Assembly (NCBI GenBank): GCA_903845115.1
Contig: CAIMWE010000121.1
Coordinates: forward strand, 1 to 50,571
DNA length: 50,571 nucleotides
Direction of reading: 5' to 3'
DNA from: an uncultured Acidobacteriota bacterium
GTDB lineage: Bacteria; Acidobacteriota; Thermoanaerobaculia; UBA5066
Shown: positions 1 to 50,571 of the stretch, piece by piece
Position numbering within the stretch: the stretch's first letter is position 1
Layout of the letters: every line of letters starts with the position of its first letter
Notes under the pieces: generated by a model
Told to the model about the DNA's origin: nothing
Databases searched by the model: none
What the model saw: the letters and a program-made list of their open reading frames with translations, nothing else
Position numbers and translations under genes: made by a program

Positions 1-2014
1 CCTGGAGAGCCGCCGCGTACTTGAACGAGTGGCCCGGCACGACGCGGTCGTCGTGGTCCCCGGTCGTCACCAGGACCGCCGGATAGGCGGCTCCCTTCCG
101 GATGTTGTGGAGCGGCGAGTAGGCCTCCAGCCACTTCGCCTCCACGGGATCGTCCGACGACCCGTACTCCGGCACCCACGCCCAGCCGATGGTGAACTTG
201 TGGTAGCGGAGCATGTCCAGCACGCCGACGGAGACCACCGCGGCCCCGAAGAGCTCGGGCCGCTGGTTCACCACGGCCCCCGCCAGGAGGCCGCCGTTGG
301 AGCCACCCTGGACCGCGAGCCGGCCCGGCGAGGTGTACCCCTTCGCGACGAGCCACTCGGCGGCGGCGACGAAATCGTCGAAGGCGTTCTGCTTCCGTTC
401 GCGCATCCCCGCCCGGTGCCACTCCTCTCCGTACTCGGAGCCGCCCCTCACGCACGCCTGGGCGTAGACGGCCCCGCGCTCCACCCAGACGAGGTTCGGC
501 ACGGAGAAGGACGGCGTCAGGGCGACGTTGAACCCGCCGTAGCCGTACAGGAGGAGCGGGTGGCTCCCGTCGAGAACCAGCCCTTTCCGGTGGACGAGGA
601 AGAGCGGCACCTTCGTCCCGTCCCGGCTCGGGACGAAGACCTGCGTCGTCTCGAACCGCGGCCCGTCGAACGCGACCTTCGGGCGGTGGAACGGCTCGCT
701 GCGGCCCGTCTCGAAGTCGTACCGGAACACCTCGGGCGGAGTCGTGAACGACGTGAAGGCGTAGAACGCGTCCCGGTCCGAGCGGTGCCCCGCGAAGCCG
801 GTCAGCGAGCCGGGGCCGGGCAGCTCGACCTCCTTCTCGAAGGACCCGTCGAGGGCGAAGAGGCGGACCCGGTGGGTGGCATCCCTCATCACCTTCACGA
901 TTAGGCGGCCCGCCACCAGCGAGGCCGACTCGATTGGAAGGTCGGATTCCGGGACGAGGGTCCGGACGGCGGGCTCTTCCCGCGCGGCCAGCCCGAGGTC
1001 GACGGAGACGATCTTCCCGTGGGGGGCGCCGCGGTCGGTCCGGAGGAAGAGGACGGGGCCGTCGTTCCCGAGGAACTCGTAGAGGGCGTCGAAGGAATCG
1101 AGGAGCCGGACGATCCTGGAGCCGGCCGTCCCGAGGTCCTGGTAATAGAGCCGGTTCCGGCGGTCGGTTCCGCTCCAGACGTGGATCACGAGGTAGCGGC
1201 CGTCCTCGCTGACGATCGGCTCGAATCCGAGGTCGGGAGCGTCCGGGCGCTCGTAGACGAGCCTGTCCTCGGCCTGCCCGGTCCCCGTCCGGTGGAAGTA
1301 GAGCTTCTGATTCCGGTTGACCGCCGCCCGCTCCCGTCCGCCGGGGGGCTCGGCGTACCGCGAGTAGTAGAAGCCGGTTCCGTCCGGAACCCAGGCCACC
1401 CGCGAGAACTTCACCCAGCGGATCCGGTCCGGGAGGTCCTGGCCGCTGACCGCGTCCCGGACGTGCCACTCGCACCAGTCGGAGCCGCCGTCGGTGGTCG
1501 AGTACGCCAGCTTCAGCCCGTCGCGGGAGACGGCCCAGGCGCCCATCGCCACCGTCCCGTCCGGCGACAGCGCGTTCGGGTCGAGGAGGAGGCGGACGGG
1601 AGCTCCCGGGCCGTCCACGACGTAGAGACGGGGCTGGTTGGAGAGCCCGTCGGTCTTCGTGTAGAAGAGCCGCCCCCCCTCCCGGACCGGGGGGGAGACC
1701 CGGTCGAAGTCCCACGCCTCGCCAAGACGCCTCCGGATCTGGGCCCGCTCGGGGACCCGCGAGAGGAATCGCTCGGTCAGCCGGTCCTCCTCCGCGATCC
1801 ACTTCCGGGTGGCCGGAGCGTCCAGCTCCTCCAGGGGCCGGAACGGGTCGGCGACCTTCGTCCCGTGGTAATCGTCCACCTGCGCGGACCGGGGGGCCTT
1901 CGGGTATCGGAGACGGAGCTTCCCGGCGGCCTCCGCCGAGGCTGCCGCAGCCGTGACCGAGGCGGTCAGGAACATGGCGAGCGGGAGCGGACAGACCAGC
2001 ATCGCGGAGGCCAT
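1..2014 (-). CDS. Prolyl oligopeptidase, S9A family (3' end outside window)
   Basis: About 671 residues are visible; the C-terminus runs off the left edge. The start ATG at 2014 gives a short hydrophobic, alanine-rich leader (a further in-frame ATG lies at 1975), so the enzyme is probably exported. After the leader comes the beta-propeller region of S9A peptidases and then the alpha/beta-hydrolase domain. The nucleophile motif G-G-S-N-G-G has its serine at about residue 572, and the acid motif G-D-H-D-D-R-V-V-P is visible near residue 650. The catalytic histidine would lie just beyond the edge, so its presence cannot be checked. Members of this family cleave short peptides after proline. The gene is divergent from lysC with only 36 bp between starts, so the two promoters must overlap. 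The family call is firm; the physiological substrate is unknown. Confidence 0.93.
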
Positions 2015-2050
2015 GCGCGGCGATGGTACCCCGCGATACCATCCCGCCTC

Positions 2051-3448
2051 ATGTCGAAGCCCATTTCGGTCCACAAATTCGGCGGGACGTCCCTCGGGTC
2101 GGCCGAGAGGATCGTCAGCGCCGCCCGTCTCCTCCAGAAAGCCGCGGCTCGCGGCCCGGTCGTCGCCGTGGCGTCGGCGATGGGGGGCGTCACGGACGTC
2201 CTCCTGCAGGCCGCCCGCGACGCCGAGCGGGGCCGCCTCGCCCCGGCCCGGACAGCGGTCGAAGCGATCCGTCAGCGCCACCTGGAGGCGGCCCAGGGGA
2301 TCTCCGAGGCGACGGGCAAGGCGGTCGAGTTCGACGGGAAGCTCCTCGCGGAGCTGACGACCGCGCTCGCGGGCATCTCGATGCTCCGGGAGCGGACGCC
2401 GCGGATCACGGACCTGGTCTCCTCCTTCGGGGAGCGGCTCTCCGCCCCGCTGGTCTCGGCGGCCCTGTCGGCCCTCGGCGTCCCCTCCCGGCCCGTCGAC
2501 GCGCGGACGATGATCGTCACGGACGACCGGCACGGCGCCGCCCAGTGCGACCGGAAGAAGAGCGACCCGAGGATCCGGCGGGCGCTCCAGCCCCTCACGG
2601 CGAAGGGCGTCCTTCCGGTGGTGACCGGCTTCGTCGGGCGGAGCCCTTCGGGCGAGACGACGACCCTGGGGCGGTCCGGCTCCGACACCACGGCAGCTCT
2701 CCTCGGCGCCGCCCTTCACGCGTCGGAAGTCGTCATCTGGACCGACGTGGACGGCGTCCTGTCGGCCGACCCCAGGATCGTGCCGAACGCCCATCTCCTC
2801 CGCCGCCTCTCGTATCGGGAGGCGGCCGAGATGACCTACTTCGGCGCGAAGGTCCTCCACTTCCCGGCGGTCCTTCCCGCCATCGCCGCCGGCGTCCCCC
2901 TGGTCATCCGCAACTCGTTCGCGCCGAAGGGCCCCGGGACGACGATCTCCGCCAAGGGAAACCCCGGCCGAGGCATCCGGGCGGTGACGGCGATCTCGGG
3001 GATGTGCCTGATCTCGCTGGACGGGGGCGGGATGGCGGGAATTCCCGGCATCGCGGCGCGCGTGTTCGGCACGACGGCGCGCATCGGCGTGTCGGTCGTC
3101 ATGTTCTCTCAGGCCTCCTCGGAGCAGAACATCGCGCTCCTCATCCCGGAGGCCGACCGCGCCCGGACCGTCGCCGCGCTCGACCAGGAGTTCCGGTACG
3201 AGCGGCTGACCGGCGCCATGGACGGCGTCAAGGCCCGCGTCCCGATCGCGATCGTCGCGGCGGTCGGGGACGGGATGCGAGGGACGAAGGGGGTCGCGGC
3301 CACGGTGTTCGACGCGGTGGCCCGCGCGGGCGTGAACGTCGAGGTGATCGCGCAGGGGTCGTCGGAGTGCAACATCTCGTTCGCGGTCGACGAGGGCGAC
3401 CGGGCCGCCGCCGTCCGGGCTCTCCACGAGACGCTGGCGGCCGAATGA
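2051..3448 (+). CDS. lysC: Aspartate kinase
   Basis: A 465-residue aspartokinase catalysing ATP-dependent phosphorylation of aspartate, the first step towards lysine, threonine and methionine. The N-terminal amino-acid kinase motif K-F-G-G-T-S lies at residues 9-14, and V-I-W-T-D-V-D-G-V-L, typical of the aspartate/ATP site, is present mid-protein. The C-terminal third carries the paired ACT-type regulatory region (two V-x-V-E/S-V-I-x-Q-x-S-S-E-like repeats, the second reading N-V-E-V-I-A-Q-G-S-S-E), so allosteric feedback by threonine or lysine is expected. The ATG at 2051 directly precedes the conserved N-terminus; the frame is open upstream but out of homology. The stop overlaps the thrB start by 4 bp (ATGA), implying translational coupling. 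It is a monofunctional kinase: there is no homoserine dehydrogenase domain, and no hom gene lies in the window. Confidence 0.96.
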   Translation: MSKPISVHKFGGTSLGSAERIVSAARLLQKAAARGPVVAVASAMGGVTDVLLQAARDAERGRLAPARTAVEAIRQRHLEAAQGISEATGKAVEFDGKLLAELTTALAGISMLRERTPRITDLVSSFGERLSAPLVSAALSALGVPSRPVDARTMIVTDDRHGAAQCDRKKSDPRIRRALQPLTAKGVLPVVTGFVGRSPSGETTTLGRSGSDTTAALLGAALHASEVVIWTDVDGVLSADPRIVPNAHLLRRLSYREAAEMTYFGAKVLHFPAVLPAIAAGVPLVIRNSFAPKGPGTTISAKGNPGRGIRAVTAISGMCLISLDGGGMAGIPGIAARVFGTTARIGVSVVMFSQASSEQNIALLIPEADRARTVAALDQEFRYERLTGAMDGVKARVPIAIVAAVGDGMRGTKGVAATVFDAVARAGVNVEVIAQGSSECNISFAVDEGDRAAAVRALHETLAAE

Positions 3449-4413
3449 CCGCCCCCCCCAGCTCGGTCCGGGTCTACGCCCCCGCCTCGGTCGCCAACTT
3501 CGGCGTCGGCTTCGACATCCTGGGCGCCGCCCTCGACGGGGCCGGGGACGTCGTCGTGGCCCGGCGTTCCCGGCGCCGCGGCGTCCGCGTCCTCTCGATC
3601 CAGGGGGACGACGGCCGGCTTCCCCTCGACCCCGGGGAGAACACTGCCTCGGTCGCGGCCCTCGGGGTCCTGGAGATGGCCCGCGCAGGAGGCTCCCCCG
3701 TGGCGGGGATCGACCTCGAGATCGTGAAGGGCCTTCCCCTCGAGAGCGGGATGGGCTCCTCCGCCGCGTCGGCCGCTGCGGGCGGCTTCGCCGCCGCCCT
3801 CCTGCTCGGGATCCGGGATCGCCGGAAGATCCTCCGGCACGTCCTGCGGGGAGAGAACGCCGCGGACGGCTCGTGGCACGGCGACAACGTCTTCTCTTCC
3901 CTCCTCGGCGGCCTGGTCCTCGTCCCGGCCTCGGACCCGGAGAAGCCGCTCCGGCCCGTCTCGCTCCCCTTTCCGGAGCGGCTCCGCCTCGTCCTCGTCC
4001 ACCCCGAGCTCTCGCTGAAGACGTCGGAGTCGCGCAAGGTCCTTCCGAAGGAGATCCCCCTCGCGACGCACGTCAGGCAGGCGGCTGCCCTCGCGTCGCT
4101 CGTCGCCGCCCTCGCCGCCGGCGACCTCGAGGGAGCCGGGCGCGCCGTCGACTCGGACTCCGTCGTGGAGCCCGCCCGCGCCCCCCTCATCCCGGGCCAC
4201 CGCGCCGTCACGCGGGCCATGCGAAAGGCGGGTGCGTTCGGCTGCGCCATCGCCGGGGCCGGCCCGTCGCTCCTCGCCCTCTCCGAGGACGGGCCCGGGG
4301 CCTCCTCCATCGCGAGAGCCGCCGTGGCCGCCTGGAAGGCCGAGGGGATCCGCTCCACCGCCTCGGTCCACCGCATCGATTCCCTGGGAGCGCGCGAGAT
4401 CCCGGTCTCGTAG
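3445..4413 (+). CDS. thrB: Homoserine kinase
   Basis: A 322-residue GHMP-family kinase that phosphorylates L-homoserine to O-phosphohomoserine, the substrate of the next gene. The N-terminus has the family pattern Y-A-P-A-S-V-A-N-F-G-V-G-F-D. The glycine/serine-rich ATP-binding motif P-L-E-S-G-M-G-S-S-A-A-S-A lies at about residues 98-110, and the C-terminal GHMP motif G-A-F-G-C-A-I-A-G-A-G-P-S is also clear. Length is normal for ThrB. The start at 3445 overlaps the lysC stop (ATGA), and thrC follows after 12 bp, so lysC-thrB-thrC read as one transcription unit. Confidence 0.95.
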   Translation: MTAPPSSVRVYAPASVANFGVGFDILGAALDGAGDVVVARRSRRRGVRVLSIQGDDGRLPLDPGENTASVAALGVLEMARAGGSPVAGIDLEIVKGLPLESGMGSSAASAAAGGFAAALLLGIRDRRKILRHVLRGENAADGSWHGDNVFSSLLGGLVLVPASDPEKPLRPVSLPFPERLRLVLVHPELSLKTSESRKVLPKEIPLATHVRQAAALASLVAALAAGDLEGAGRAVDSDSVVEPARAPLIPGHRAVTRAMRKAGAFGCAIAGAGPSLLALSEDGPGASSIARAAVAAWKAEGIRSTASVHRIDSLGAREIPVS

Positions 4414-4425
4414 ACTCCGCTCGTC

Positions 4426-5724
4426 ATGGCTCCGACGACTTGCTTCCGCTGCGTCTCCTGCGCCGCCGCCTTCCCGATCGAGGAGGTCCGGACCGGGTGC
4501 ACGGCCTGCGGCTCCCTCCTCGACGTCGAGCACGACCTGGCCGCGTTCGGAAGGTCGGGAGACGACTGGCGCCGGCTCTTCGACCGCCGCCGGTCGGCCC
4601 TGCCGGGCCTGGCCACGCAGCCGTACGAGCTGAGCGGCGTCTGGCGCTACCGGGAGCACGTCCTCCCCTGCCTGCCCGAGGAGGAGATCGTCAGCAAGCC
4701 GGAGGGCAATACCCGCCTCTACCCGGGGCGCGCGCTCGGGGAGGAGATCGGGCTCTCCCGGATGTTCGTCAAGCACGAGGGGGAGAACCCGACCCTCTCG
4801 TTCAAGGACCGGGGAATGACCGTCGGGGTCTCGTGGGCGAGGCACCTCGGCATCCGCGACGTCGCCTGCGCCTCGACCGGCGACACCTCCGCCGCGCTCG
4901 CCGCCTACGCCGCCGAGGTCCCGGGGATGCGCGGGATCGTCCTCCTCCCGGACGAGAAGATCACGGGCGAGCAGCTGGCCCAGGCCCTTCACTACGGTGC
5001 CACGACGCTCGCGCTCTCAACCGATTTCGACGGTTGCATGAAGGTGGTCTCCGAGCTCTCCTCGGCCCACCCGCTCTACCTCCTGAATTCCAAGAACCCG
5101 GTCCGGATCGAGGGGCAGAAGACGATCGGGTGGGAGGCGATCCACGACCTCGGCTGGGAGGTCCCCGACTGGTTCGTCGTCCCGGTCGGGAACGCCGGGA
5201 ACATCTCGGCGATCGGGAAGGGGCTCCGCGAGTGGCTCTCGCTCGGCGTGATCGACAGGAAACCCCGCCTCGCCGGGATCCAGGCCGACGCCGCCGACCC
5301 GTTCTACCAGTCCTACCGGACCGGATTCACGAGGAAGATCACGCGGACGGCCGGCGAGACGGCCGCCTCGGCGATCCGGATCGGCGCCCCCGTCTCGCAT
5401 CCGAAGGCGGAACGGGAGATCAAGTTCTTCGACGGCGTGGTCGGGCGCGTCACCGAGGCCGAGCTGATGGCCGCCGCCGCCCTCGCGAACCGGCACGGAC
5501 TTGCCATCTGCCCGAACTCGGCGGTCGCCCTCGCCGGCGCGAAGAAGCTCCGGGACGAAGGGATCATCGGGAAGGACCAGCTCGTGGTCGTCGTCGCGAC
5601 GGCGCACGCCATCAAGTTCTCCTCCCCGGCCGCCGCCTTCCACGCGAGCGGCGCGGAGGGGGCGAACCCTCCCCGAAAGGTCGACGGAACGCTCGCGGCG
5701 GTCGAGCGGGCCCTCGGGCTGTAG
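4426..5724 (+). CDS. thrC: Threonine synthase with N-terminal zinc ribbon
   Basis: A 432-residue PLP enzyme converting O-phosphohomoserine to threonine. The N-terminus (cysteines 6, 9, 12, 25, 28) forms the small zinc-ribbon seen in many bacterial and archaeal ThrC proteins. The PLP lysine is K127 in N-P-T-L-S-F-K-D-R-G, and the phosphate-binding loop P-V-G-N-A-G-N-I-S is present further on. It closes the lysC-thrB-thrC operon, which together covers aspartate activation and the last two steps of threonine synthesis. A GC-rich hairpin starts at the stop codon. The assignment is secure. Confidence 0.96.
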   Translation: MAPTTCFRCVSCAAAFPIEEVRTGCTACGSLLDVEHDLAAFGRSGDDWRRLFDRRRSALPGLATQPYELSGVWRYREHVLPCLPEEEIVSKPEGNTRLYPGRALGEEIGLSRMFVKHEGENPTLSFKDRGMTVGVSWARHLGIRDVACASTGDTSAALAAYAAEVPGMRGIVLLPDEKITGEQLAQALHYGATTLALSTDFDGCMKVVSELSSAHPLYLLNSKNPVRIEGQKTIGWEAIHDLGWEVPDWFVVPVGNAGNISAIGKGLREWLSLGVIDRKPRLAGIQADAADPFYQSYRTGFTRKITRTAGETAASAIRIGAPVSHPKAEREIKFFDGVVGRVTEAELMAAAALANRHGLAICPNSAVALAGAKKLRDEGIIGKDQLVVVVATAHAIKFSSPAAAFHASGAEGANPPRKVDGTLAAVERALGL

Positions 5725-5742
5725 GCGCGGCTCGGCCGCGCC
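5724..5742 (+). terminator. Hairpin directly after thrC
   Basis: GGCGCGGC and GCCGCGCC form a perfect 8-bp stem around a TCG loop, beginning on the last base of the thrC stop codon. A second 12-bp palindrome, CAGCCCGGGCTG, follows at 5744-5755. Position suggests transcription termination or mRNA 3'-end protection, but there is no T-run after either stem, so an intrinsic terminator is not proven. Confidence 0.45.
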
Positions 5743-5763
5743 TCAGCCCGGGCTGCAGCAATT

Positions 5764-5855
5764 CAGGGGAACCCGATGCGCTTCGCGCCTCGCCGAGGGC
5801 GGCCACTTCTGATCAGGGGAACCCGGCGCCGCCGGTGTTCCCCTGCGGCGCGAAG
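5764..5855. repeat. Intergenic repeat unit with GGGGAAC hairpin and GGCGCGAAGCGCC element
   Basis: AGGGGAACCC occurs twice as a direct repeat (near 5766 and 5815). The second copy pairs with GTTCCCCT to make a stem of about 13 bp around a GCC loop with one bulged T, followed immediately by GCGGCGCGAAGCGCC. After the first copy comes GCTTCGCGCC, the reverse complement of the second module. The same two modules in the same order reappear at 11475-11540, so this looks like a genome-specific intergenic repeat family rather than a chance structure. Confidence 0.5.
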
Positions 5856-5902
5856 CGCCTACCCCTCCTGGTCGGGGCGGGGCGCGGCAACCTGAGCGAG
5901 CG

Positions 5903-6253
5903 TCACTTTTCTTCGGCCAGCAGCTCGGCGATTCCGGCGATGGCCTTCGCCCTCTCGCGGCACGAGTGCGCGGTGGTGTGCCACTCGACGTAGAGGATGA
6001 CCCCGGACTCTGGGAAGTCCGGTTCGGCCAGCCCTTCCTCCTCTTCGCCGGTCTCCTCGTCCTCGGTGACGCCGTAGTTCTCCCGGAGGGTCAGGGCGGC
6101 GTGTCCCGGGCAGAGTTCCGCGAAGTAGTAGCCGCCGGCCGACATGCTGGCATACCGGTCGAAGGAGACCCCGAGGAGCGACTCGATCTTCATCCGGACC
6201 TCCTCGACGTCCTCGGTAGGGAATCCGTAGAGTTCGACGAGTTCCTGCTCCAT
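5903..6253 (-). CDS. Small acidic protein of unknown function
   Basis: A protein of about 116 residues that I do not recognise. It is soluble-looking, with no signal peptide or membrane segment. It has an acidic stretch (E-D-E-E-T-G-E-E-E-E) in the middle, and a C-terminal part containing V-I-L-Y-V-E-W-H-T-T-A-H-S-C-R-E-R followed by an alanine-rich helix. The H-x-x-x-H-x-C cluster could bind a metal, but this is speculation. I chose the ATG at 6253; a GTG 24 bp further upstream (6277) is possible. It follows the FHA protein on the same strand with about 75 bp between them, so it may be the last gene of the iscS-FHA unit. Confidence 0.6.
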   Translation of the reverse strand: MEQELVELYGFPTEDVEEVRMKIESLLGVSFDRYASMSAGGYYFAELCPGHAALTLRENYGVTEDEETGEEEEGLAEPDFPESGVILYVEWHTTAHSCRERAKAIAGIAELLAEEK

Positions 6254-6328
6254 CCCCGCATTCTGCCAGCACGGCACCGGGACGGCGCCGGCATCTCTCC
6301 CGACTTCCTCTTCGTCTCTTTCCTACCC

Positions 6329-7093
6329 TCAGTCGTTCCGGGATCGGATGAACATCAGGGTCGAGGCGCCGACGTCGAACTCGCTCCGGCTCTCCAGCTG
6401 GAACTCCTGGATGCGCCTCTCGCCAACGTACGTCCCGTTCGTCGACCCGAGGTCGATCAGCGTCGCCTTCTCCTCCGACACCTCGATCGCCGCGTGCTGA
6501 CGGGAGCACTCGCTGTCCGAGAGGAGGATGTCCGCGTTGGCCCGGCCGATCACGACCCGCGGCTTGTCGACCTCGAAGATCTTCCCGGCGTCGGGACCGG
6601 CGATGCAGGCGAGCGACAGCCGCTCCCAGTCGGGCAGCTTGAGCCGCTTTCCCTCGGTCCCGGAGCTGGTCGCGGCCGGCGCCTGATGGACGCCCGTCCG
6701 GGTGATCGGGGACGGGACCGACGGGAAGGAAGGCGTCAAGGGCCGGCCAGGGGAGGACGGCCACGGGGCCGGCAGCGAAGGCTGGGAGGACGACGATCCG
6801 ATGAGAGACGGCCTGACGGGGGCGCCCGGGGGCGCGAAGGTCGCCGGACGCTTGCGGGCCCCCCCTCCCATGGCCGTCACGTCCAGGGAGAAATCGTCCG
6901 CCCGGAGCACCGGCGAGTTGAGCGGCCCGACTTCCTCGGCCCCCGCGTCCGGCGCGGCCGTCGTCAACAACGGGTTCGTGATCTCGAAGACCACCGGGCA
7001 CTTCGTGCATCGAATCCGCTTGACCGACGCGCTCCCGAATCTCTTCTCGTCGTAGTGGTACCGCGTCTGGCAGCTCGTGCACTGAATGATCAA
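6329..7093 (-). CDS. Zinc-ribbon and FHA domain protein
   Basis: A 254-residue cytoplasmic protein with three parts. Residues 1-40 carry C-T-S-C and C-T-K-C pairs around R-Y-H-Y-D-E, the MJ0042-type zinc ribbon common in delta-proteobacteria and Acidobacteria. Residues about 45-155 are a proline/serine-rich linker. Residues about 160-254 are a forkhead-associated domain with V-I-G-R, S-R-Q-H and G-S-T-N-G-T motifs, which binds phosphothreonine. FHA proteins usually partner with Ser/Thr kinases; a PEGA kinase is encoded at 43696-45756, though far away. It lies downstream of the cysteine desulfurase on the same strand. Domain calls are firm; the partner is unknown. Confidence 0.88.
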   Translation of the reverse strand: MIIQCTSCQTRYHYDEKRFGSASVKRIRCTKCPVVFEITNPLLTTAAPDAGAEEVGPLNSPVLRADDFSLDVTAMGGGARKRPATFAPPGAPVRPSLIGSSSSQPSLPAPWPSSPGRPLTPSFPSVPSPITRTGVHQAPAATSSGTEGKRLKLPDWERLSLACIAGPDAGKIFEVDKPRVVIGRANADILLSDSECSRQHAAIEVSEEKATLIDLGSTNGTYVGERRIQEFQLESRSEFDVGASTLMFIRSRND

Positions 7094-7153
7094 CGTTCTC
7101 TCCCGCGTCCGGACGCCATCGCCCGGAAATTAGACTCCGCCGGCTCGGTTCCA

Positions 7154-8329
7154 TCAAGGGGCACGTCGGACCTCGCCGCCTGTTTGCCTGGCGAGGCGGG
7201 GAACCGCCTCGAGCAGCCGGTCGACCTCCTCGTCCGTCGTCGTCCGGCCAAACGAGAAGCGGAGGGTCGCCCGGGCGTCGGCGGGAGCCAGGCCGAGCGC
7301 CAGGAGGACCCGGCTCGGCTTCGTCGTCCCGGCATGACAGGCCGAACCGGCCGAAACGGCGATCCCCTCGAGGTCCAGGGCGACGACCAGCGACTCGGCG
7401 TCGGCTTCCGGAATCAGGACCGAGGAGACCGTGGGGAGGCGCCCCGCGCCCGAAGCGTGGAACCGGACCCCCGGCAGCCGTGTCCGGAGCTCCCGCTCGA
7501 AGCGGTCCCGCAACGCGGCCAGCCGCTCCCCCTCGGCCGCGAGCCGTCCGGTCGCGACCCGGATCGCCGCGCCGAGCCCCACGATCGCGGGGACGTTCTC
7601 GGTTCCGCCCCGTCTCGCCTTCTCCTGCCCGCCGCCGGGTTGCAGGGGGAAAACGGCGACTCCGCGGCGGACGAACAGCGCTCCCGCCCCCTTGGGCCCG
7701 CCGAACTTGTGACCGGCCAGCGAGAGGAGATCGACTCCCAGGGCCATGGCGTCGACGGGGATCTTCCCGACCGCCTGGACGGCGTCGGTGTGGAAGACCA
7801 CCCCGGCCTCCTGTGCGCGCCGGCTCGCTTCTGGCAGCTCCTCGAAGAGAGCCCCCGTCTCGTTGTTCGCCAGGATGGCCGCGACGAGGGCCGTCTCCGG
7901 GCCGAGAAGGCCGCCCATCTCCGTTCCGGGCAGCCCGTCCCCGTTCACCGGGATCTGACGGACCGCAAACCCTTCGCGCCCGAGAGCCGCCACCGCCTCG
8001 TGCACGGCCGGGTGCTCGGCCGCGGTGCAGGCCACGACGGAACGGCGGGGGTCCGCTCCCCGGGCGGCCCCCGCACCGCCCCGGACCGCCAGGGCGTTCG
8101 ACTCGGTGCCTCCCGACGTGAAGACGATCTCGGCGGGCGAGGCGCCGATCGCCCGGGCGACCGACTCGCGCGCCTCCTCGACCGCCCGGCGCGCTTCCCG
8201 TCCCGGACGGTGGACCGACGAGGGGTTCGCCGCCAGCGACCGAAGCCACGGCAGCATCGCGTCCAGAGCCTCGGGGGCGAGGGGAGTCGTCGCGTGGTGA
8301 TCGGCGTAGAGAAGGGGAAGCTGGGACAT
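7154..8329 (-). CDS. Cysteine desulfurase, NifS/IscS family
   Basis: A 391-residue PLP enzyme of the class V aminotransferase fold that takes sulfur from cysteine to form an enzyme persulfide. The PLP lysine is K208 in L-A-G-H-K-F-G-G-P-K-G, the N-terminal signature is Y-A-D-H-H-A-T-T-P, and the persulfide cysteine is C331 in S-A-G-S-A-C-H-A-G. No scaffold (iscU), hscA or Rrf2 regulator is next to it, so it is a solo desulfurase; it could feed Fe-S assembly, tRNA thiolation or, since this genome uses selenocysteine, selenium delivery to SelD. That last role is inference only. Divergent from maf across a 143-bp gap. Confidence 0.93.
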   Translation of the reverse strand: MSQLPLLYADHHATTPLAPEALDAMLPWLRSLAANPSSVHRPGREARRAVEEARESVARAIGASPAEIVFTSGGTESNALAVRGGAGAARGADPRRSVVACTAAEHPAVHEAVAALGREGFAVRQIPVNGDGLPGTEMGGLLGPETALVAAILANNETGALFEELPEASRRAQEAGVVFHTDAVQAVGKIPVDAMALGVDLLSLAGHKFGGPKGAGALFVRRGVAVFPLQPGGGQEKARRGGTENVPAIVGLGAAIRVATGRLAAEGERLAALRDRFERELRTRLPGVRFHASGAGRLPTVSSVLIPEADAESLVVALDLEGIAVSAGSACHAGTTKPSRVLLALGLAPADARATLRFSFGRTTTDEEVDRLLEAVPRLARQTGGEVRRAP

Positions 8330-8472
8330 GAGACTCGCCCCGATTCTACGAGAACCTCACTTTCCTTTGTCCCGGGCCGGGCTCCGGGGACCCGGTCCAA
8401 TACCTGGTGCAAGATGGAGGTCAGGATGACCCCTTCCCGCCTCTCTGCCCGCACGATCAGCGGGGACTATCC

Positions 8473-9075
8473 GTGACGCTCCCCTCCGTCCTCCTGGCCT
8501 CGTCGTCGCCCCGCCGGCAGGAGTTCCTGCGCGCGCTCGGGATTCCTTTTCGATCCTTCGCCCCTGACGTCGACGAGTCGCTCCTGGGCGGCGAGGACCC
8601 CTTTGCGGCCGCGGAGCGCCTGGCCCGCTCCAAGGCCGCCTCCGCGGCTTCCTCCCGGGCCGCCACCTTCGAAGGGGAGACCCTGGTGATCGCGGCGGAC
8701 ACGCTGGTCGTCCTGGAGGGGCGGGCGCTCGGCAAGCCCGCAGACCGCGCCGACGCCCGGGGGATGCTCCGCGACCTCTCCGGCCGGCGTCACGAGGTCG
8801 TCACCGGGGTCGCCCTGGCCTACCGCGGCGTTCTCGTCTCCGGGCGGGACGTGACGGAGGTGGTCTTCGCCCCGCTGGACGACGCGACGATCGCGAGCTA
8901 TGTCGCGAGCGGGGAAGCCGACGACAAGGCGGGGGCGTACGCCCTCCAGGGGCTCGCCGGCTTCTTCGTCGACCGCATCGAGGGCTCTCCCTCGAATGTC
9001 GTCGGTCTCCCCGTCCGTCTCCTCTACACGCTGGCGGCGCGGCTCGGCGTCGACCTGCTCGTCCCCGGCCGCTGA
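8473..9075 (+). CDS. maf: Maf-family nucleoside triphosphate pyrophosphatase
   Basis: About 200 residues. The N-terminal L-L-A-S-S-S-P-R-R-Q-E signature and the later A-A-D-T-L-V-V-L-E-G, L-G-K-P and G-A-Y-A-L-Q-G motifs identify the Maf/YhdE family, which hydrolyses dTTP, UTP or modified nucleotides and helps prevent their incorporation. I chose GTG at 8473 because the conserved sequence starts two residues later; an in-frame ATG at 8407 would add 22 residues with no homology. The K-A-G-A-Y-A-L-Q-G form fits the dTTP/UTP branch, but substrate is not certain from sequence alone. Confidence 0.92.
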   Translation: MTLPSVLLASSSPRRQEFLRALGIPFRSFAPDVDESLLGGEDPFAAAERLARSKAASAASSRAATFEGETLVIAADTLVVLEGRALGKPADRADARGMLRDLSGRRHEVVTGVALAYRGVLVSGRDVTEVVFAPLDDATIASYVASGEADDKAGAYALQGLAGFFVDRIEGSPSNVVGLPVRLLYTLAARLGVDLLVPGR

Positions 9076-9096
9076 GCGCCCCGGCAGCCCGACCCG

Positions 9097-9570
9097 TCAG
9101 ACCGGCTGGCGCGCCGCGGCCCGTGCGGCCTGGAGGACCCCGGCGAAAACCCGGCCCTCCTCGAGCGTCCCGGACCCGATCCTCACGCGTACGGGGCGGA
9201 CGGCCGGTTCCGTCTCCTCCCCCCAGGCCGCGTACAGGTCCTTCAACAGCTCCATCTTCCTCTGCCGGGCCGCCGCGTCGGCCTCGAAGAGGAGGACGAG
9301 GAATTCGTCCTCCTCCCACCTGAAGACGAGGTCCGTCTCGCGGGTGCTCGCCGAGAGGACCTGCGCCGCCGCCACGAGCGACTCGCGCGCCGCCTCGCGT
9401 TCCGTTTCGGCCTCCGGGTCGCCGAGATCGAGGACGACGGAGACGACGGAGAGCGCTAATCCGTGACGCTTCGCCCGCTCGAGCTCCCGCCCGATCACCT
9501 CGTCGAAGTAGGCACGGGCATAGAGCCCCGTCTCCGGGTCCCGGATGCTGGCCTCGAGCGTCGATACCAC
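9097..9570 (-). CDS. Degenerate GGDEF-domain protein
   Basis: A 157-residue protein resembling a bare diguanylate cyclase domain. The start D-P-E-T-G-L-Y-A-R-A-Y-F-D-E matches the conserved D-x-L-T-G-L-x-N-R region, and the fold continues to an F-R-W-E-E-D-E-F-L-V-L-L segment where GGDEF is expected. The two glycines are replaced (E-E-D-E-F), so cyclase activity is unlikely. There is no sensor domain, membrane segment or clear inhibitory R-x-x-D site. It may act as a nucleotide sensor or structural remnant. It is 57 bp downstream of the adenosyltransferase and probably in the same transcript. Confidence 0.75.
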   Translation of the reverse strand: MVSTLEASIRDPETGLYARAYFDEVIGRELERAKRHGLALSVVSVVLDLGDPEAETEREAARESLVAAAQVLSASTRETDLVFRWEEDEFLVLLFEADAAARQRKMELLKDLYAAWGEETEPAVRPVRVRIGSGTLEEGRVFAGVLQAARAAARQPV

Positions 9571-9627
9571 GGCTCAGATACTAGTCGAAGGGAGACGAAC
9601 GGGCGTCCCGCAAAGCGGGCCGGTCCG

Positions 9628-10224
9628 TCAGCGCCCGCCCGCCGGGTCCCAGAGGGTCTCCGCCTCGCCGTACGCCCGGGAGGCGAACCGCGACAGGACG
9701 AAGAAGAGGTCCGAGAGGCGGTTCAGGTAGACGAGGCACTGATCCCCGATCACCTCGTCCCGGGCCAGCGTGGTCACGATCCGCTCGGCTCTCCTGCAGA
9801 CCGTGCGGGCCTGGTGCATGCGGGCGCTCACCTCGCCTCCCCCGGGCAGCACGAAGGAATTCAGCTCCGGGAGCCCCGTGTTGAGCGCGTCGATCGTCTT
9901 CTCGATGAGCTGGACGTGGCGGCGCTCGATGAGCGGCTGCCTCGGGTGACGGTCCCCCGGCAGCGTCGCGAGGTCGGACCCGAGGTGGAACAGCTCGTTC
10001 TGGATCCGCTCGAGGATCCGCTCGATCCGGGCCCGGTCGCCGGCGGAGATGCCCGGAACGGCCCGGTTCGCCGTTCGCGCCAGGCCGACGACGGAATTCA
10101 GCTCGTCGACCGTCCCGTAGCCCTCGATCCGGACCGCGTCCTTGGCGATCCGCTGGCCCCCCACGAGGCTGGTCTCGCCCCTGTCGCCGCCCCGGGTGTA
10201 GACCCGATTGATCCTGATCGCCAT
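9628..10224 (-). CDS. PduO-type cob(I)alamin adenosyltransferase
   Basis: A 198-residue ATP:cob(I)alamin adenosyltransferase that makes adenosylcobalamin. The N-terminal ATP-binding motif Y-T-R-G-G-D-R-G-E-T-S-L is the hallmark of the PduO/MMAB family, and V-D-E-L-N-S and R-A-E-R-I-V-T-T-L follow in the usual helical bundle. Length is typical of the stand-alone domain. No B12-dependent enzyme lies nearby. The gene is divergent from the PHP phosphatase, with the annotated starts 52 bp apart. Confidence 0.94.
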   Translation of the reverse strand: MAIRINRVYTRGGDRGETSLVGGQRIAKDAVRIEGYGTVDELNSVVGLARTANRAVPGISAGDRARIERILERIQNELFHLGSDLATLPGDRHPRQPLIERRHVQLIEKTIDALNTGLPELNSFVLPGGGEVSARMHQARTVCRRAERIVTTLARDEVIGDQCLVYLNRLSDLFFVLSRFASRAYGEAETLWDPAGGR

Positions 10225-10276
10225 CGATCCCCTCCTGCCCCTGCACGTGGACCCGTCCCGGATAGACTCCGGGACG

Positions 10277-11092
10277 ATGCTCCGGACCGATTATCACAAC
10301 CACACCGCCCGCTGCGGGCACGCCGGAGGTGCGATGAGGGATTATCTCCTCGCCGCGCTGGGCCGGGGCGTGACCGAGCTCGCCTTCACCGACCACGTCC
10401 CGCTCTATTTCCTTCCGGGCGACGACCCCGGCCCCGGGCTGGCGATGACCCGGGCCGAGCTGCCCGGCTACGTCGCCGAGGTCGAGGCGCTCCGGGAGGA
10501 GTTCGCCGGGCGGATCGACCTCCTTCTCGGCATCGAGGCGGACTACGCCGAGGGGTTCGAGGAGGAGCTGAAAGAGCTGCTGGCTCCCTACCCCTGGGAC
10601 GTCGTCCTGGGCTCGGTCCACTGCGTCGCGGGGGACTGGATCGACGCCCCCGGCTCCGGCAAGAGGCACGGGACCGAGGGGAGCGCGGCGCTCTGGAGCG
10701 AGTATTACCGGCTGATCGCCAAGGCGTGCGGGACCGGACTCTTCGACGTGATGAGCCACTTCGACCTCCCGAAGAAATTCGGCCACCACCGCCCGGCCGA
10801 GGTCCTCGGAGCCGAGGAAGCCGCCGTCGAGGCCGCCGCGAAGGCGGGGGTCGCGATCGAGGTCTCCAGCGCCGGGCTCCGGAAGACCGTCGCGGAGATC
10901 TACCCGGGCCCCGATCTCCTCCGGAAGCTCGTCACGGCCGGAGTCCCCGTCGTCTTCTCCTCCGACTCCCACGCCCCCGCCGAATCCGGCTGGGGTCTGG
11001 AGAAGACCCTGGCCGCGGCAAGAGAGGCAGGCGCCACGAGCCAGCTCTCCTTCCGCCGGAGGGTGGCGACCGCCCACCCGATCGACGCCTGA
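10277..11092 (+). CDS. hisJ: PHP-domain histidinol-phosphatase
   Basis: A 271-residue metal-dependent phosphatase of the PHP superfamily, HisJ type, which removes phosphate from histidinol phosphate. The metal ligands are visible in D-Y-H-N-H-T, F-T-D-H, E-A-D-Y, G-S-V-H and S-D-S-H. I chose the ATG at 10277 because it sits immediately before the first PHP motif; an upstream in-frame ATG at 10208 would overlap the divergent gene. It is not in a his operon here, so assignment to histidine synthesis rather than another phosphoester substrate rests on family resemblance. Confidence 0.86.
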   Translation: MLRTDYHNHTARCGHAGGAMRDYLLAALGRGVTELAFTDHVPLYFLPGDDPGPGLAMTRAELPGYVAEVEALREEFAGRIDLLLGIEADYAEGFEEELKELLAPYPWDVVLGSVHCVAGDWIDAPGSGKRHGTEGSAALWSEYYRLIAKACGTGLFDVMSHFDLPKKFGHHRPAEVLGAEEAAVEAAAKAGVAIEVSSAGLRKTVAEIYPGPDLLRKLVTAGVPVVFSSDSHAPAESGWGLEKTLAAAREAGATSQLSFRRRVATAHPIDA

Positions 11093-11240
11093 GCCGCGAG
11101 AACCGGAGCGTTCCACCGACATCGCTTTCGTCGGTCAGCGACCCGAGCTAACAAAGCTACGGACCCAGGGAGATTGCTCGACGACCACCAGCCTGGCGAA
11201 CCGCCGCGAGTGTGCGCCGCTACGGCCCTGCGCGCGAGCC

Positions 11241-11351
11241 ACCCGTTTGCGGCCCCGTACTCACGGAGCCGGGGCCCTCGCAAACTCGCGCTCCGCGCTC
11301 AAACAGCGCGAGGGCCTGATCCGGCTCCGCTCCGTGCGGGGCCGAACGGGT
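11241..11351. repeat. 111-nt nested inverted repeat
   Basis: Outer arms start ACCCGTTTGCGGCCCCGT and end GCGGGGCCGAACGGGT, with ACGGAGCCGG and CCGGCTCCG continuing the pairing inwards. The inner part pairs GGCCCTCGC with GCGAGGGCC around a loop that itself holds ACTCGCGC and GCGCGAG. The result is a long extended hairpin with small bulges. It does not carry the RYYYAAC/GTTRRRY ends of an integron attC site, and there is no transposase nearby. It could be a structured RNA, a MITE-like relic or a paired terminator. Confidence 0.5.
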
Positions 11352-11474
11352 GCCCGGCCCGTGCTCGAACGCCTCCGCGCCGCACACTCGCGGCTGCCGC
11401 CTCGCTATCGACCAACGCTGCCAGACCGGGGAAGGGCCCCTTCCCGGTCCCGGAAGGGAGGGGAGCGAAGCGAC

Positions 11475-11540
11475 GAGGGGAACCGCGGCAGGGGTTCCCC
11501 TCCTAATGTTCAGTCAGCTCCGGGCGGCGCGAAGCGCCGC
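11475..11540. repeat. Second copy of GGGGAAC / GGCGCGAAGCGCC repeat
   Basis: GAGGGGAACC (11475-11484) and GGTTCCCCTC (11493-11502) form a perfect 10-bp stem with an 8-nt loop. After 21 nt, GCGGCGC and GCGCCGC pair around GAA (11524-11540). The same two modules, in this order and orientation, occur at about 5814-5855 downstream of thrC. Confidence 0.5.
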
Positions 11541-11543
11541 AGC

Positions 11544-11588
11544 GACAAGTGGATTGATCTGACCCCCGGGTCAGATCAATCCCTTGTC
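11544..11588. repeat. REP-like 45-nt palindrome overlapping the end of the DksA-like gene
   Basis: GACAAG-T-GGATTGATCTGACCC, a central CC, then GGGTCAGATCAATCC-CTTGTC: two arms of 22 and 21 nt that are fully complementary apart from one bulged T. The right arm lies inside the DksA-like gene and supplies its last codons and stop. Sequences of this type (GGTCAGATCAAT) resemble REP palindromes mobilised by RAYT-type transposases, but no such transposase is in the window, so that origin is inference. Confidence 0.6.
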
Positions 11589-11963
11589 CTGGAGCTCCTG
11601 GCAGTCGAGGCAGTGCCGGGCCCACGGAACGGCGTCCATCCGCTTCTCCTGAACAAGCTGGCCGCAGTGAACGCAGGTCCCGAAGGTGCCGGCGTCCAGG
11701 CGAACGAGCGCCTGCTCGATCAGGAGGAGGATCTTCCGGTCCGTCTCCGAGAGCGAAAAGGCGAACTCTCTCATGTACGAAGAGGTCGCCCGGTCGGCCA
11801 TGTCCTGCGCTGACTCGTCTGCCGTCTCTTCCGAGACCTCGCGGTTCTTCGCGAGATCCGCGAGCAGTTCGTCGCGTTTGGCGACGAGCCGCTTCCGGAT
11901 CTTCTCGGTCAGATCCTTCTTGGCGGCGGGGGTCTTGGGAGGGCCGGCTGTTTTCGAAGGCAT
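11571..11963 (-). CDS. TraR/DksA-family zinc-finger protein
   Basis: A 130-residue protein with a basic N-terminus, a long coiled-coil (about residues 15-85) and a C-terminal zinc finger C-V-H-C...C-L-D-C (about 97-121), the DksA/TraR layout. Such proteins enter the RNA polymerase secondary channel and modulate initiation with ppGpp. The coiled-coil tip, where E. coli DksA has two aspartates, reads A-D-E-S-A-Q-D-M-A-D, so the acidic tip is plausibly kept. An AGGGGAG Shine-Dalgarno lies about 8 nt before the ATG at 11963. The last residues (Q-D-K-G-L-I) and the stop codon are encoded by a long palindrome, suggesting that the original C-terminus was altered by a repeat insertion. Confidence 0.88.
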   Translation of the reverse strand: MPSKTAGPPKTPAAKKDLTEKIRKRLVAKRDELLADLAKNREVSEETADESAQDMADRATSSYMREFAFSLSETDRKILLLIEQALVRLDAGTFGTCVHCGQLVQEKRMDAVPWARHCLDCQELQDKGLI

Positions 11964-12050
11964 TCGAATATCTCCCCTGAGCGACTTCGACCTCGAGAGG
12001 CGGCGGAGAATAGCACGCCTGTCCCTCCGGCGGCGGGACCTTCTCCGGGC

Positions 12051-13010
12051 TCAGCCCCCCGCGCGCCGGCGCTCGTAGAGGGTCTTCCGGGCCACTCCCA
12101 GCCGGCGGGCGGCCTCGGCGACGTTCCCGCCGGAATCGTCCAGCACCAGGTCGACGTAGGAGTCGGTCAGAGCGCGGAGGGTCCAGCCAGCCCGCACCGC
12201 GGCCCGGAGGAGCTCCTCCGGGTCCGTCGGGCTGACCAGCGCCAGGTGGGGGACGTCGACCGCGGCAGCCCCCCTGGAGCGCGCTTCCGGGGCGGCCCGG
12301 AGGAGGACGTTCTCCAGCTCCCGCCAGTTCCCCCGCCACGGGTGGACGCGCAGCGCCCTCTCGGCGGCCGGGGTGAGACCGGGCGGTCCCCCGGCCGAGC
12401 GGAGGATCGCTCGCGCGGCGGGAACGATGTCGGCCCGGCGGTCGGCCAGGGAGGGGATCCGGACGGTGACCACCGCCAGCCGGTAGAGGAGATCCTCGCG
12501 GAAGAGGCCTTTCCTCGTCCTCTGCAAGAGGTCCGACGGGCCCGAGGCGACGAAGCGCGCCGCGATGGGAGTGCTCCGGGTCCCCCCCACCCGGCGGAGG
12601 CTCCTCTCCTCCAGCAGGCGGAGGAGCTTTCCCTGTCCGCGCAGCGAAAGGCCGTCGATCCGGTCGAGGTAGATCGTCCCGGCTCCGGCCCCTTCCAGGA
12701 GCCCGGGCTTCCCCGTCACCGCTCCCGTGAACGCCCCCTTCTCGTGGCCGAAGAGCTCGCTCTCCAGGAGGTCGTCCGCGAGGGCCCCCATGTCGATCTT
12801 GACGAACGGCTCGGCGGCGCGGGACGAACGCTCGTGGAGGAGCCGCGCGAGGCGGTCCTTTCCGGTTCCCTGGTCCCCGAGCAGGAGGACGGTCGCGTCG
12901 GTGTCGAGGCTCCGGCCCAGGCGCCTCAGCTCCTCGGCCAGCCCCCGATGGCGCGTGGCGAAGATCGGGAGGGGGTCAGCCCGAGAACGCCGCGGTGGCG
13001 TCCGCCGCAT
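12051..13010 (-). CDS. Sigma54-type AAA+ regulator with degenerate ATPase site
   Basis: A 319-residue protein made of a sigma54-interaction AAA+ domain (about 20-235) and a C-terminal Fis-type helix-turn-helix (about 270-315, ending G-V-A-R-K-T-L-Y-E-R-R). It has no receiver, GAF or PAS domain. Walker A is G-D-Q-G-T-G-K-D (45-52) and the sigma54-contact loop G-A-F-T-G-A is intact at 92-97. Walker B reads Y-L-D-R-I, with arginine at 117 where the catalytic glutamate belongs, and the sensor I region reads A-S-G-P-S-D instead of the usual A-T-N. The arginine-finger segment F-R-E-D-L-L-Y-R-L is kept. It may bind but not hydrolyse ATP normally. The annotated start overlaps rsfS by 35 bp. Confidence 0.85.
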   Translation of the reverse strand: MRRTPPRRSRADPLPIFATRHRGLAEELRRLGRSLDTDATVLLLGDQGTGKDRLARLLHERSSRAAEPFVKIDMGALADDLLESELFGHEKGAFTGAVTGKPGLLEGAGAGTIYLDRIDGLSLRGQGKLLRLLEERSLRRVGGTRSTPIAARFVASGPSDLLQRTRKGLFREDLLYRLAVVTVRIPSLADRRADIVPAARAILRSAGGPPGLTPAAERALRVHPWRGNWRELENVLLRAAPEARSRGAAAVDVPHLALVSPTDPEELLRAAVRAGWTLRALTDSYVDLVLDDSGGNVAEAARRLGVARKTLYERRRAGG

Positions 13011-13416
13011 CGCCCCACAGCCGCTCCAGCCCGTAGAAGCGGCGCGCCTCCTCGTGGAAGACGTGGAAGATGACGTCGCCGTAGTCGAGGAGGATCCACC
13101 GGGCCGACTGGTACCCCTCGATCGAGAGCGGGCGGCGGCCCTCCCCCTTCATCGCCATCTCGACCGAGTCGGAGAGCGCCTGCGCCTGGCGTTCGTTCGT
13201 GGCGGTGGCGACGACGAAGTAGTCGGACATCGCCGTCAACCCCTGGAGGTTCAGGACCACGACCTTCTCCGCCTTGTGGTCGAGGAGCGCGGCGACGCTC
13301 TTCTTGAGCTGCCCGGTCACCCGCGCGTCGATTTCCTCGTCGCGGGCACGGCGCAGCGCCGTGCGTTCGGAGACGGGAGGAGCCTTCTCGAGAGTCGCGG
13401 CGATCAGGTCGTCCAC
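12976..13416 (-). CDS. rsfS: Ribosomal silencing factor RsfS
   Basis: A protein of about 146 residues whose C-terminal 110 form the RsfS/Iojap domain, which binds ribosomal protein uL14 and blocks subunit joining during starvation. Diagnostic pieces are V-V-V-L-N-L-Q-G-L-T-A-M-S-D-Y-F-V-V-A-T, A-R-W-I-L-L-D-Y-G-D-V-I-F-H-V-F and F-Y-G-L-E-R-L-W-G-D-A. There is no suitable ATG: I chose GTG at 13416, 54 bp after nadD ends; GTG at 13320 would give a domain-only 114-residue protein, and a longer start overlapping nadD is also possible. Its place after nadD is the classic bacterial arrangement. Confidence 0.88.
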   Translation of the reverse strand: MDDLIAATLEKAPPVSERTALRRARDEEIDARVTGQLKKSVAALLDHKAEKVVVLNLQGLTAMSDYFVVATATNERQAQALSDSVEMAMKGEGRRPLSIEGYQSARWILLDYGDVIFHVFHEEARRFYGLERLWGDAADATAAFSG

Positions 13417-13469
13417 CGCGCCGACGGGCGGGACGGGAGGGATCCCCTTCTTCGCCCTCGCGGGGCGTT

Positions 13470-15163
<1,694 letters not shown>

Positions 15164-15227
15164 CTAGAGCCGCGGGCTTTCTGGAGCGGGGGCCTTCAGG
15201 CCTCGCCGGGGCGTCCCGCGGGGGACG

Positions 15228-15500
15228 TCAGCTCGCCGCCGGCTCGGACTTCGGGGTGATGCTGACGTAGCGTCCCAGGCGGCCCTTGTCGTGGAAGTCG
15301 ACGATCCCGTCGACCTTCGCGAAGAGCGAGTCGTCCTTGGCCCGGCCGACGTTCTTCCCCGGCTTGAGCGGGGTCCCCCGCTGACGCACGATGATCGATC
15401 CGCCGGTCACCGTCTCGCCGGCGAAGCACTTCACGCCCAGCCTCTGGCTGTTCGAGTCGCGTCCGTTGCGGGAGGAACCTTGTCCCTTTTTGTGAGCCAT
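15228..15500 (-). CDS. rpmA: Large ribosomal subunit protein bL27
   Basis: A 90-residue ribosomal protein. The start [16 protein letters not shown] and [10 protein letters not shown] are diagnostic of bL27, whose N-terminal tail reaches the peptidyl transferase centre. There is no extra N-terminal propeptide of the kind processed by Prp proteases in Firmicutes. The start at 15500 follows rplU by only 14 bp, so the two are co-translated. Confidence 0.98.
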
Positions 15501-15514
15501 CTCGTCTCCTCCCT

Positions 15515-15835
15515 CTACGCCTCGATCGAGCGGACCCGGATCTCCACCAGGTTCTGGCGGTGTCCGTGCGTCCGCTGGAAGCCCTTGCGCTTCTTCTTCT
15601 TGTAAACGATGAGCTTGGGTCCCCTCAAGTCGCGGACGACCTCGGCCTTCACGGAAGCGCCCTCGACGAAGGGCTTTCCGAGATGGAGTCCGTCCTCGCG
15701 TCCGATCGCGAGGACTTCGCTGAGGGAGACTTCGTCCCCCTTCGAGTGGGTCACGCCCGAGACGCGCTCGATGCGAACCACGTCGCCCGCGCTGACGCGG
15801 ACCTGTTTGCCCCCGGTGCTGATTACTGCGTACAT
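15515..15835 (-). CDS. rplU: Large ribosomal subunit protein bL21
   Basis: A 106-residue ribosomal protein with the standard start [11 protein letters not shown] and the basic [16 protein letters not shown] segment near the C-terminus. It is the first gene of the rplU-rpmA-obgE-nadD-rsfS-AAA+ unit and has a strong predicted promoter upstream. Confidence 0.98.
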
Positions 15836-15871
15836 GATCTAACGACCTCCGGTCCCGGTCAAAGGGCGGAG

Positions 15872-15900
15872 AAGTTACCACTGGCCGACCCCGCTGTCAA
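15872..15900 (-). promoter_or_regulatory. Promoter of the rplU operon
   Basis: On the minus strand TTGACA (15900-15895), a 17-bp spacer and TAACTT (15877-15872). The -35 is a perfect consensus hexamer with the best spacing. Transcription would start near 15865, leaving a leader of about 30 nt before rplU. I see no L21 autoregulatory structure in so short a leader. Confidence 0.7.
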
Positions 15901-15925
15901 AACGCCCCGTTCCGGCAGGGGTCCG

Positions 15926-16699
15926 TCACCAGTCCCCGCTCGCGCCTCCGCCGCCGAACGAACCGCCTCCCCCCGAGAAGCCGCCTCCGCCGGATCCGCC
16001 TCCTCCGCCCCCGAAGCCGCCGCCGAACGGTCCACCGAAGAAGAAGCCGCGGCCTCGCCCGCCGAACAGCAGCGGGAGCACGAAGAGGACCAGGACGACG
16101 ATCAGGCCGACCGGGAGGCGCCCGCCCTTCGGCTGGCGCGCGTCGGAGCGGCGGGCCGGCCCGCGGCCCTTGTATTCCCCTCGCGTCGCCGCGATGGCCG
16201 CCGAGACCGCCCGTTCGACGCCGGCGGCGTACTCCCCCTTCGAGAAGAACGGGATCGCCTCTTCCCGGAGGATCCTGCTGGCCAGCGCGTCGGGGAGGGT
16301 TCCTTCCAGCCCGTAGCCCACCTCGAACCGGGCGGCCCGCGATTTCGGGAAGACGAAGAGGACGAGGCCGTTCCGCCGGTCCTTCTGCCCGACCTTCCAG
16401 GCCTGGGCCGCCGCGACGGTGTACTCCTCGAGGAACGTCCCTTCGGGCACCGCGTCCTGCGTGAAGACGAGGAACTGGTTCGACGTCTCCTCCTCGAACC
16501 GTCTGAGGCGCTCCTCGAGCTGGCCGACCGTCCCGGCGCCCAGCACACCGGCGCCGTCCGTCACGAACCGGGTCGGCACCGGAGGCACCGGCGGTCCCGC
16601 ACGTCCCTCGCCGTGCGCCGCGGCGGCGAGGGCGAGGACCGTCAGCGCCGCGAGAAGGCAGAGGCCTCCCCGGAGAGCGGTTCGTCGGCAGGAATTCAT
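15926..16699 (-). CDS. TPM-domain (YgcG-type) exported protein
   Basis: A 257-residue protein: signal peptide (about residues 1-31, with A-L-T-V-L-A-L-A-A-A-A-H-G), a TPM_phosphatase domain (about 38-165, V-T-D-G-A-G-V-L to the R-I-L-R-E-E region), a single membrane segment (L-P-V-G-L-I-V-V-L-V-L-F-V-L-P-L-L), and a glycine-rich tail ending G-G-G-G-A-S-G-D-W. This layout is the usual partner of LemA, and lemA is directly upstream. The tail W is shared by many YgcG proteins. Its biochemical activity is not settled; a role in envelope maintenance is the common inference. Confidence 0.88.
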   Translation of the reverse strand: MNSCRRTALRGGLCLLAALTVLALAAAAHGEGRAGPPVPPVPTRFVTDGAGVLGAGTVGQLEERLRRFEEETSNQFLVFTQDAVPEGTFLEEYTVAAAQAWKVGQKDRRNGLVLFVFPKSRAARFEVGYGLEGTLPDALASRILREEAIPFFSKGEYAAGVERAVSAAIAATRGEYKGRGPARRSDARQPKGGRLPVGLIVVLVLFVLPLLFGGRGRGFFFGGPFGGGFGGGGGGSGGGGFSGGGGSFGGGGASGDW

Positions 16700-16731
16700 G
16701 GGTCGAAGGCCCTGGGCCTCCGGTCAGCCCG

Positions 16732-17331
16732 CTAGAACTTCACCGTCGGCGGCTTGTCGGAGCCCTCGGTCGCCTTGAAGTAGGGGCGCTCCCGGAACCC
16801 GGCGAGGTTCGCCATGATCACCGCCGGGAACGACCGGCGCAGCGTGTTGTACGTCTGCGTCAGCTCGTTGAACCGGCCCCGCTCGACGGAGATCCGGTTC
16901 TCGGTCCCCTCGAGCTGGGCCTGGAGGTCCCGGAAGTTCTGCGTCGCCTTCAGGTCGGGGTACTTCTCCACCGTGACGAGGAGGCGCGAGAGCGCGGACG
17001 AGAGCCCGTCCTGCGCCTTCTGGAACTTCGCGAACGCATCCGGGTCCTTCAGGGACGACGCGTCGAGCTTCACCTGCGTGGCCGACGCGCGGGCCTGGAC
17101 CACCGCCTCGAGGGTCCCCTTCTCGAAGTTCGCGGCCCCCTTCACGGTCTCGACCAGGTTCGGGATCAGGTCGGCCCGTCGCTGGTAGACGTTCTCGACC
17201 TGCGCCCACCCGGCATTCACGGCCTGCTCGGTGGCGTTCAGCTTGTTGTAGGAGCCGGCAGCCCACATGCCGGCAATCAGGACGACGACCACGACGGCGG
17301 CGAGACAGCCCAGAAGCACTTTGTTGCCCAT
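16732..17331 (-). CDS. lemA: LemA family protein
   Basis: A 199-residue protein with one N-terminal membrane helix (about residues 5-25) followed by a long helical domain with the LemA signature Y-N-K-L-N-A-T-E-Q-A-V-N-A-G-W-A-Q-V-E-N-V-Y-Q-R-R in separate conserved blocks, plus R-A-D-L-I-P-N-L-V. The C-terminus F-R-E-R-P-Y-F-K-A-T-E-G is the usual end. LemA proteins sit in the inner membrane with the helical part outside; function is poorly known. It pairs with the TPM protein downstream. Confidence 0.94.
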   Translation of the reverse strand: MGNKVLLGCLAAVVVVVLIAGMWAAGSYNKLNATEQAVNAGWAQVENVYQRRADLIPNLVETVKGAANFEKGTLEAVVQARASATQVKLDASSLKDPDAFAKFQKAQDGLSSALSRLLVTVEKYPDLKATQNFRDLQAQLEGTENRISVERGRFNELTQTYNTLRRSFPAVIMANLAGFRERPYFKATEGSDKPPTVKF

Positions 17332-17348
17332 AAGTGCGGGGGATTTTA

Positions 17349-17840
17349 TCAGGCGAGCCGTTCGAGGACTCTCGGGGGGAGGTAGAACTGGAGTTCCGCG
17401 CGCCCGGAGAGCGGGTCTCCCGCCAGCTCGAAGGCCGCCACGCTGGCTTTCTTCATCGGCACCTCCACCCGGTCGGACCCGCTCAGGAGCCGCCCGAACA
17501 GCGCCCCCAGATTCGGCTGGTGGCCCACCAGCAGCACCGAGGAGAACGGCTGGTCGCGGAGGAGCTTCAGGATCTCCCCCGGCGAAGCTCCCGGACGGAG
17601 CGCGGGCGTCTCGACCGGGTTCTTCGGGAATCCGGCCGCCTCGAGGACGGGCGCGGCCGTCTGCTGGGCGCGGAGGAGGGTCGAGACGAAGACCTGATCG
17701 AAGGACGGGACGAGCCTCGACAGCCCCTTCGCCACCAGGCGGGATCTCTTCTGCCCGGCAGCCGTCAGGCTCCGGTCCGCGTCGAGGCCGGAGGCCGAGT
17801 GTTCCTCGGCTTCGGCGTGTCTCAGGAGAACGATCAGCAT
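17349..17840 (-). CDS. sixA: SixA-type phosphohistidine phosphatase
   Basis: A 163-residue histidine-phosphatase superfamily protein. The catalytic L-R-H-A-E-A-E motif is at residues 6-12, the S-T-L-L-R-A-Q-Q-T-A block follows at about 66-75, and the second histidine is in V-G-H-Q-P-N-L. It is the compact SixA form rather than a phosphoglycerate mutase. SixA proteins remove phosphate from phosphohistidine on phosphorelay or PTS proteins. It lies upstream of lemA on the same strand, 17 bp apart, and diverges from the peroxiredoxin gene. Confidence 0.9.
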   Translation of the reverse strand: MLIVLLRHAEAEEHSASGLDADRSLTAAGQKRSRLVAKGLSRLVPSFDQVFVSTLLRAQQTAAPVLEAAGFPKNPVETPALRPGASPGEILKLLRDQPFSSVLLVGHQPNLGALFGRLLSGSDRVEVPMKKASVAAFELAGDPLSGRAELQFYLPPRVLERLA

Positions 17841-17871
17841 TCGCTCATTCTGACACTTTCGTCCGAATCGT

Positions 17872-17919
17872 CCACGTGTCCCCCCACGTGTTGAAAAAAC
17901 CGAAATTGGTACATAATCT
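17872..17919 (+). promoter_or_regulatory. Peroxiredoxin-trxB promoter with paired CCACGTGT sites
   Basis: An AT-rich island in GC-rich DNA. TTGAAA at 17891-17896 is a good -35; CATAAT (17912-17917, 15-bp spacing) or TAATCT (17914-17919, 17-bp spacing) is the -10. Immediately upstream, CCACGTGT occurs twice as a direct repeat, at 17872-17879 and 17884-17891, 12 bp apart; each contains the palindrome CACGTG. This is a likely binding site for a regulator acting on the antioxidant genes or on the divergent sixA. Confidence 0.55.
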
Positions 17920-17997
17920 CAATTCGCCAACCGCGAGCCGCCCCGGCGCGCGGAGAAGGCTCTTCACCAGCACGCACAACCGCAAGGAGAAACAAGC

Positions 17998-18585
17998 ATG
18001 AGCACCCTGATCGGCCGCAAGGCCCCCGAGTTCACCGCCGAAGGCGTCCTGAACGGCCAGTTCAAGAGCTACAAGCTCGCCGACTACGCCGGCAAGTGGG
18101 TCGTCCTCTTCTTCTACCCGCTCGACTTCACGTTCGTCTGCCCGACCGAGATCCTGGCGTTCTCGGACCGCCTGGCCGAGTTCAAGAAGCTGAACGCCGA
18201 GGTCCTCGGCGTCTCGGTCGACTCGAAGTTCAGCCACCTCGCCTGGACCGAGAAGAAGCGGGAGGAGGGGGGCATCTCGGGCCTCGCCTATCCCCTCATC
18301 GAGGACCTCAAGAAGGAGATCGCGGCGAGCTTCCAGGTCCTGGCAGACGGAGGCGCGGTCGCGCTCCGCGGCCTCTTCGTCATCGATCCGGACGGCGTCG
18401 TCCAGCACGCCACGATCAACAACCTCGGCGTCGGCCGCTCGGTCGACGAGACGCTCCGCGTCCTCCAGGCGTTCCAGTACGTCAAGGAGCACGGCGAGGT
18501 CTGCCCCGCCGACTGGAAGCCCGGGAAGAAGACGATGAAGGCCGACTGGACGAAGTCGAAGGAGTACTTCTCGCAGGTCAAGTAG
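17998..18585 (+). CDS. Typical 2-Cys peroxiredoxin (AhpC/Prx1 type)
   Basis: A 195-residue thiol peroxidase. The peroxidatic cysteine is C48 in F-T-F-V-C-P-T-E-I and the resolving cysteine C169 in [12 protein letters not shown]. The C-terminal Y-F motif (E-Y-F-S-Q-V-K) linked to sensitivity to overoxidation is present. Both active positions are cysteine, not selenocysteine. A good Shine-Dalgarno AAGGAG precedes the ATG by 10 nt. The thioredoxin reductase gene follows after 16 bp, so the pair forms a peroxide-reducing unit driven by NADPH through thioredoxin. Confidence 0.96.
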
Positions 18586-18601
18586 TCCCGGAGAACCCGC
18601 C

Positions 18602-19549
18602 ATGCCGAACAAGACGCACTACCGGATCGTGATCCTGGGCTCCGGCCCGGCCGGCCTCACCGCCGCCATCTACGCCTCCCGCGCGAACCTCGAGCCGCTC
18701 GTCGTGGAGGGGATCCAGCCCGGCGGGCAGCTGACGACGACGACCGAGGTCGAGAACTTCCCCGGGTTCGAGCACGGGATCCAGGGGCCCGAGCTGATGA
18801 GCGTCACCCGGGCCCAGGCGACCCGCTTCGGGACCGAGATCGTCTCCGACACCGTGACGAAGGTCGAGCTCGGCGCGCGCCCGTTCCGGGTCTCGCTGGA
18901 GTCGGGAGCCGCGCTCACGGCCGATGCCGTCATCGTGGCGACGGGCGCCACCGCGAAGTACCTCGGCCTCCCGAGCGAGCAGACCCTCCTCGGCCACGGG
19001 GTCTCCGCGTGCGCCACCTGCGACGGCTTCTTCTTCCGCGGGAAGGAGGTCGTGGTGGTGGGCGGCGGCGACACGGCCATGGAGGAGGCGAACTTCCTCA
19101 CCAAGTTCGCCTCGCGCGTCTACCTCGTCCACCGCCGGAGCGAGTTCCGGGCGTCGAAGATCATGGCTCAGCGGACGCTCGCGAACCCGAAGATCGAGGC
19201 GGTCCTCGACGCCGTCGTCGAGGAGATCCTGGGGACGCCGGAGACCGGCGTCAGCGGGGTCCGGGTCAGGAACGTGAAGAGCGGGGAGTCCAGGACGCTC
19301 CCGGTCAGGGGCTACTTCTCCGCGATCGGCCACCAGCCGAACACGGCCCTCTTCAAGGGACAGCTCGCGATGAACGAGGTGGGCTACCTGACGGTGACGA
19401 ACCCGTCGACCCGGACCTCCGTCGAGGGGGTCTTCGCCGCCGGCGACGTCGCCGACCCCACCTACCGGCAGGCGATCAGCGCCGCCGGCGAGGGGTGCAA
19501 GGCCGCCATCGACGCCGAGCGGTGGCTGGCGGAGCAAGGAATTCACTAA
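18602..19549 (+). CDS. trxB: Thioredoxin reductase
   Basis: A 315-residue FAD/NADPH disulfide reductase. The FAD-binding G-S-G-P-A-G-L-T-A-A lies at about residues 13-22, the redox-active pair is C137/C140 in C-A-T-C-D-G, the NADPH-binding V-V-V-G-G-G-D-T-A-M follows, and the C-terminal FAD motif G-V-F-A-A-G-D-V-A is intact. Length and motifs are those of the bacterial low-molecular-weight type. Transcribed with the peroxiredoxin. Confidence 0.96.
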   Translation: MPNKTHYRIVILGSGPAGLTAAIYASRANLEPLVVEGIQPGGQLTTTTEVENFPGFEHGIQGPELMSVTRAQATRFGTEIVSDTVTKVELGARPFRVSLESGAALTADAVIVATGATAKYLGLPSEQTLLGHGVSACATCDGFFFRGKEVVVVGGGDTAMEEANFLTKFASRVYLVHRRSEFRASKIMAQRTLANPKIEAVLDAVVEEILGTPETGVSGVRVRNVKSGESRTLPVRGYFSAIGHQPNTALFKGQLAMNEVGYLTVTNPSTRTSVEGVFAAGDVADPTYRQAISAAGEGCKAAIDAERWLAEQGIH

Positions 19550-19552
19550 GGG

Positions 19553-20299
19553 CTAGGGCGCGGCGCGAGTGGGAGAGGCGCTGAACCTCTTCCGCTCCGC
19601 CTCCCGCCCGCCCTCCGTGCAGGGGTAGCCGAAAGAGGCGTCGAAGGCGCAGCCGGGGCCGCGCGTCGGCCGCGCGGTCTCGCGGGGCCGCTTCCAGGCG
19701 AGGGCCGGCCAGACGAGCGAGAGGAAGTCGTCCCCGAACCGGTCGAACTCGATCGACCTCCGAAACAGGGGAGCGACGGCCAGGAGCTTCGCCGCGAACC
19801 GCTCGGTCACGAGGCCTCTCACTCCCGCCCGCAAGCGGTCGCCCTCCGGTCCCGGGACGAAGCCCGAGAGGGGCACGGTTCGCTCGCCCAGCTTCCCCCT
19901 GAAGACCAGGCACCCGTCCGTCTCCCGGACGACCGCGCACCCGGCGGGGCGCCGATCCGAGGGGAAATGGAGGCTCCGCCCGAACCGCTCGCCGCCGTCG
20001 GGATCGACGACCGTCTCCTCCGAGTCGTCTCCTCTGGGACCCTGCGTCCCCACCAGCTCCAGGCGGATCGAGGCGGCCTCGAGGAGGAGGCGCGTCGTGT
20101 CCCCTTCCGGGCCGCGGCGGAACAGGACCGAGAGCTGGAAGGGAGACGGATCCCCGTACGAGAAGTGCCAGCGCCCCGACGCTCCGGCCTCCCCGGCCGG
20201 CTCCGCGGGGAGGGCCGAAACCGGCGCCGGGAGCGCCAGCAGCGCGGCCGCGGCGAGGAGGACCGTCGTCGGTTTCAGCGAACGCCGCCGGTAGACCAT
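19553..20299 (-). CDS. Exported protein of unknown function
   Basis: A 248-residue protein that I cannot assign. It has a signal peptide (M-V-Y-R-R-R-S-L-K, then an alanine/leucine core ending V-S-A-L-P-A), followed by a beta-rich domain with two cysteine pairs (about C117/C126 and C211/C222), consistent with periplasmic disulfides. I chose the ATG at 20299 rather than one 33 bp upstream because it gives a clean signal peptide. It ends 3 bp from the convergent trxB stop. The start overlaps the HD-GYP remnant by about 25 bp, so the reading frames interlock. Confidence 0.65.
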   Translation of the reverse strand: MVYRRRSLKPTTVLLAAAALLALPAPVSALPAEPAGEAGASGRWHFSYGDPSPFQLSVLFRRGPEGDTTRLLLEAASIRLELVGTQGPRGDDSEETVVDPDGGERFGRSLHFPSDRRPAGCAVVRETDGCLVFRGKLGERTVPLSGFVPGPEGDRLRAGVRGLVTERFAAKLLAVAPLFRRSIEFDRFGDDFLSLVWPALAWKRPRETARPTRGPGCAFDASFGYPCTEGGREAERKRFSASPTRAAP

Positions 20300-20532
20300 A
20301 CCTTCTCGTCGACGAAGGAGCGGACCATCCACGGGTCGAGCATCCCCTGCCGCGCCTCCTCCTCCAGGATCCCTAGCGACGTCTCCTGCGAGACCGCCTT
20401 CTTGTAGAGGCGGTCGGACGCGGTCAGGGCGTCGAAGATGTCGCAGATCGTCATGATCCGCGACGGGATCGGGATCTCGCCGGCGCGGAGCGCCTCGGCC
20501 GTCCCGCCGGGCGGGTCGCCGGATGCCGGCAC
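20275..20532 (-). pseudogene. C-terminal remnant of an HD-GYP/HD phosphohydrolase
   Basis: An 85-codon frame whose product G-E-I-P-I-P-S-R-I-M-T-I-C-D-I-F-D-A-L-T (in short blocks), A-S-D-R-L-Y-K-K-A-V and L-D-P-W-M-V-R-S-F-V matches the last third of an HD-GYP domain. The metal-binding HD and H-H-E motifs that should come before are missing. The frame stays open upstream but enters the end of the M23 peptidase gene and loses homology. The piece G-D-P-P-G-G-T-A aligns with the G-Y-P-x-G-L loop, so decay starts about there. This is best read as a truncated relic, although expression of a fragment cannot be excluded. Confidence 0.7.
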
Positions 20533-20543
20533 CGGCCCTCGCC

Positions 20544-21506
20544 TCAGCGGGGGACCAGGGTGGAGAAGATCAGGTAGGGGTTCACCGCGAGCCCCCTCTT
20601 CCAGTTCGAGTCGTGGTCGTCGTCCCGGAAAATGGCGAAGTGGAGGTGGGGCCCGCCGATGACGTGCCCGGTCGTGCCGACATCGCCGATCCGGTCCCCC
20701 TTCTCGACATGGTCTCCGACCTTCATCCCCTTTTCATGATTCGCGAGGTGGGCGTAGAAAAAGAGGTACTTCCCGCTCTCGTCGCGGAGATAGACGACCT
20801 TCCCCCCCTTCTTGTCGCGCCCCATCCGCTCGATCGTCCCGCTGACGACCGCGACGAGCGGCGTGCCGCGGGGCGCCGGGAGGTCGATCGCATGATGCTT
20901 CCGGTGACGGCCGCGGGGGTTGAAGAAGGAGTCCTTGAACTTCTCGGGAGAAAAATCCTCGAGCGGCATCGGGAAGCCGAAGGCGAACAGCTCCGACAGC
21001 TCCTCCTCGGGGAGGGAGACGGGCCGGCTGTCGGACTTCCGGACGACGAGGTCGGTGACCCGCTTGGTCAGCGACTTCCAGAACGAGGGCTTCACGGGGT
21101 CGGCCAGCAGCTCTTCCGCCGTCGGCGCCGGCCTGTTGCCCGGCGGGTCGACGAGGGCAAGGGCCCCGCCGTCCTCCTCGTCGACGTCGTCCGGATCGTC
21201 CTCGATCGGGAGGAGCTCGGCCGTCTGCTGGCCGCGGGGGACGTAGTTGGTCCGCCTCAGCCACGCGAGATCGGCCGCGTCGGCCGACGGGTAGCACTGG
21301 CCGTCCTCCGGGTCGCGGACGCGGCAAGCGGGCGCGACCGGATGACGGGATGCGTCGTCCGCCGCGGTCGACGAGCCGCCGGAGAGGGGGGACGAGGCCA
21401 TCATCGCATCCGGACCCGCCGCCTCCGGGGAGGCGAGCTCGGTCCCGCTGACGGCAGCCGCTCCCGTGAAGAGGAGCGCCGCGCAGAGCGCAACGGGGAG
21501 TCTCAG
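20544..21506 (-). CDS. Exported M23-family peptidase with an apparent CTG start
   Basis: About 320 residues. The C-terminal domain (about 190-310) has the LytM/M23 layout with H-H-A-I-D-L-P-A-P-R-G-T-P, V-S-G-T-I-E-R and the G-P-H-L-H-F-A-I motif, so it should bind zinc and cut peptidoglycan peptides. The first ATG in frame (21404) would start in the middle of a low-complexity region. Upstream the frame encodes a textbook signal peptide (R-L-P-V-A-L-C-A-A-L-L-F-T-G-A-A-A-V-S-G) with no ATG, GTG or TTG. The only start is CTG at 21506, preceded by AGGAG with 8-nt spacing and overlapping the efp stop as CTGA. I therefore annotate from the CTG. A linker rich in acidic residues separates signal and catalytic domain. 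Confidence 0.85.
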   Translation of the reverse strand: MRLPVALCAALLFTGAAAVSGTELASPEAAGPDAMMASSPLSGGSSTAADDASRHPVAPACRVRDPEDGQCYPSADAADLAWLRRTNYVPRGQQTAELLPIEDDPDDVDEEDGGALALVDPPGNRPAPTAEELLADPVKPSFWKSLTKRVTDLVVRKSDSRPVSLPEEELSELFAFGFPMPLEDFSPEKFKDSFFNPRGRHRKHHAIDLPAPRGTPLVAVVSGTIERMGRDKKGGKVVYLRDESGKYLFFYAHLANHEKGMKVGDHVEKGDRIGDVGTTGHVIGGPHLHFAIFRDDDHDSNWKRGLAVNPYLIFSTLVPR

Positions 21507-22063
21507 CTGACTCGCTCCTGGTAGGAGTCGTCCCGGGTGTCGATCCGGATCACCGTTCCCGCCTCGACGAACTGCGGGATCATCACGGTGAGGCCCGTCT
21601 CGAGCTTGGCCGGCTTGTACGACGCGGAGGCCGTCGCCCCCTTCATCCCGGGGTCCGTCTCGACGATCCGGAGGGCGACCGTCGTCGGGAGCTCGACGGA
21701 GACCGGGTTGCCGTCGTAGAAATCGACGGTGATGACAGTCTCGGGGAGGAGGTACTTCATGGCGTCCCCGACGATCTCGTCGTCCAGACGGATCTGGTCG
21801 AACGACTCCTGGTTCATGAAGTGGTGCCCCTCGCTGTCGGAGTAGAGGTACTGCATCTCGTGGGTGTCGAGCGAGGCTTTCTCGACCCGGTCCTCGGACC
21901 GGAACCGGTGTTCGTTCATCGCGCCGGACTTGAGGTTCCGGAGCTTCGCCTGGACGAACCCCCGAAGGTTCCCCGGGGTCTTGTGGACCACGCTGTGGGC
22001 CCGATGAAGCTCTCCGTTGTGGAGGATGATCATCCCGGCCCGGATCTCCGTCGCTGAAATCAT
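21503..22063 (-). CDS. efp: Elongation factor P
   Basis: A 186-residue translation factor that relieves ribosome stalling at consecutive prolines. All three OB/KOW-like domains are present, from S-A-T-E-I-R-A-G to the C-terminal G-T-V-I-R-I-D-T-R. The domain I loop that is normally modified reads P-G-N-L-R-G-F (30-36): asparagine 32 stands where E. coli has the beta-lysylated lysine, and R34 is the only basic residue at the tip. Neither EpmA-type lysylation nor standard EarP-type arginine placement is obvious. The stop overlaps the start of the M23 peptidase. Confidence 0.94.
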   Translation of the reverse strand: MISATEIRAGMIILHNGELHRAHSVVHKTPGNLRGFVQAKLRNLKSGAMNEHRFRSEDRVEKASLDTHEMQYLYSDSEGHHFMNQESFDQIRLDDEIVGDAMKYLLPETVITVDFYDGNPVSVELPTTVALRIVETDPGMKGATASASYKPAKLETGLTVMIPQFVEAGTVIRIDTRDDSYQERVS

Positions 22064-22187
22064 TTGACCTTTGGCACCAACAGGATGGCTTTCAATGGCG
22101 TTCCTGCCGGGCGTGGCGGGGCCCTACCCCATCCATGAACCCGGCTCTTGTAGGGGGAGGCTAACCGAGAAGAGCCGGAAAAGGCAA

Positions 22188-22215
22188 GCGGGGCCGCCCG
22201 GACAGGCGACCCCGC
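22188..22215 (-). terminator. Terminator of the FadL-lipase unit
   Basis: On the minus strand GCGGGGTCGCC (22215-22205) pairs with GGCGGCCCCGC (22198-22188) over 11 bp with one G-T wobble and a 6-nt loop, followed by TTGCCTTTTCC. It lies just after the lipase stop and has the stem and T-rich tail of a factor-independent terminator. A second 9-bp inverted repeat, CCGGCTCTT / AAGAGCCGG, lies at 22141-22178. Confidence 0.65.
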
Positions 22216-22244
22216 GTAAAGATCTGGAAACGGAAAGGTCCGGG

Positions 22245-23711
22245 TTACTGGTTCTCGATCACGGGGCGGAGCTGCGGGACCGGCACCTCGCCGTCCGTCG
22301 AGATCGCCGGGTGACCCTGCACAGGCCCGAAGACTTTCAGGAGCCCCTCGGTGTTCTCCGGGGTCCAGTAGGCCGCCGCGAAGTTCAGGGTGTCCCCGAT
22401 GTTCGTCACTCCCCCGTTCGGGAACCACCCACCGCTGGTGTTGCCGTTGAAGAGGATCGCCGAGAGGTCCGGGCGGTGGATCTGCGCGCCGTAGGCCGCG
22501 TTCAGGAACTGGACCATCTCGTCGGCGATGACCGCGTAGCCGATGGAGGTGCCGTGGACGCCGTCGAACCCGAAGAACCCTCCCTGGAGGTAGGCTGTCG
22601 ACAGCGTGATCCCGCCGTAGTTCCGCCCGTTCTTCACGATGTCGGCGAAGACCGCCGCCGTGTCGAACACCTTGTAGCCGTACGTCGCCGCCAGCGAGGC
22701 GATGTCGGCGTTGAACTCGGCTGTCCGGGTCTGGATCTTCACGACGTTGTCGGCGTAGACGACGAATCCCTGCTGGGGTCCGGCCGCGGTGATGCTTCCC
22801 TCGGGGAGAGGGAGCTTGTCGCAGGCGGCCCGGAGCGGGCCCGTCGCCGGATACCCGGCGTCGTCCAGCATCCCGCAGGCGATCCCGTACCCCTTCGAAA
22901 TGACCGCGCTCGCCGTCAGCGGGACGAGCGAGCCGAACGGGATCTCCTTCCCGTCGCGCGAGCCGGTCCAGCGCCACGGGGTGCCGGCATACGCCCCGCT
23001 CTTGTGGAAGATCGGGACGCCCAGCGTGATGTTGTAGATCGGGATGGTCGTCGAGAAGGGGATCATCGCCACGTCGGGGAGCGTCATGACGACACCGCTC
23101 GCCTTCCCGCCCTGGGCGGCCTGGAGGGTCTTGAGGATCGTCTCGTAGCTGGCCTTGAACGCCGCGCGGGGGGTCAGCGTCACACCGTCGATGACGATCG
23201 CGCTCGTCATGGCGCCCAGCTCGTCGTTGTTCCCGATCCATACGGAGACGAAGGTCGGCGCGAGCTTCACCGCCTGGGCCAGGGCCGTCCCCTGCCCGCG
23301 CAGGACGGTGTCGGTCAGGCCGACCGGGGTGTCGCCGGTCTTGGTGACGACGTCGGCGACCTTGTACCCGGCGACGCCGAGGTTGTTGTAGGGGGTGGCG
23401 AGCGTGGCGTTCATCGGCTTGCCGGTCGACGGCTTCACCGAGAACGTCGGGGCGAGGCTGGTCAGGAGCTGGCAGCCCCCGAGCCCCGGGTCGTCGATGA
23501 GCGGCTGCTGGTAGTTGGCCCCCACCGACCGCGCGACGACGGCGGAATAGCTGTCGACCTGGCCGTACTTGACGACGCAGCCGTTCATGTAGCCGTGCGT
23601 GAGGGAATCGCCGAGAGCGACGTACCGGGTGAGGTCGACCTGGGCGGCGGCCGGGACGGCGATCGCCAGCGCGGCGAGGAGGCTGAGGGAGGTCTTCGCG
23701 AAGTTCTTCAT
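22245..23711 (-). CDS. Secreted GDSL/SGNH-family lipase or esterase
   Basis: A 488-residue hydrolase with a signal peptide (M-K-N-F-A-K-T-S, leucine/alanine core, A-A-A-Q cleavage near residue 24). The nucleophile is S36 in A-L-G-D-S-L-T-H-G; block III is I-G-N-N-D-E-L-G; the D-x-x-H pair is in F-D-G-V-H-G (about residues 383-386). It is larger than minimal SGNH enzymes, with insertions around the active site. It lies 11 bp downstream of a FadL porin, so it probably releases fatty acids outside the cell for uptake by that porin. Exact substrate unknown. Confidence 0.86.
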   Translation of the reverse strand: MKNFAKTSLSLLAALAIAVPAAAQVDLTRYVALGDSLTHGYMNGCVVKYGQVDSYSAVVARSVGANYQQPLIDDPGLGGCQLLTSLAPTFSVKPSTGKPMNATLATPYNNLGVAGYKVADVVTKTGDTPVGLTDTVLRGQGTALAQAVKLAPTFVSVWIGNNDELGAMTSAIVIDGVTLTPRAAFKASYETILKTLQAAQGGKASGVVMTLPDVAMIPFSTTIPIYNITLGVPIFHKSGAYAGTPWRWTGSRDGKEIPFGSLVPLTASAVISKGYGIACGMLDDAGYPATGPLRAACDKLPLPEGSITAAGPQQGFVVYADNVVKIQTRTAEFNADIASLAATYGYKVFDTAAVFADIVKNGRNYGGITLSTAYLQGGFFGFDGVHGTSIGYAVIADEMVQFLNAAYGAQIHRPDLSAILFNGNTSGGWFPNGGVTNIGDTLNFAAAYWTPENTEGLLKVFGPVQGHPAISTDGEVPVPQLRPVIENQ

Positions 23712-23722
23712 CGTCGGCTCCG

Positions 23723-25042
23723 TCAGAACGCGGTCTTGAAGTTGAGGACGGTCAGGTTGGCGTAGGTCTTGTAGGTCCCGTTGTAGTTGTCCTTCTGCTG
23801 ACCGTTCGTCGACCGATCGTGGAAGAAGAGGGCCAGGTTGGAGAACTCGATCGCCGAGTTCTTCCCGACCTTGAACCCGAAGCCGACCGAGTAGCCGGTC
23901 CGGTTGGCGTCCGGGAGGAGCGGAGAGACGTCGGCGTCGGGCTGCGGGGTCTGGTCGTAGACGATGCCGAGCTGGAAGTTGAACTTCTCCGTCGCCTGGA
24001 AGTTCATGCCGAGCCGGTAGGACCAGGAGTTCACCCAGTTGTGGGAGAGGACCTGCGACGGGACCTGCTTGCCGTCGACGGGCGAGAAGGCGAAGACCGT
24101 CTCGTTGAAGACCTTCCATTCGGTGTAGGTCGCCGCCGCCTCGACCGTCAGCTTGCAGTCGTGGTAGGCGATGCCGCCCATCCAGATCGCCGGGAACTGG
24201 AGCGTCGTCTGGACCGGGACGTTCGTGTTGAGCGGGTACTTCGCGGCGACCGCGGCATCGAGGTCCGGGTGCCCCGTCGATATCGAGTACAGGACCGCGC
24301 TCCCCTTGTAGGTCTGGTCGACGTGGCCGTGGTAGGAGAGGCCGAGGCTGATGTTCTCGGTCGGCTTGATCTGGATGCCCGCGCCGAACGTGACGTCCGT
24401 CGCGAACCCGTCGCCGACGATGTCCGCGTGGACGACGTCGCTGAAGGCCTGCGAGTAGGGGTTGATGGTCCCGAAGTTCTTCTGCAGCTTGACGTCGCTG
24501 ACGCGGAGCTCGGGGCCGACGCCGACCGAGAGCCAGTCGGTGAACGCCGCGGCGATCTGCAGGCCCAGGGAGTACTGCTTCAGGTCGACCCGCTGCGAGA
24601 GGAAGCGGCCCTTGAACGTGTCCGGGTTGTCCCAGGCCGTCGAGAGGCCGTTCGGGAACCAGGTCCCGAGGGAGACGTTCACGTTCTTGGCCACCGGCAT
24701 CGAGACGAAGAAGTTCGGCGGAAAGAAGACCTGGCGTTTCTGGGTCGCCTCGTAGCCGTAGCCCGGGTAGGAGGCGTCGTCGCCCTTGAAGGACGAGAAC
24801 GGCGCGATCAGCGTGACGCCGACCGAGGCCGAGAGCTTGTCGTTCGTGGCGAGGCCCGCCGGGTTGTAGAACATCGACGAGCCGTCGTCGGCCGACGCGA
24901 TGAACGCGCCTCCCATGCCCGTCGCCTTCGAGCCCGCCTCGAAGATGGAGAAGCCGGCCGCGACCGCCGCGGGGGCCGCTGCCAGGAGAGCCATCCCGGC
25001 GGCGACGGCTCCGAGACGGAGCCACCCATTCGAATTTCTCAC
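23723..25042 (-). CDS. FadL/OmpP1-family outer-membrane fatty acid transporter
   Basis: A 439-residue beta-barrel protein. After a signal peptide (about 1-28, ending A-V-A-A) comes the plug motif G-F-S-I-F-E-A-G-S-K-A-T-G-M-G-G-A-F and F-Y-N-P-A-G-L-A, both typical of the FadL/TodX family, then alternating amphipathic strands to the C-terminal L-N-F-K-T-A-F with a terminal phenylalanine expected for Bam-dependent insertion. The start is GTG at 25042 with AGGAGG upstream. It is the first gene of a two-gene unit with the GDSL lipase. Confidence 0.93.
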   Translation of the reverse strand: MRNSNGWLRLGAVAAGMALLAAAPAAVAAGFSIFEAGSKATGMGGAFIASADDGSSMFYNPAGLATNDKLSASVGVTLIAPFSSFKGDDASYPGYGYEATQKRQVFFPPNFFVSMPVAKNVNVSLGTWFPNGLSTAWDNPDTFKGRFLSQRVDLKQYSLGLQIAAAFTDWLSVGVGPELRVSDVKLQKNFGTINPYSQAFSDVVHADIVGDGFATDVTFGAGIQIKPTENISLGLSYHGHVDQTYKGSAVLYSISTGHPDLDAAVAAKYPLNTNVPVQTTLQFPAIWMGGIAYHDCKLTVEAAATYTEWKVFNETVFAFSPVDGKQVPSQVLSHNWVNSWSYRLGMNFQATEKFNFQLGIVYDQTPQPDADVSPLLPDANRTGYSVGFGFKVGKNSAIEFSNLALFFHDRSTNGQQKDNYNGTYKTYANLTVLNFKTAF

Positions 25043-25105
25043 TCGTTCCTCCTTCGTCCTTCCTCGTCCCGAAAAGAAATCTGGTTTGCCTGAGATTACG
25101 GGTCG

Positions 25106-25134
25106 ATTCTTGGGCCATGGCCCCGCAGAGTCAA
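25106..25134 (-). promoter_or_regulatory. Promoter of the FadL-lipase unit
   Basis: On the minus strand TTGACT (25134-25129), a 17-bp spacer and AAGAAT (25111-25106). Transcription would begin near 25099, about 56 nt before the fadL-like GTG start. A GGGCCATGGCCC palindrome lies within the spacer and could serve as an operator. Confidence 0.55.
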
Positions 25135-25211
25135 GCGTTCCACTCCGCCCGGAGGGGTTCCGGCGTTAACGCTCGAGGGAGGGCGGGACGGGCGGGACGG
25201 GCGGTCCGGGG

Positions 25212-26729
25212 TCAGCGGACCGGGGCGCGGAGGACCGGGGCGAAGGAGCCCGGCTTCGAGGCCTCGCGGGCGGTGGACGCATCGTCGAGCCTCCCGACCG
25301 GGGTCGTGTGGGGCGCGCCGTGGACCAGCTCGGGCGTCTCCTGGCACTCCTTCGCGATCGCGATCATCGCGTCGGCGAAGGCGTCCAGCTCCTCCTTCGG
25401 CTCGGACTCGGTCGGCTCGATCATCAGGGCCCCGGGGACGATGAGCGGGAAGGACATCGTCGGCGGGTGGAACCCGTAGTCCATCAGTCGCTTGGCGATG
25501 TCGATGTTGTGGATCCCCCCGGCGGCCTGCTTCCGGTCGGAGAAGACCACCTCGTGGTACGACGGGGCGTCGTATTTCAGGTGGTAGAAGGGCTCCAGCC
25601 GCTTCCGGAGGTAGTTGGCGTTCAGGACCGCCGCCTCCGCCACCTCCGGGATCGTGTTCCCGTACGACTCGATGTAGGTGAGCGCCCGGACGAGGACGCC
25701 GAAGTTCCCGTGGAAGGTCCGCATCCGGCCGATGCTCCCGGGCCGGTCGTACGACAGGCGGAAGACCTCGCCGTCGCGCTCGACGGTCGGGGTGGGAAGG
25801 TACGGGACGAGCGCCGGCCCGACGCCGACGGGTCCAGCTCCCGGCCCTCCCCCGCCGTGGGGGGTCGAGAAGGTCTTGTGGAGGTTCATGTGCATCACGT
25901 CGACCCCCATGTCGGCCGGACGCACCTTCCCGACGAACGCGTTGAAGTTGGCGCCGTCCAGGTAGACCAGGGCCCCCTTGGCGTGAACCATCTCGGTGAT
26001 CTTCAGGATGTTCTCCTCGAAGACCCCGAGGGTGTTCGGAACCGTGATCATCAGCGCCGCCACCTCGTCGGTGAGCTTCGCTTCCAGCTCGGCCAGGTCG
26101 AGGGTCCCGCGGGCGTTCGAGGCCAGCTCGATCACCGAGTAGCCCGCGAAGTGGGCCGAGGCGGGGTTCGTACCGTGCGCGGAGTCGGGCACCAGGATGT
26201 GCCGGCGCGCGTTGCCGCGGGCGACGTGCGCCGCCCGGATCATGAGGGTCCCGGCCAGCTCGCCGTTGGCCCCCGCCGAGGGCTGCAGGGTGACCCGGGC
26301 GAACCCGGTCAGGGTCTTCAGCCTCTCCTCGAGGAGCCAGAGGAGCTCCAGCGCCCCCTGGACGAGGTGCTCGGCCGTGTAGGGGTGCACGTCCGAGAAG
26401 CCGGCCAGCCGTGCGACCTCCTCGTTGATCCTCGGGTTGTGCTTCATCGTGCACGACCCGAGCGGGTAGAGCGCGGTGTCGATCGCGAAGTTGAGCTGGG
26501 AGAGGCGGGTGAAGTGGCGAACGACGTCCACTTCGGACGCCTCCACCTCCCCGGCCACCTCGGAGCGGTGGGCGGAGCCGAAGAGCGCCGGCGGGTCGAT
26601 CGCCGGGACGTCGAGCGGCGGCAGGGCCACCCCGGTGCGGCCCGGGTGGGAGAGGTCGAAGAGGGACCCCTCGCGGCGCCGGCGGTCGGTCCGGGCCGCC
26701 GGGGCCCCGGGGGCGCTCGTGTCGCTCAT
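25212..26729 (-). CDS. gcvPB: Glycine dehydrogenase (decarboxylating) subunit 2
   Basis: A 505-residue PLP-binding half of the split P-protein of the glycine cleavage system. The PLP lysine is in M-H-M-N-L-H-K-T-F-S-T-P-H-G-G-G-G, and P-L-G-S-C-T-M-K-H-N-P-R-I-N and the D-S-A-H-G-T-N-P-A-S block are standard. The N-terminal 45 residues are poorly conserved and basic. The ATG overlaps the gcvPA stop (ATGA), fitting a stoichiometric alpha2beta2 complex. It decarboxylates glycine and passes aminomethyl to lipoyl-GcvH. Confidence 0.96.
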   Translation of the reverse strand: MSDTSAPGAPAARTDRRRREGSLFDLSHPGRTGVALPPLDVPAIDPPALFGSAHRSEVAGEVEASEVDVVRHFTRLSQLNFAIDTALYPLGSCTMKHNPRINEEVARLAGFSDVHPYTAEHLVQGALELLWLLEERLKTLTGFARVTLQPSAGANGELAGTLMIRAAHVARGNARRHILVPDSAHGTNPASAHFAGYSVIELASNARGTLDLAELEAKLTDEVAALMITVPNTLGVFEENILKITEMVHAKGALVYLDGANFNAFVGKVRPADMGVDVMHMNLHKTFSTPHGGGGPGAGPVGVGPALVPYLPTPTVERDGEVFRLSYDRPGSIGRMRTFHGNFGVLVRALTYIESYGNTIPEVAEAAVLNANYLRKRLEPFYHLKYDAPSYHEVVFSDRKQAAGGIHNIDIAKRLMDYGFHPPTMSFPLIVPGALMIEPTESEPKEELDAFADAMIAIAKECQETPELVHGAPHTTPVGRLDDASTAREASKPGSFAPVLRAPVR

Positions 26730-28093
26730 CGGATGCTCCTCAGGACCTCGGCCGCGCGGTCGATCTGTTCCCTCGTGTTTCGCTCGGTCACCGCGACGAG
26801 GAGAAGGTCCTTCCAGGCGCCCTCTCGCGGGGCGATCCGCGCCATCGGGACGCCGCCCAGGATCCCCTTCGCCTCGAGGGCCGAGAGGACGGTGTCGACG
26901 GGGACGGCGCACCGGAGGGCGAACTCGTTGAAGGTGGGGCCGGCGAAGGCGAGCGAGCAGGGCCCTGCGCCAGCCTTGGCCTTCACGAGGGCCTTGAAGT
27001 ACTCGGCCTTGGAGAGGCACTGGACCGCCGTCTCGCGGAGGCCGTTCTTGCCCAGGGCCGAGAGCGTCATCGTGGCGGCGAGGGCCATGAGCCCCTGGTT
27101 CGTGCAGATGTTCGAGGTCGCCCTCTCCCGCCGGATGTGCTGCTCGCGGGTGGAGAGCGTGAGGCAGAAGCCCTCGTGCCCCTGGGCGTCCACGGCCCTC
27201 CCGACCAGCCGGCCCGGGATCTGGCGCTTGAAGGCGTCGCGGCAGGCCAGGAACCCGACGAGCGGCCCGCCGAACGACGGCGGCACCCCGAACGAGGCCG
27301 CCTCGCCGCACGCGATGTCCATCCCGGCGTGCCCGGGCGCCTTCAGGACAGCGAGGGAGAACATCTCGTTCACCGCGCCGATCGCGAGCGCCCCCTTCGC
27401 GTGGGCGGCGTCCGCCGCGGCCTGCCAGTCCTCGACGACTCCGACGACGTTCGGCGACTGGAGGCCGACCGCGAAGGTCGTCTCGTCGACCGCGGCGGCG
27501 AGCGCCGCGGCATCCGTCCGGCCGTCCGGGCCGAGCGGGACCTGGACGATCTGGAAGGGGAAATTCGCGAGATAGGTGCCGAGCGCCGTCAGGTACTCGG
27601 GGTGCACCCCCTTCGACACGACCACCTTCGACCGCTTCTTCGAGAGGCGCTCGGCCATGAGGACCGCCTCGACGAACGCCGACGCCCCCTCGTACATCGA
27701 GGCGTTGGCGATGTCCATCCCGGTCAGGAGGGCCACGTGCGTCTGGAACTCGTAGATCGCGGTCAGCGTCCCCTGCGAGACCTCGGCCTGGTACGGGGTG
27801 TAGGCCGTGAGGAACTCGCCCCGGAGCAGCAGCTGGGAGACGAAGGCCGGCGAGTGGTGAGCGTAGAGCCCCGCGCCGAGGAAGGACGCCCAGCGCGAGC
27901 CGTCGGCGTTCTTCCCGGCCATCGCGGCCATTCCGCGCCGGAGCTCGATCTCGGACTGCGGGGCGGGCAGCGCCGGGGGCTCGGTGCGGTAGACGGCGCG
28001 CGGGACGGTGGAGAAGAGATCGTCGACGGAGGCGGCCCCGATTTCGCGGAGGAGCGCCGACCGCTCGGCCGGAGAGTGCGGGATATATCCCAT
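26726..28093 (-). CDS. gcvPA: Glycine dehydrogenase (decarboxylating) subunit 1
   Basis: A 455-residue N-terminal half of the split P-protein. The start M-G-Y-I-P-H-S-P-A-E-R is typical, as are F-L-G-A-G-L-Y-A-H-H-S-P, A-Y-T-P-Y-Q-A-E-V-S-Q-G-T-L and S-N-I-C-T-N-Q-G-L-M-A. The start at 28093 follows gcvH by 14 bp. The split form is common in Gram-positives, Thermotoga and many anaerobic or GC-rich lineages. Confidence 0.96.
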   Translation of the reverse strand: MGYIPHSPAERSALLREIGAASVDDLFSTVPRAVYRTEPPALPAPQSEIELRRGMAAMAGKNADGSRWASFLGAGLYAHHSPAFVSQLLLRGEFLTAYTPYQAEVSQGTLTAIYEFQTHVALLTGMDIANASMYEGASAFVEAVLMAERLSKKRSKVVVSKGVHPEYLTALGTYLANFPFQIVQVPLGPDGRTDAAALAAAVDETTFAVGLQSPNVVGVVEDWQAAADAAHAKGALAIGAVNEMFSLAVLKAPGHAGMDIACGEAASFGVPPSFGGPLVGFLACRDAFKRQIPGRLVGRAVDAQGHEGFCLTLSTREQHIRRERATSNICTNQGLMALAATMTLSALGKNGLRETAVQCLSKAEYFKALVKAKAGAGPCSLAFAGPTFNEFALRCAVPVDTVLSALEAKGILGGVPMARIAPREGAWKDLLLVAVTERNTREQIDRAAEVLRSIR

Positions 28094-28107
28094 GGGCTCT
28101 CGGGTAC

Positions 28108-28503
28108 CTAGCCCTTGGCCTCTTCCTCGACGAACTTCTCGTAGGCGGCGGCGGAGAGGAGCCCCGCCATGTCGCCGTCGGACGTGACCTTGAGCTTCAC
28201 GAGCCAGCCGTCGCCGTAGGGGTCCTCGTTGACCGCTCCCGGCTCGTCGACCAGGGTCTTGTTGACCTCCACGACCTCGCCCGCGATCGGGAGGAAGACC
28301 TCCGAGACCGCCTTCACCGACTCGATCGTCCCGAATTCCTGGCCGGCGTCGAAGAGCTCCCCGACATCGGGCAGGTCGACGAAGACCACCTCGCCGAGCT
28401 CCTGCTGGGCGTGGTCGGTGATCCCGATCGTGCCCGTGGCCCCCTCGACGCGGACCCACTCGTGGCTCTTCGTGTAGAAGCGATCGTCCGGATACGTGCT
28501 CAT
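28108..28503 (-). CDS. gcvH: Glycine cleavage system H protein
   Basis: A 131-residue lipoyl carrier. The lipoylation site is K64 in G-T-I-E-S-V-K-A-V-S-E, flanked by the conserved L-G-E-V-V-F-V-D-L-P and V-N-E-D-P-Y-G-D-G-W-L blocks. It carries the aminomethyl intermediate from GcvPA/PB to GcvT. Placed between gcvT and gcvPA in the operon. Confidence 0.97.
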   Translation of the reverse strand: MSTYPDDRFYTKSHEWVRVEGATGTIGITDHAQQELGEVVFVDLPDVGELFDAGQEFGTIESVKAVSEVFLPIAGEVVEVNKTLVDEPGAVNEDPYGDGWLVKLKVTSDGDMAGLLSAAAYEKFVEEEAKG

Positions 28504-28531
28504 GGCTCCCCCTCTTGCCTGGATGAGAATG

Positions 28532-29641
<1,110 letters not shown>

Positions 29642-29660
29642 CGCTCGAAAAAGCTCAGGA

Positions 29661-29689
29661 ACGATATGTCGGCCCCCCTGGAAGGTCAA
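29661..29689 (-). promoter_or_regulatory. Promoter of the gcv operon
   Basis: On the minus strand TTGACC (29689-29684), 17-bp spacer, TATCGT (29666-29661). This would start transcription near 29654, about 13 nt before the gcvT ATG, leaving no room for a glycine riboswitch. None is visible elsewhere in the 100-bp gap. Confidence 0.55.
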
Positions 29690-29741
29690 CTTTGGAACCG
29701 GTCTCGATTCGGCTGCCGGCGGCCCGCTCGCGGCGCCCGCT

Positions 29742-31076
29742 TCACTCGACCGACGAGGCGCTCCCGGCGCCGAGCCTGGCGAGCGGCAGGAGCGCGCCGA
29801 GGAACGCGGACCGGAGCGGCCGGATGGCGAGCGCCGCCTTCACCGGGGCGGCCGACTCGATCGCCCGGACGACCCGCGCGATGGCCTGCCACGTGAGGCT
29901 CTCCGGGTCCTCGGCCAGGAGGTTCGCGAGCTTCCCCCGCTCGATCGCCATCGCCAGCATCCGGTCGAACGTGTTCTCCGGCGTGAAGACGCGAGCCGGC
30001 CGCGCCTCCATCGCCACGCCCCCCTTCTTGCAGACGGTGGCGCAGACGCCGCACCCGAGGCAGAGGTCGGCCGCCAGGGAGGCCTTCTTCCGCGGCTTCG
30101 CCCCTTCCGGCCGCGGAGGGTCCGTCTCGCGGGGCGCCGCGGCCTCGAGCGTCAGGGCCCCGGGAGGGCACGCCTTCACGCAGAGGCCGCAGCCGGAGCA
30201 CTTCTCGGCGTTGACGGCCGCGATCCAGCTGGAGCTGACGATCGCGTGGGCGAGCCCGAACGTCTTCGAGGCCCGCATCATCCCGCAGCAGCAGCCGCAG
30301 CAGTTGCAGATGTAGCCGACCCCCTTCTGGACGTTGTCGGCGGTCTGGGCGAGGCCGGCGGCCTGGCACTCGGCCAGGATCCTCAGCCCCTCCGCGTTCG
30401 TGATCTGGCGGGCGATCCCGCCGCGCATCAGCGTCTCCGCCCCCGAGTTGAGGGTCATGCAGACCTGCCGCGGCGCGTCGCAGGCGGCGCCGAGGTGCGA
30501 GGCGTGATGGCGGCAGGCGCACTCCGAGACGCCGACCGTCCGCGCGGTCTCGACCAGCCGGGTCGCCCGCTCCCAGTCGAGGATCTCCGCGAAGCTCCCC
30601 TCCGGGAGGGCCGACTCGCGGACGAGGGACCTCCCGATCTGGGTGTCGCCTCCGAAGACGGCCTGGGCGAACCGGCCTCCGTTCTCGAAGAAGTAGTCCT
30701 CGAAGAGGCGGGCGAGCTCCGCGACCGGGACGTCGTCCCGGACGCGCATGAACGTGAACTCGAAGAAGCCGATGACGACCGGAGCGAGGGAGAACCGGCG
30801 GACCCCCTTCACCTCCATGTCGAAGACGAGCCCCTTGGCGGCCATCCTCGTCAGCGCCGGCTCCAGCTCCGCGGCCGGGATGCCGACGCGCCGGGAGAGC
30901 GACTCCAGGCGGACCGGCCGGGTCGGGATCTGCCGGGCGAGGTCGGCCTCCTCCGGGGTGAAGAGGAGGCGGAGGATCTTCCGGAACTCCGGTGAGTCCG
31001 GGGCGCCCGTCACGTTCTGGTCGAGCCGCTCCCGAAGCAAGCTGTACGCCACGCCGCCGCCGAGCCGGTGTCCCAT
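29742..31076 (-). CDS. Multi-cluster 4Fe-4S ferredoxin-type protein
   Basis: A 444-residue iron-sulfur protein. Residues about 35-110 look like a winged-helix domain (R-L-E-S-L-S-R-R-V-G-I-P-A-A-E-L). Then come S-E-C-A-C-R-H-H, a cysteine-rich Y-I-C-N-C-C-G-C-C-C-G-M-M block near residue 262, and two classic 4Fe-4S motifs, C-S-G-C-G-L-C-V-K-A-C-P and C-L-G-C-G-V-C-A-T-V-C-K. Proteins of this build occur in anaerobes and metal reducers, but I know no proven function. Start ATG at 31076 with GGGAGG upstream. Divergent from a TIP30-like reductase, with overlapping promoter region of 108 bp. Confidence 0.82.
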   Translation of the reverse strand: MGHRLGGGVAYSLLRERLDQNVTGAPDSPEFRKILRLLFTPEEADLARQIPTRPVRLESLSRRVGIPAAELEPALTRMAAKGLVFDMEVKGVRRFSLAPVVIGFFEFTFMRVRDDVPVAELARLFEDYFFENGGRFAQAVFGGDTQIGRSLVRESALPEGSFAEILDWERATRLVETARTVGVSECACRHHASHLGAACDAPRQVCMTLNSGAETLMRGGIARQITNAEGLRILAECQAAGLAQTADNVQKGVGYICNCCGCCCGMMRASKTFGLAHAIVSSSWIAAVNAEKCSGCGLCVKACPPGALTLEAAAPRETDPPRPEGAKPRKKASLAADLCLGCGVCATVCKKGGVAMEARPARVFTPENTFDRMLAMAIERGKLANLLAEDPESLTWQAIARVVRAIESAAPVKAALAIRPLRSAFLGALLPLARLGAGSASSVE

Positions 31077-31184
31077 TCGTTCCCTCCCGTCGTGGCCGGC
31101 AGCATAGCGCTCCCGGGGGAGCGCATTATCGGGGCGGGGGCGGCCAGGCCTCCACGAGAGGGGCCTGTCCGGGGAGGCGAAGGC

Positions 31185-31850
31185 ATGAGCGCTCTCCGTT
31201 CGGTCGTTGCCGGGGCTTCGGGGCTCGTCGGGGGGTGCCTGGCCCGCCGGCTCGCGAGCGACCGGGCGTTCGGCGAGGTGGCGCTCGTGGTCCGCCAGGA
31301 GCTCCCGTCCCTCTCCCCGAAGCTCCGTCAGCGGATCGTCGACTTCGGAGCCCTCTCCCCCGCCGCTCTCGGCCGCCCCGACACGGTCTTCTGCGCGCTC
31401 GGGACCACCCTCGCCAGGGCCGGGTCGGAGGAGGCGTTCCGGAAAGTCGACCTCGACGCCGTCGTCCACCTCGCCCGCGCGGCGAGCGAGGCCGGCGCCC
31501 GGCAGTTCCTCGTCGTCAGCTCCCTGGGGGCCGACCCGACAGCGTCGTCCTTCTACCTCCGGGTCAAGGGGGAGATGGAGGATGCGCTCCGCGCCCTCCC
31601 GTTCCAAGGGCTCCAGATCTTCCGTCCCTCCCTCCTCCTCGGAGACCGGAAGGAATTCCGGCTCGGGGAGCGGGTCGCCGCCCTCCTCGCCGCGCCTCTC
31701 GGGTGGGCGATGGTCGGGCCCGCCGCCCGGTACCGGCCGATCGAGGCCGACGCCGTCGCCGCGGCGATGGTCCGCGTGGCGAAGGGGGCCCCTCCCGGCG
31801 TCAACGTCTACGAGTCGGACCGGGTCCGGCAGCTCTCCACGGGCTCCTGA
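31185..31850 (+). CDS. NAD(P)-binding reductase, TIP30/HTATIP2-like
   Basis: A 221-residue atypical short-chain dehydrogenase. The Rossmann motif V-A-G-A-S-G-L-V-G-G is at residues 7-16; F-C-A-L-G-T-T lies at the second strand; and the active-site region S-S-L-G-A-D-P-T-A-S-S-F-Y-L-R-V-K-G-E-M-E (in blocks) keeps the Y-x-x-x-K pair. F-R-P-S-L-L-L-G-D-R matches the HTATIP2/TIP30 branch. I chose the ATG at 31185; the longer frame from 31068 would overlap the divergent gene. Function in bacteria is unknown. Confidence 0.82.
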   Translation: MSALRSVVAGASGLVGGCLARRLASDRAFGEVALVVRQELPSLSPKLRQRIVDFGALSPAALGRPDTVFCALGTTLARAGSEEAFRKVDLDAVVHLARAASEAGARQFLVVSSLGADPTASSFYLRVKGEMEDALRALPFQGLQIFRPSLLLGDRKEFRLGERVAALLAAPLGWAMVGPAARYRPIEADAVAAAMVRVAKGAPPGVNVYESDRVRQLSTGS

Positions 31851-31905
31851 GCGGCGGCCGGCCGGGCCGCTCCGGGACCCCGGAAGAGAGAGGGAGGCGG
31901 AGGAC

Positions 31906-31934
31906 TTGACATCACATAGCCATATAGTTATATT
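31906..31934 (+). promoter_or_regulatory. tolC-cluster promoter with ATATA-GT-TATAT operator
   Basis: TTGACA (31906-31911), a 17-bp spacer and TATATT (31929-31934), the strongest promoter in the window. A perfect 12-bp palindrome ATATA-GT-TATAT (31922-31933) overlaps the -10, and CATATAGTTA is shared with the arsR promoter. Transcription would start near 31941, one base before the tolC ATG, and no Shine-Dalgarno is present, so the mRNA is probably leaderless. Confidence 0.75.
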
Positions 31935-31941
31935 GTCATTC

Positions 31942-33282
31942 ATGAAGAGATTTTCCCCTCCCGCCGCCCTCTCCCTGGCGGCCTTCCTCCTCGCGGCCCC
32001 CCTGGCCGCGGAGGAGCTCTCCCTGAAGGGGGCCATGACCCGGGCCCGCGAGAAGTCGCGAGAGGTCTCCGCCGCCGGGGCCCGGAAGGAGGCCGCCGAG
32101 GCGCGGGCGAGGCAGGCGGGCGGGTTCCGCCTCCCCTCCGTCACCCTGTCGGAGGTCTACGTCCGGACCGACTCGCCGGCCGAGTCGTTCGCCTTCAAGC
32201 TGAACAAGCGGCAGTTCTCGTTCCCCGACTTCGTCTCGTCCGACCCGAACAACCCCGGATACAGCGGGACGGCGATGACGCGGGCGGAGGCGGTCCTCCC
32301 CCTCTTCACCGGCGGCGAGCTGTCGGGGCGGATCGCCCAGGCCGAGAAGGCCGCTTCCGCGGCCGGCAAGAGCGCCTCCTGGACCGCCGACAACGCCGCC
32401 CTCTCCGCGGCCGAGGCGTTCGTCATGGTGGCGCAGGCGGAGGAATACGTCCTCCTCCTCACCCGCGCCCGCGAGACGGTCGCGGCGCACGTGGAGCTCG
32501 CCCGGAACTACTCCGCGCAGGGGATGCTCGTCCGCTCGGAGCTGCTCCGCGCGGAGGTGGAGCTGGCCCGGGTGGACGACCTCCTCGAGGAGGCCAAAGG
32601 GCGCGTCCGCATCGCGAACGCGAACCTCGCGTTCCGGATGGGCGACCCGCAGGACCGGACCTGGACCCTCTCGGCCCTGGCCCCTCCCGGCGAGCTGCCC
32701 GGGACCGCGGCCGACTGGGTGAAGAGCGCCGAGGGCCGGAAGGACCTCGGCTCCGCCAGGGACCTCCTGGCCGCCGGCGAGCTGGAGGAGAAGGTCAAGA
32801 AGTCGGGCTTCCTGCCGAAGCTGGCCGTCGTCGGGCGCTACGACATGTACGGCACGAACCTCTTCGGCACCGACGGGAAGTTCGGGACGGTGATGGCCGC
32901 CCTCTCTTGGAACGTCTTCTCGGGCGGCTCGGATCGCGCCGCCGTGATCGCCGCCCGCGAGGAGGCCAGGGCCGGGCGCGAGGACGTCGCCCGCTTCGCG
33001 GACGGCGTCGCCCTCGAGGTCCGTCAGGCCTACGAGGAGGCGTCCACCGCCCGGGCCCGGCACGCCACCGCGGCCAGGGCGCTCGGAGCCGCCCGGGAGG
33101 CCGAGCGGATCACCTCGGAGCGGTTCCAGGGAGGCGTCGTGAAGATGCTCGACCTCCTCGACGCCGCCACCGCCCGGCGGGAAGCCGAGACCCGCGAGCT
33201 GGTCGCCCGCGCCGACGCGCAGTCGGCAGCCCTCCGGCTGGCCGTCAAGGCCGGCCGCGCCCCCGAGACGGTCCTCCCGTGA
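31942..33282 (+). CDS. TolC-family outer-membrane efflux protein
   Basis: A 446-residue outer-membrane factor with a signal peptide (M-K-R-F-S, cleaved near A-A-E-E) and two helical repeats typical of TolC (alanine/glutamate-rich coiled coils at about 25-230 and 240-440, with an L-P-K-L-A-V-V-G-R-Y strand region between). It forms the trench through periplasm and outer membrane for the RND pump encoded downstream. The start lies immediately after a strong promoter without a ribosome binding site. It opens a nine-gene run ending at 39656. Confidence 0.9.
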   Translation: MKRFSPPAALSLAAFLLAAPLAAEELSLKGAMTRAREKSREVSAAGARKEAAEARARQAGGFRLPSVTLSEVYVRTDSPAESFAFKLNKRQFSFPDFVSSDPNNPGYSGTAMTRAEAVLPLFTGGELSGRIAQAEKAASAAGKSASWTADNAALSAAEAFVMVAQAEEYVLLLTRARETVAAHVELARNYSAQGMLVRSELLRAEVELARVDDLLEEAKGRVRIANANLAFRMGDPQDRTWTLSALAPPGELPGTAADWVKSAEGRKDLGSARDLLAAGELEEKVKKSGFLPKLAVVGRYDMYGTNLFGTDGKFGTVMAALSWNVFSGGSDRAAVIAAREEARAGREDVARFADGVALEVRQAYEEASTARARHATAARALGAAREAERITSERFQGGVVKMLDLLDAATARREAETRELVARADAQSAALRLAVKAGRAPETVLP

Positions 33283-33299
33283 CGACGACCGAAGAAGAG

Positions 33300-34454
33300 A
33301 TGAAGGACGAAATGAAGGTCAAGAAGATGAGCCGGACTCCCCTCTCCGCGATCGGCGCCCTCCTGGCGGCCATGGCCCTCTCCCTCGCGTTCGGCTGCGG
33401 CCACGGCGACAGGAAGGAAGGCGAGACGGCCAAGCTGCCCGCCGTTCGCGCCTCCCTCGCCACCGCCGAGGCCGCCGAGATCCCCCAGCGCATCGAGCTC
33501 TCCGGCACGGTCGAGGCCGACCGGACGGCGGCCGTCTCGAGCCGTGTGATGGCCTCGGTCACCTCCGTCCTGGTCAGGGCGGGCGACCCGGTCAAGGCCG
33601 GGCAGCTCCTCCTGGAGATCGACCCGCAGACGGCCAGGGGGCAGGAAGCCCAGGCCAAGGGAGCGCTCGCCCAGGCCAAGGCCGGGCTCGCCCTGGCCGA
33701 GAAGAACTACGAGCGCTACAAGGCGCTGCAGAAGAGCGGCTCGGCCTCCGACCTCGAGCTGGACATGGCCCGCATGCAGTACGAGCAGGCCAGGGGGGCC
33801 GTCGAGCAGGGGGCCGGTGCCGTCGAGGCGGCCTCCTCGGTCGCCCGCGAGTCCCGCGTCGTCGCCCCCTTCGACGGCCGCGTCTCGGCCCGGCCGGTGG
33901 AGGCGGGCGACCTCGCCGCCCCAGGCCGCCCCCTCGTGATGGTCGAATCGGGCGAAGGGCGGCGGCTCACCGTCGCCGTCCCCGAGAGCGTCGTCGCCGC
34001 CTCCGGGCTCTCCGCCGGAAAGGTCCTTCCGATCCGGATCGACTCGCTCCCCGGCCGGACCGACCTCACGGGGAAAGTGGTCGAGATGTCCCCGGGCGCC
34101 GACCCGGCGAGCCACACGTTCATGGTGAAGCTAGAGATCTCGGGCGCCCGCGTCGCGAGCGGCCTCACCGGGCGGACCTACGTCGACTCCGGAAAGCGGA
34201 AGGCGGTCCTCGTCCCGGAGGGCGCGATCCTCTCGCAGGGAGGCCTCCAGCTCGTCGTCGTGAGGGACTCGGCCGGCAAGGCCCGCTCGCGGGCCGTGAC
34301 GGCAGCCAGCTCCGGCCCCGACGCCGGCCTCGGCCGGCGCGAGGTCCTCTCCGGCCTCGCGGGAGGGGAGGAGGTCCTCGTGGGCCTCGGCTCCGTCCCG
34401 GCCGACGGATCGCCCGTCGAGGTTTCGGCCGCCGCGCCCGAGGCCAAGAAGTGA
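33300..34454 (+). CDS. RND efflux membrane-fusion (periplasmic adaptor) protein
   Basis: About 384 residues. A hydrophobic leader (L-S-A-I-G-A-L-L-A-A-M-A-L-S-L-A-F-G-C) ends in a cysteine, so it is probably a lipoprotein, though the -2 phenylalanine is unusual. Then a biotinyl-lipoyl-like domain (V-E-A-D-R-T-A-A-V-S-S-R), a coiled-coil hairpin (about 120-190), and P-F-D-G-R-V-S-A-R-P-V-E-A-G-D-L, the standard HlyD/AcrA strand. Several starts are possible: GTG 33279 overlapping the tolC stop, ATG 33300, 33312 or 33330. It couples the inner-membrane pump to TolC. Confidence 0.9.
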   Translation: MKDEMKVKKMSRTPLSAIGALLAAMALSLAFGCGHGDRKEGETAKLPAVRASLATAEAAEIPQRIELSGTVEADRTAAVSSRVMASVTSVLVRAGDPVKAGQLLLEIDPQTARGQEAQAKGALAQAKAGLALAEKNYERYKALQKSGSASDLELDMARMQYEQARGAVEQGAGAVEAASSVARESRVVAPFDGRVSARPVEAGDLAAPGRPLVMVESGEGRRLTVAVPESVVAASGLSAGKVLPIRIDSLPGRTDLTGKVVEMSPGADPASHTFMVKLEISGARVASGLTGRTYVDSGKRKAVLVPEGAILSQGGLQLVVVRDSAGKARSRAVTAASSGPDAGLGRREVLSGLAGGEEVLVGLGSVPADGSPVEVSAAAPEAKK

Positions 34455-37400
34455 GCGATCCCTCCAGGAACATCGCGAGGGAGGCCCTCCGCCTCAAGAT
34501 GACCCGGCGCCCCATCGGGGCCTCGGGCCGGATCGCCAGGGCCTTTCTCGAGTCGAAGCTGACCCCGCTCCTCGTCGTCTTCTCGCTCCTCGTCGGCGCC
34601 TTCGCCGTCCTGGTGACGCCGCGAGAGGAGGAGCCCCAGATCAAGGTCCCGATGATCGACGTCTTCCTGGCGATGCCGGGTGCGACGGCCGACGAGGCCG
34701 AGCGCCGGCTCATCGGCCCGGTCGAGAAGGCGATCTACCAGATCCCGAACGTCGAGTACGTCTACTCCACCACCCAGCCGTCCGGCGGGATCGTCATCGT
34801 CCGCTTCCTCGTCGGGACCGACCCCGACCAGGCCGTCGTCCGCGTCCGGACGAAGCTCGCCGAGCTCGCGCCGCAGCTTCCGCCCGGCGCGATGCCGCCC
34901 GTCGTCGTCTCCCGTGGCATCGACGACGTCCCGGCGGTCGCCTGGACCCTCTGGTCCAAGGACGCCTCCCCGACCCAGATCCGCCAGGTGGCCGAGGAGC
35001 TGAAGTCCGAGCTGACGCGCCACCCGCGCGTCGCCCAGGTGACGGTCCTCGGCGGGCAGAGGCGGGTCGTCCGGGTCACCTTCGACCGGGACCGGCTCGC
35101 CTCGCACCACGCCTCGCTCCTCCAGGCGTACCAGGCGCTCTCGACGCTGAACTGGCGCCTCCCCGCAGGGACCTTCTCCTCCGGCAACCTGGAGACGCAG
35201 GTCGAGGTCGGCTCCCTCCTCCGTTCGGCCGACGAGGTCGGGAACGTCGCGATCGGCGTTTACGGCGGCCGGCCGGTCTTCCTCCGCGAGGTGGCGACCG
35301 TGGCCGACGGCCCGGAGGAGCCCTCGCAGTACGCCTGGCTGATGGCCGGCGCGGCCGGCGCCGAGAAGGGGCTGCCGGCCGGCACCGACGCTCCCGCGGT
35401 CACGATCGCCGTCTCCAAGAAGCCCGGGACGAACGCGGTCGAGCTGGTCCAGGAGCTGGACCTCCTCGTCGCCCGGCTGAAGGGCCCGGTCGTCCCGTCG
35501 AACGTCACCATGACGAAGACGCGCGACTACGGCAAGACGGCAAACGAGAAGTCGTCGGAGCTGATGTTCCACGTGGGCCTCGCGACGATCTCGGTCGTGC
35601 TGCTGATGGCCTTCGCGCTCGGCCGGCGGGAGGCGCTCGTCGTCCTGGTCGCCGTCCCTACCACCCTGGCGCTGACCCTCGCCTCGTCGTACGTGTTCGG
35701 CTACACGCTGAACCGGGTCACCCTCTTCGCGCTCATCTTCGCGATCGGCATCCTGGTGGACGACGCGATCGTGGTGGTGGAGAACGTCCACCGGCACTAC
35801 GAGCTGGGGTGGGGCCCTCCCCGGCTGACGACCGTCTACGCGGTGGACGAGGTGGGGAACCCGACGATCCTGGCGACCTTCGCCGTCGTCGCCGCCCTCC
35901 TCCCCCTCGCCTTCGTCTCCGGCCTGATGGGCCCCTACATGCGCCCCATCCCGATCAACGCCTCGGCCGCGATGATCTTCTCGCTCTTCATCGCGTTCGT
36001 CGTCTCCCCCTGGCTCACCTTCAAGCTCTTCCGCAAGTACGCGGAGGCTCACATGAAGGAGGGGCACGCCTTCGAAGCGGGCGCCGAAACTCCGCAGGAG
36101 GACCGTCTCCACAGGTTCTACAAGGCCCTCTTCACGCCGCTGCTCGAGTCGAAGCTGAAGCGCTGGGCGCTCCTCGGCTCCGTCGTGGGCCTGCTCCTCC
36201 TCTCCATGGGGCTCGTCTACCTGAAGGTCGTCAAGGTCAAGATGCTCCCCTACGACAACAAGAGCGAGATCCAGGTGGTGCTCGACATGCCGGAGGGGAC
36301 GACCCTCGAGACGACCGCCGCGGCCGCTCGCGACCTGGCCGAGACGGTCCGCCATCTCCCCGAGGTGACCGACGTCGAGATCTACGCCGGGACGTCGGGG
36401 CCGTTCAACTTCAACGGCCTGGTGCGGCACTACTTCCTCCGCTCGGGCCCCCTCGTGGCCGACCTCCAGGTCAACCTCCTCCCGAAGGACGAGCGGAAGC
36501 GGGACAGCCACCCCTTCGCCAGGGACGTCCGGAACCTCATCGCTCCCGTTGCCAAGAAATGGAACGCCAACGTCAAGGTGACCGAGGTGCCCCCGGGACC
36601 CCCGGTCCTCTCGACGATGGTCGCCGAGATCTACGGCCCCTCGCTGGAGAAGCGGGTCGACCTGGCCCGGCAGGTGAGGAAGGTCTTCGAGGAGACTCCC
36701 GGGGTCGTGGACACCGACTGGCTGGTCGGGGCGTTCGGCTCCCCGGCCCCAAAGCTCGAGCTCGCGATCGACGGGGAGAAGGCCGCCCGCTCGGGGATCA
36801 CCTCCGAGATGGTCGTCCGGACGCTCCGGGTCGCCCTCGACGGGGCGGAGGCGGGGCTCCTCCGCGACGACCGGGCGCGCGAGGCGGTCCCCCTCGTCCT
36901 CCGGCTGGACCGGGCCCAGCGCTCCAGCCTGGACGGCCTCCTCGCCACCTCGGTCCACGGGTCCCAGGGGCAGCTGGTCCCGCTCCGGGAGCTGGTGACC
37001 GTGAAGGAGGGGACCCGCGAGCGGTTCATCTACCACAAGAACCTGCAGCCGGTGACCTACGTCCTGGCCGAGATGGCCGGCGTGGCGGAGGCCCCCGTCT
37101 ACGGGATCCTCGACATGGCGAAACGGATCGAGGCGCTGAAGGCGCCCGACGGCTCCCCCCTCGAGGTGATGTCGACCCACCTCCCGACCGACTCCACGCG
37201 CTACGCGATGAAGTGGGACGGCGAGTGGCACATCACCTACGAGGTCTTCCGCGACATGGGGATCGCTTTCGCGGCGGTGATCGTCCTGATCTACTTCCTC
37301 GTCGTCGGCTGGTTCCGGTCCTTCGTGACGCCGCTGATCATCATGGCGCCGATCCCGCTCACGCTGATCGGCATCCTCCCCTCCCACGGCTTCGGCGGCG

Positions 37401-37771
37401 TCTTCTTCACCGCCACCTCGATGATCGGGTTCATCGCGCTGGCCGGGATCATCGTCCGGAACTCCATCCTCCTCGTCGACTTCATCAACCTGGAGCTGGA
37501 GATGGGCGAGCGGCTCGAGGACGCCGTCGTCAAGGCGGGCGCCGTCCGCTTCCGGCCGATCGTCCTGACCGCGGCGGCCCTCGTCGTCGGCGGGCTCGTG
37601 ATCCTCCTCGACCCGATCTTCCAGGGGCTCGCCGTGGCCCTCATCTCGGGCGTCGTCGTGGCCACCGCCCTCACCCTGATCGTCATCCCGCTCATGTACT
37701 TCATGTACCTCAAGACCGTCGGCACCGGCGCCGTCACCGCGGCGGATGCGCCAGAAAGCGAGACCCCATGA
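34451..37771 (+). CDS. RND-family efflux pump, AcrB/HAE-like
   Basis: A 1106-residue inner-membrane proton antiporter with 12 membrane segments in the usual 1+5, 1+5 order and two large periplasmic loops. TM4 contains G-I-L-V-D-D-A-I-V-V-V-E-N with the two aspartates of the proton relay; the second half has G-I-I-V-R-N-S-I-L-L-V-D-F. The double aspartate argues for an HAE-type drug/organic exporter rather than a CusA-type metal pump, which has one. Start is GTG at 34451, overlapping the adaptor stop (GTGA). Substrate is unknown; the ArsR and thiol-rich partners hint at an electrophile, metalloid or sulfur species. Confidence 0.94.
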   Translation: MSDPSRNIAREALRLKMTRRPIGASGRIARAFLESKLTPLLVVFSLLVGAFAVLVTPREEEPQIKVPMIDVFLAMPGATADEAERRLIGPVEKAIYQIPNVEYVYSTTQPSGGIVIVRFLVGTDPDQAVVRVRTKLAELAPQLPPGAMPPVVVSRGIDDVPAVAWTLWSKDASPTQIRQVAEELKSELTRHPRVAQVTVLGGQRRVVRVTFDRDRLASHHASLLQAYQALSTLNWRLPAGTFSSGNLETQVEVGSLLRSADEVGNVAIGVYGGRPVFLREVATVADGPEEPSQYAWLMAGAAGAEKGLPAGTDAPAVTIAVSKKPGTNAVELVQELDLLVARLKGPVVPSNVTMTKTRDYGKTANEKSSELMFHVGLATISVVLLMAFALGRREALVVLVAVPTTLALTLASSYVFGYTLNRVTLFALIFAIGILVDDAIVVVENVHRHYELGWGPPRLTTVYAVDEVGNPTILATFAVVAALLPLAFVSGLMGPYMRPIPINASAAMIFSLFIAFVVSPWLTFKLFRKYAEAHMKEGHAFEAGAETPQEDRLHRFYKALFTPLLESKLKRWALLGSVVGLLLLSMGLVYLKVVKVKMLPYDNKSEIQVVLDMPEGTTLETTAAAARDLAETVRHLPEVTDVEIYAGTSGPFNFNGLVRHYFLRSGPLVADLQVNLLPKDERKRDSHPFARDVRNLIAPVAKKWNANVKVTEVPPGPPVLSTMVAEIYGPSLEKRVDLARQVRKVFEETPGVVDTDWLVGAFGSPAPKLELAIDGEKAARSGITSEMVVRTLRVALDGAEAGLLRDDRAREAVPLVLRLDRAQRSSLDGLLATSVHGSQGQLVPLRELVTVKEGTRERFIYHKNLQPVTYVLAEMAGVAEAPVYGILDMAKRIEALKAPDGSPLEVMSTHLPTDSTRYAMKWDGEWHITYEVFRDMGIAFAAVIVLIYFLVVGWFRSFVTPLIIMAPIPLTLIGILPSHGFGGVFFTATSMIGFIALAGIIVRNSILLVDFINLELEMGERLEDAVVKAGAVRFRPIVLTAAALVVGGLVILLDPIFQGLAVALISGVVVATALTLIVIPLMYFMYLKTVGTGAVTAADAPESETP

Positions 37772-37959
37772 CCGTCAACGACACGCTCCGCGCCATCGCG
37801 GGATTCTTCGTCCTCGTCTCCGTCGCGCTCGGCTATTTCGTCCACCCCGGCTTCTTCCTCTTCACCGCCTTCGTCGGGGCGAACCTCCTGCAGTCGGGCT
37901 TCAGCAAGACGTGCCCGATGATGCTGATCCTCCGCAAGGCGGGCGTCCGGGAAGGGTGA
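37768..37959 (+). CDS. DUF2892 small membrane protein
   Basis: A 63-residue protein with two membrane helices (about 8-25 and 28-45) and the short tail S-K-T-C-P-M-M-L-I-L-R-K-A-G-V, the DUF2892 signature also found at the end of YgaP rhodaneses. The single cysteine is at the membrane boundary. The ATG overlaps the RND stop (ATGA). It is probably an accessory of the pump; the S-K-T-C-P cysteine may handle thiols or sulfane sulfur, which is inference. Confidence 0.85.
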   Translation: MTVNDTLRAIAGFFVLVSVALGYFVHPGFFLFTAFVGANLLQSGFSKTCPMMLILRKAGVREG

Positions 37960-37987
37960 GAGGCGGCCGCACGAAGGAGGAGATGAC

Positions 37988-38272
37988 GTGAAGCTGCTGA
38001 TGCTCATCGTCGACGGCGACAAGAAGGAGGAGGTCGAGGTCCTCCTCGGCCGCGCCGGCGTGACCGGCTACACCGAAATCCCCGGCGCCGTCGGGCGGGG
38101 CGCCACGGGCTTGAAGCTCGGCTCGGGCGCGTTCCCGAGGACCTCGGCCGTCATCTTCACGATCGTCGACGACGAGGCGCTGGCGGAGCTGACCCGCCAG
38201 GTGAAGGCCTTCTGCGCCGACTGCGGGGAGCGGCTGAAGATCGTCGTCTGGGGGGTCCAGGAGGTCCTGTGA
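37988..38272 (+). CDS. PII-like transporter-associated protein (PG0541 family)
   Basis: A 94-residue protein with the beta-alpha-beta-beta-alpha-beta pattern of small PII-like proteins: M-K-L-L-M-L-I-V-D-G-D, G-V-T-G-Y-T-E-I, V-I-F-T-I-V-D-D and K-I-V-V-W-G-V-Q-E-V-L. A C-A-D-C pair lies near residue 77. It resembles the PG0541 family that often sits beside RND pumps and may gate them in response to a nucleotide or ligand. Start is GTG at 37988 behind a strong AGGAGGAG. The stop overlaps a GTG of the arsR frame. Confidence 0.8.
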   Translation: MKLLMLIVDGDKKEEVEVLLGRAGVTGYTEIPGAVGRGATGLKLGSGAFPRTSAVIFTIVDDEALAELTRQVKAFCADCGERLKIVVWGVQEVL

Positions 38273-38278
38273 GAACGG

Positions 38279-38322
38279 TTGACAGCACCCCCGTCGAGAG
38301 CATATGGTTAATGAGTTATATG
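38279..38322 (+). promoter_or_regulatory. arsR promoter with CATAT/ATATG operator
   Basis: TTGACA at 38279-38284 and TATGGT at 38303-38308, 18-bp spacing. CATAT (38301-38305) and ATATG (38318-38322) form an inverted repeat with a 12-bp spacer around GGTTAATGAGTT, a span expected for a dimeric ArsR repressor. CATATGGTTA matches CATATAGTTA of the tolC promoter. Start of transcription near 38315 would again leave little or no leader before an ATG at 38320. Confidence 0.65.
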
Positions 38323-38724
38323 AAAGTCCGCACCGCGGCGGCCCCGAAGGAGATGCTCCTCGACGAGATCGCCGAGTGGCTGAAGGCGATGGCCGACCCG
38401 ACCCGCCTCAGGATCCTGCACTCGATGCAGAACGGCGAGAAGTGCGTGACCGACCTCCTGGAGGGAATGGAATGCAGCCAGGCGAACGTCTCGAAGCACC
38501 TGGCGATCCTCCGGAAGGGCGGCCTGGTCGACTGCCGGCGCGAGGGGTCGAGCGTCTACTACCGGATCGCCGACCCGGCTGTCTACGAGATCTGTGGCAC
38601 CGTCTGCGACTCGCTCCAGCGGGACCTGGCCGACCGGCAGGAGGGCCTGGCCCGCGGCCGGGCGGAGTTCCAGAACAAGCTCCAGGCGAAGGGCCAGGCC
38701 AGCGGACGCGGAAGGGCCCGATGA
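38311..38724 (+). CDS. ArsR-family transcriptional regulator
   Basis: About 137 residues with the winged-helix core A-M-A-D-P-T-R-L-R-I-L-H-S-M-Q, C-V-T-D-L-L, E-C-S-Q-A-N-V-S-K-H-L-A-I-L-R-K and R-E-G-S-S-V-Y-Y-R-I, standard for ArsR/SmtB. Cysteines lie in K-C-V-T-D-L, M-E-C-S-Q and V-D-C-R, plus one in E-I-C-G-T-V-C, so a thiol/redox or metalloid signal is plausible. The frame is open from a GTG at 38269 that overlaps the PII-like gene, but the promoter lies inside that extension; ATG 38311 or 38320 is likelier. Probable repressor of its own and the tolC promoter. Confidence 0.88.
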   Translation: MSYMKVRTAAAPKEMLLDEIAEWLKAMADPTRLRILHSMQNGEKCVTDLLEGMECSQANVSKHLAILRKGGLVDCRREGSSVYYRIADPAVYEICGTVCDSLQRDLADRQEGLARGRAEFQNKLQAKGQASGRGRAR

Positions 38725-38930
38725 GCCCGGACCTCCTCTGGTTCGGGGCTTTCCTGATCGGCTGGATCTTCCTCCAGCAGGTAATCCTGCCCCGTCTCGG
38801 CGTCCCCACGTGAGGGTCGCCCGGTCCCGCCGGCGGCGGGGCCTCGTGCTCGGTCAAGAAGTCCCCGGCCGCGGCGACTGAAGCTCCCGCGGCCCCTGCC
38901 CCCGTCCCCCCGACCCACCGCAAGGACTGA
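38721..38930 (+). CDS. Candidate small membrane selenoprotein (TGA at codon 31 read as Sec)
   Basis: Read conventionally this is a 30-residue membrane peptide ending at TGA 38811-38813. Read through, it is 69 residues: one membrane helix (L-L-W-F-G-A-F-L-I-G-W-I-F-L-Q-Q-V-I-L), L-P-R-L-G-V-P-T-U, then a soluble tail with A-S-C-S-V-K-K and an alanine/proline-rich end, stopping 5 bp before the fmdB ATG. The TGA is followed by a 9-bp hairpin with GGC loop at the correct SECIS distance, matched in selD. Its ATG overlaps the arsR stop (ATGA). The tail has normal codon use for this genome. I infer a thiol/selenol redox partner anchored in the membrane. No relative can be confirmed without a search. 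Confidence 0.72.
38811..38843 (+). promoter_or_regulatory. Candidate bacterial SECIS element of the small selenoprotein
   Basis: After TGA (38811-38813) and 9 nt, GGTCCCGCC (38823-38831) pairs with GGCGGGGCC (38835-38843) over 9 bp with one T-G wobble; the apical loop is GGC, beginning 19 nt after the TGA. Known bacterial SECIS hairpins have a G early in a small apical loop about 16-37 nt after the UGA. The E. coli fdhF loop GG falls at the same distance. Confidence 0.65.
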
Positions 38931-38935
38931 ACGCC

Positions 38936-39151
38936 ATGCCCATGTACGAATTCCGCTGCCGCGAATGCGGCGCCCGCTTCGAGGAGCTCCGGGGCCTGAA
39001 CGAGCCCGATGCGGGCGTCGAGTGTCCCAAGTGCGGCGGAGGCCGCGTCGAGCGACTCCTCTCGTCCTTCGCGACTTCGGCGACCTCGGCCGCTTCGAGC
39101 CCGTCCGGGAGCTCCTCGGGCGGATCGTGCGGCCCTCGCGGTTTCTCCTGA
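38936..39151 (+). CDS. FmdB-family zinc-ribbon protein
   Basis: A 71-residue protein starting M-P-M-Y-E-F-R-C-R-E-C-G-A-R-F-E with a second C-P-K-C-G pair, the FmdB/CxxC regulatory zinc ribbon, then a serine/glycine-rich tail ending C-G-P-R-G-F-S. AAGGA lies 9 nt before the ATG. Its terminal TGA is followed two codons later by TAG and has no SECIS-like hairpin, so it is a true stop. Function in the efflux cluster is unknown; FmdB ribbons were first linked to formamidase regulation. Confidence 0.85.
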   Translation: MPMYEFRCRECGARFEELRGLNEPDAGVECPKCGGGRVERLLSSFATSATSAASSPSGSSSGGSCGPRGFS

Positions 39152-39174
39152 GCCTCGTAGCCGAGGAATTGCTG

Positions 39175-39227
39175 CCGCCGGTCGTCCGGCGGGAGCAGAC
39201 CTCAGCAACGGGGCCCGGCGGGCCCCG
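39175..39227 (+). repeat. Two hairpins between fmdB and the DUF302 gene
   Basis: CCGCCGG-TCGT-CCGGCGG (39175-39192) and CGGGGCCC-GGC-GGGCCCCG (39209-39227) are perfect stems of 7 and 8 bp. Neither is followed by a T-run. They may attenuate or protect the mRNA before the DUF302 gene. The second has a GGC triloop like the two SECIS candidates but no TGA lies at the required distance upstream. Confidence 0.5.
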
Positions 39228-39251
39228 CATCGACCCCAAGGAGCATAGAAC

Positions 39252-39656
39252 GTGAAGCACACATCGGTCGCCATCGAGGGAGTCTCTCCTCTTCCCTATG
39301 CCGAGACCGTCGCGAGGGCGAAGCAGGCCCTCGCCGCCGAGGGCTTCGGCGTCCTGACCGAGATCGACTTCGCCGCGAAGATGAAGGAGAAGCTCGGCGC
39401 CGACCTTCCCCCGTACGTGATCCTCGGCGCCTGCCATCCCCCCTCGGCTCTGAAGGCGTTCCTGGCCGTCCCGGAGGTGGGGGTGCTCCTCCCCTGTAAC
39501 GTCTGCGTGTCGGTGGAGGGGGGCGAGACGGTCGTCCGGGCGATGGACCCGTCCCCGGTCATGGGCCTCATCGGCAACCCTGATCTCGCCCCGGTCGGCG
39601 CCGAGGTCCGCGCCGCCCTGACCCGCGTGATCGAGGCTTGCGAGAAAGGGGCCTGA
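39252..39656 (+). CDS. DUF302 domain protein
   Basis: A 134-residue soluble protein of the DUF302 family: F-G-V-L-T-E-I-D-F-A-A-K-M-K-E-K-L-G, Y-V-I-L-G-A-C-H-P-P-S-A-L-K-A and L-L-P-C-N-V-C-V-S-V. DUF302 proteins bind small ligands, and members often adjoin redox or sulfur genes. The C-N-V-C pair and the cysteine in G-A-C-H-P fit the thiol theme of this cluster. Start is GTG at 39252 with AAGGAG 8 nt upstream. It is the last gene of the efflux run. Confidence 0.85.
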   Translation: MKHTSVAIEGVSPLPYAETVARAKQALAAEGFGVLTEIDFAAKMKEKLGADLPPYVILGACHPPSALKAFLAVPEVGVLLPCNVCVSVEGGETVVRAMDPSPVMGLIGNPDLAPVGAEVRAALTRVIEACEKGA

Positions 39657-39680
39657 CCCGGCCAGTTCGGCCCCTATAAT
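39653..39680 (+). promoter_or_regulatory. glcDEF promoter
   Basis: CTGACC (39653-39658), a 16-bp spacer and a perfect TATAAT (39675-39680), beginning inside the DUF302 stop. Transcription would begin near 39687, about 59 nt before the glcD start. This separates the glycolate genes from the efflux cluster. Confidence 0.6.
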
Positions 39681-39745
39681 CGCGACCGATTCGCAGGAAC
39701 GATCGGGAGGGGTTCGCCCCGCCCGGACACGGGGAGGGAGGCCGG

Positions 39746-41197
39746 ATGGACCCGTCGCCAGGGGTAGACAAGGACCTCGCCGCCCGGTTCGCCGCGATCG
39801 TCGGCGAGCGCCACTGCCTCTCCGGGCTCGCGCAACGGATGACGTACGAGAGCGACGGGCTGATGAGCCTCCGGGAGCTCCCCGATCTCGTCGTTCTCCC
39901 CGCCTCGACCGACGAGGTGGTCCGGGTCGTCCGGCTCGCCCGCGAGGCGGGGATGCCGGTCGTGGGTCGAGGCGCCGGGAGCGGCCTCTCGGGCGGCTCG
40001 CTCCCCGTCCCCGGCTGCGTCGTCGTCGGGATGGCGCGGATGAAACGGATCCTGGAGGTCGACCTCGAGAACGCCCTCGTCCGCGTGGAGCCGGGCGTCA
40101 CGAACCTCGAGATCTCGAGACGGCTCGCCCCGGCCGGCTACTACTACGCCCCTGACCCGTCGTCGCAGAGCGTCTGCACCATCGGCGGGAACGTCTCCGA
40201 GAACTCCGGCGGGGCGCACTGCCTGAAGTACGGCTTCACCGCCCACCACGTCCTCGGCGTCCGTCTCGTCCGGTTCGACGGCAGCGCCGTCGACGTGGGC
40301 GGGCCGGCCCTGGACGCCCCCGGCTACGACCTCCTCGGGCTGATCGTGGGGAGCGAGGGGATGCTCGGGATCGTCACCGAGGTCGTCCTGAAGGTCCTCC
40401 GGAAGCCCGAGGCGACGCGGACCTTCTTCGCGACCTTCCCCTCCACCGACGAGGCGGGGGCCGCCGTCTCCGCCATCATCGCCTCCGGGGTCGTCCCGGC
40501 CGCCATCGAGATGATGGACCGCCTCGCCATCGAGGCCGCCAAGAAGGCGACCGGCGTCGACTGGCCCGACGTCGGCGCGGCGCTCCTGATGGACGTCGAC
40601 GGCCCCGTGGCCGAGGCCGAGCACACGTCGCGGAACGCCATCGGCCTCGCGACGGCGGCGGGCGCGCTGGAGGTCCGCGTCCCGCACGACGAGGCCGAGA
40701 GGCAGCTGATGTGGAAGGGGCGCAAGAGCGCTTTCGCCGCCGTCGGCCGGATCAGCCCGAACTACGTCGTCCAGGACGGAGTGATCCCCCGCTCCGAGAT
40801 CGCGCGGGTCCTCCGGGAGATCGACCGTCTCACGCGGGAGGCCGGGCTGCGCGTCGCGAACGTGTTCCACGCCGGGGACGGGAACCTCCACCCGCTCGTC
40901 CTCTACGACGCCAGGATCCCCGGCCAGGAGAAACGGGCCGAGGAGCTGTCGGGCGAGATCCTGAGGATGTGCGTCCGGTTCGGCGGCTCGATCACCGGCG
41001 AGCACGGCGTCGGCGCCGAGAAGAGCGCCTACATGAACGACATGTTCTCGCCCGGGGACCTCGAGACCATGGATGTCGTCCGCTCGGCGTTCGACCCGGA
41101 GCGCCGCTTCAACCCCGGCAAAGTCATCCCGAAGCCGCGGATGTGCGGCGAGGCCTCCGGTCGCCTCTCCGGCGATGCCCGGGAGCCCGCGCCGTGA
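39746..41197 (+). CDS. glcD: Glycolate/lactate oxidase FAD subunit, GlcD-like
   Basis: A 483-residue FAD-linked oxidase of the vanillyl-alcohol oxidase fold. The FAD loop G-R-G-A-G-S-G-L-S-G-G is at about residues 73-83, with N-V-S-E-N-S-G-G-A-H-C-L-K-Y-G, and the C-terminal part carries H-A-G-D-G-N-L-H-P and G-S-I-T-G-E-H-G-V-G. It oxidises a 2-hydroxyacid such as glycolate or D-lactate. Start ATG at 39746 after AGGGAGGCCGG. Overlaps glcE by GTGA. Confidence 0.93.
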   Translation: MDPSPGVDKDLAARFAAIVGERHCLSGLAQRMTYESDGLMSLRELPDLVVLPASTDEVVRVVRLAREAGMPVVGRGAGSGLSGGSLPVPGCVVVGMARMKRILEVDLENALVRVEPGVTNLEISRRLAPAGYYYAPDPSSQSVCTIGGNVSENSGGAHCLKYGFTAHHVLGVRLVRFDGSAVDVGGPALDAPGYDLLGLIVGSEGMLGIVTEVVLKVLRKPEATRTFFATFPSTDEAGAAVSAIIASGVVPAAIEMMDRLAIEAAKKATGVDWPDVGAALLMDVDGPVAEAEHTSRNAIGLATAAGALEVRVPHDEAERQLMWKGRKSAFAAVGRISPNYVVQDGVIPRSEIARVLREIDRLTREAGLRVANVFHAGDGNLHPLVLYDARIPGQEKRAEELSGEILRMCVRFGGSITGEHGVGAEKSAYMNDMFSPGDLETMDVVRSAFDPERRFNPGKVIPKPRMCGEASGRLSGDAREPAP

Positions 41198-42426
41198 GGG
41201 CGGCCGGCCTCCGCCCCGGCGCCCCGAACGACGCCATCGCCGGCGTCGTCCCGCGCCAGGTCTTCACGCCGTCGAGCGTCGAGGAGGCCGCGCGGTTCCT
41301 GGGAGAGGCGACCCGCGCCGGACGCGCGGTGGCCTTCGTGGGCGGCGGGACCGAGCTCGGCCTAGGGGCTCCGCCGCGGGACCTCGACACCGTCCTTCGC
41401 ACCGCAGGGCTCGACCGCATCCTGGAGCACTCCCCCGCGGATCAGATCGTCGTCGTCGAGGCCGGCCTCCCCCTCGCGGCTCTCTCGCGGGCCCTCGCCG
41501 CCCACGGCCAGCGGCTGGCCCTCGATCCCCCCCTCCCGGAGCGGGCGACGGCGGGCGGAGTCCTCGCCGCCAACACCTTCGGCCCTCTCCGGACCCGGTA
41601 CGGCGGCCCCCGGGACCTCGTGATCGGGGTGACGATGGTTCGCGCGGACGGGACCGTGGCGAAGGGGGGCGGCAAGGTGGTCAAGAACGTGGCCGGGTTC
41701 GACCTCCCGAGGATGCTCGTCGGGTCGCTCGGGACGCTCGGCCTCGTCGCGCGCGTCGCGTTCCGGCTCCACCCGATCCCCGAGGTCGTCGAGACGCTGC
41801 GGGTCGGGGGCTTGAGCGGCGAGCAGGTTCTCGCCCTCGTCCGGGCCCTCCGGGAGAGACAGCTGGAGCCCTCCTCCGTCACCGCGCTCTCGAGCGGGAG
41901 CGGGTGGGAGCTGGCCGTCGTCTTCGAGGGCTTCTCCGCCGGCGTGGCCCAGCAGCGGGACCGGCTCGTGGAGATCTCGCGTGGCGCCGGCACCCCTTTC
42001 GACCTCCTCCCCGCCGGGGACGCCTCGGCCTTCCGCGTGCGGCACGACCGGATCCGGACCGGGCCACCCGTCCGCCTGAAGGTCTCGGCGCCCCCCGCCT
42101 CGTTCGCGGGCGGCGCGCGGGAAGCCGTCTCGCGGCTGACCGCGGCCCTCGGCGGAGCCGACGTGGTCTGGTATCCGACGCTCGGTCTCGCCTTCGCGGC
42201 GGGCGAGGTGGCGGAGCCCGCCCGGCTGCGCCCGGCGATCGACGAGGCCCGGGCCGATCTCTCCCGGATCGGCGGCTCGGCCGTCGTCGTCTCGGTTCCC
42301 GACGCGCTCCGTCCGGGGCTCGACCCCTGGGGAGAGGCGAAGGCGTTCGGGCTGATGCAGGCGCTCAAGCAGCGCCTCGACCCGGGCGCGCGCCTCGCTC
42401 CGGGCCGTTTCGTGGGAGGGCTCTGA
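41194..42426 (+). CDS. glcE: Glycolate oxidase FAD-binding subunit, GlcE-like
   Basis: A 410-residue FAD-binding subunit related to GlcD but shorter, with G-G-G-T-E-L-G-L-G at the FAD loop, A-T-A-G-G-V-L-A-A-N and V-K-N-V-A-G-F-D-L-P. Start GTG at 41194 overlapping the glcD stop. With GlcD and GlcF it forms the three-subunit glycolate dehydrogenase. Confidence 0.9.
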   Translation: MRAAGLRPGAPNDAIAGVVPRQVFTPSSVEEAARFLGEATRAGRAVAFVGGGTELGLGAPPRDLDTVLRTAGLDRILEHSPADQIVVVEAGLPLAALSRALAAHGQRLALDPPLPERATAGGVLAANTFGPLRTRYGGPRDLVIGVTMVRADGTVAKGGGKVVKNVAGFDLPRMLVGSLGTLGLVARVAFRLHPIPEVVETLRVGGLSGEQVLALVRALRERQLEPSSVTALSSGSGWELAVVFEGFSAGVAQQRDRLVEISRGAGTPFDLLPAGDASAFRVRHDRIRTGPPVRLKVSAPPASFAGGAREAVSRLTAALGGADVVWYPTLGLAFAAGEVAEPARLRPAIDEARADLSRIGGSAVVVSVPDALRPGLDPWGEAKAFGLMQALKQRLDPGARLAPGRFVGGL

Positions 42427-43721
42427 TGTCGGCCAGCCCGCCGAGAAGCCCCGTCGACGACTGCGTCCACTGCGGCTTCTGCCTCCCCGGCTGCCCCACC
42501 TACCTCTCGTGGGGACACGAGGAGGATTCCCCCCGCGGCCGGATTCACCTGATCCGGGCACTCGAGTCGGGGAGGATCGCGCTCGACCCGGAGGTCGCCG
42601 TCCACTTCGACCGGTGCCTCGGCTGCATGGGTTGCCTGACCACCTGCCCGTCCGGCGTCCGCTTCGACCTCCTCCTCGAGGAGACTCGCGCCCACATCGA
42701 GCGGGAGGTCCCGAGGCCCGCCTCGCAGGCCGTCCTTCGCCGGCTCGTCTTCTCGCTCTTCCCGTACCCCGGACGGCTGAGGCTCCTGCTGCCGCTCCTC
42801 TGGCTGGCCGAACGGACGGGCCTCCTGGCCCTGGCCCGGAGGCTCCCCTTCCTGGGGCGCCTCCGCTCGCTGGCCAGCCTCGCCCCGCCCATCACCGTCC
42901 ACCACCTCACGGCTTCCCTCCCAGCGTTGACGTCCGCCGTGGGCGCCCGGCGCCTGCGGGTCGGTCTCCTGACCGGATGCGTCCAGAAGGTCTTCTTCCC
43001 GGGCGTGAACGAGGCGACGGTGAGGGTCCTCGCGGCCGAAGGGTGCGAGGTGGTGATCCCGGCCGGGCAGGGATGCTGCGGGGCGCTCTCCGCCCACTCG
43101 GGACGCGACGCGGAAGCCCGGGAGATGGCCAGGGCCCTCATCGCGCGCTTCGAGGAGGCCGGGGTCGACCGGATCGTCGTGAACGCCGCCGGGTGCGGCT
43201 CGACCACGAAGGGCTACGCCCGGCTGCTCGGCGCCGAGCCCGCCTGGCGCGAGCGCGCCGCGGCGTTCGCCTCGAAGACGCGGGACGTCAGCGAGCTCCT
43301 GGCCGAGCTCCCGCCGATCGCGAAGCGGCATCCCGTCCATGCCCGGGCCGCCTACCACGACGCTTGTCACCTGGCGCACGCGCAGGGAGTCCGGTCACAG
43401 CCGCGGGCGCTCCTCGCGGGCATCCCCGGGCTGACGCTCCTCGAGATCCCGGACGGCGACCAGTGCTGCGGGAGCGCGGGGATCTACAACATCGTCGAGC
43501 CCGACTCCGCCCGCGAGGTCGGGGAGAGGAAGGTCGACAACGTCCTCTCGGTCCAGCCGGACCTCCTCGTCAGCGCCAACCCCGGCTGCACCCTCCAGGT
43601 CCAGCAGATCCTCCGGGAACGCGGGAAGTCGCTTCCGGCCGCTCACCCGATCGAGCTCCTGGACACGTCGATCGGCGGCCGGCCGCTCCCCGGGGCTACT
43701 CCTTCTTCAGGCTCTCCTTGA
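42426..43721 (+). CDS. glcF: Glycolate oxidase iron-sulfur subunit, GlcF-like
   Basis: A 431-residue Fe-S protein with two N-terminal 4Fe-4S motifs, C-V-H-C-G-F-C-L-P-G-C-P and C-L-G-C-M-G-C-L-T-T-C-P, and two C-terminal CCG domains (G-Q-G-C-C-G-A-L and G-D-Q-C-C-G-S-A-G). It passes electrons from the flavin subunits to the quinone pool. ATG overlaps the glcE stop by 1 bp. The 3' end overlaps the convergent kinase gene by 26 bp. Confidence 0.93.
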   Translation: MSASPPRSPVDDCVHCGFCLPGCPTYLSWGHEEDSPRGRIHLIRALESGRIALDPEVAVHFDRCLGCMGCLTTCPSGVRFDLLLEETRAHIEREVPRPASQAVLRRLVFSLFPYPGRLRLLLPLLWLAERTGLLALARRLPFLGRLRSLASLAPPITVHHLTASLPALTSAVGARRLRVGLLTGCVQKVFFPGVNEATVRVLAAEGCEVVIPAGQGCCGALSAHSGRDAEAREMARALIARFEEAGVDRIVVNAAGCGSTTKGYARLLGAEPAWRERAAAFASKTRDVSELLAELPPIAKRHPVHARAAYHDACHLAHAQGVRSQPRALLAGIPGLTLLEIPDGDQCCGSAGIYNIVEPDSAREVGERKVDNVLSVQPDLLVSANPGCTLQVQQILRERGKSLPAAHPIELLDTSIGGRPLPGATPSSGSP

Positions 43722-45756
43722 TCGTCGCCAGCTCCTTGTCGGTCGAGGAGGCCGCGATGACCCGGATCAGCTTGGGCTTGTAGCCGGGGGCGGTGAGCAG
43801 GACGTCGTGGACCGCCGGCTCGTGGAGCTTCAGCTCCCGGTCGCGGTACTGCGACGCGAGCCCGAACACGCGGCCGTCGATCGTGATGGTCGCGTCGGGC
43901 GGCTTGATCTCGAAGCGGATCGGCCCCACGGTCTTGTAGTCGGGGCTGGGGACCTTCCCCTCCGGGCCGGAGGGGCTCCCGGACTCGCCCTTCGCCAGCT
44001 TCTGGTCCAGCTCGATCTTGTCCTCGGAGCCCTTCGACCCGAACGTCACGTCGATGAGGAGGTCCTTCCGGCCCGGGTAGGTGAACCGGAACCGGTGCTT
44101 GCCTTCGGAGAAGACCACGAGGGCGCCGCCGCCCGCGTCGTCCCAGTCGTCCGAGATCCCGATGTACCGCCCGTCCAGGAAGACCCGCGCCTGCGAGGGC
44201 GAGACGTTCACCTTGACCGCCTTCCGGACCGAGAAGGTGTCGTCCGGAGGGGGGTCCGTGGGGCGCGGCGGCGGCACCCTCGTGGGCGGAGAAAAGTCCG
44301 CCTGGCTTCCCGGCGTCGAGGTCGCCGGGGCGCTCCTCGTCGGCTTTGCGCCGGGCCTCGTGTCGATGGCCACGACGGACCCGCTCCTGGGGGTCGGCCC
44401 CGCCGTCGGTCTGGGGCCGGGAGCGGGCGGCGCGAACGTCGGAACGGTCGAGGCCGGCAGAGCCGTCGGGATGGCGTCCGCCGCTCCCTTCGTCGGCGGG
44501 GCCGCGAAGGTCGGCAGGGGGGCGACGTCCGCGACGGGAGACGCGGCCGGCGCCGGCCCCGCGGCTGGCTTCCCGAGCTCCTGTTTCGCGAAGTAGCCGA
44601 CGCCGCCGAGGATCGCGAGAGAGGCCAGCACGGCGGCCACCCGCACGGCGGTCCCGGGCGCTTCCGTCGGGTCCGAGGCCTTCGCCTTTGCCTTCGGCGT
44701 CGGCGCCGATGCCGGTTTCGATGCCGGCGCCGGTTTCGGGACCGGCGGGACGGGCATCGCGGAGGTGGCGGCGGGTGCGGGGGGGGGAGCCGGCCTGGTC
44801 GACCCGGTCTCGGCCACGGGGGTGCGAGGGAGCGTCGGGATCGCCACCGTGACCGGGAGCACGTCTCCCGCCGCGCGGGCCTTCCTGACGCGGCTCTCGC
44901 TCAGCGAGGCGGTGGACGTGACCGGCGAGATCCCGATCATCTGCCTCAGGTCCTCGGCGAGGACGGCGGCGTCCGCGTAGCGATCGTCCTTCTTCTTGGC
45001 GAGACATTTCCTGACGATCGCCGAGAGCCCGGGCGGGAGGTCGGCCTGCAGGGCGAGAGGGTCGGAAGGCTCCTCGTGGAGGATCTGGTAGACGAGCGTC
45101 GTCAGCGTGTCCGCCGGGAAGGGCTTCTTGGCGGTCAGCGACTGGTAGAGGACGACGCCGAGCGAGAAGATGTCCGTCCGGACGTCGACCTTCTCGCCCC
45201 GGATCTGCTCGGGGGACATGTACGCCGGCGACCCGACCATCTGCCCCGTCGAGGTCAGCTCGGTGTCGCCCGACAGGAGCTTGCCGATCCCGAAGTCGGT
45301 CACCTTCGAGACCAGCCCCTCGGTGAGCAGGATGTTCGCCGGCTTGATGTCGCGGTGGATCACCCCGCGCTCGTGGGCGTGGGCGAGGGCGTCGGCGACC
45401 TCGGCGACGATCCGGACCCGGTCGCTCACCGAGAGGGCCCCGGGGATCCCCAGCTTCTGGGACAGGCTCCCCCCGGAGACGTACTCCATCGCGAGGTAGA
45501 GGGTCCCCTGGTCGTCGCCGACGTCGAAGACCGTCACGATGTTGGGATGCTGCAGGCGCCCGGAGATCCGGGCCTCCTTCAGGAAGCGGGCCTTCGCCTC
45601 GTCGCGGTTGAAGCTCCCCCCGGCGTCGTCGAACCGGATCGTCTTCAGGGCGATCGTCCGGTCGATCTGCGGGTCGAGGGCCAGGTAGACGATTCCCATC
45701 GCACCGCGGCCGAGCGGGCGGAGGATTTCGTACCGACCGATGCGTGAGGCAGTCAC
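43696..45756 (-). CDS. Ser/Thr protein kinase with PEGA domains
   Basis: A 686-residue membrane kinase. Residues 9-275 are a Hanks-type kinase with G-loop 16-21, K38, catalytic H134-R-D136 and D154-F-G; P-A-Y-M-S-P-E-Q follows. Then a proline/alanine-rich linker, one membrane helix (about 371-390), a second low-complexity linker, and two PEGA-type beta repeats (about 518-585 and 620-680) outside the cytoplasmic membrane. The kinase seems active. PEGA domains probably bind an envelope surface. Lies 25 bp after a 113-residue orphan, in the selD strand. Confidence 0.93.
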   Translation of the reverse strand: MTASRIGRYEILRPLGRGAMGIVYLALDPQIDRTIALKTIRFDDAGGSFNRDEAKARFLKEARISGRLQHPNIVTVFDVGDDQGTLYLAMEYVSGGSLSQKLGIPGALSVSDRVRIVAEVADALAHAHERGVIHRDIKPANILLTEGLVSKVTDFGIGKLLSGDTELTSTGQMVGSPAYMSPEQIRGEKVDVRTDIFSLGVVLYQSLTAKKPFPADTLTTLVYQILHEEPSDPLALQADLPPGLSAIVRKCLAKKKDDRYADAAVLAEDLRQMIGISPVTSTASLSESRVRKARAAGDVLPVTVAIPTLPRTPVAETGSTRPAPPPAPAATSAMPVPPVPKPAPASKPASAPTPKAKAKASDPTEAPGTAVRVAAVLASLAILGGVGYFAKQELGKPAAGPAPAASPVADVAPLPTFAAPPTKGAADAIPTALPASTVPTFAPPAPGPRPTAGPTPRSGSVVAIDTRPGAKPTRSAPATSTPGSQADFSPPTRVPPPRPTDPPPDDTFSVRKAVKVNVSPSQARVFLDGRYIGISDDWDDAGGGALVVFSEGKHRFRFTYPGRKDLLIDVTFGSKGSEDKIELDQKLAKGESGSPSGPEGKVPSPDYKTVGPIRFEIKPPDATITIDGRVFGLASQYRDRELKLHEPAVHDVLLTAPGYKPKLIRVIAASSTDKELATIKESLKKE

Positions 45757-45781
45757 TATCGAGGAGGGATTCTAGCGGACG

Positions 45782-46123
45782 CTACTTTTTCGGCTCGTCC
45801 TCCGACGTCTCGATCGGCTTCAGCCCCTCGTCCGTGAGCAGGGACGACTCGCCTTCGGGAGACGCCGTGAACGCCTTTTCACGCTTTTCCAGGACCGCCT
45901 CGGCGTCGGCCAGCCGCGCCGTCGGGACGGCGACGGCGATCGGCGTCAGGTCGTCGTCCGTCGTGGGGGTCTGGTGGAAGCTCCGGTCGACGATCCGGGC
46001 CGGGATCCCGTGCGCCTCGAGGAATCCGGCCAGGAGCGTCGCCTCGGTCTCGTTCGCCGCCCCCGTGAGCGTGCTCCACCGGTCGTCCGGGGCCGGCTTC
46101 CTGGGCTTTCCTTCGTCGTTCAT
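45782..46123 (-). CDS. Small soluble protein, DUF2007-like signal
   Basis: A 113-residue protein. The core L-T-G-A-A-N-E-T-E-A-T-L-L-A-G-F-L-E-A-H-G-I-P-A-R-I-V followed by V-A-V-P-T-A-R-L-A-D-A-E-A-V-L resembles the DUF2007 fold (signal-transducing-like ferredoxin fold), although the match is weak by eye. N- and C-termini are charged and probably unstructured. Between selD and the PEGA kinase on the same strand; function unknown. Confidence 0.65.
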   Translation of the reverse strand: MNDEGKPRKPAPDDRWSTLTGAANETEATLLAGFLEAHGIPARIVDRSFHQTPTTDDDLTPIAVAVPTARLADAEAVLEKREKAFTASPEGESSLLTDEGLKPIETSEDEPKK

Positions 46124-46157
46124 GAGAGCTCCTTTCCGACGCTGGCCCGATGCCAGG

Positions 46158-47267
46158 TCATGGACGAACCGAGATCGTCCCCGCCTCCGCCCCGCGGACC
46201 GGGTGAAATCTGCCGATCACTGCCGCCTTCGCGTCCCCCGCTTCCCTGATCGCCGACGCCAGCGCTTCGGCGTCCCTCTCCGGCACCGCGAAGAGGAGGC
46301 CTCCGGAAGTCTGCGCGTCGGCCAGGAGGAGAAGGTCCGGCTCCCCGAGGCCGGGCGCCTCGACGTACCGCCGGGAGGAGGCGAGGTTCCGGTGCGAGCC
46401 GTCCGGAGCCAGGCCGGCCTCGACGAGGCGGCGGGCCCCCGGCAGGAGCGGGACCGACCGGAGGTCGATCTCCGCGTCGACGCCGCTGCCGGATGCCATC
46501 TCCCTCAGGTGGCCGAAGAGACCGTATCCGGTCACGTCGGTGCAGGCTGAGACCGGGAACGAGTCGGCCGCCCGCGCCGCCGACCGGTTCAGGCGCGCCA
46601 TCGTCTCGACCACCGTGCGCTCCTCCTCCTGCCCGATCTCCGGCGCCGGCCGGAAGAAGGTCGCGAGGGCCCTGGCGCGCAGCGCCGAGGAGAGGATCCC
46701 GGAGCCGATCGGCTTCGTGAGGACGAGGAGGTCGCCGGGCCGGGCTCCGACGTTCCGGCGGATCCGCGACGCCTTCGCCCGGCCGTTGATGACCATGCCG
46801 TAGACCGGGACGTCGAAGTCGGTCGTGTGCCCCCCGAGGATGGGGATCCCCGCTTCCGTCGTCGTCTTCGCCCCGCCCGCGAGGATCTCGGCGAGGACCT
46901 CCAGCGGGAGCTTCGCCGTCGGGAAGCCGACCACGTTCAGGGCGAAGAGGGGCGCGCCCCCCATGGCGTAGATGTCCGAGAGAGCGTTGGCCGCCGCGAT
47001 CCGGCCGAAGTCGAACGGGCTCTCGACGATGGGGGTGAAGAAGTCGACCGTCGAGAGGATCGTCTCGGCTTCGGGATCGTCCGCCGCGCCGATCCGGAAG
47101 ACGGCGGCATCGTCGGCCGACTCGAAGCCGACCAGCGCCCCGTCCCCCGCCCGGGCGGGGAGGGCGGACAGCAGTTTCGCCAGGTCAGCCTGACCCAGCT
47201 TGCACGCTCACCCCGCGGACGACGCGAACGTCAGGATCGAGGGGTGGCTCCGGTGCAGGTTCGCCAT
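46158..47267 (-). CDS. selD: Selenide, water dikinase, itself a selenoprotein (TGA at codon 20 read as Sec)
   Basis: A 369-residue enzyme that makes selenophosphate from selenide and ATP, the selenium donor for tRNA-Sec and 2-selenouridine. The frame from ATG 47267 reads 19 residues, then TGA (47210-47208), then A-C-K-L-G, giving G-U-A-C-K at the catalytic loop where other SelD proteins have Cys or Sec. Downstream, D-D-A-A-V-F, T-V-D-F-F-T-P-I-V, A-N-A-L-S-D-I-Y-A-M-G-G and G-H-T-T-D are diagnostic. Without readthrough the first ATG (46964) would lose the active site. A SECIS-like hairpin follows the TGA. Genes selA, selB and selC are not in the window. Confidence 0.93.
47179..47210 (-). promoter_or_regulatory. 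Candidate SECIS element in selD
   Basis: On the minus strand, after TGA (47210-47208) and 8 nt, GCTGGGTCA (47199-47191) pairs with TGACCTGGC (47187-47179) over 9 bp including two G-T wobbles; the loop is GGC, starting 18 nt after the TGA. Geometry and loop sequence match the hairpin in the small selenoprotein gene at 38811-38843. Confidence 0.75.
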
Positions 47268-47301
47268 GGCCCCAGTGTAAGCCCGGGGCCGGGCGCCGGA
47301 G

Positions 47302-47589
47302 TCAGAACTCGGAGGTGTCGAAGACCTGGTTCAGCTGGCGCAGGACGAGGTTCGTGGCCAGGCCGGCCACCGCGGCGGTGATCGCCTTCCCCCGGTGGCG
47401 CCCGATGAAGAACCCGAGCGCCACCGCCCCCACGAGACACGGAACGGGGTACTTCCGGACCGTGTCCAGCGCCGCCCCCTTCCAGTCGAAATCGGGGGGG
47501 AGGAAGTCGAACGGCCCCTGGGCGCCGCCGACCGGGCCGTCGGGGGACGCGCCGTGCGGGGCCGGAGGCCGGACCTCCGCGCCATCCAT
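47302..47589 (-). CDS. Small membrane-associated protein of unknown function
   Basis: A 95-residue protein. A proline/glycine-rich head, the patch F-D-F-L-P-P-D-F-D-W-K, then hydrophobic V-P-C-L-V-G-A-V-A-L-G-F-F-I-G and I-T-A-A-V-A-G-L-A-T-N. It has the look of the C-terminal membrane part of DUF883/YqjD proteins. The ATG overlaps the upstream DUF883 stop by 1 bp. Likely works with that protein. Confidence 0.65.
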   Translation of the reverse strand: MDGAEVRPPAPHGASPDGPVGGAQGPFDFLPPDFDWKGAALDTVRKYPVPCLVGAVALGFFIGRHRGKAITAAVAGLATNLVLRQLNQVFDTSEF

Positions 47590-47885
47590 CAGTCGTCGCC
47601 CCGCCGCCGGAGGAGGAGCCCGACCGCGAAGCCGACCCCGAGCGCGATCGCCACCGACTTGCCGGGGTTGTCGCGGACGTACCCCTTGACGTTGTCGACG
47701 ACGTCGTCCCACTCGGTGTCCCGGATCTTGTCGCGGAGCGAGGAGGCCTTCGCCTTCACGTTGTCGGTGACCTGGCTCACCGTCTCGCGAATCCGCGCGC
47801 CCCGGTCCCCGGCGGAGGCCCGGGCTTCTTCGATCTTCTCCTCGACGGCTTTGGCGGCGCTGTCGGCTGCTTCGTTGATCCCCAT
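47589..47885 (-). CDS. DUF883 (YqjD/ElaB-like) membrane-anchored protein
   Basis: A 98-residue protein: amphipathic, charged helices (about 1-70) followed by D-N-P-G-K-S-V-A-I-A-L-G-V-G-F-A-V-G-L-L-L-R-R-R, the C-terminal glycine-zipper anchor with arginine cap typical of DUF883. E. coli homologues tether ribosomes to the membrane in stationary phase; that role here is inference. First gene of a minus-strand run that continues to selD. Confidence 0.85.
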   Translation of the reverse strand: MGINEAADSAAKAVEEKIEEARASAGDRGARIRETVSQVTDNVKAKASSLRDKIRDTEWDDVVDNVKGYVRDNPGKSVAIALGVGFAVGLLLRRRGDD

Positions 47886-47987
47886 CGTGAACCCCCTGCC
47901 GCATGGCGGCTTCTCGGGGGAATGTTCGCACAGCCGCCGGGAACGATCCAGCGTTCCGGGTACCATTAGCCGAAGGGAGGGCGGGCG

Positions 47988-49376
47988 ATGAAGATCGGCT
48001 TCTACGGCGCCGCGAGGACCGTGACCGGCTCGAAGTACCTCCTGACGTACGGCGACTACCGCCTGCTCGTCGACTGCGGCCTCTTCCAGGGCAATTTCGA
48101 GCTCCACCAGCGGAACTGGAGGCCGATGGCCTTCCGGGCCCCGGAGGTCTCGGACGTCCTGTTCACCCACGCCCACATCGACCACACGGGCTACTTCCCG
48201 CGCCTGGTGAAGGACGGCTTCACCGGGCGAGGGCTCGCCTCGCCCCCGACGAAGGCCCTCCTCGCCGTCCTCCTCCCCGACTCCGGCGGCCTGCAGGAAG
48301 AAGAGGCGCGGTGGGTCAACAAGATCGGGTCGTCCCGCCACGCCCCGGCCCTCCCCCTCTACACCGAGGCCGAGGCGCGCGACTCCCTCCGCCTCCTCGC
48401 GCGGATCGAGTTCGGCGAGAAGGTCCAGGTCCACCCCGGGCTCCAGGTCCAGCTCCACCGGGCCGGGCACATCCTGGGCGCTGCCTTCGCCGAGATCGGC
48501 TACAAGAACCGGTCCGGCGAGCGCCAGACCATCGTCTTCTCGGGTGATCTGGGGCGCCGGGACATCCCCATCCTCCAGGACCCGGAGCCGCTCCCCGAGG
48601 CCGATTTCATCGTGCTCGAGTCGACGTACGGGGACCGGGTCCACGAGAAGCGCGACGTCCAGGGGCAGATCAAGGCCGCCCTGGAGACGGCGTTCGCCAG
48701 GGGAGGCGTCGTCGTCATCCCGTCGTTCGCCGTGGGCCGGACGCAGGAGCTGCTCTACCGCTTCCACGAGCTGTACGAGGCCAACCAGATGCCCCACGTC
48801 CCCATCTGGGTCGACTCCCCGATGGCCAGCTCGGTCGTCGACCTCTACTGCCGCTTCCGCGCCGAGCACGACGTGGAGATGCTCGCGATGGAGAACCACG
48901 GCGATTCGCCCCTGGTCGCCCCCTACTTCCGGATCTGCCGCGCCCGCGAGGATTCCAAGCTCCTGAACGAGGAGAAGGGCCCGGCCGTCATCATCTCGGC
49001 CTCGGGAATGGCGACCGGCGGCCGCGTCCTCCACCACCTCCTCCACCGCCTCGGGAGGCCCGAGAACACGGTCCTCTTCGTCGGCTATCAGGCCGAAGGG
49101 ACGCTGGGCCGCCGCCTCCTGGAGGGGGAGAAGGAAGTGAAGATCCTGGGCGAGATGGTGAAGGTGGAGGCCGCGATCGAGCTCCTGCCGAGCCTCTCGG
49201 CGCACGCCGACTCCCTCGAGCTCCTGGCCTGGCTGGGGACCGCCCCGCGCCCGCCCAAGAAGGTCTTCCTCACCCACGGCGAGCCAGCCGCCCAGGAGGC
49301 TCTCGCGGAGAGGATCCGGAGCGAGCTGGGCTGGACCGTCGGGATCCCCGAGCCCGACGAGATCGCCGAGGTCTGA
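47988..49376 (+). CDS. MBL-fold hydrolase with beta-CASP/RMMBL domains
   Basis: A 462-residue metallo-beta-lactamase-fold protein of the CPSF-73/RNase type. Metal motifs are T-H-A-H-I-D-H-T-G, H-R-A-G-H-I-L-G-A-A, F-S-G-D-L-G and C-terminal L-S-A-H-A-D; the beta-CASP insert holds E-S-T-Y-G-D-R and I-S-A-S-G-M-A-T-G-G-R-V. Such proteins act on RNA as endo- or 5'-exonucleases. Divergent from the DUF883 gene. Confidence 0.92.
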   Translation: MKIGFYGAARTVTGSKYLLTYGDYRLLVDCGLFQGNFELHQRNWRPMAFRAPEVSDVLFTHAHIDHTGYFPRLVKDGFTGRGLASPPTKALLAVLLPDSGGLQEEEARWVNKIGSSRHAPALPLYTEAEARDSLRLLARIEFGEKVQVHPGLQVQLHRAGHILGAAFAEIGYKNRSGERQTIVFSGDLGRRDIPILQDPEPLPEADFIVLESTYGDRVHEKRDVQGQIKAALETAFARGGVVVIPSFAVGRTQELLYRFHELYEANQMPHVPIWVDSPMASSVVDLYCRFRAEHDVEMLAMENHGDSPLVAPYFRICRAREDSKLLNEEKGPAVIISASGMATGGRVLHHLLHRLGRPENTVLFVGYQAEGTLGRRLLEGEKEVKILGEMVKVEAAIELLPSLSAHADSLELLAWLGTAPRPPKKVFLTHGEPAAQEALAERIRSELGWTVGIPEPDEIAEV

Positions 49377-49378
49377 CC

Positions 49379-50571
49379 CTGCTCTCCACACCGCGGAACC
49401 TCCTCTCCTTCTCCCGCGTCGTCCTGGCGCGGGCATTCCGGGGGTTTCACGACGCGCGGGGCTTCGACCTGGCGTCCAGCCTCGCCTTCTCGTCGCTCAT
49501 CTCGTTCGTCCCGCTCAGTGCTCTGGTCACCATCCTCACCTCCACCCTCTTCGGCGACTCGGGGACCGGCTTCTTCAGGATCATCCGGGTCTTCGTGCCG
49601 GGGGCGAGCCGGGAGCTGGTGAACAGCATCCGGCTCCTCACCGAGAGGGCGCACGGCGCCTCCTCCGTCATCTCGATCCTCTTCCTCGTCTCGTCGGTCC
49701 AGATGTTCTTCGTCGCCGAGGGAGCCGTGAACGCCGTCTGGGGGACAACGAAGGGCCGCTCCGTCCTGCGCCGCATCGGGCTCGCCCTCGTCGTCATCAT
49801 CCTGGGGCCCGTCGGCGCCGGCGTAATCATGTCGATCCTCCTCGAGACCGGCGCGGCGGTCTCCGAGGTGCGCTTCCGGGGAGCGTTCATCGCCGCCGCC
49901 GTCCTCGCCCTTCTCTACCGCTACGTCCCCAGGAGCCACGTCCGGTGGGGCCCCGCCTTCGTGGCGGGCTCCTTCGCGGGGACCGGGATCGTCCTCCTCC
50001 GGTACGCCTTCGCCCAGAGCGTCGGCGCCCTCCAGAACGTCAACAAGGTCTACGGGTCGATCTCCTTCGCGGTCATCTTCGTCCTCGCGGTCGGCTTCGC
50101 GTGGGCCCTCGTCCTCTTCGGCGTCGCCCTGGAGCACGCGGTCCAGTTCCGCAAGGAGCTCCTCGCCCACGACGAGCCCGAGCAGGCGGCGACGGGCCGC
50201 GACGTCCACGACGACGCCGTCGCCCTCCTGCTCCGGCTGACCGACGCGTGGCTCCGGGACGAGAATGCCGCGGTCTCCCTCGACGACCTGGTGGCCGCGG
50301 CCGGCCTCCCCGAGCCCGAGACGAAGGCCCGCCTGAAGAAGCTCTGCTCCGCCGAGCTGGCGCTCCAGGCGACCGACTCCACCTGGCGGCTGGCGCGGCC
50401 CCCCGAGGAGATCTCCCTCTACGCCGCCGCCCGCGCCTTCGGCGGGGCCCTCGCCCGGCCCGTCCCGGCGGGCGGCGACGAGACCTCGACCACCCTCCGC
50501 CGCCTCTACCGGCAGGTGGCGCTGGAGGAACGGTCGGTCCTGCAGGGGATCAGCCTCCGGGACCTCCACCA
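49379..50571 (+). CDS. YihY/BrkB-family membrane protein, apparent CTG start (3' end outside window)
   Basis: About 397 residues visible, still open at the right edge. Six membrane segments occupy about 35-265, with F-D-L-A-S-S-L-A-F-S-S-L-I-S-F-V-P-L typical of the first helix in the YihY/UPF0761 family, and a cytoplasmic tail follows (winged-helix-like E-N-A-A-V-S-L-D-D-L-V-A-A-A-G-L). No ATG, GTG or TTG lies before the conserved first helix. CTG at 49379 is preceded by GAGG with 7-nt spacing; CTG at 49373 overlapping the previous stop is an alternative. Function of the family is unknown. Confidence 0.8.
   Translation, partial: MLSTPRNLLSFSRVVLARAFRGFHDARGFDLASSLAFSSLISFVPLSALVTILTSTLFGDSGTGFFRIIRVFVPGASRELVNSIRLLTERAHGASSVISILFLVSSVQMFFVAEGAVNAVWGTTKGRSVLRRIGLALVVIILGPVGAGVIMSILLETGAAVSEVRFRGAFIAAAVLALLYRYVPRSHVRWGPAFVAGSFAGTGIVLLRYAFAQSVGALQNVNKVYGSISFAVIFVLAVGFAWALVLFGVALEHAVQFRKELLAHDEPEQAATGRDVHDDAVALLLRLTDAWLRDENAAVSLDDLVAAAGLPEPETKARLKKLCSAELALQATDSTWRLARPPEEISLYAAARAFGGALARPVPAGGDETSTTLRRLYRQVALEERSVLQGISLRDLH

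Follow-up and report, generated by a model that had tools for sequence, protein, structure and literature searches.

A probable new family of single-pass membrane selenoproteins with almost no cysteine forms in Acidobacteriota

A small gene at positions 38721-38930 of a contig from an uncultured Acidobacteriota bacterium almost certainly encodes a genuine selenoprotein that represents a new family of microproteins spanning the inner membrane once. The window, i.e., the whole stretch of DNA analysed, comprises 50,571 nucleotides. The assignment rests on a conserved TGA codon, a covarying stem downstream of it, codon periodicity on both sides of it and co-occurrence with the selenocysteine (Sec) machinery, which together go well beyond chance. 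At the UGA that follows the motif LP[RK]xGVxT, SelB and tRNA-Sec would insert selenocysteine under the direction of a hairpin located 14-20 nt downstream.

The gene and its product

When TGA is read as U, the frame gives MSPDLLWFGAFLIGWIFLQQVILPRLGVPTUGSPGPAGGGASCSVKKSPAAATEAPAAPAPVPPTHRKD (69 residues). Codon 31 is the sole in-frame TGA inside the gene, and the terminal stop is another TGA (38928-38930). The ATG at 38721 overlaps the stop of the arsR frame (38269-38724), and 5 nt separate the selenoprotein stop from the ATG of the fmdB-like gene at 38936. A sequence-only reading of the window had described a 30-codon frame that stops at TGA and then stays open until 5 bp before the next gene, a start overlapping the arsR stop, and a single-helix membrane protein with L-P-R-L-G-V-P-T-U and one cysteine in its tail; coordinates and translation confirm each of these points. 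Features of the window are collected in Table 1.

Table 1. Positions of the selenoprotein gene, its elements and other genes of interest in the window
Feature	Position	Strand	Remarks
RND periplasmic adaptor (HlyD/CusB type)	33279..34454	+	Pfam HlyD_D23 3e-15
RND transporter (AcrB/AcrD/AcrF family)	34451..37771	+	Pfam ACR_tran 1.8e-147
YgaP-like transmembrane domain protein (DUF2892)	37768..37959	+	63 residues; Pfam YgaP-like_TM 4.8e-11
P-II-like protein gene	37988..38272	+	Pfam P-II 1.6e-8
ArsR-family repressor gene	38269..38724	+	Pfam HTH_5 2e-15
Probable selenoprotein gene	38721..38930	+	69 residues, Sec at codon 31; TGA read as U
Predicted transmembrane helix	38727..38798	+	residues 3-26, AlphaFold2 model
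Putative recoded UGA (selenocysteine 31)	38811..38813	+	TGA across family; TGT (Cys) once
SECIS-like hairpin	38825..38841	+	7-bp stem, nt 15-21/25-31 from T of TGA; apical loop GGC, nt 22-24
FmdB-type zinc ribbon protein	38936..39151	+	Pfam Zn_ribbon_8 2.4e-16
DUF302 protein	39252..39656	+	Pfam DUF302 1e-20
selD	about 46180-47240 (gene about 46272-47231)	-	one in-frame TGA (U-A-C-K)

An AlphaFold2 model made with 40 members places the helix at residues 3-26, with block pLDDT values of 93/93/77, followed by a disordered tail. The maximal 19-residue Kyte-Doolittle value has a family mean of 2.28. The C-terminal side of the helix carries the more positive charge in 83% of members, and by the positive-inside rule the Sec side is therefore probably cytosolic. 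The C-terminus would thus probably lie in the cytosol, with the selenol about 7 residues past the hydrophobic stretch and usually accompanied by a partner cysteine.

Distribution and variation of the family

A stop-tolerant search with the 69-residue product, reading through any stop, found dozens of clear relatives in 148 related genomes (self-match E 6e-42), and every row at E <= 4e-6 had an in-frame TGA. Of 297 genomes from the phylum, 68 were matched by a profile of 40 members (A1); a broader profile (A2) matched 94 of 396, i.e., about a quarter, and 60 of 149 within the class. Members are about 45-80 residues long.

The codon after LP[RK]xGVxT is TGA in 118 of 119 distinct members, TGT (Cys) in one, and TAA or TAG in none, in a set collected with a pattern that required a stop or Cys at the site and was blind to other residues. 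The homology searches, which make no such demand, gave no residue other than stop or Cys there. Some profile rows carry no stop mark; one of them is the Cys member and the others end at profile positions 21-31, before the TGA. The TGA was seen for all of these short rows except that in G033 and a 21-position match at a contig end in G109. Homologues ending at the TGA site, which would speak for an ordinary stop, were looked for among these members, and the site held 118 TGA and one Cys codon.

Relatives with Cys at position 31 had been named in the sequence-only reading as possible support; such a form exists, as a single case. It was found solely in genome G316 (loci L103 and L169; TGT in L103), which is 99% complete and has no selA or selB match. 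The motif LP[RK]LGV[PG]TC gave nothing besides one chance match in a collection of 85,000 genomes, a tblastn search of plasmids with the Cys form gave no match, and neither did a scan of genome contigs with the single window protein. That chance match, which came from the profile scan of genome contigs, lies in Sphaerisporangium (L070); it was set aside because the membrane helix has no counterpart there and the flanking sequence is unrelated.

Two main shapes are seen. The wider family has ...LP[RK]xG[VI]xT-U-x4-C-..., often as MSxSCxVESRR, and the window's clade has LP[RK]LGVPT-U-[AG]VP[ND]PAGGR with the Cys further along. The next Cys lies four residues after U (U-x4-C) in 52 of 119 members and 10-20 residues after it in most others, the spacing ranging from 4 to 25 where a Cys is present. 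Because this second Cys is absent from 14 of 119 members, a U/C redox pair is not universal. Four genomes carry two different selenoprotein copies each: G009 (L009, L037), G115 (L016, L039), G141 (L018, L038), and G023 (L066, L133). At one locus (L059, about 3.0-3.4 kb, minus strand) the selenoprotein frame runs in frame into FmdB with no stop between, perhaps as a fusion, and the tail of another member (L046) holds extra CxxC pairs (CQSCGG, CPTCGC) resembling a zinc ribbon.

SECIS-like hairpin

The sequence-only reading had noted a SECIS-like hairpin after the TGA, and comparative covariation bears this out in both clades. Among 39 sequences of the window's clade, related and non-independent, the stem held in the same register (nt 15-21/25-31) has 6.33 of 7 pairs formed, vs. 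5.57 (sd 0.08) with arms shuffled; 92% of cells are paired, and covariation reaches 0.373, a value attained by none of 500 shuffles (0.108 shuffled), while slid registers stay at or below 0.143. The U-x4-C group, aligned without gaps from the TGA (44 distinct sequences, again non-independent), has a 7-bp stem at nt 20-26/30-36, with 74.7% of cells paired vs. 55.9% in shuffles, both-side changes in 65 cells vs. 26.8, and covariation of 0.482 vs. 0.205 (0/500), falling to at most 0.247 when the register is shifted by 1-3 columns. The outcome was unchanged when entire arms were exchanged among sequences. The register is fixed within each clade and differs between the two, and a peak at a single register, different for each clade, is hard to explain otherwise than by a real hairpin. 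Across the family, a stem of at least 4 bp is present in 114 of 118 members and GG or GT in 108 of 114 loops.

The single-sequence fold of the window hairpin is unremarkable in this GC-rich genome (z is +1.1 for one choice of stretch and -1.0 for another), and an Rfam scan of the region gave sub-threshold chance matches only. The same region of the Cys gene folds weakly (-7.7 kcal/mol, z +0.9). The hairpin resembles the type known from fdhF, the Escherichia coli formate dehydrogenase gene, in having a stem-loop at a fixed distance after UGA and a G-rich apical loop, and in the presence of SelA, SelB, tRNA-Sec, and SelD. In contrast to fdhF, most members have a loop of only 3-4 nt, and an outer stem is not evident; the fdhF protein is unrelated to the microprotein family. 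The window's loop at nt 22-24 coincides with what is presumably the place of the G/U of the fdhF loop.

Translation beyond the UGA

Nucleotide differences in 26 close pairs were counted by codon position. Upstream of the UGA they number 71/34/169; the 14 codons that follow it have 28/26/74 (p 3e-8), and the stretch beyond those has 115/98/165 (p 7e-5). The excess at third positions after the UGA indicates that the frame there is translated. The tail sequence is poorly conserved across the family; what is kept downstream is the second Cys in most members, the third-position bias and the covarying hairpin, and the conservation past the TGA on which the first reading had made its proposal depend is thereby present.

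Readings without selenocysteine fare poorly against these data. A 30-residue membrane peptide ending at the TGA, with the hairpin acting as an attenuator, terminator, or processing site, is very improbable: a hydrophobic peptide of that size is plausible alone and the stem is GC-rich in this genome, but with TGA in 118 members, TAA or TAG never stands in for it and TGT does so once, codon periodicity and a conserved Cys continue past it, and co-occurrence with selA or selB is near-complete. Two peptides, the first stopping at the TGA and the second re-initiated at the next codon, are still less credible. An ATG does stand right after the TGA in 38 of 118 members, but in two thirds, among them the window's gene, that codon is not a start (GCG, GGG, GCC, and others), and these members still keep the downstream frame and hairpin; re-initiation is rejected on the strength of these many members. 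A chance open frame behind a terminating TGA is rejected in view of the 118 TGA codons with no TAA or TAG, the codon periodicity, and the covariation.

Selenocysteine machinery

The genome from which the window comes has tRNA-Sec (64.8 bits), SelB, SelA (430 bits), and SelD (347 bits). The selD gene of the window had been expected to need the same recoding, and one in-frame TGA was found in it; judged by its sequence, SelD here is itself a selenoprotein. The absence of selA, selB, or selC, named beforehand as evidence against Sec insertion, was not observed: selA, selB, tRNA-Sec, and a Sec-type selD are all present.

In the 297-genome phylum sample, SelB (match threshold E <= 1e-60) occurs in 64 of 68 genomes with the family and in 196 of 297 overall (Fisher p 1.7e-9). 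Among the four family genomes lacking a SelB match, G002 and G255 have selA, and G263 and G316, the latter carrying the Cys form, have neither. When either gene is counted, 66 of 67 genomes with the Sec form in this set have a selB or selA match; the exception, G263, is an assembly of 64% completeness.

Comparison with known families

Neither the window protein nor any of 47 members is matched by a Pfam or NCBIfam 20.0 model, and the PDB has no chain that matches the selenoprotein. The 2026 list of 119 prokaryotic selenoprotein families (PMC13188914, Table 1) contains no fitting motif or small membrane family, the NCBIfam models given in that table for Haft & Gwadz 2023 and Haft & Tolstoy 2025 gave no match, and none of the nine new families of deep-Sep, compared by name, fits. 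No report of such a protein was found in the open literature, though papers outside it could hold one. Because it is absent from all these sources, the family appears to be a new one of a known kind, the selenoproteins, and the initial impression that it lies outside the established bacterial families holds against Pfam, NCBIfam, and the 119-family table.

Catalogued families (PMC13188914; NCBIfam) resemble it in being small and, for some, in occurring in metal, organometallic, or sulfur clusters, e.g., SAO, Tso, mercuric transport, YeeE/YedE, and rhodanese forms. They differ in that none has LP[RK]xGVxT-U-x4-C and in that most have Cys homologues, whereas here there are almost none. A Sec-containing FmdB-family protein was described in GOS data, in which FmdB itself carries Sec in CxxU/UxxU (PMC2398784); here, FmdB is the next gene and a Cys protein, and Sec resides in a separate membrane protein. 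GOS_A (PMC2398784) was weighed as a possible earlier description of the family; judged by its listing, which gives 155 Cys homologues, it does not fit.

Neighbouring genes

The gene order of the window, pump - YgaP-TM - P-II-like - ArsR - selenoprotein - FmdB - DUF302, is seen repeatedly in its class. The YgaP-like gene, between the RND and P-II-like genes, is masked in the list of open reading frames by a longer frame (35809-37959). Among 45 loci, the neighbours include DUF302 (25), ArsR (23), RND transporter (21), adaptor (19), YgaP-like TM (17, plus 4 of a second type), FmdB (15), P-II-like (13), and TolC-like (13) proteins. The P-II-like gene adjoins ArsR or the pump in 13 loci, and this recurrent protein is a possible pump regulator.

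Other lineages have the selenoprotein gene downstream of MBL-rhodanese fusions, full YgaP (rhodanese plus TM), lipoprotein-like rhodanese, TauE, OsmC, or thioredoxin genes. The Cys form in G316 lies beside a CoA-disulfide-reductase/rhodanese gene and a YgaP-TM gene. The RND efflux setting proposed at first is therefore right for the window and too narrow for the family, which extends far more widely, to loci with rhodanese or MBL-rhodanese, TauE, OsmC, and thioredoxin. Rhodanese genes occur in some lineages only, with none near the window's cluster.

The closest PDB sequence relatives of the ArsR protein are the 13ct/6o8l-6o8o group, which we take to be the persulfide sensor SqrR. Of 24 ArsR proteins from family loci, 23 have a CX3C motif close to the C-terminus.

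Possible roles

The most likely role of the family, put forward tentatively, is the handling of sulfane-sulfur (persulfide/polysulfide) stress at the membrane. It is suggested by neighbours that include ArsR, the YgaP-type domain, rhodanese, MBL-rhodanese, and the TauE sulfite exporter, as well as CoA-disulfide-reductase/rhodanese, OsmC, DUF302, and the RND pump. The selenol would take up sulfane sulfur or resolve persulfides at the cytosolic face of the membrane, and could hand the sulfur on, either to rhodanese or thioredoxin as partners or into export. Operons are known in which an ArsR-type regulator that responds to sulfide and sulfane sulfur is encoded with rhodanese or dioxygenase (PMC5823870, PMC12423496). 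The ygaV-ygaP operon of E. coli and the bigR/Blh operons, with their ArsR-type sulfide sensors and rhodanese or persulfide dioxygenase, are akin to those lineages in which ArsR, the YgaP-type TM domain, MBL-rhodanese, and TauE stand near the selenoprotein; they have no such microprotein, and the window's cluster differs from them in having a pump and no rhodanese nearby. The lack of a nearby rhodanese in RND-type clusters, the window's among them, weakens the sulfane-sulfur role. The neighbours of the Sec and Cys forms both point to sulfur transfer, and pump-type clusters point also to the efflux of something. RND-type clusters, including that of the window, could equally serve metals or organic toxins. 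In a more specific version of the sulfane-sulfur role, which is possible and somewhat doubtful, a membrane-anchored selenol would carry sulfane sulfur as a selenosulfide or selenopersulfide and so link persulfide sensing by ArsR to detoxification or RND export, a selenol and not a thiol being required.

The main alternative, itself rather unlikely, is a membrane-anchored metallochaperone: under the control of an ArsR-type metal sensor, the selenol would capture a thiophilic metal or metalloid (Hg, As, Cu, Cd, and the like) and pass it to the RND pump. The frequency of RND pump, adaptor, and ArsR genes (21, 19, and 23 of 45 loci), the CusB/HlyD type of the adaptor, and the implication of several Sec-containing transporter proteins in metal resistance (PMC13188914) argue for it. 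However, about half of the loci have no pump, several of those have sulfur-transfer genes, the Cys form adjoins CoA-disulfide-reductase/rhodanese and YgaP-like TM genes, and no metal-binding motif is seen beyond U plus C.

It is unlikely that the protein is a membrane redox switch, in which a Sec-Cys selenenylsulfide formed under oxidative or sulfur stress would signal to the P-II-like, YgaP-like, or ArsR protein and gate the pump. A P-II-like gene that adjoins the pump or ArsR (13 loci) and the U-x4-C spacing in 52 members are consistent with such a switch, but many loci lack a P-II-like gene, and the distance from U to Cys ranges from 4 to 25 residues where a Cys exists at all.

Significance

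Selenoprotein catalogues have been built mainly from pairs of Sec and Cys homologues or from proteins that look truncated. Such methods would be apt to overlook the present family, which has almost no Cys homologues and leaves a stub of only about 30 residues, and ordinary gene finders would truncate the gene at the TGA. It is surprising that the family is so abundant, its proteins so small, and its Cys forms so nearly absent. The family would add a membrane selenol to stress and efflux clusters with uncharacterised recurrent genes (DUF302, FmdB, YgaP-TM, and P-II-like), and may offer a handle on the function of those clusters and on the near-obligate use of Sec. It also suggests that further Cys-free selenoproteins await discovery.
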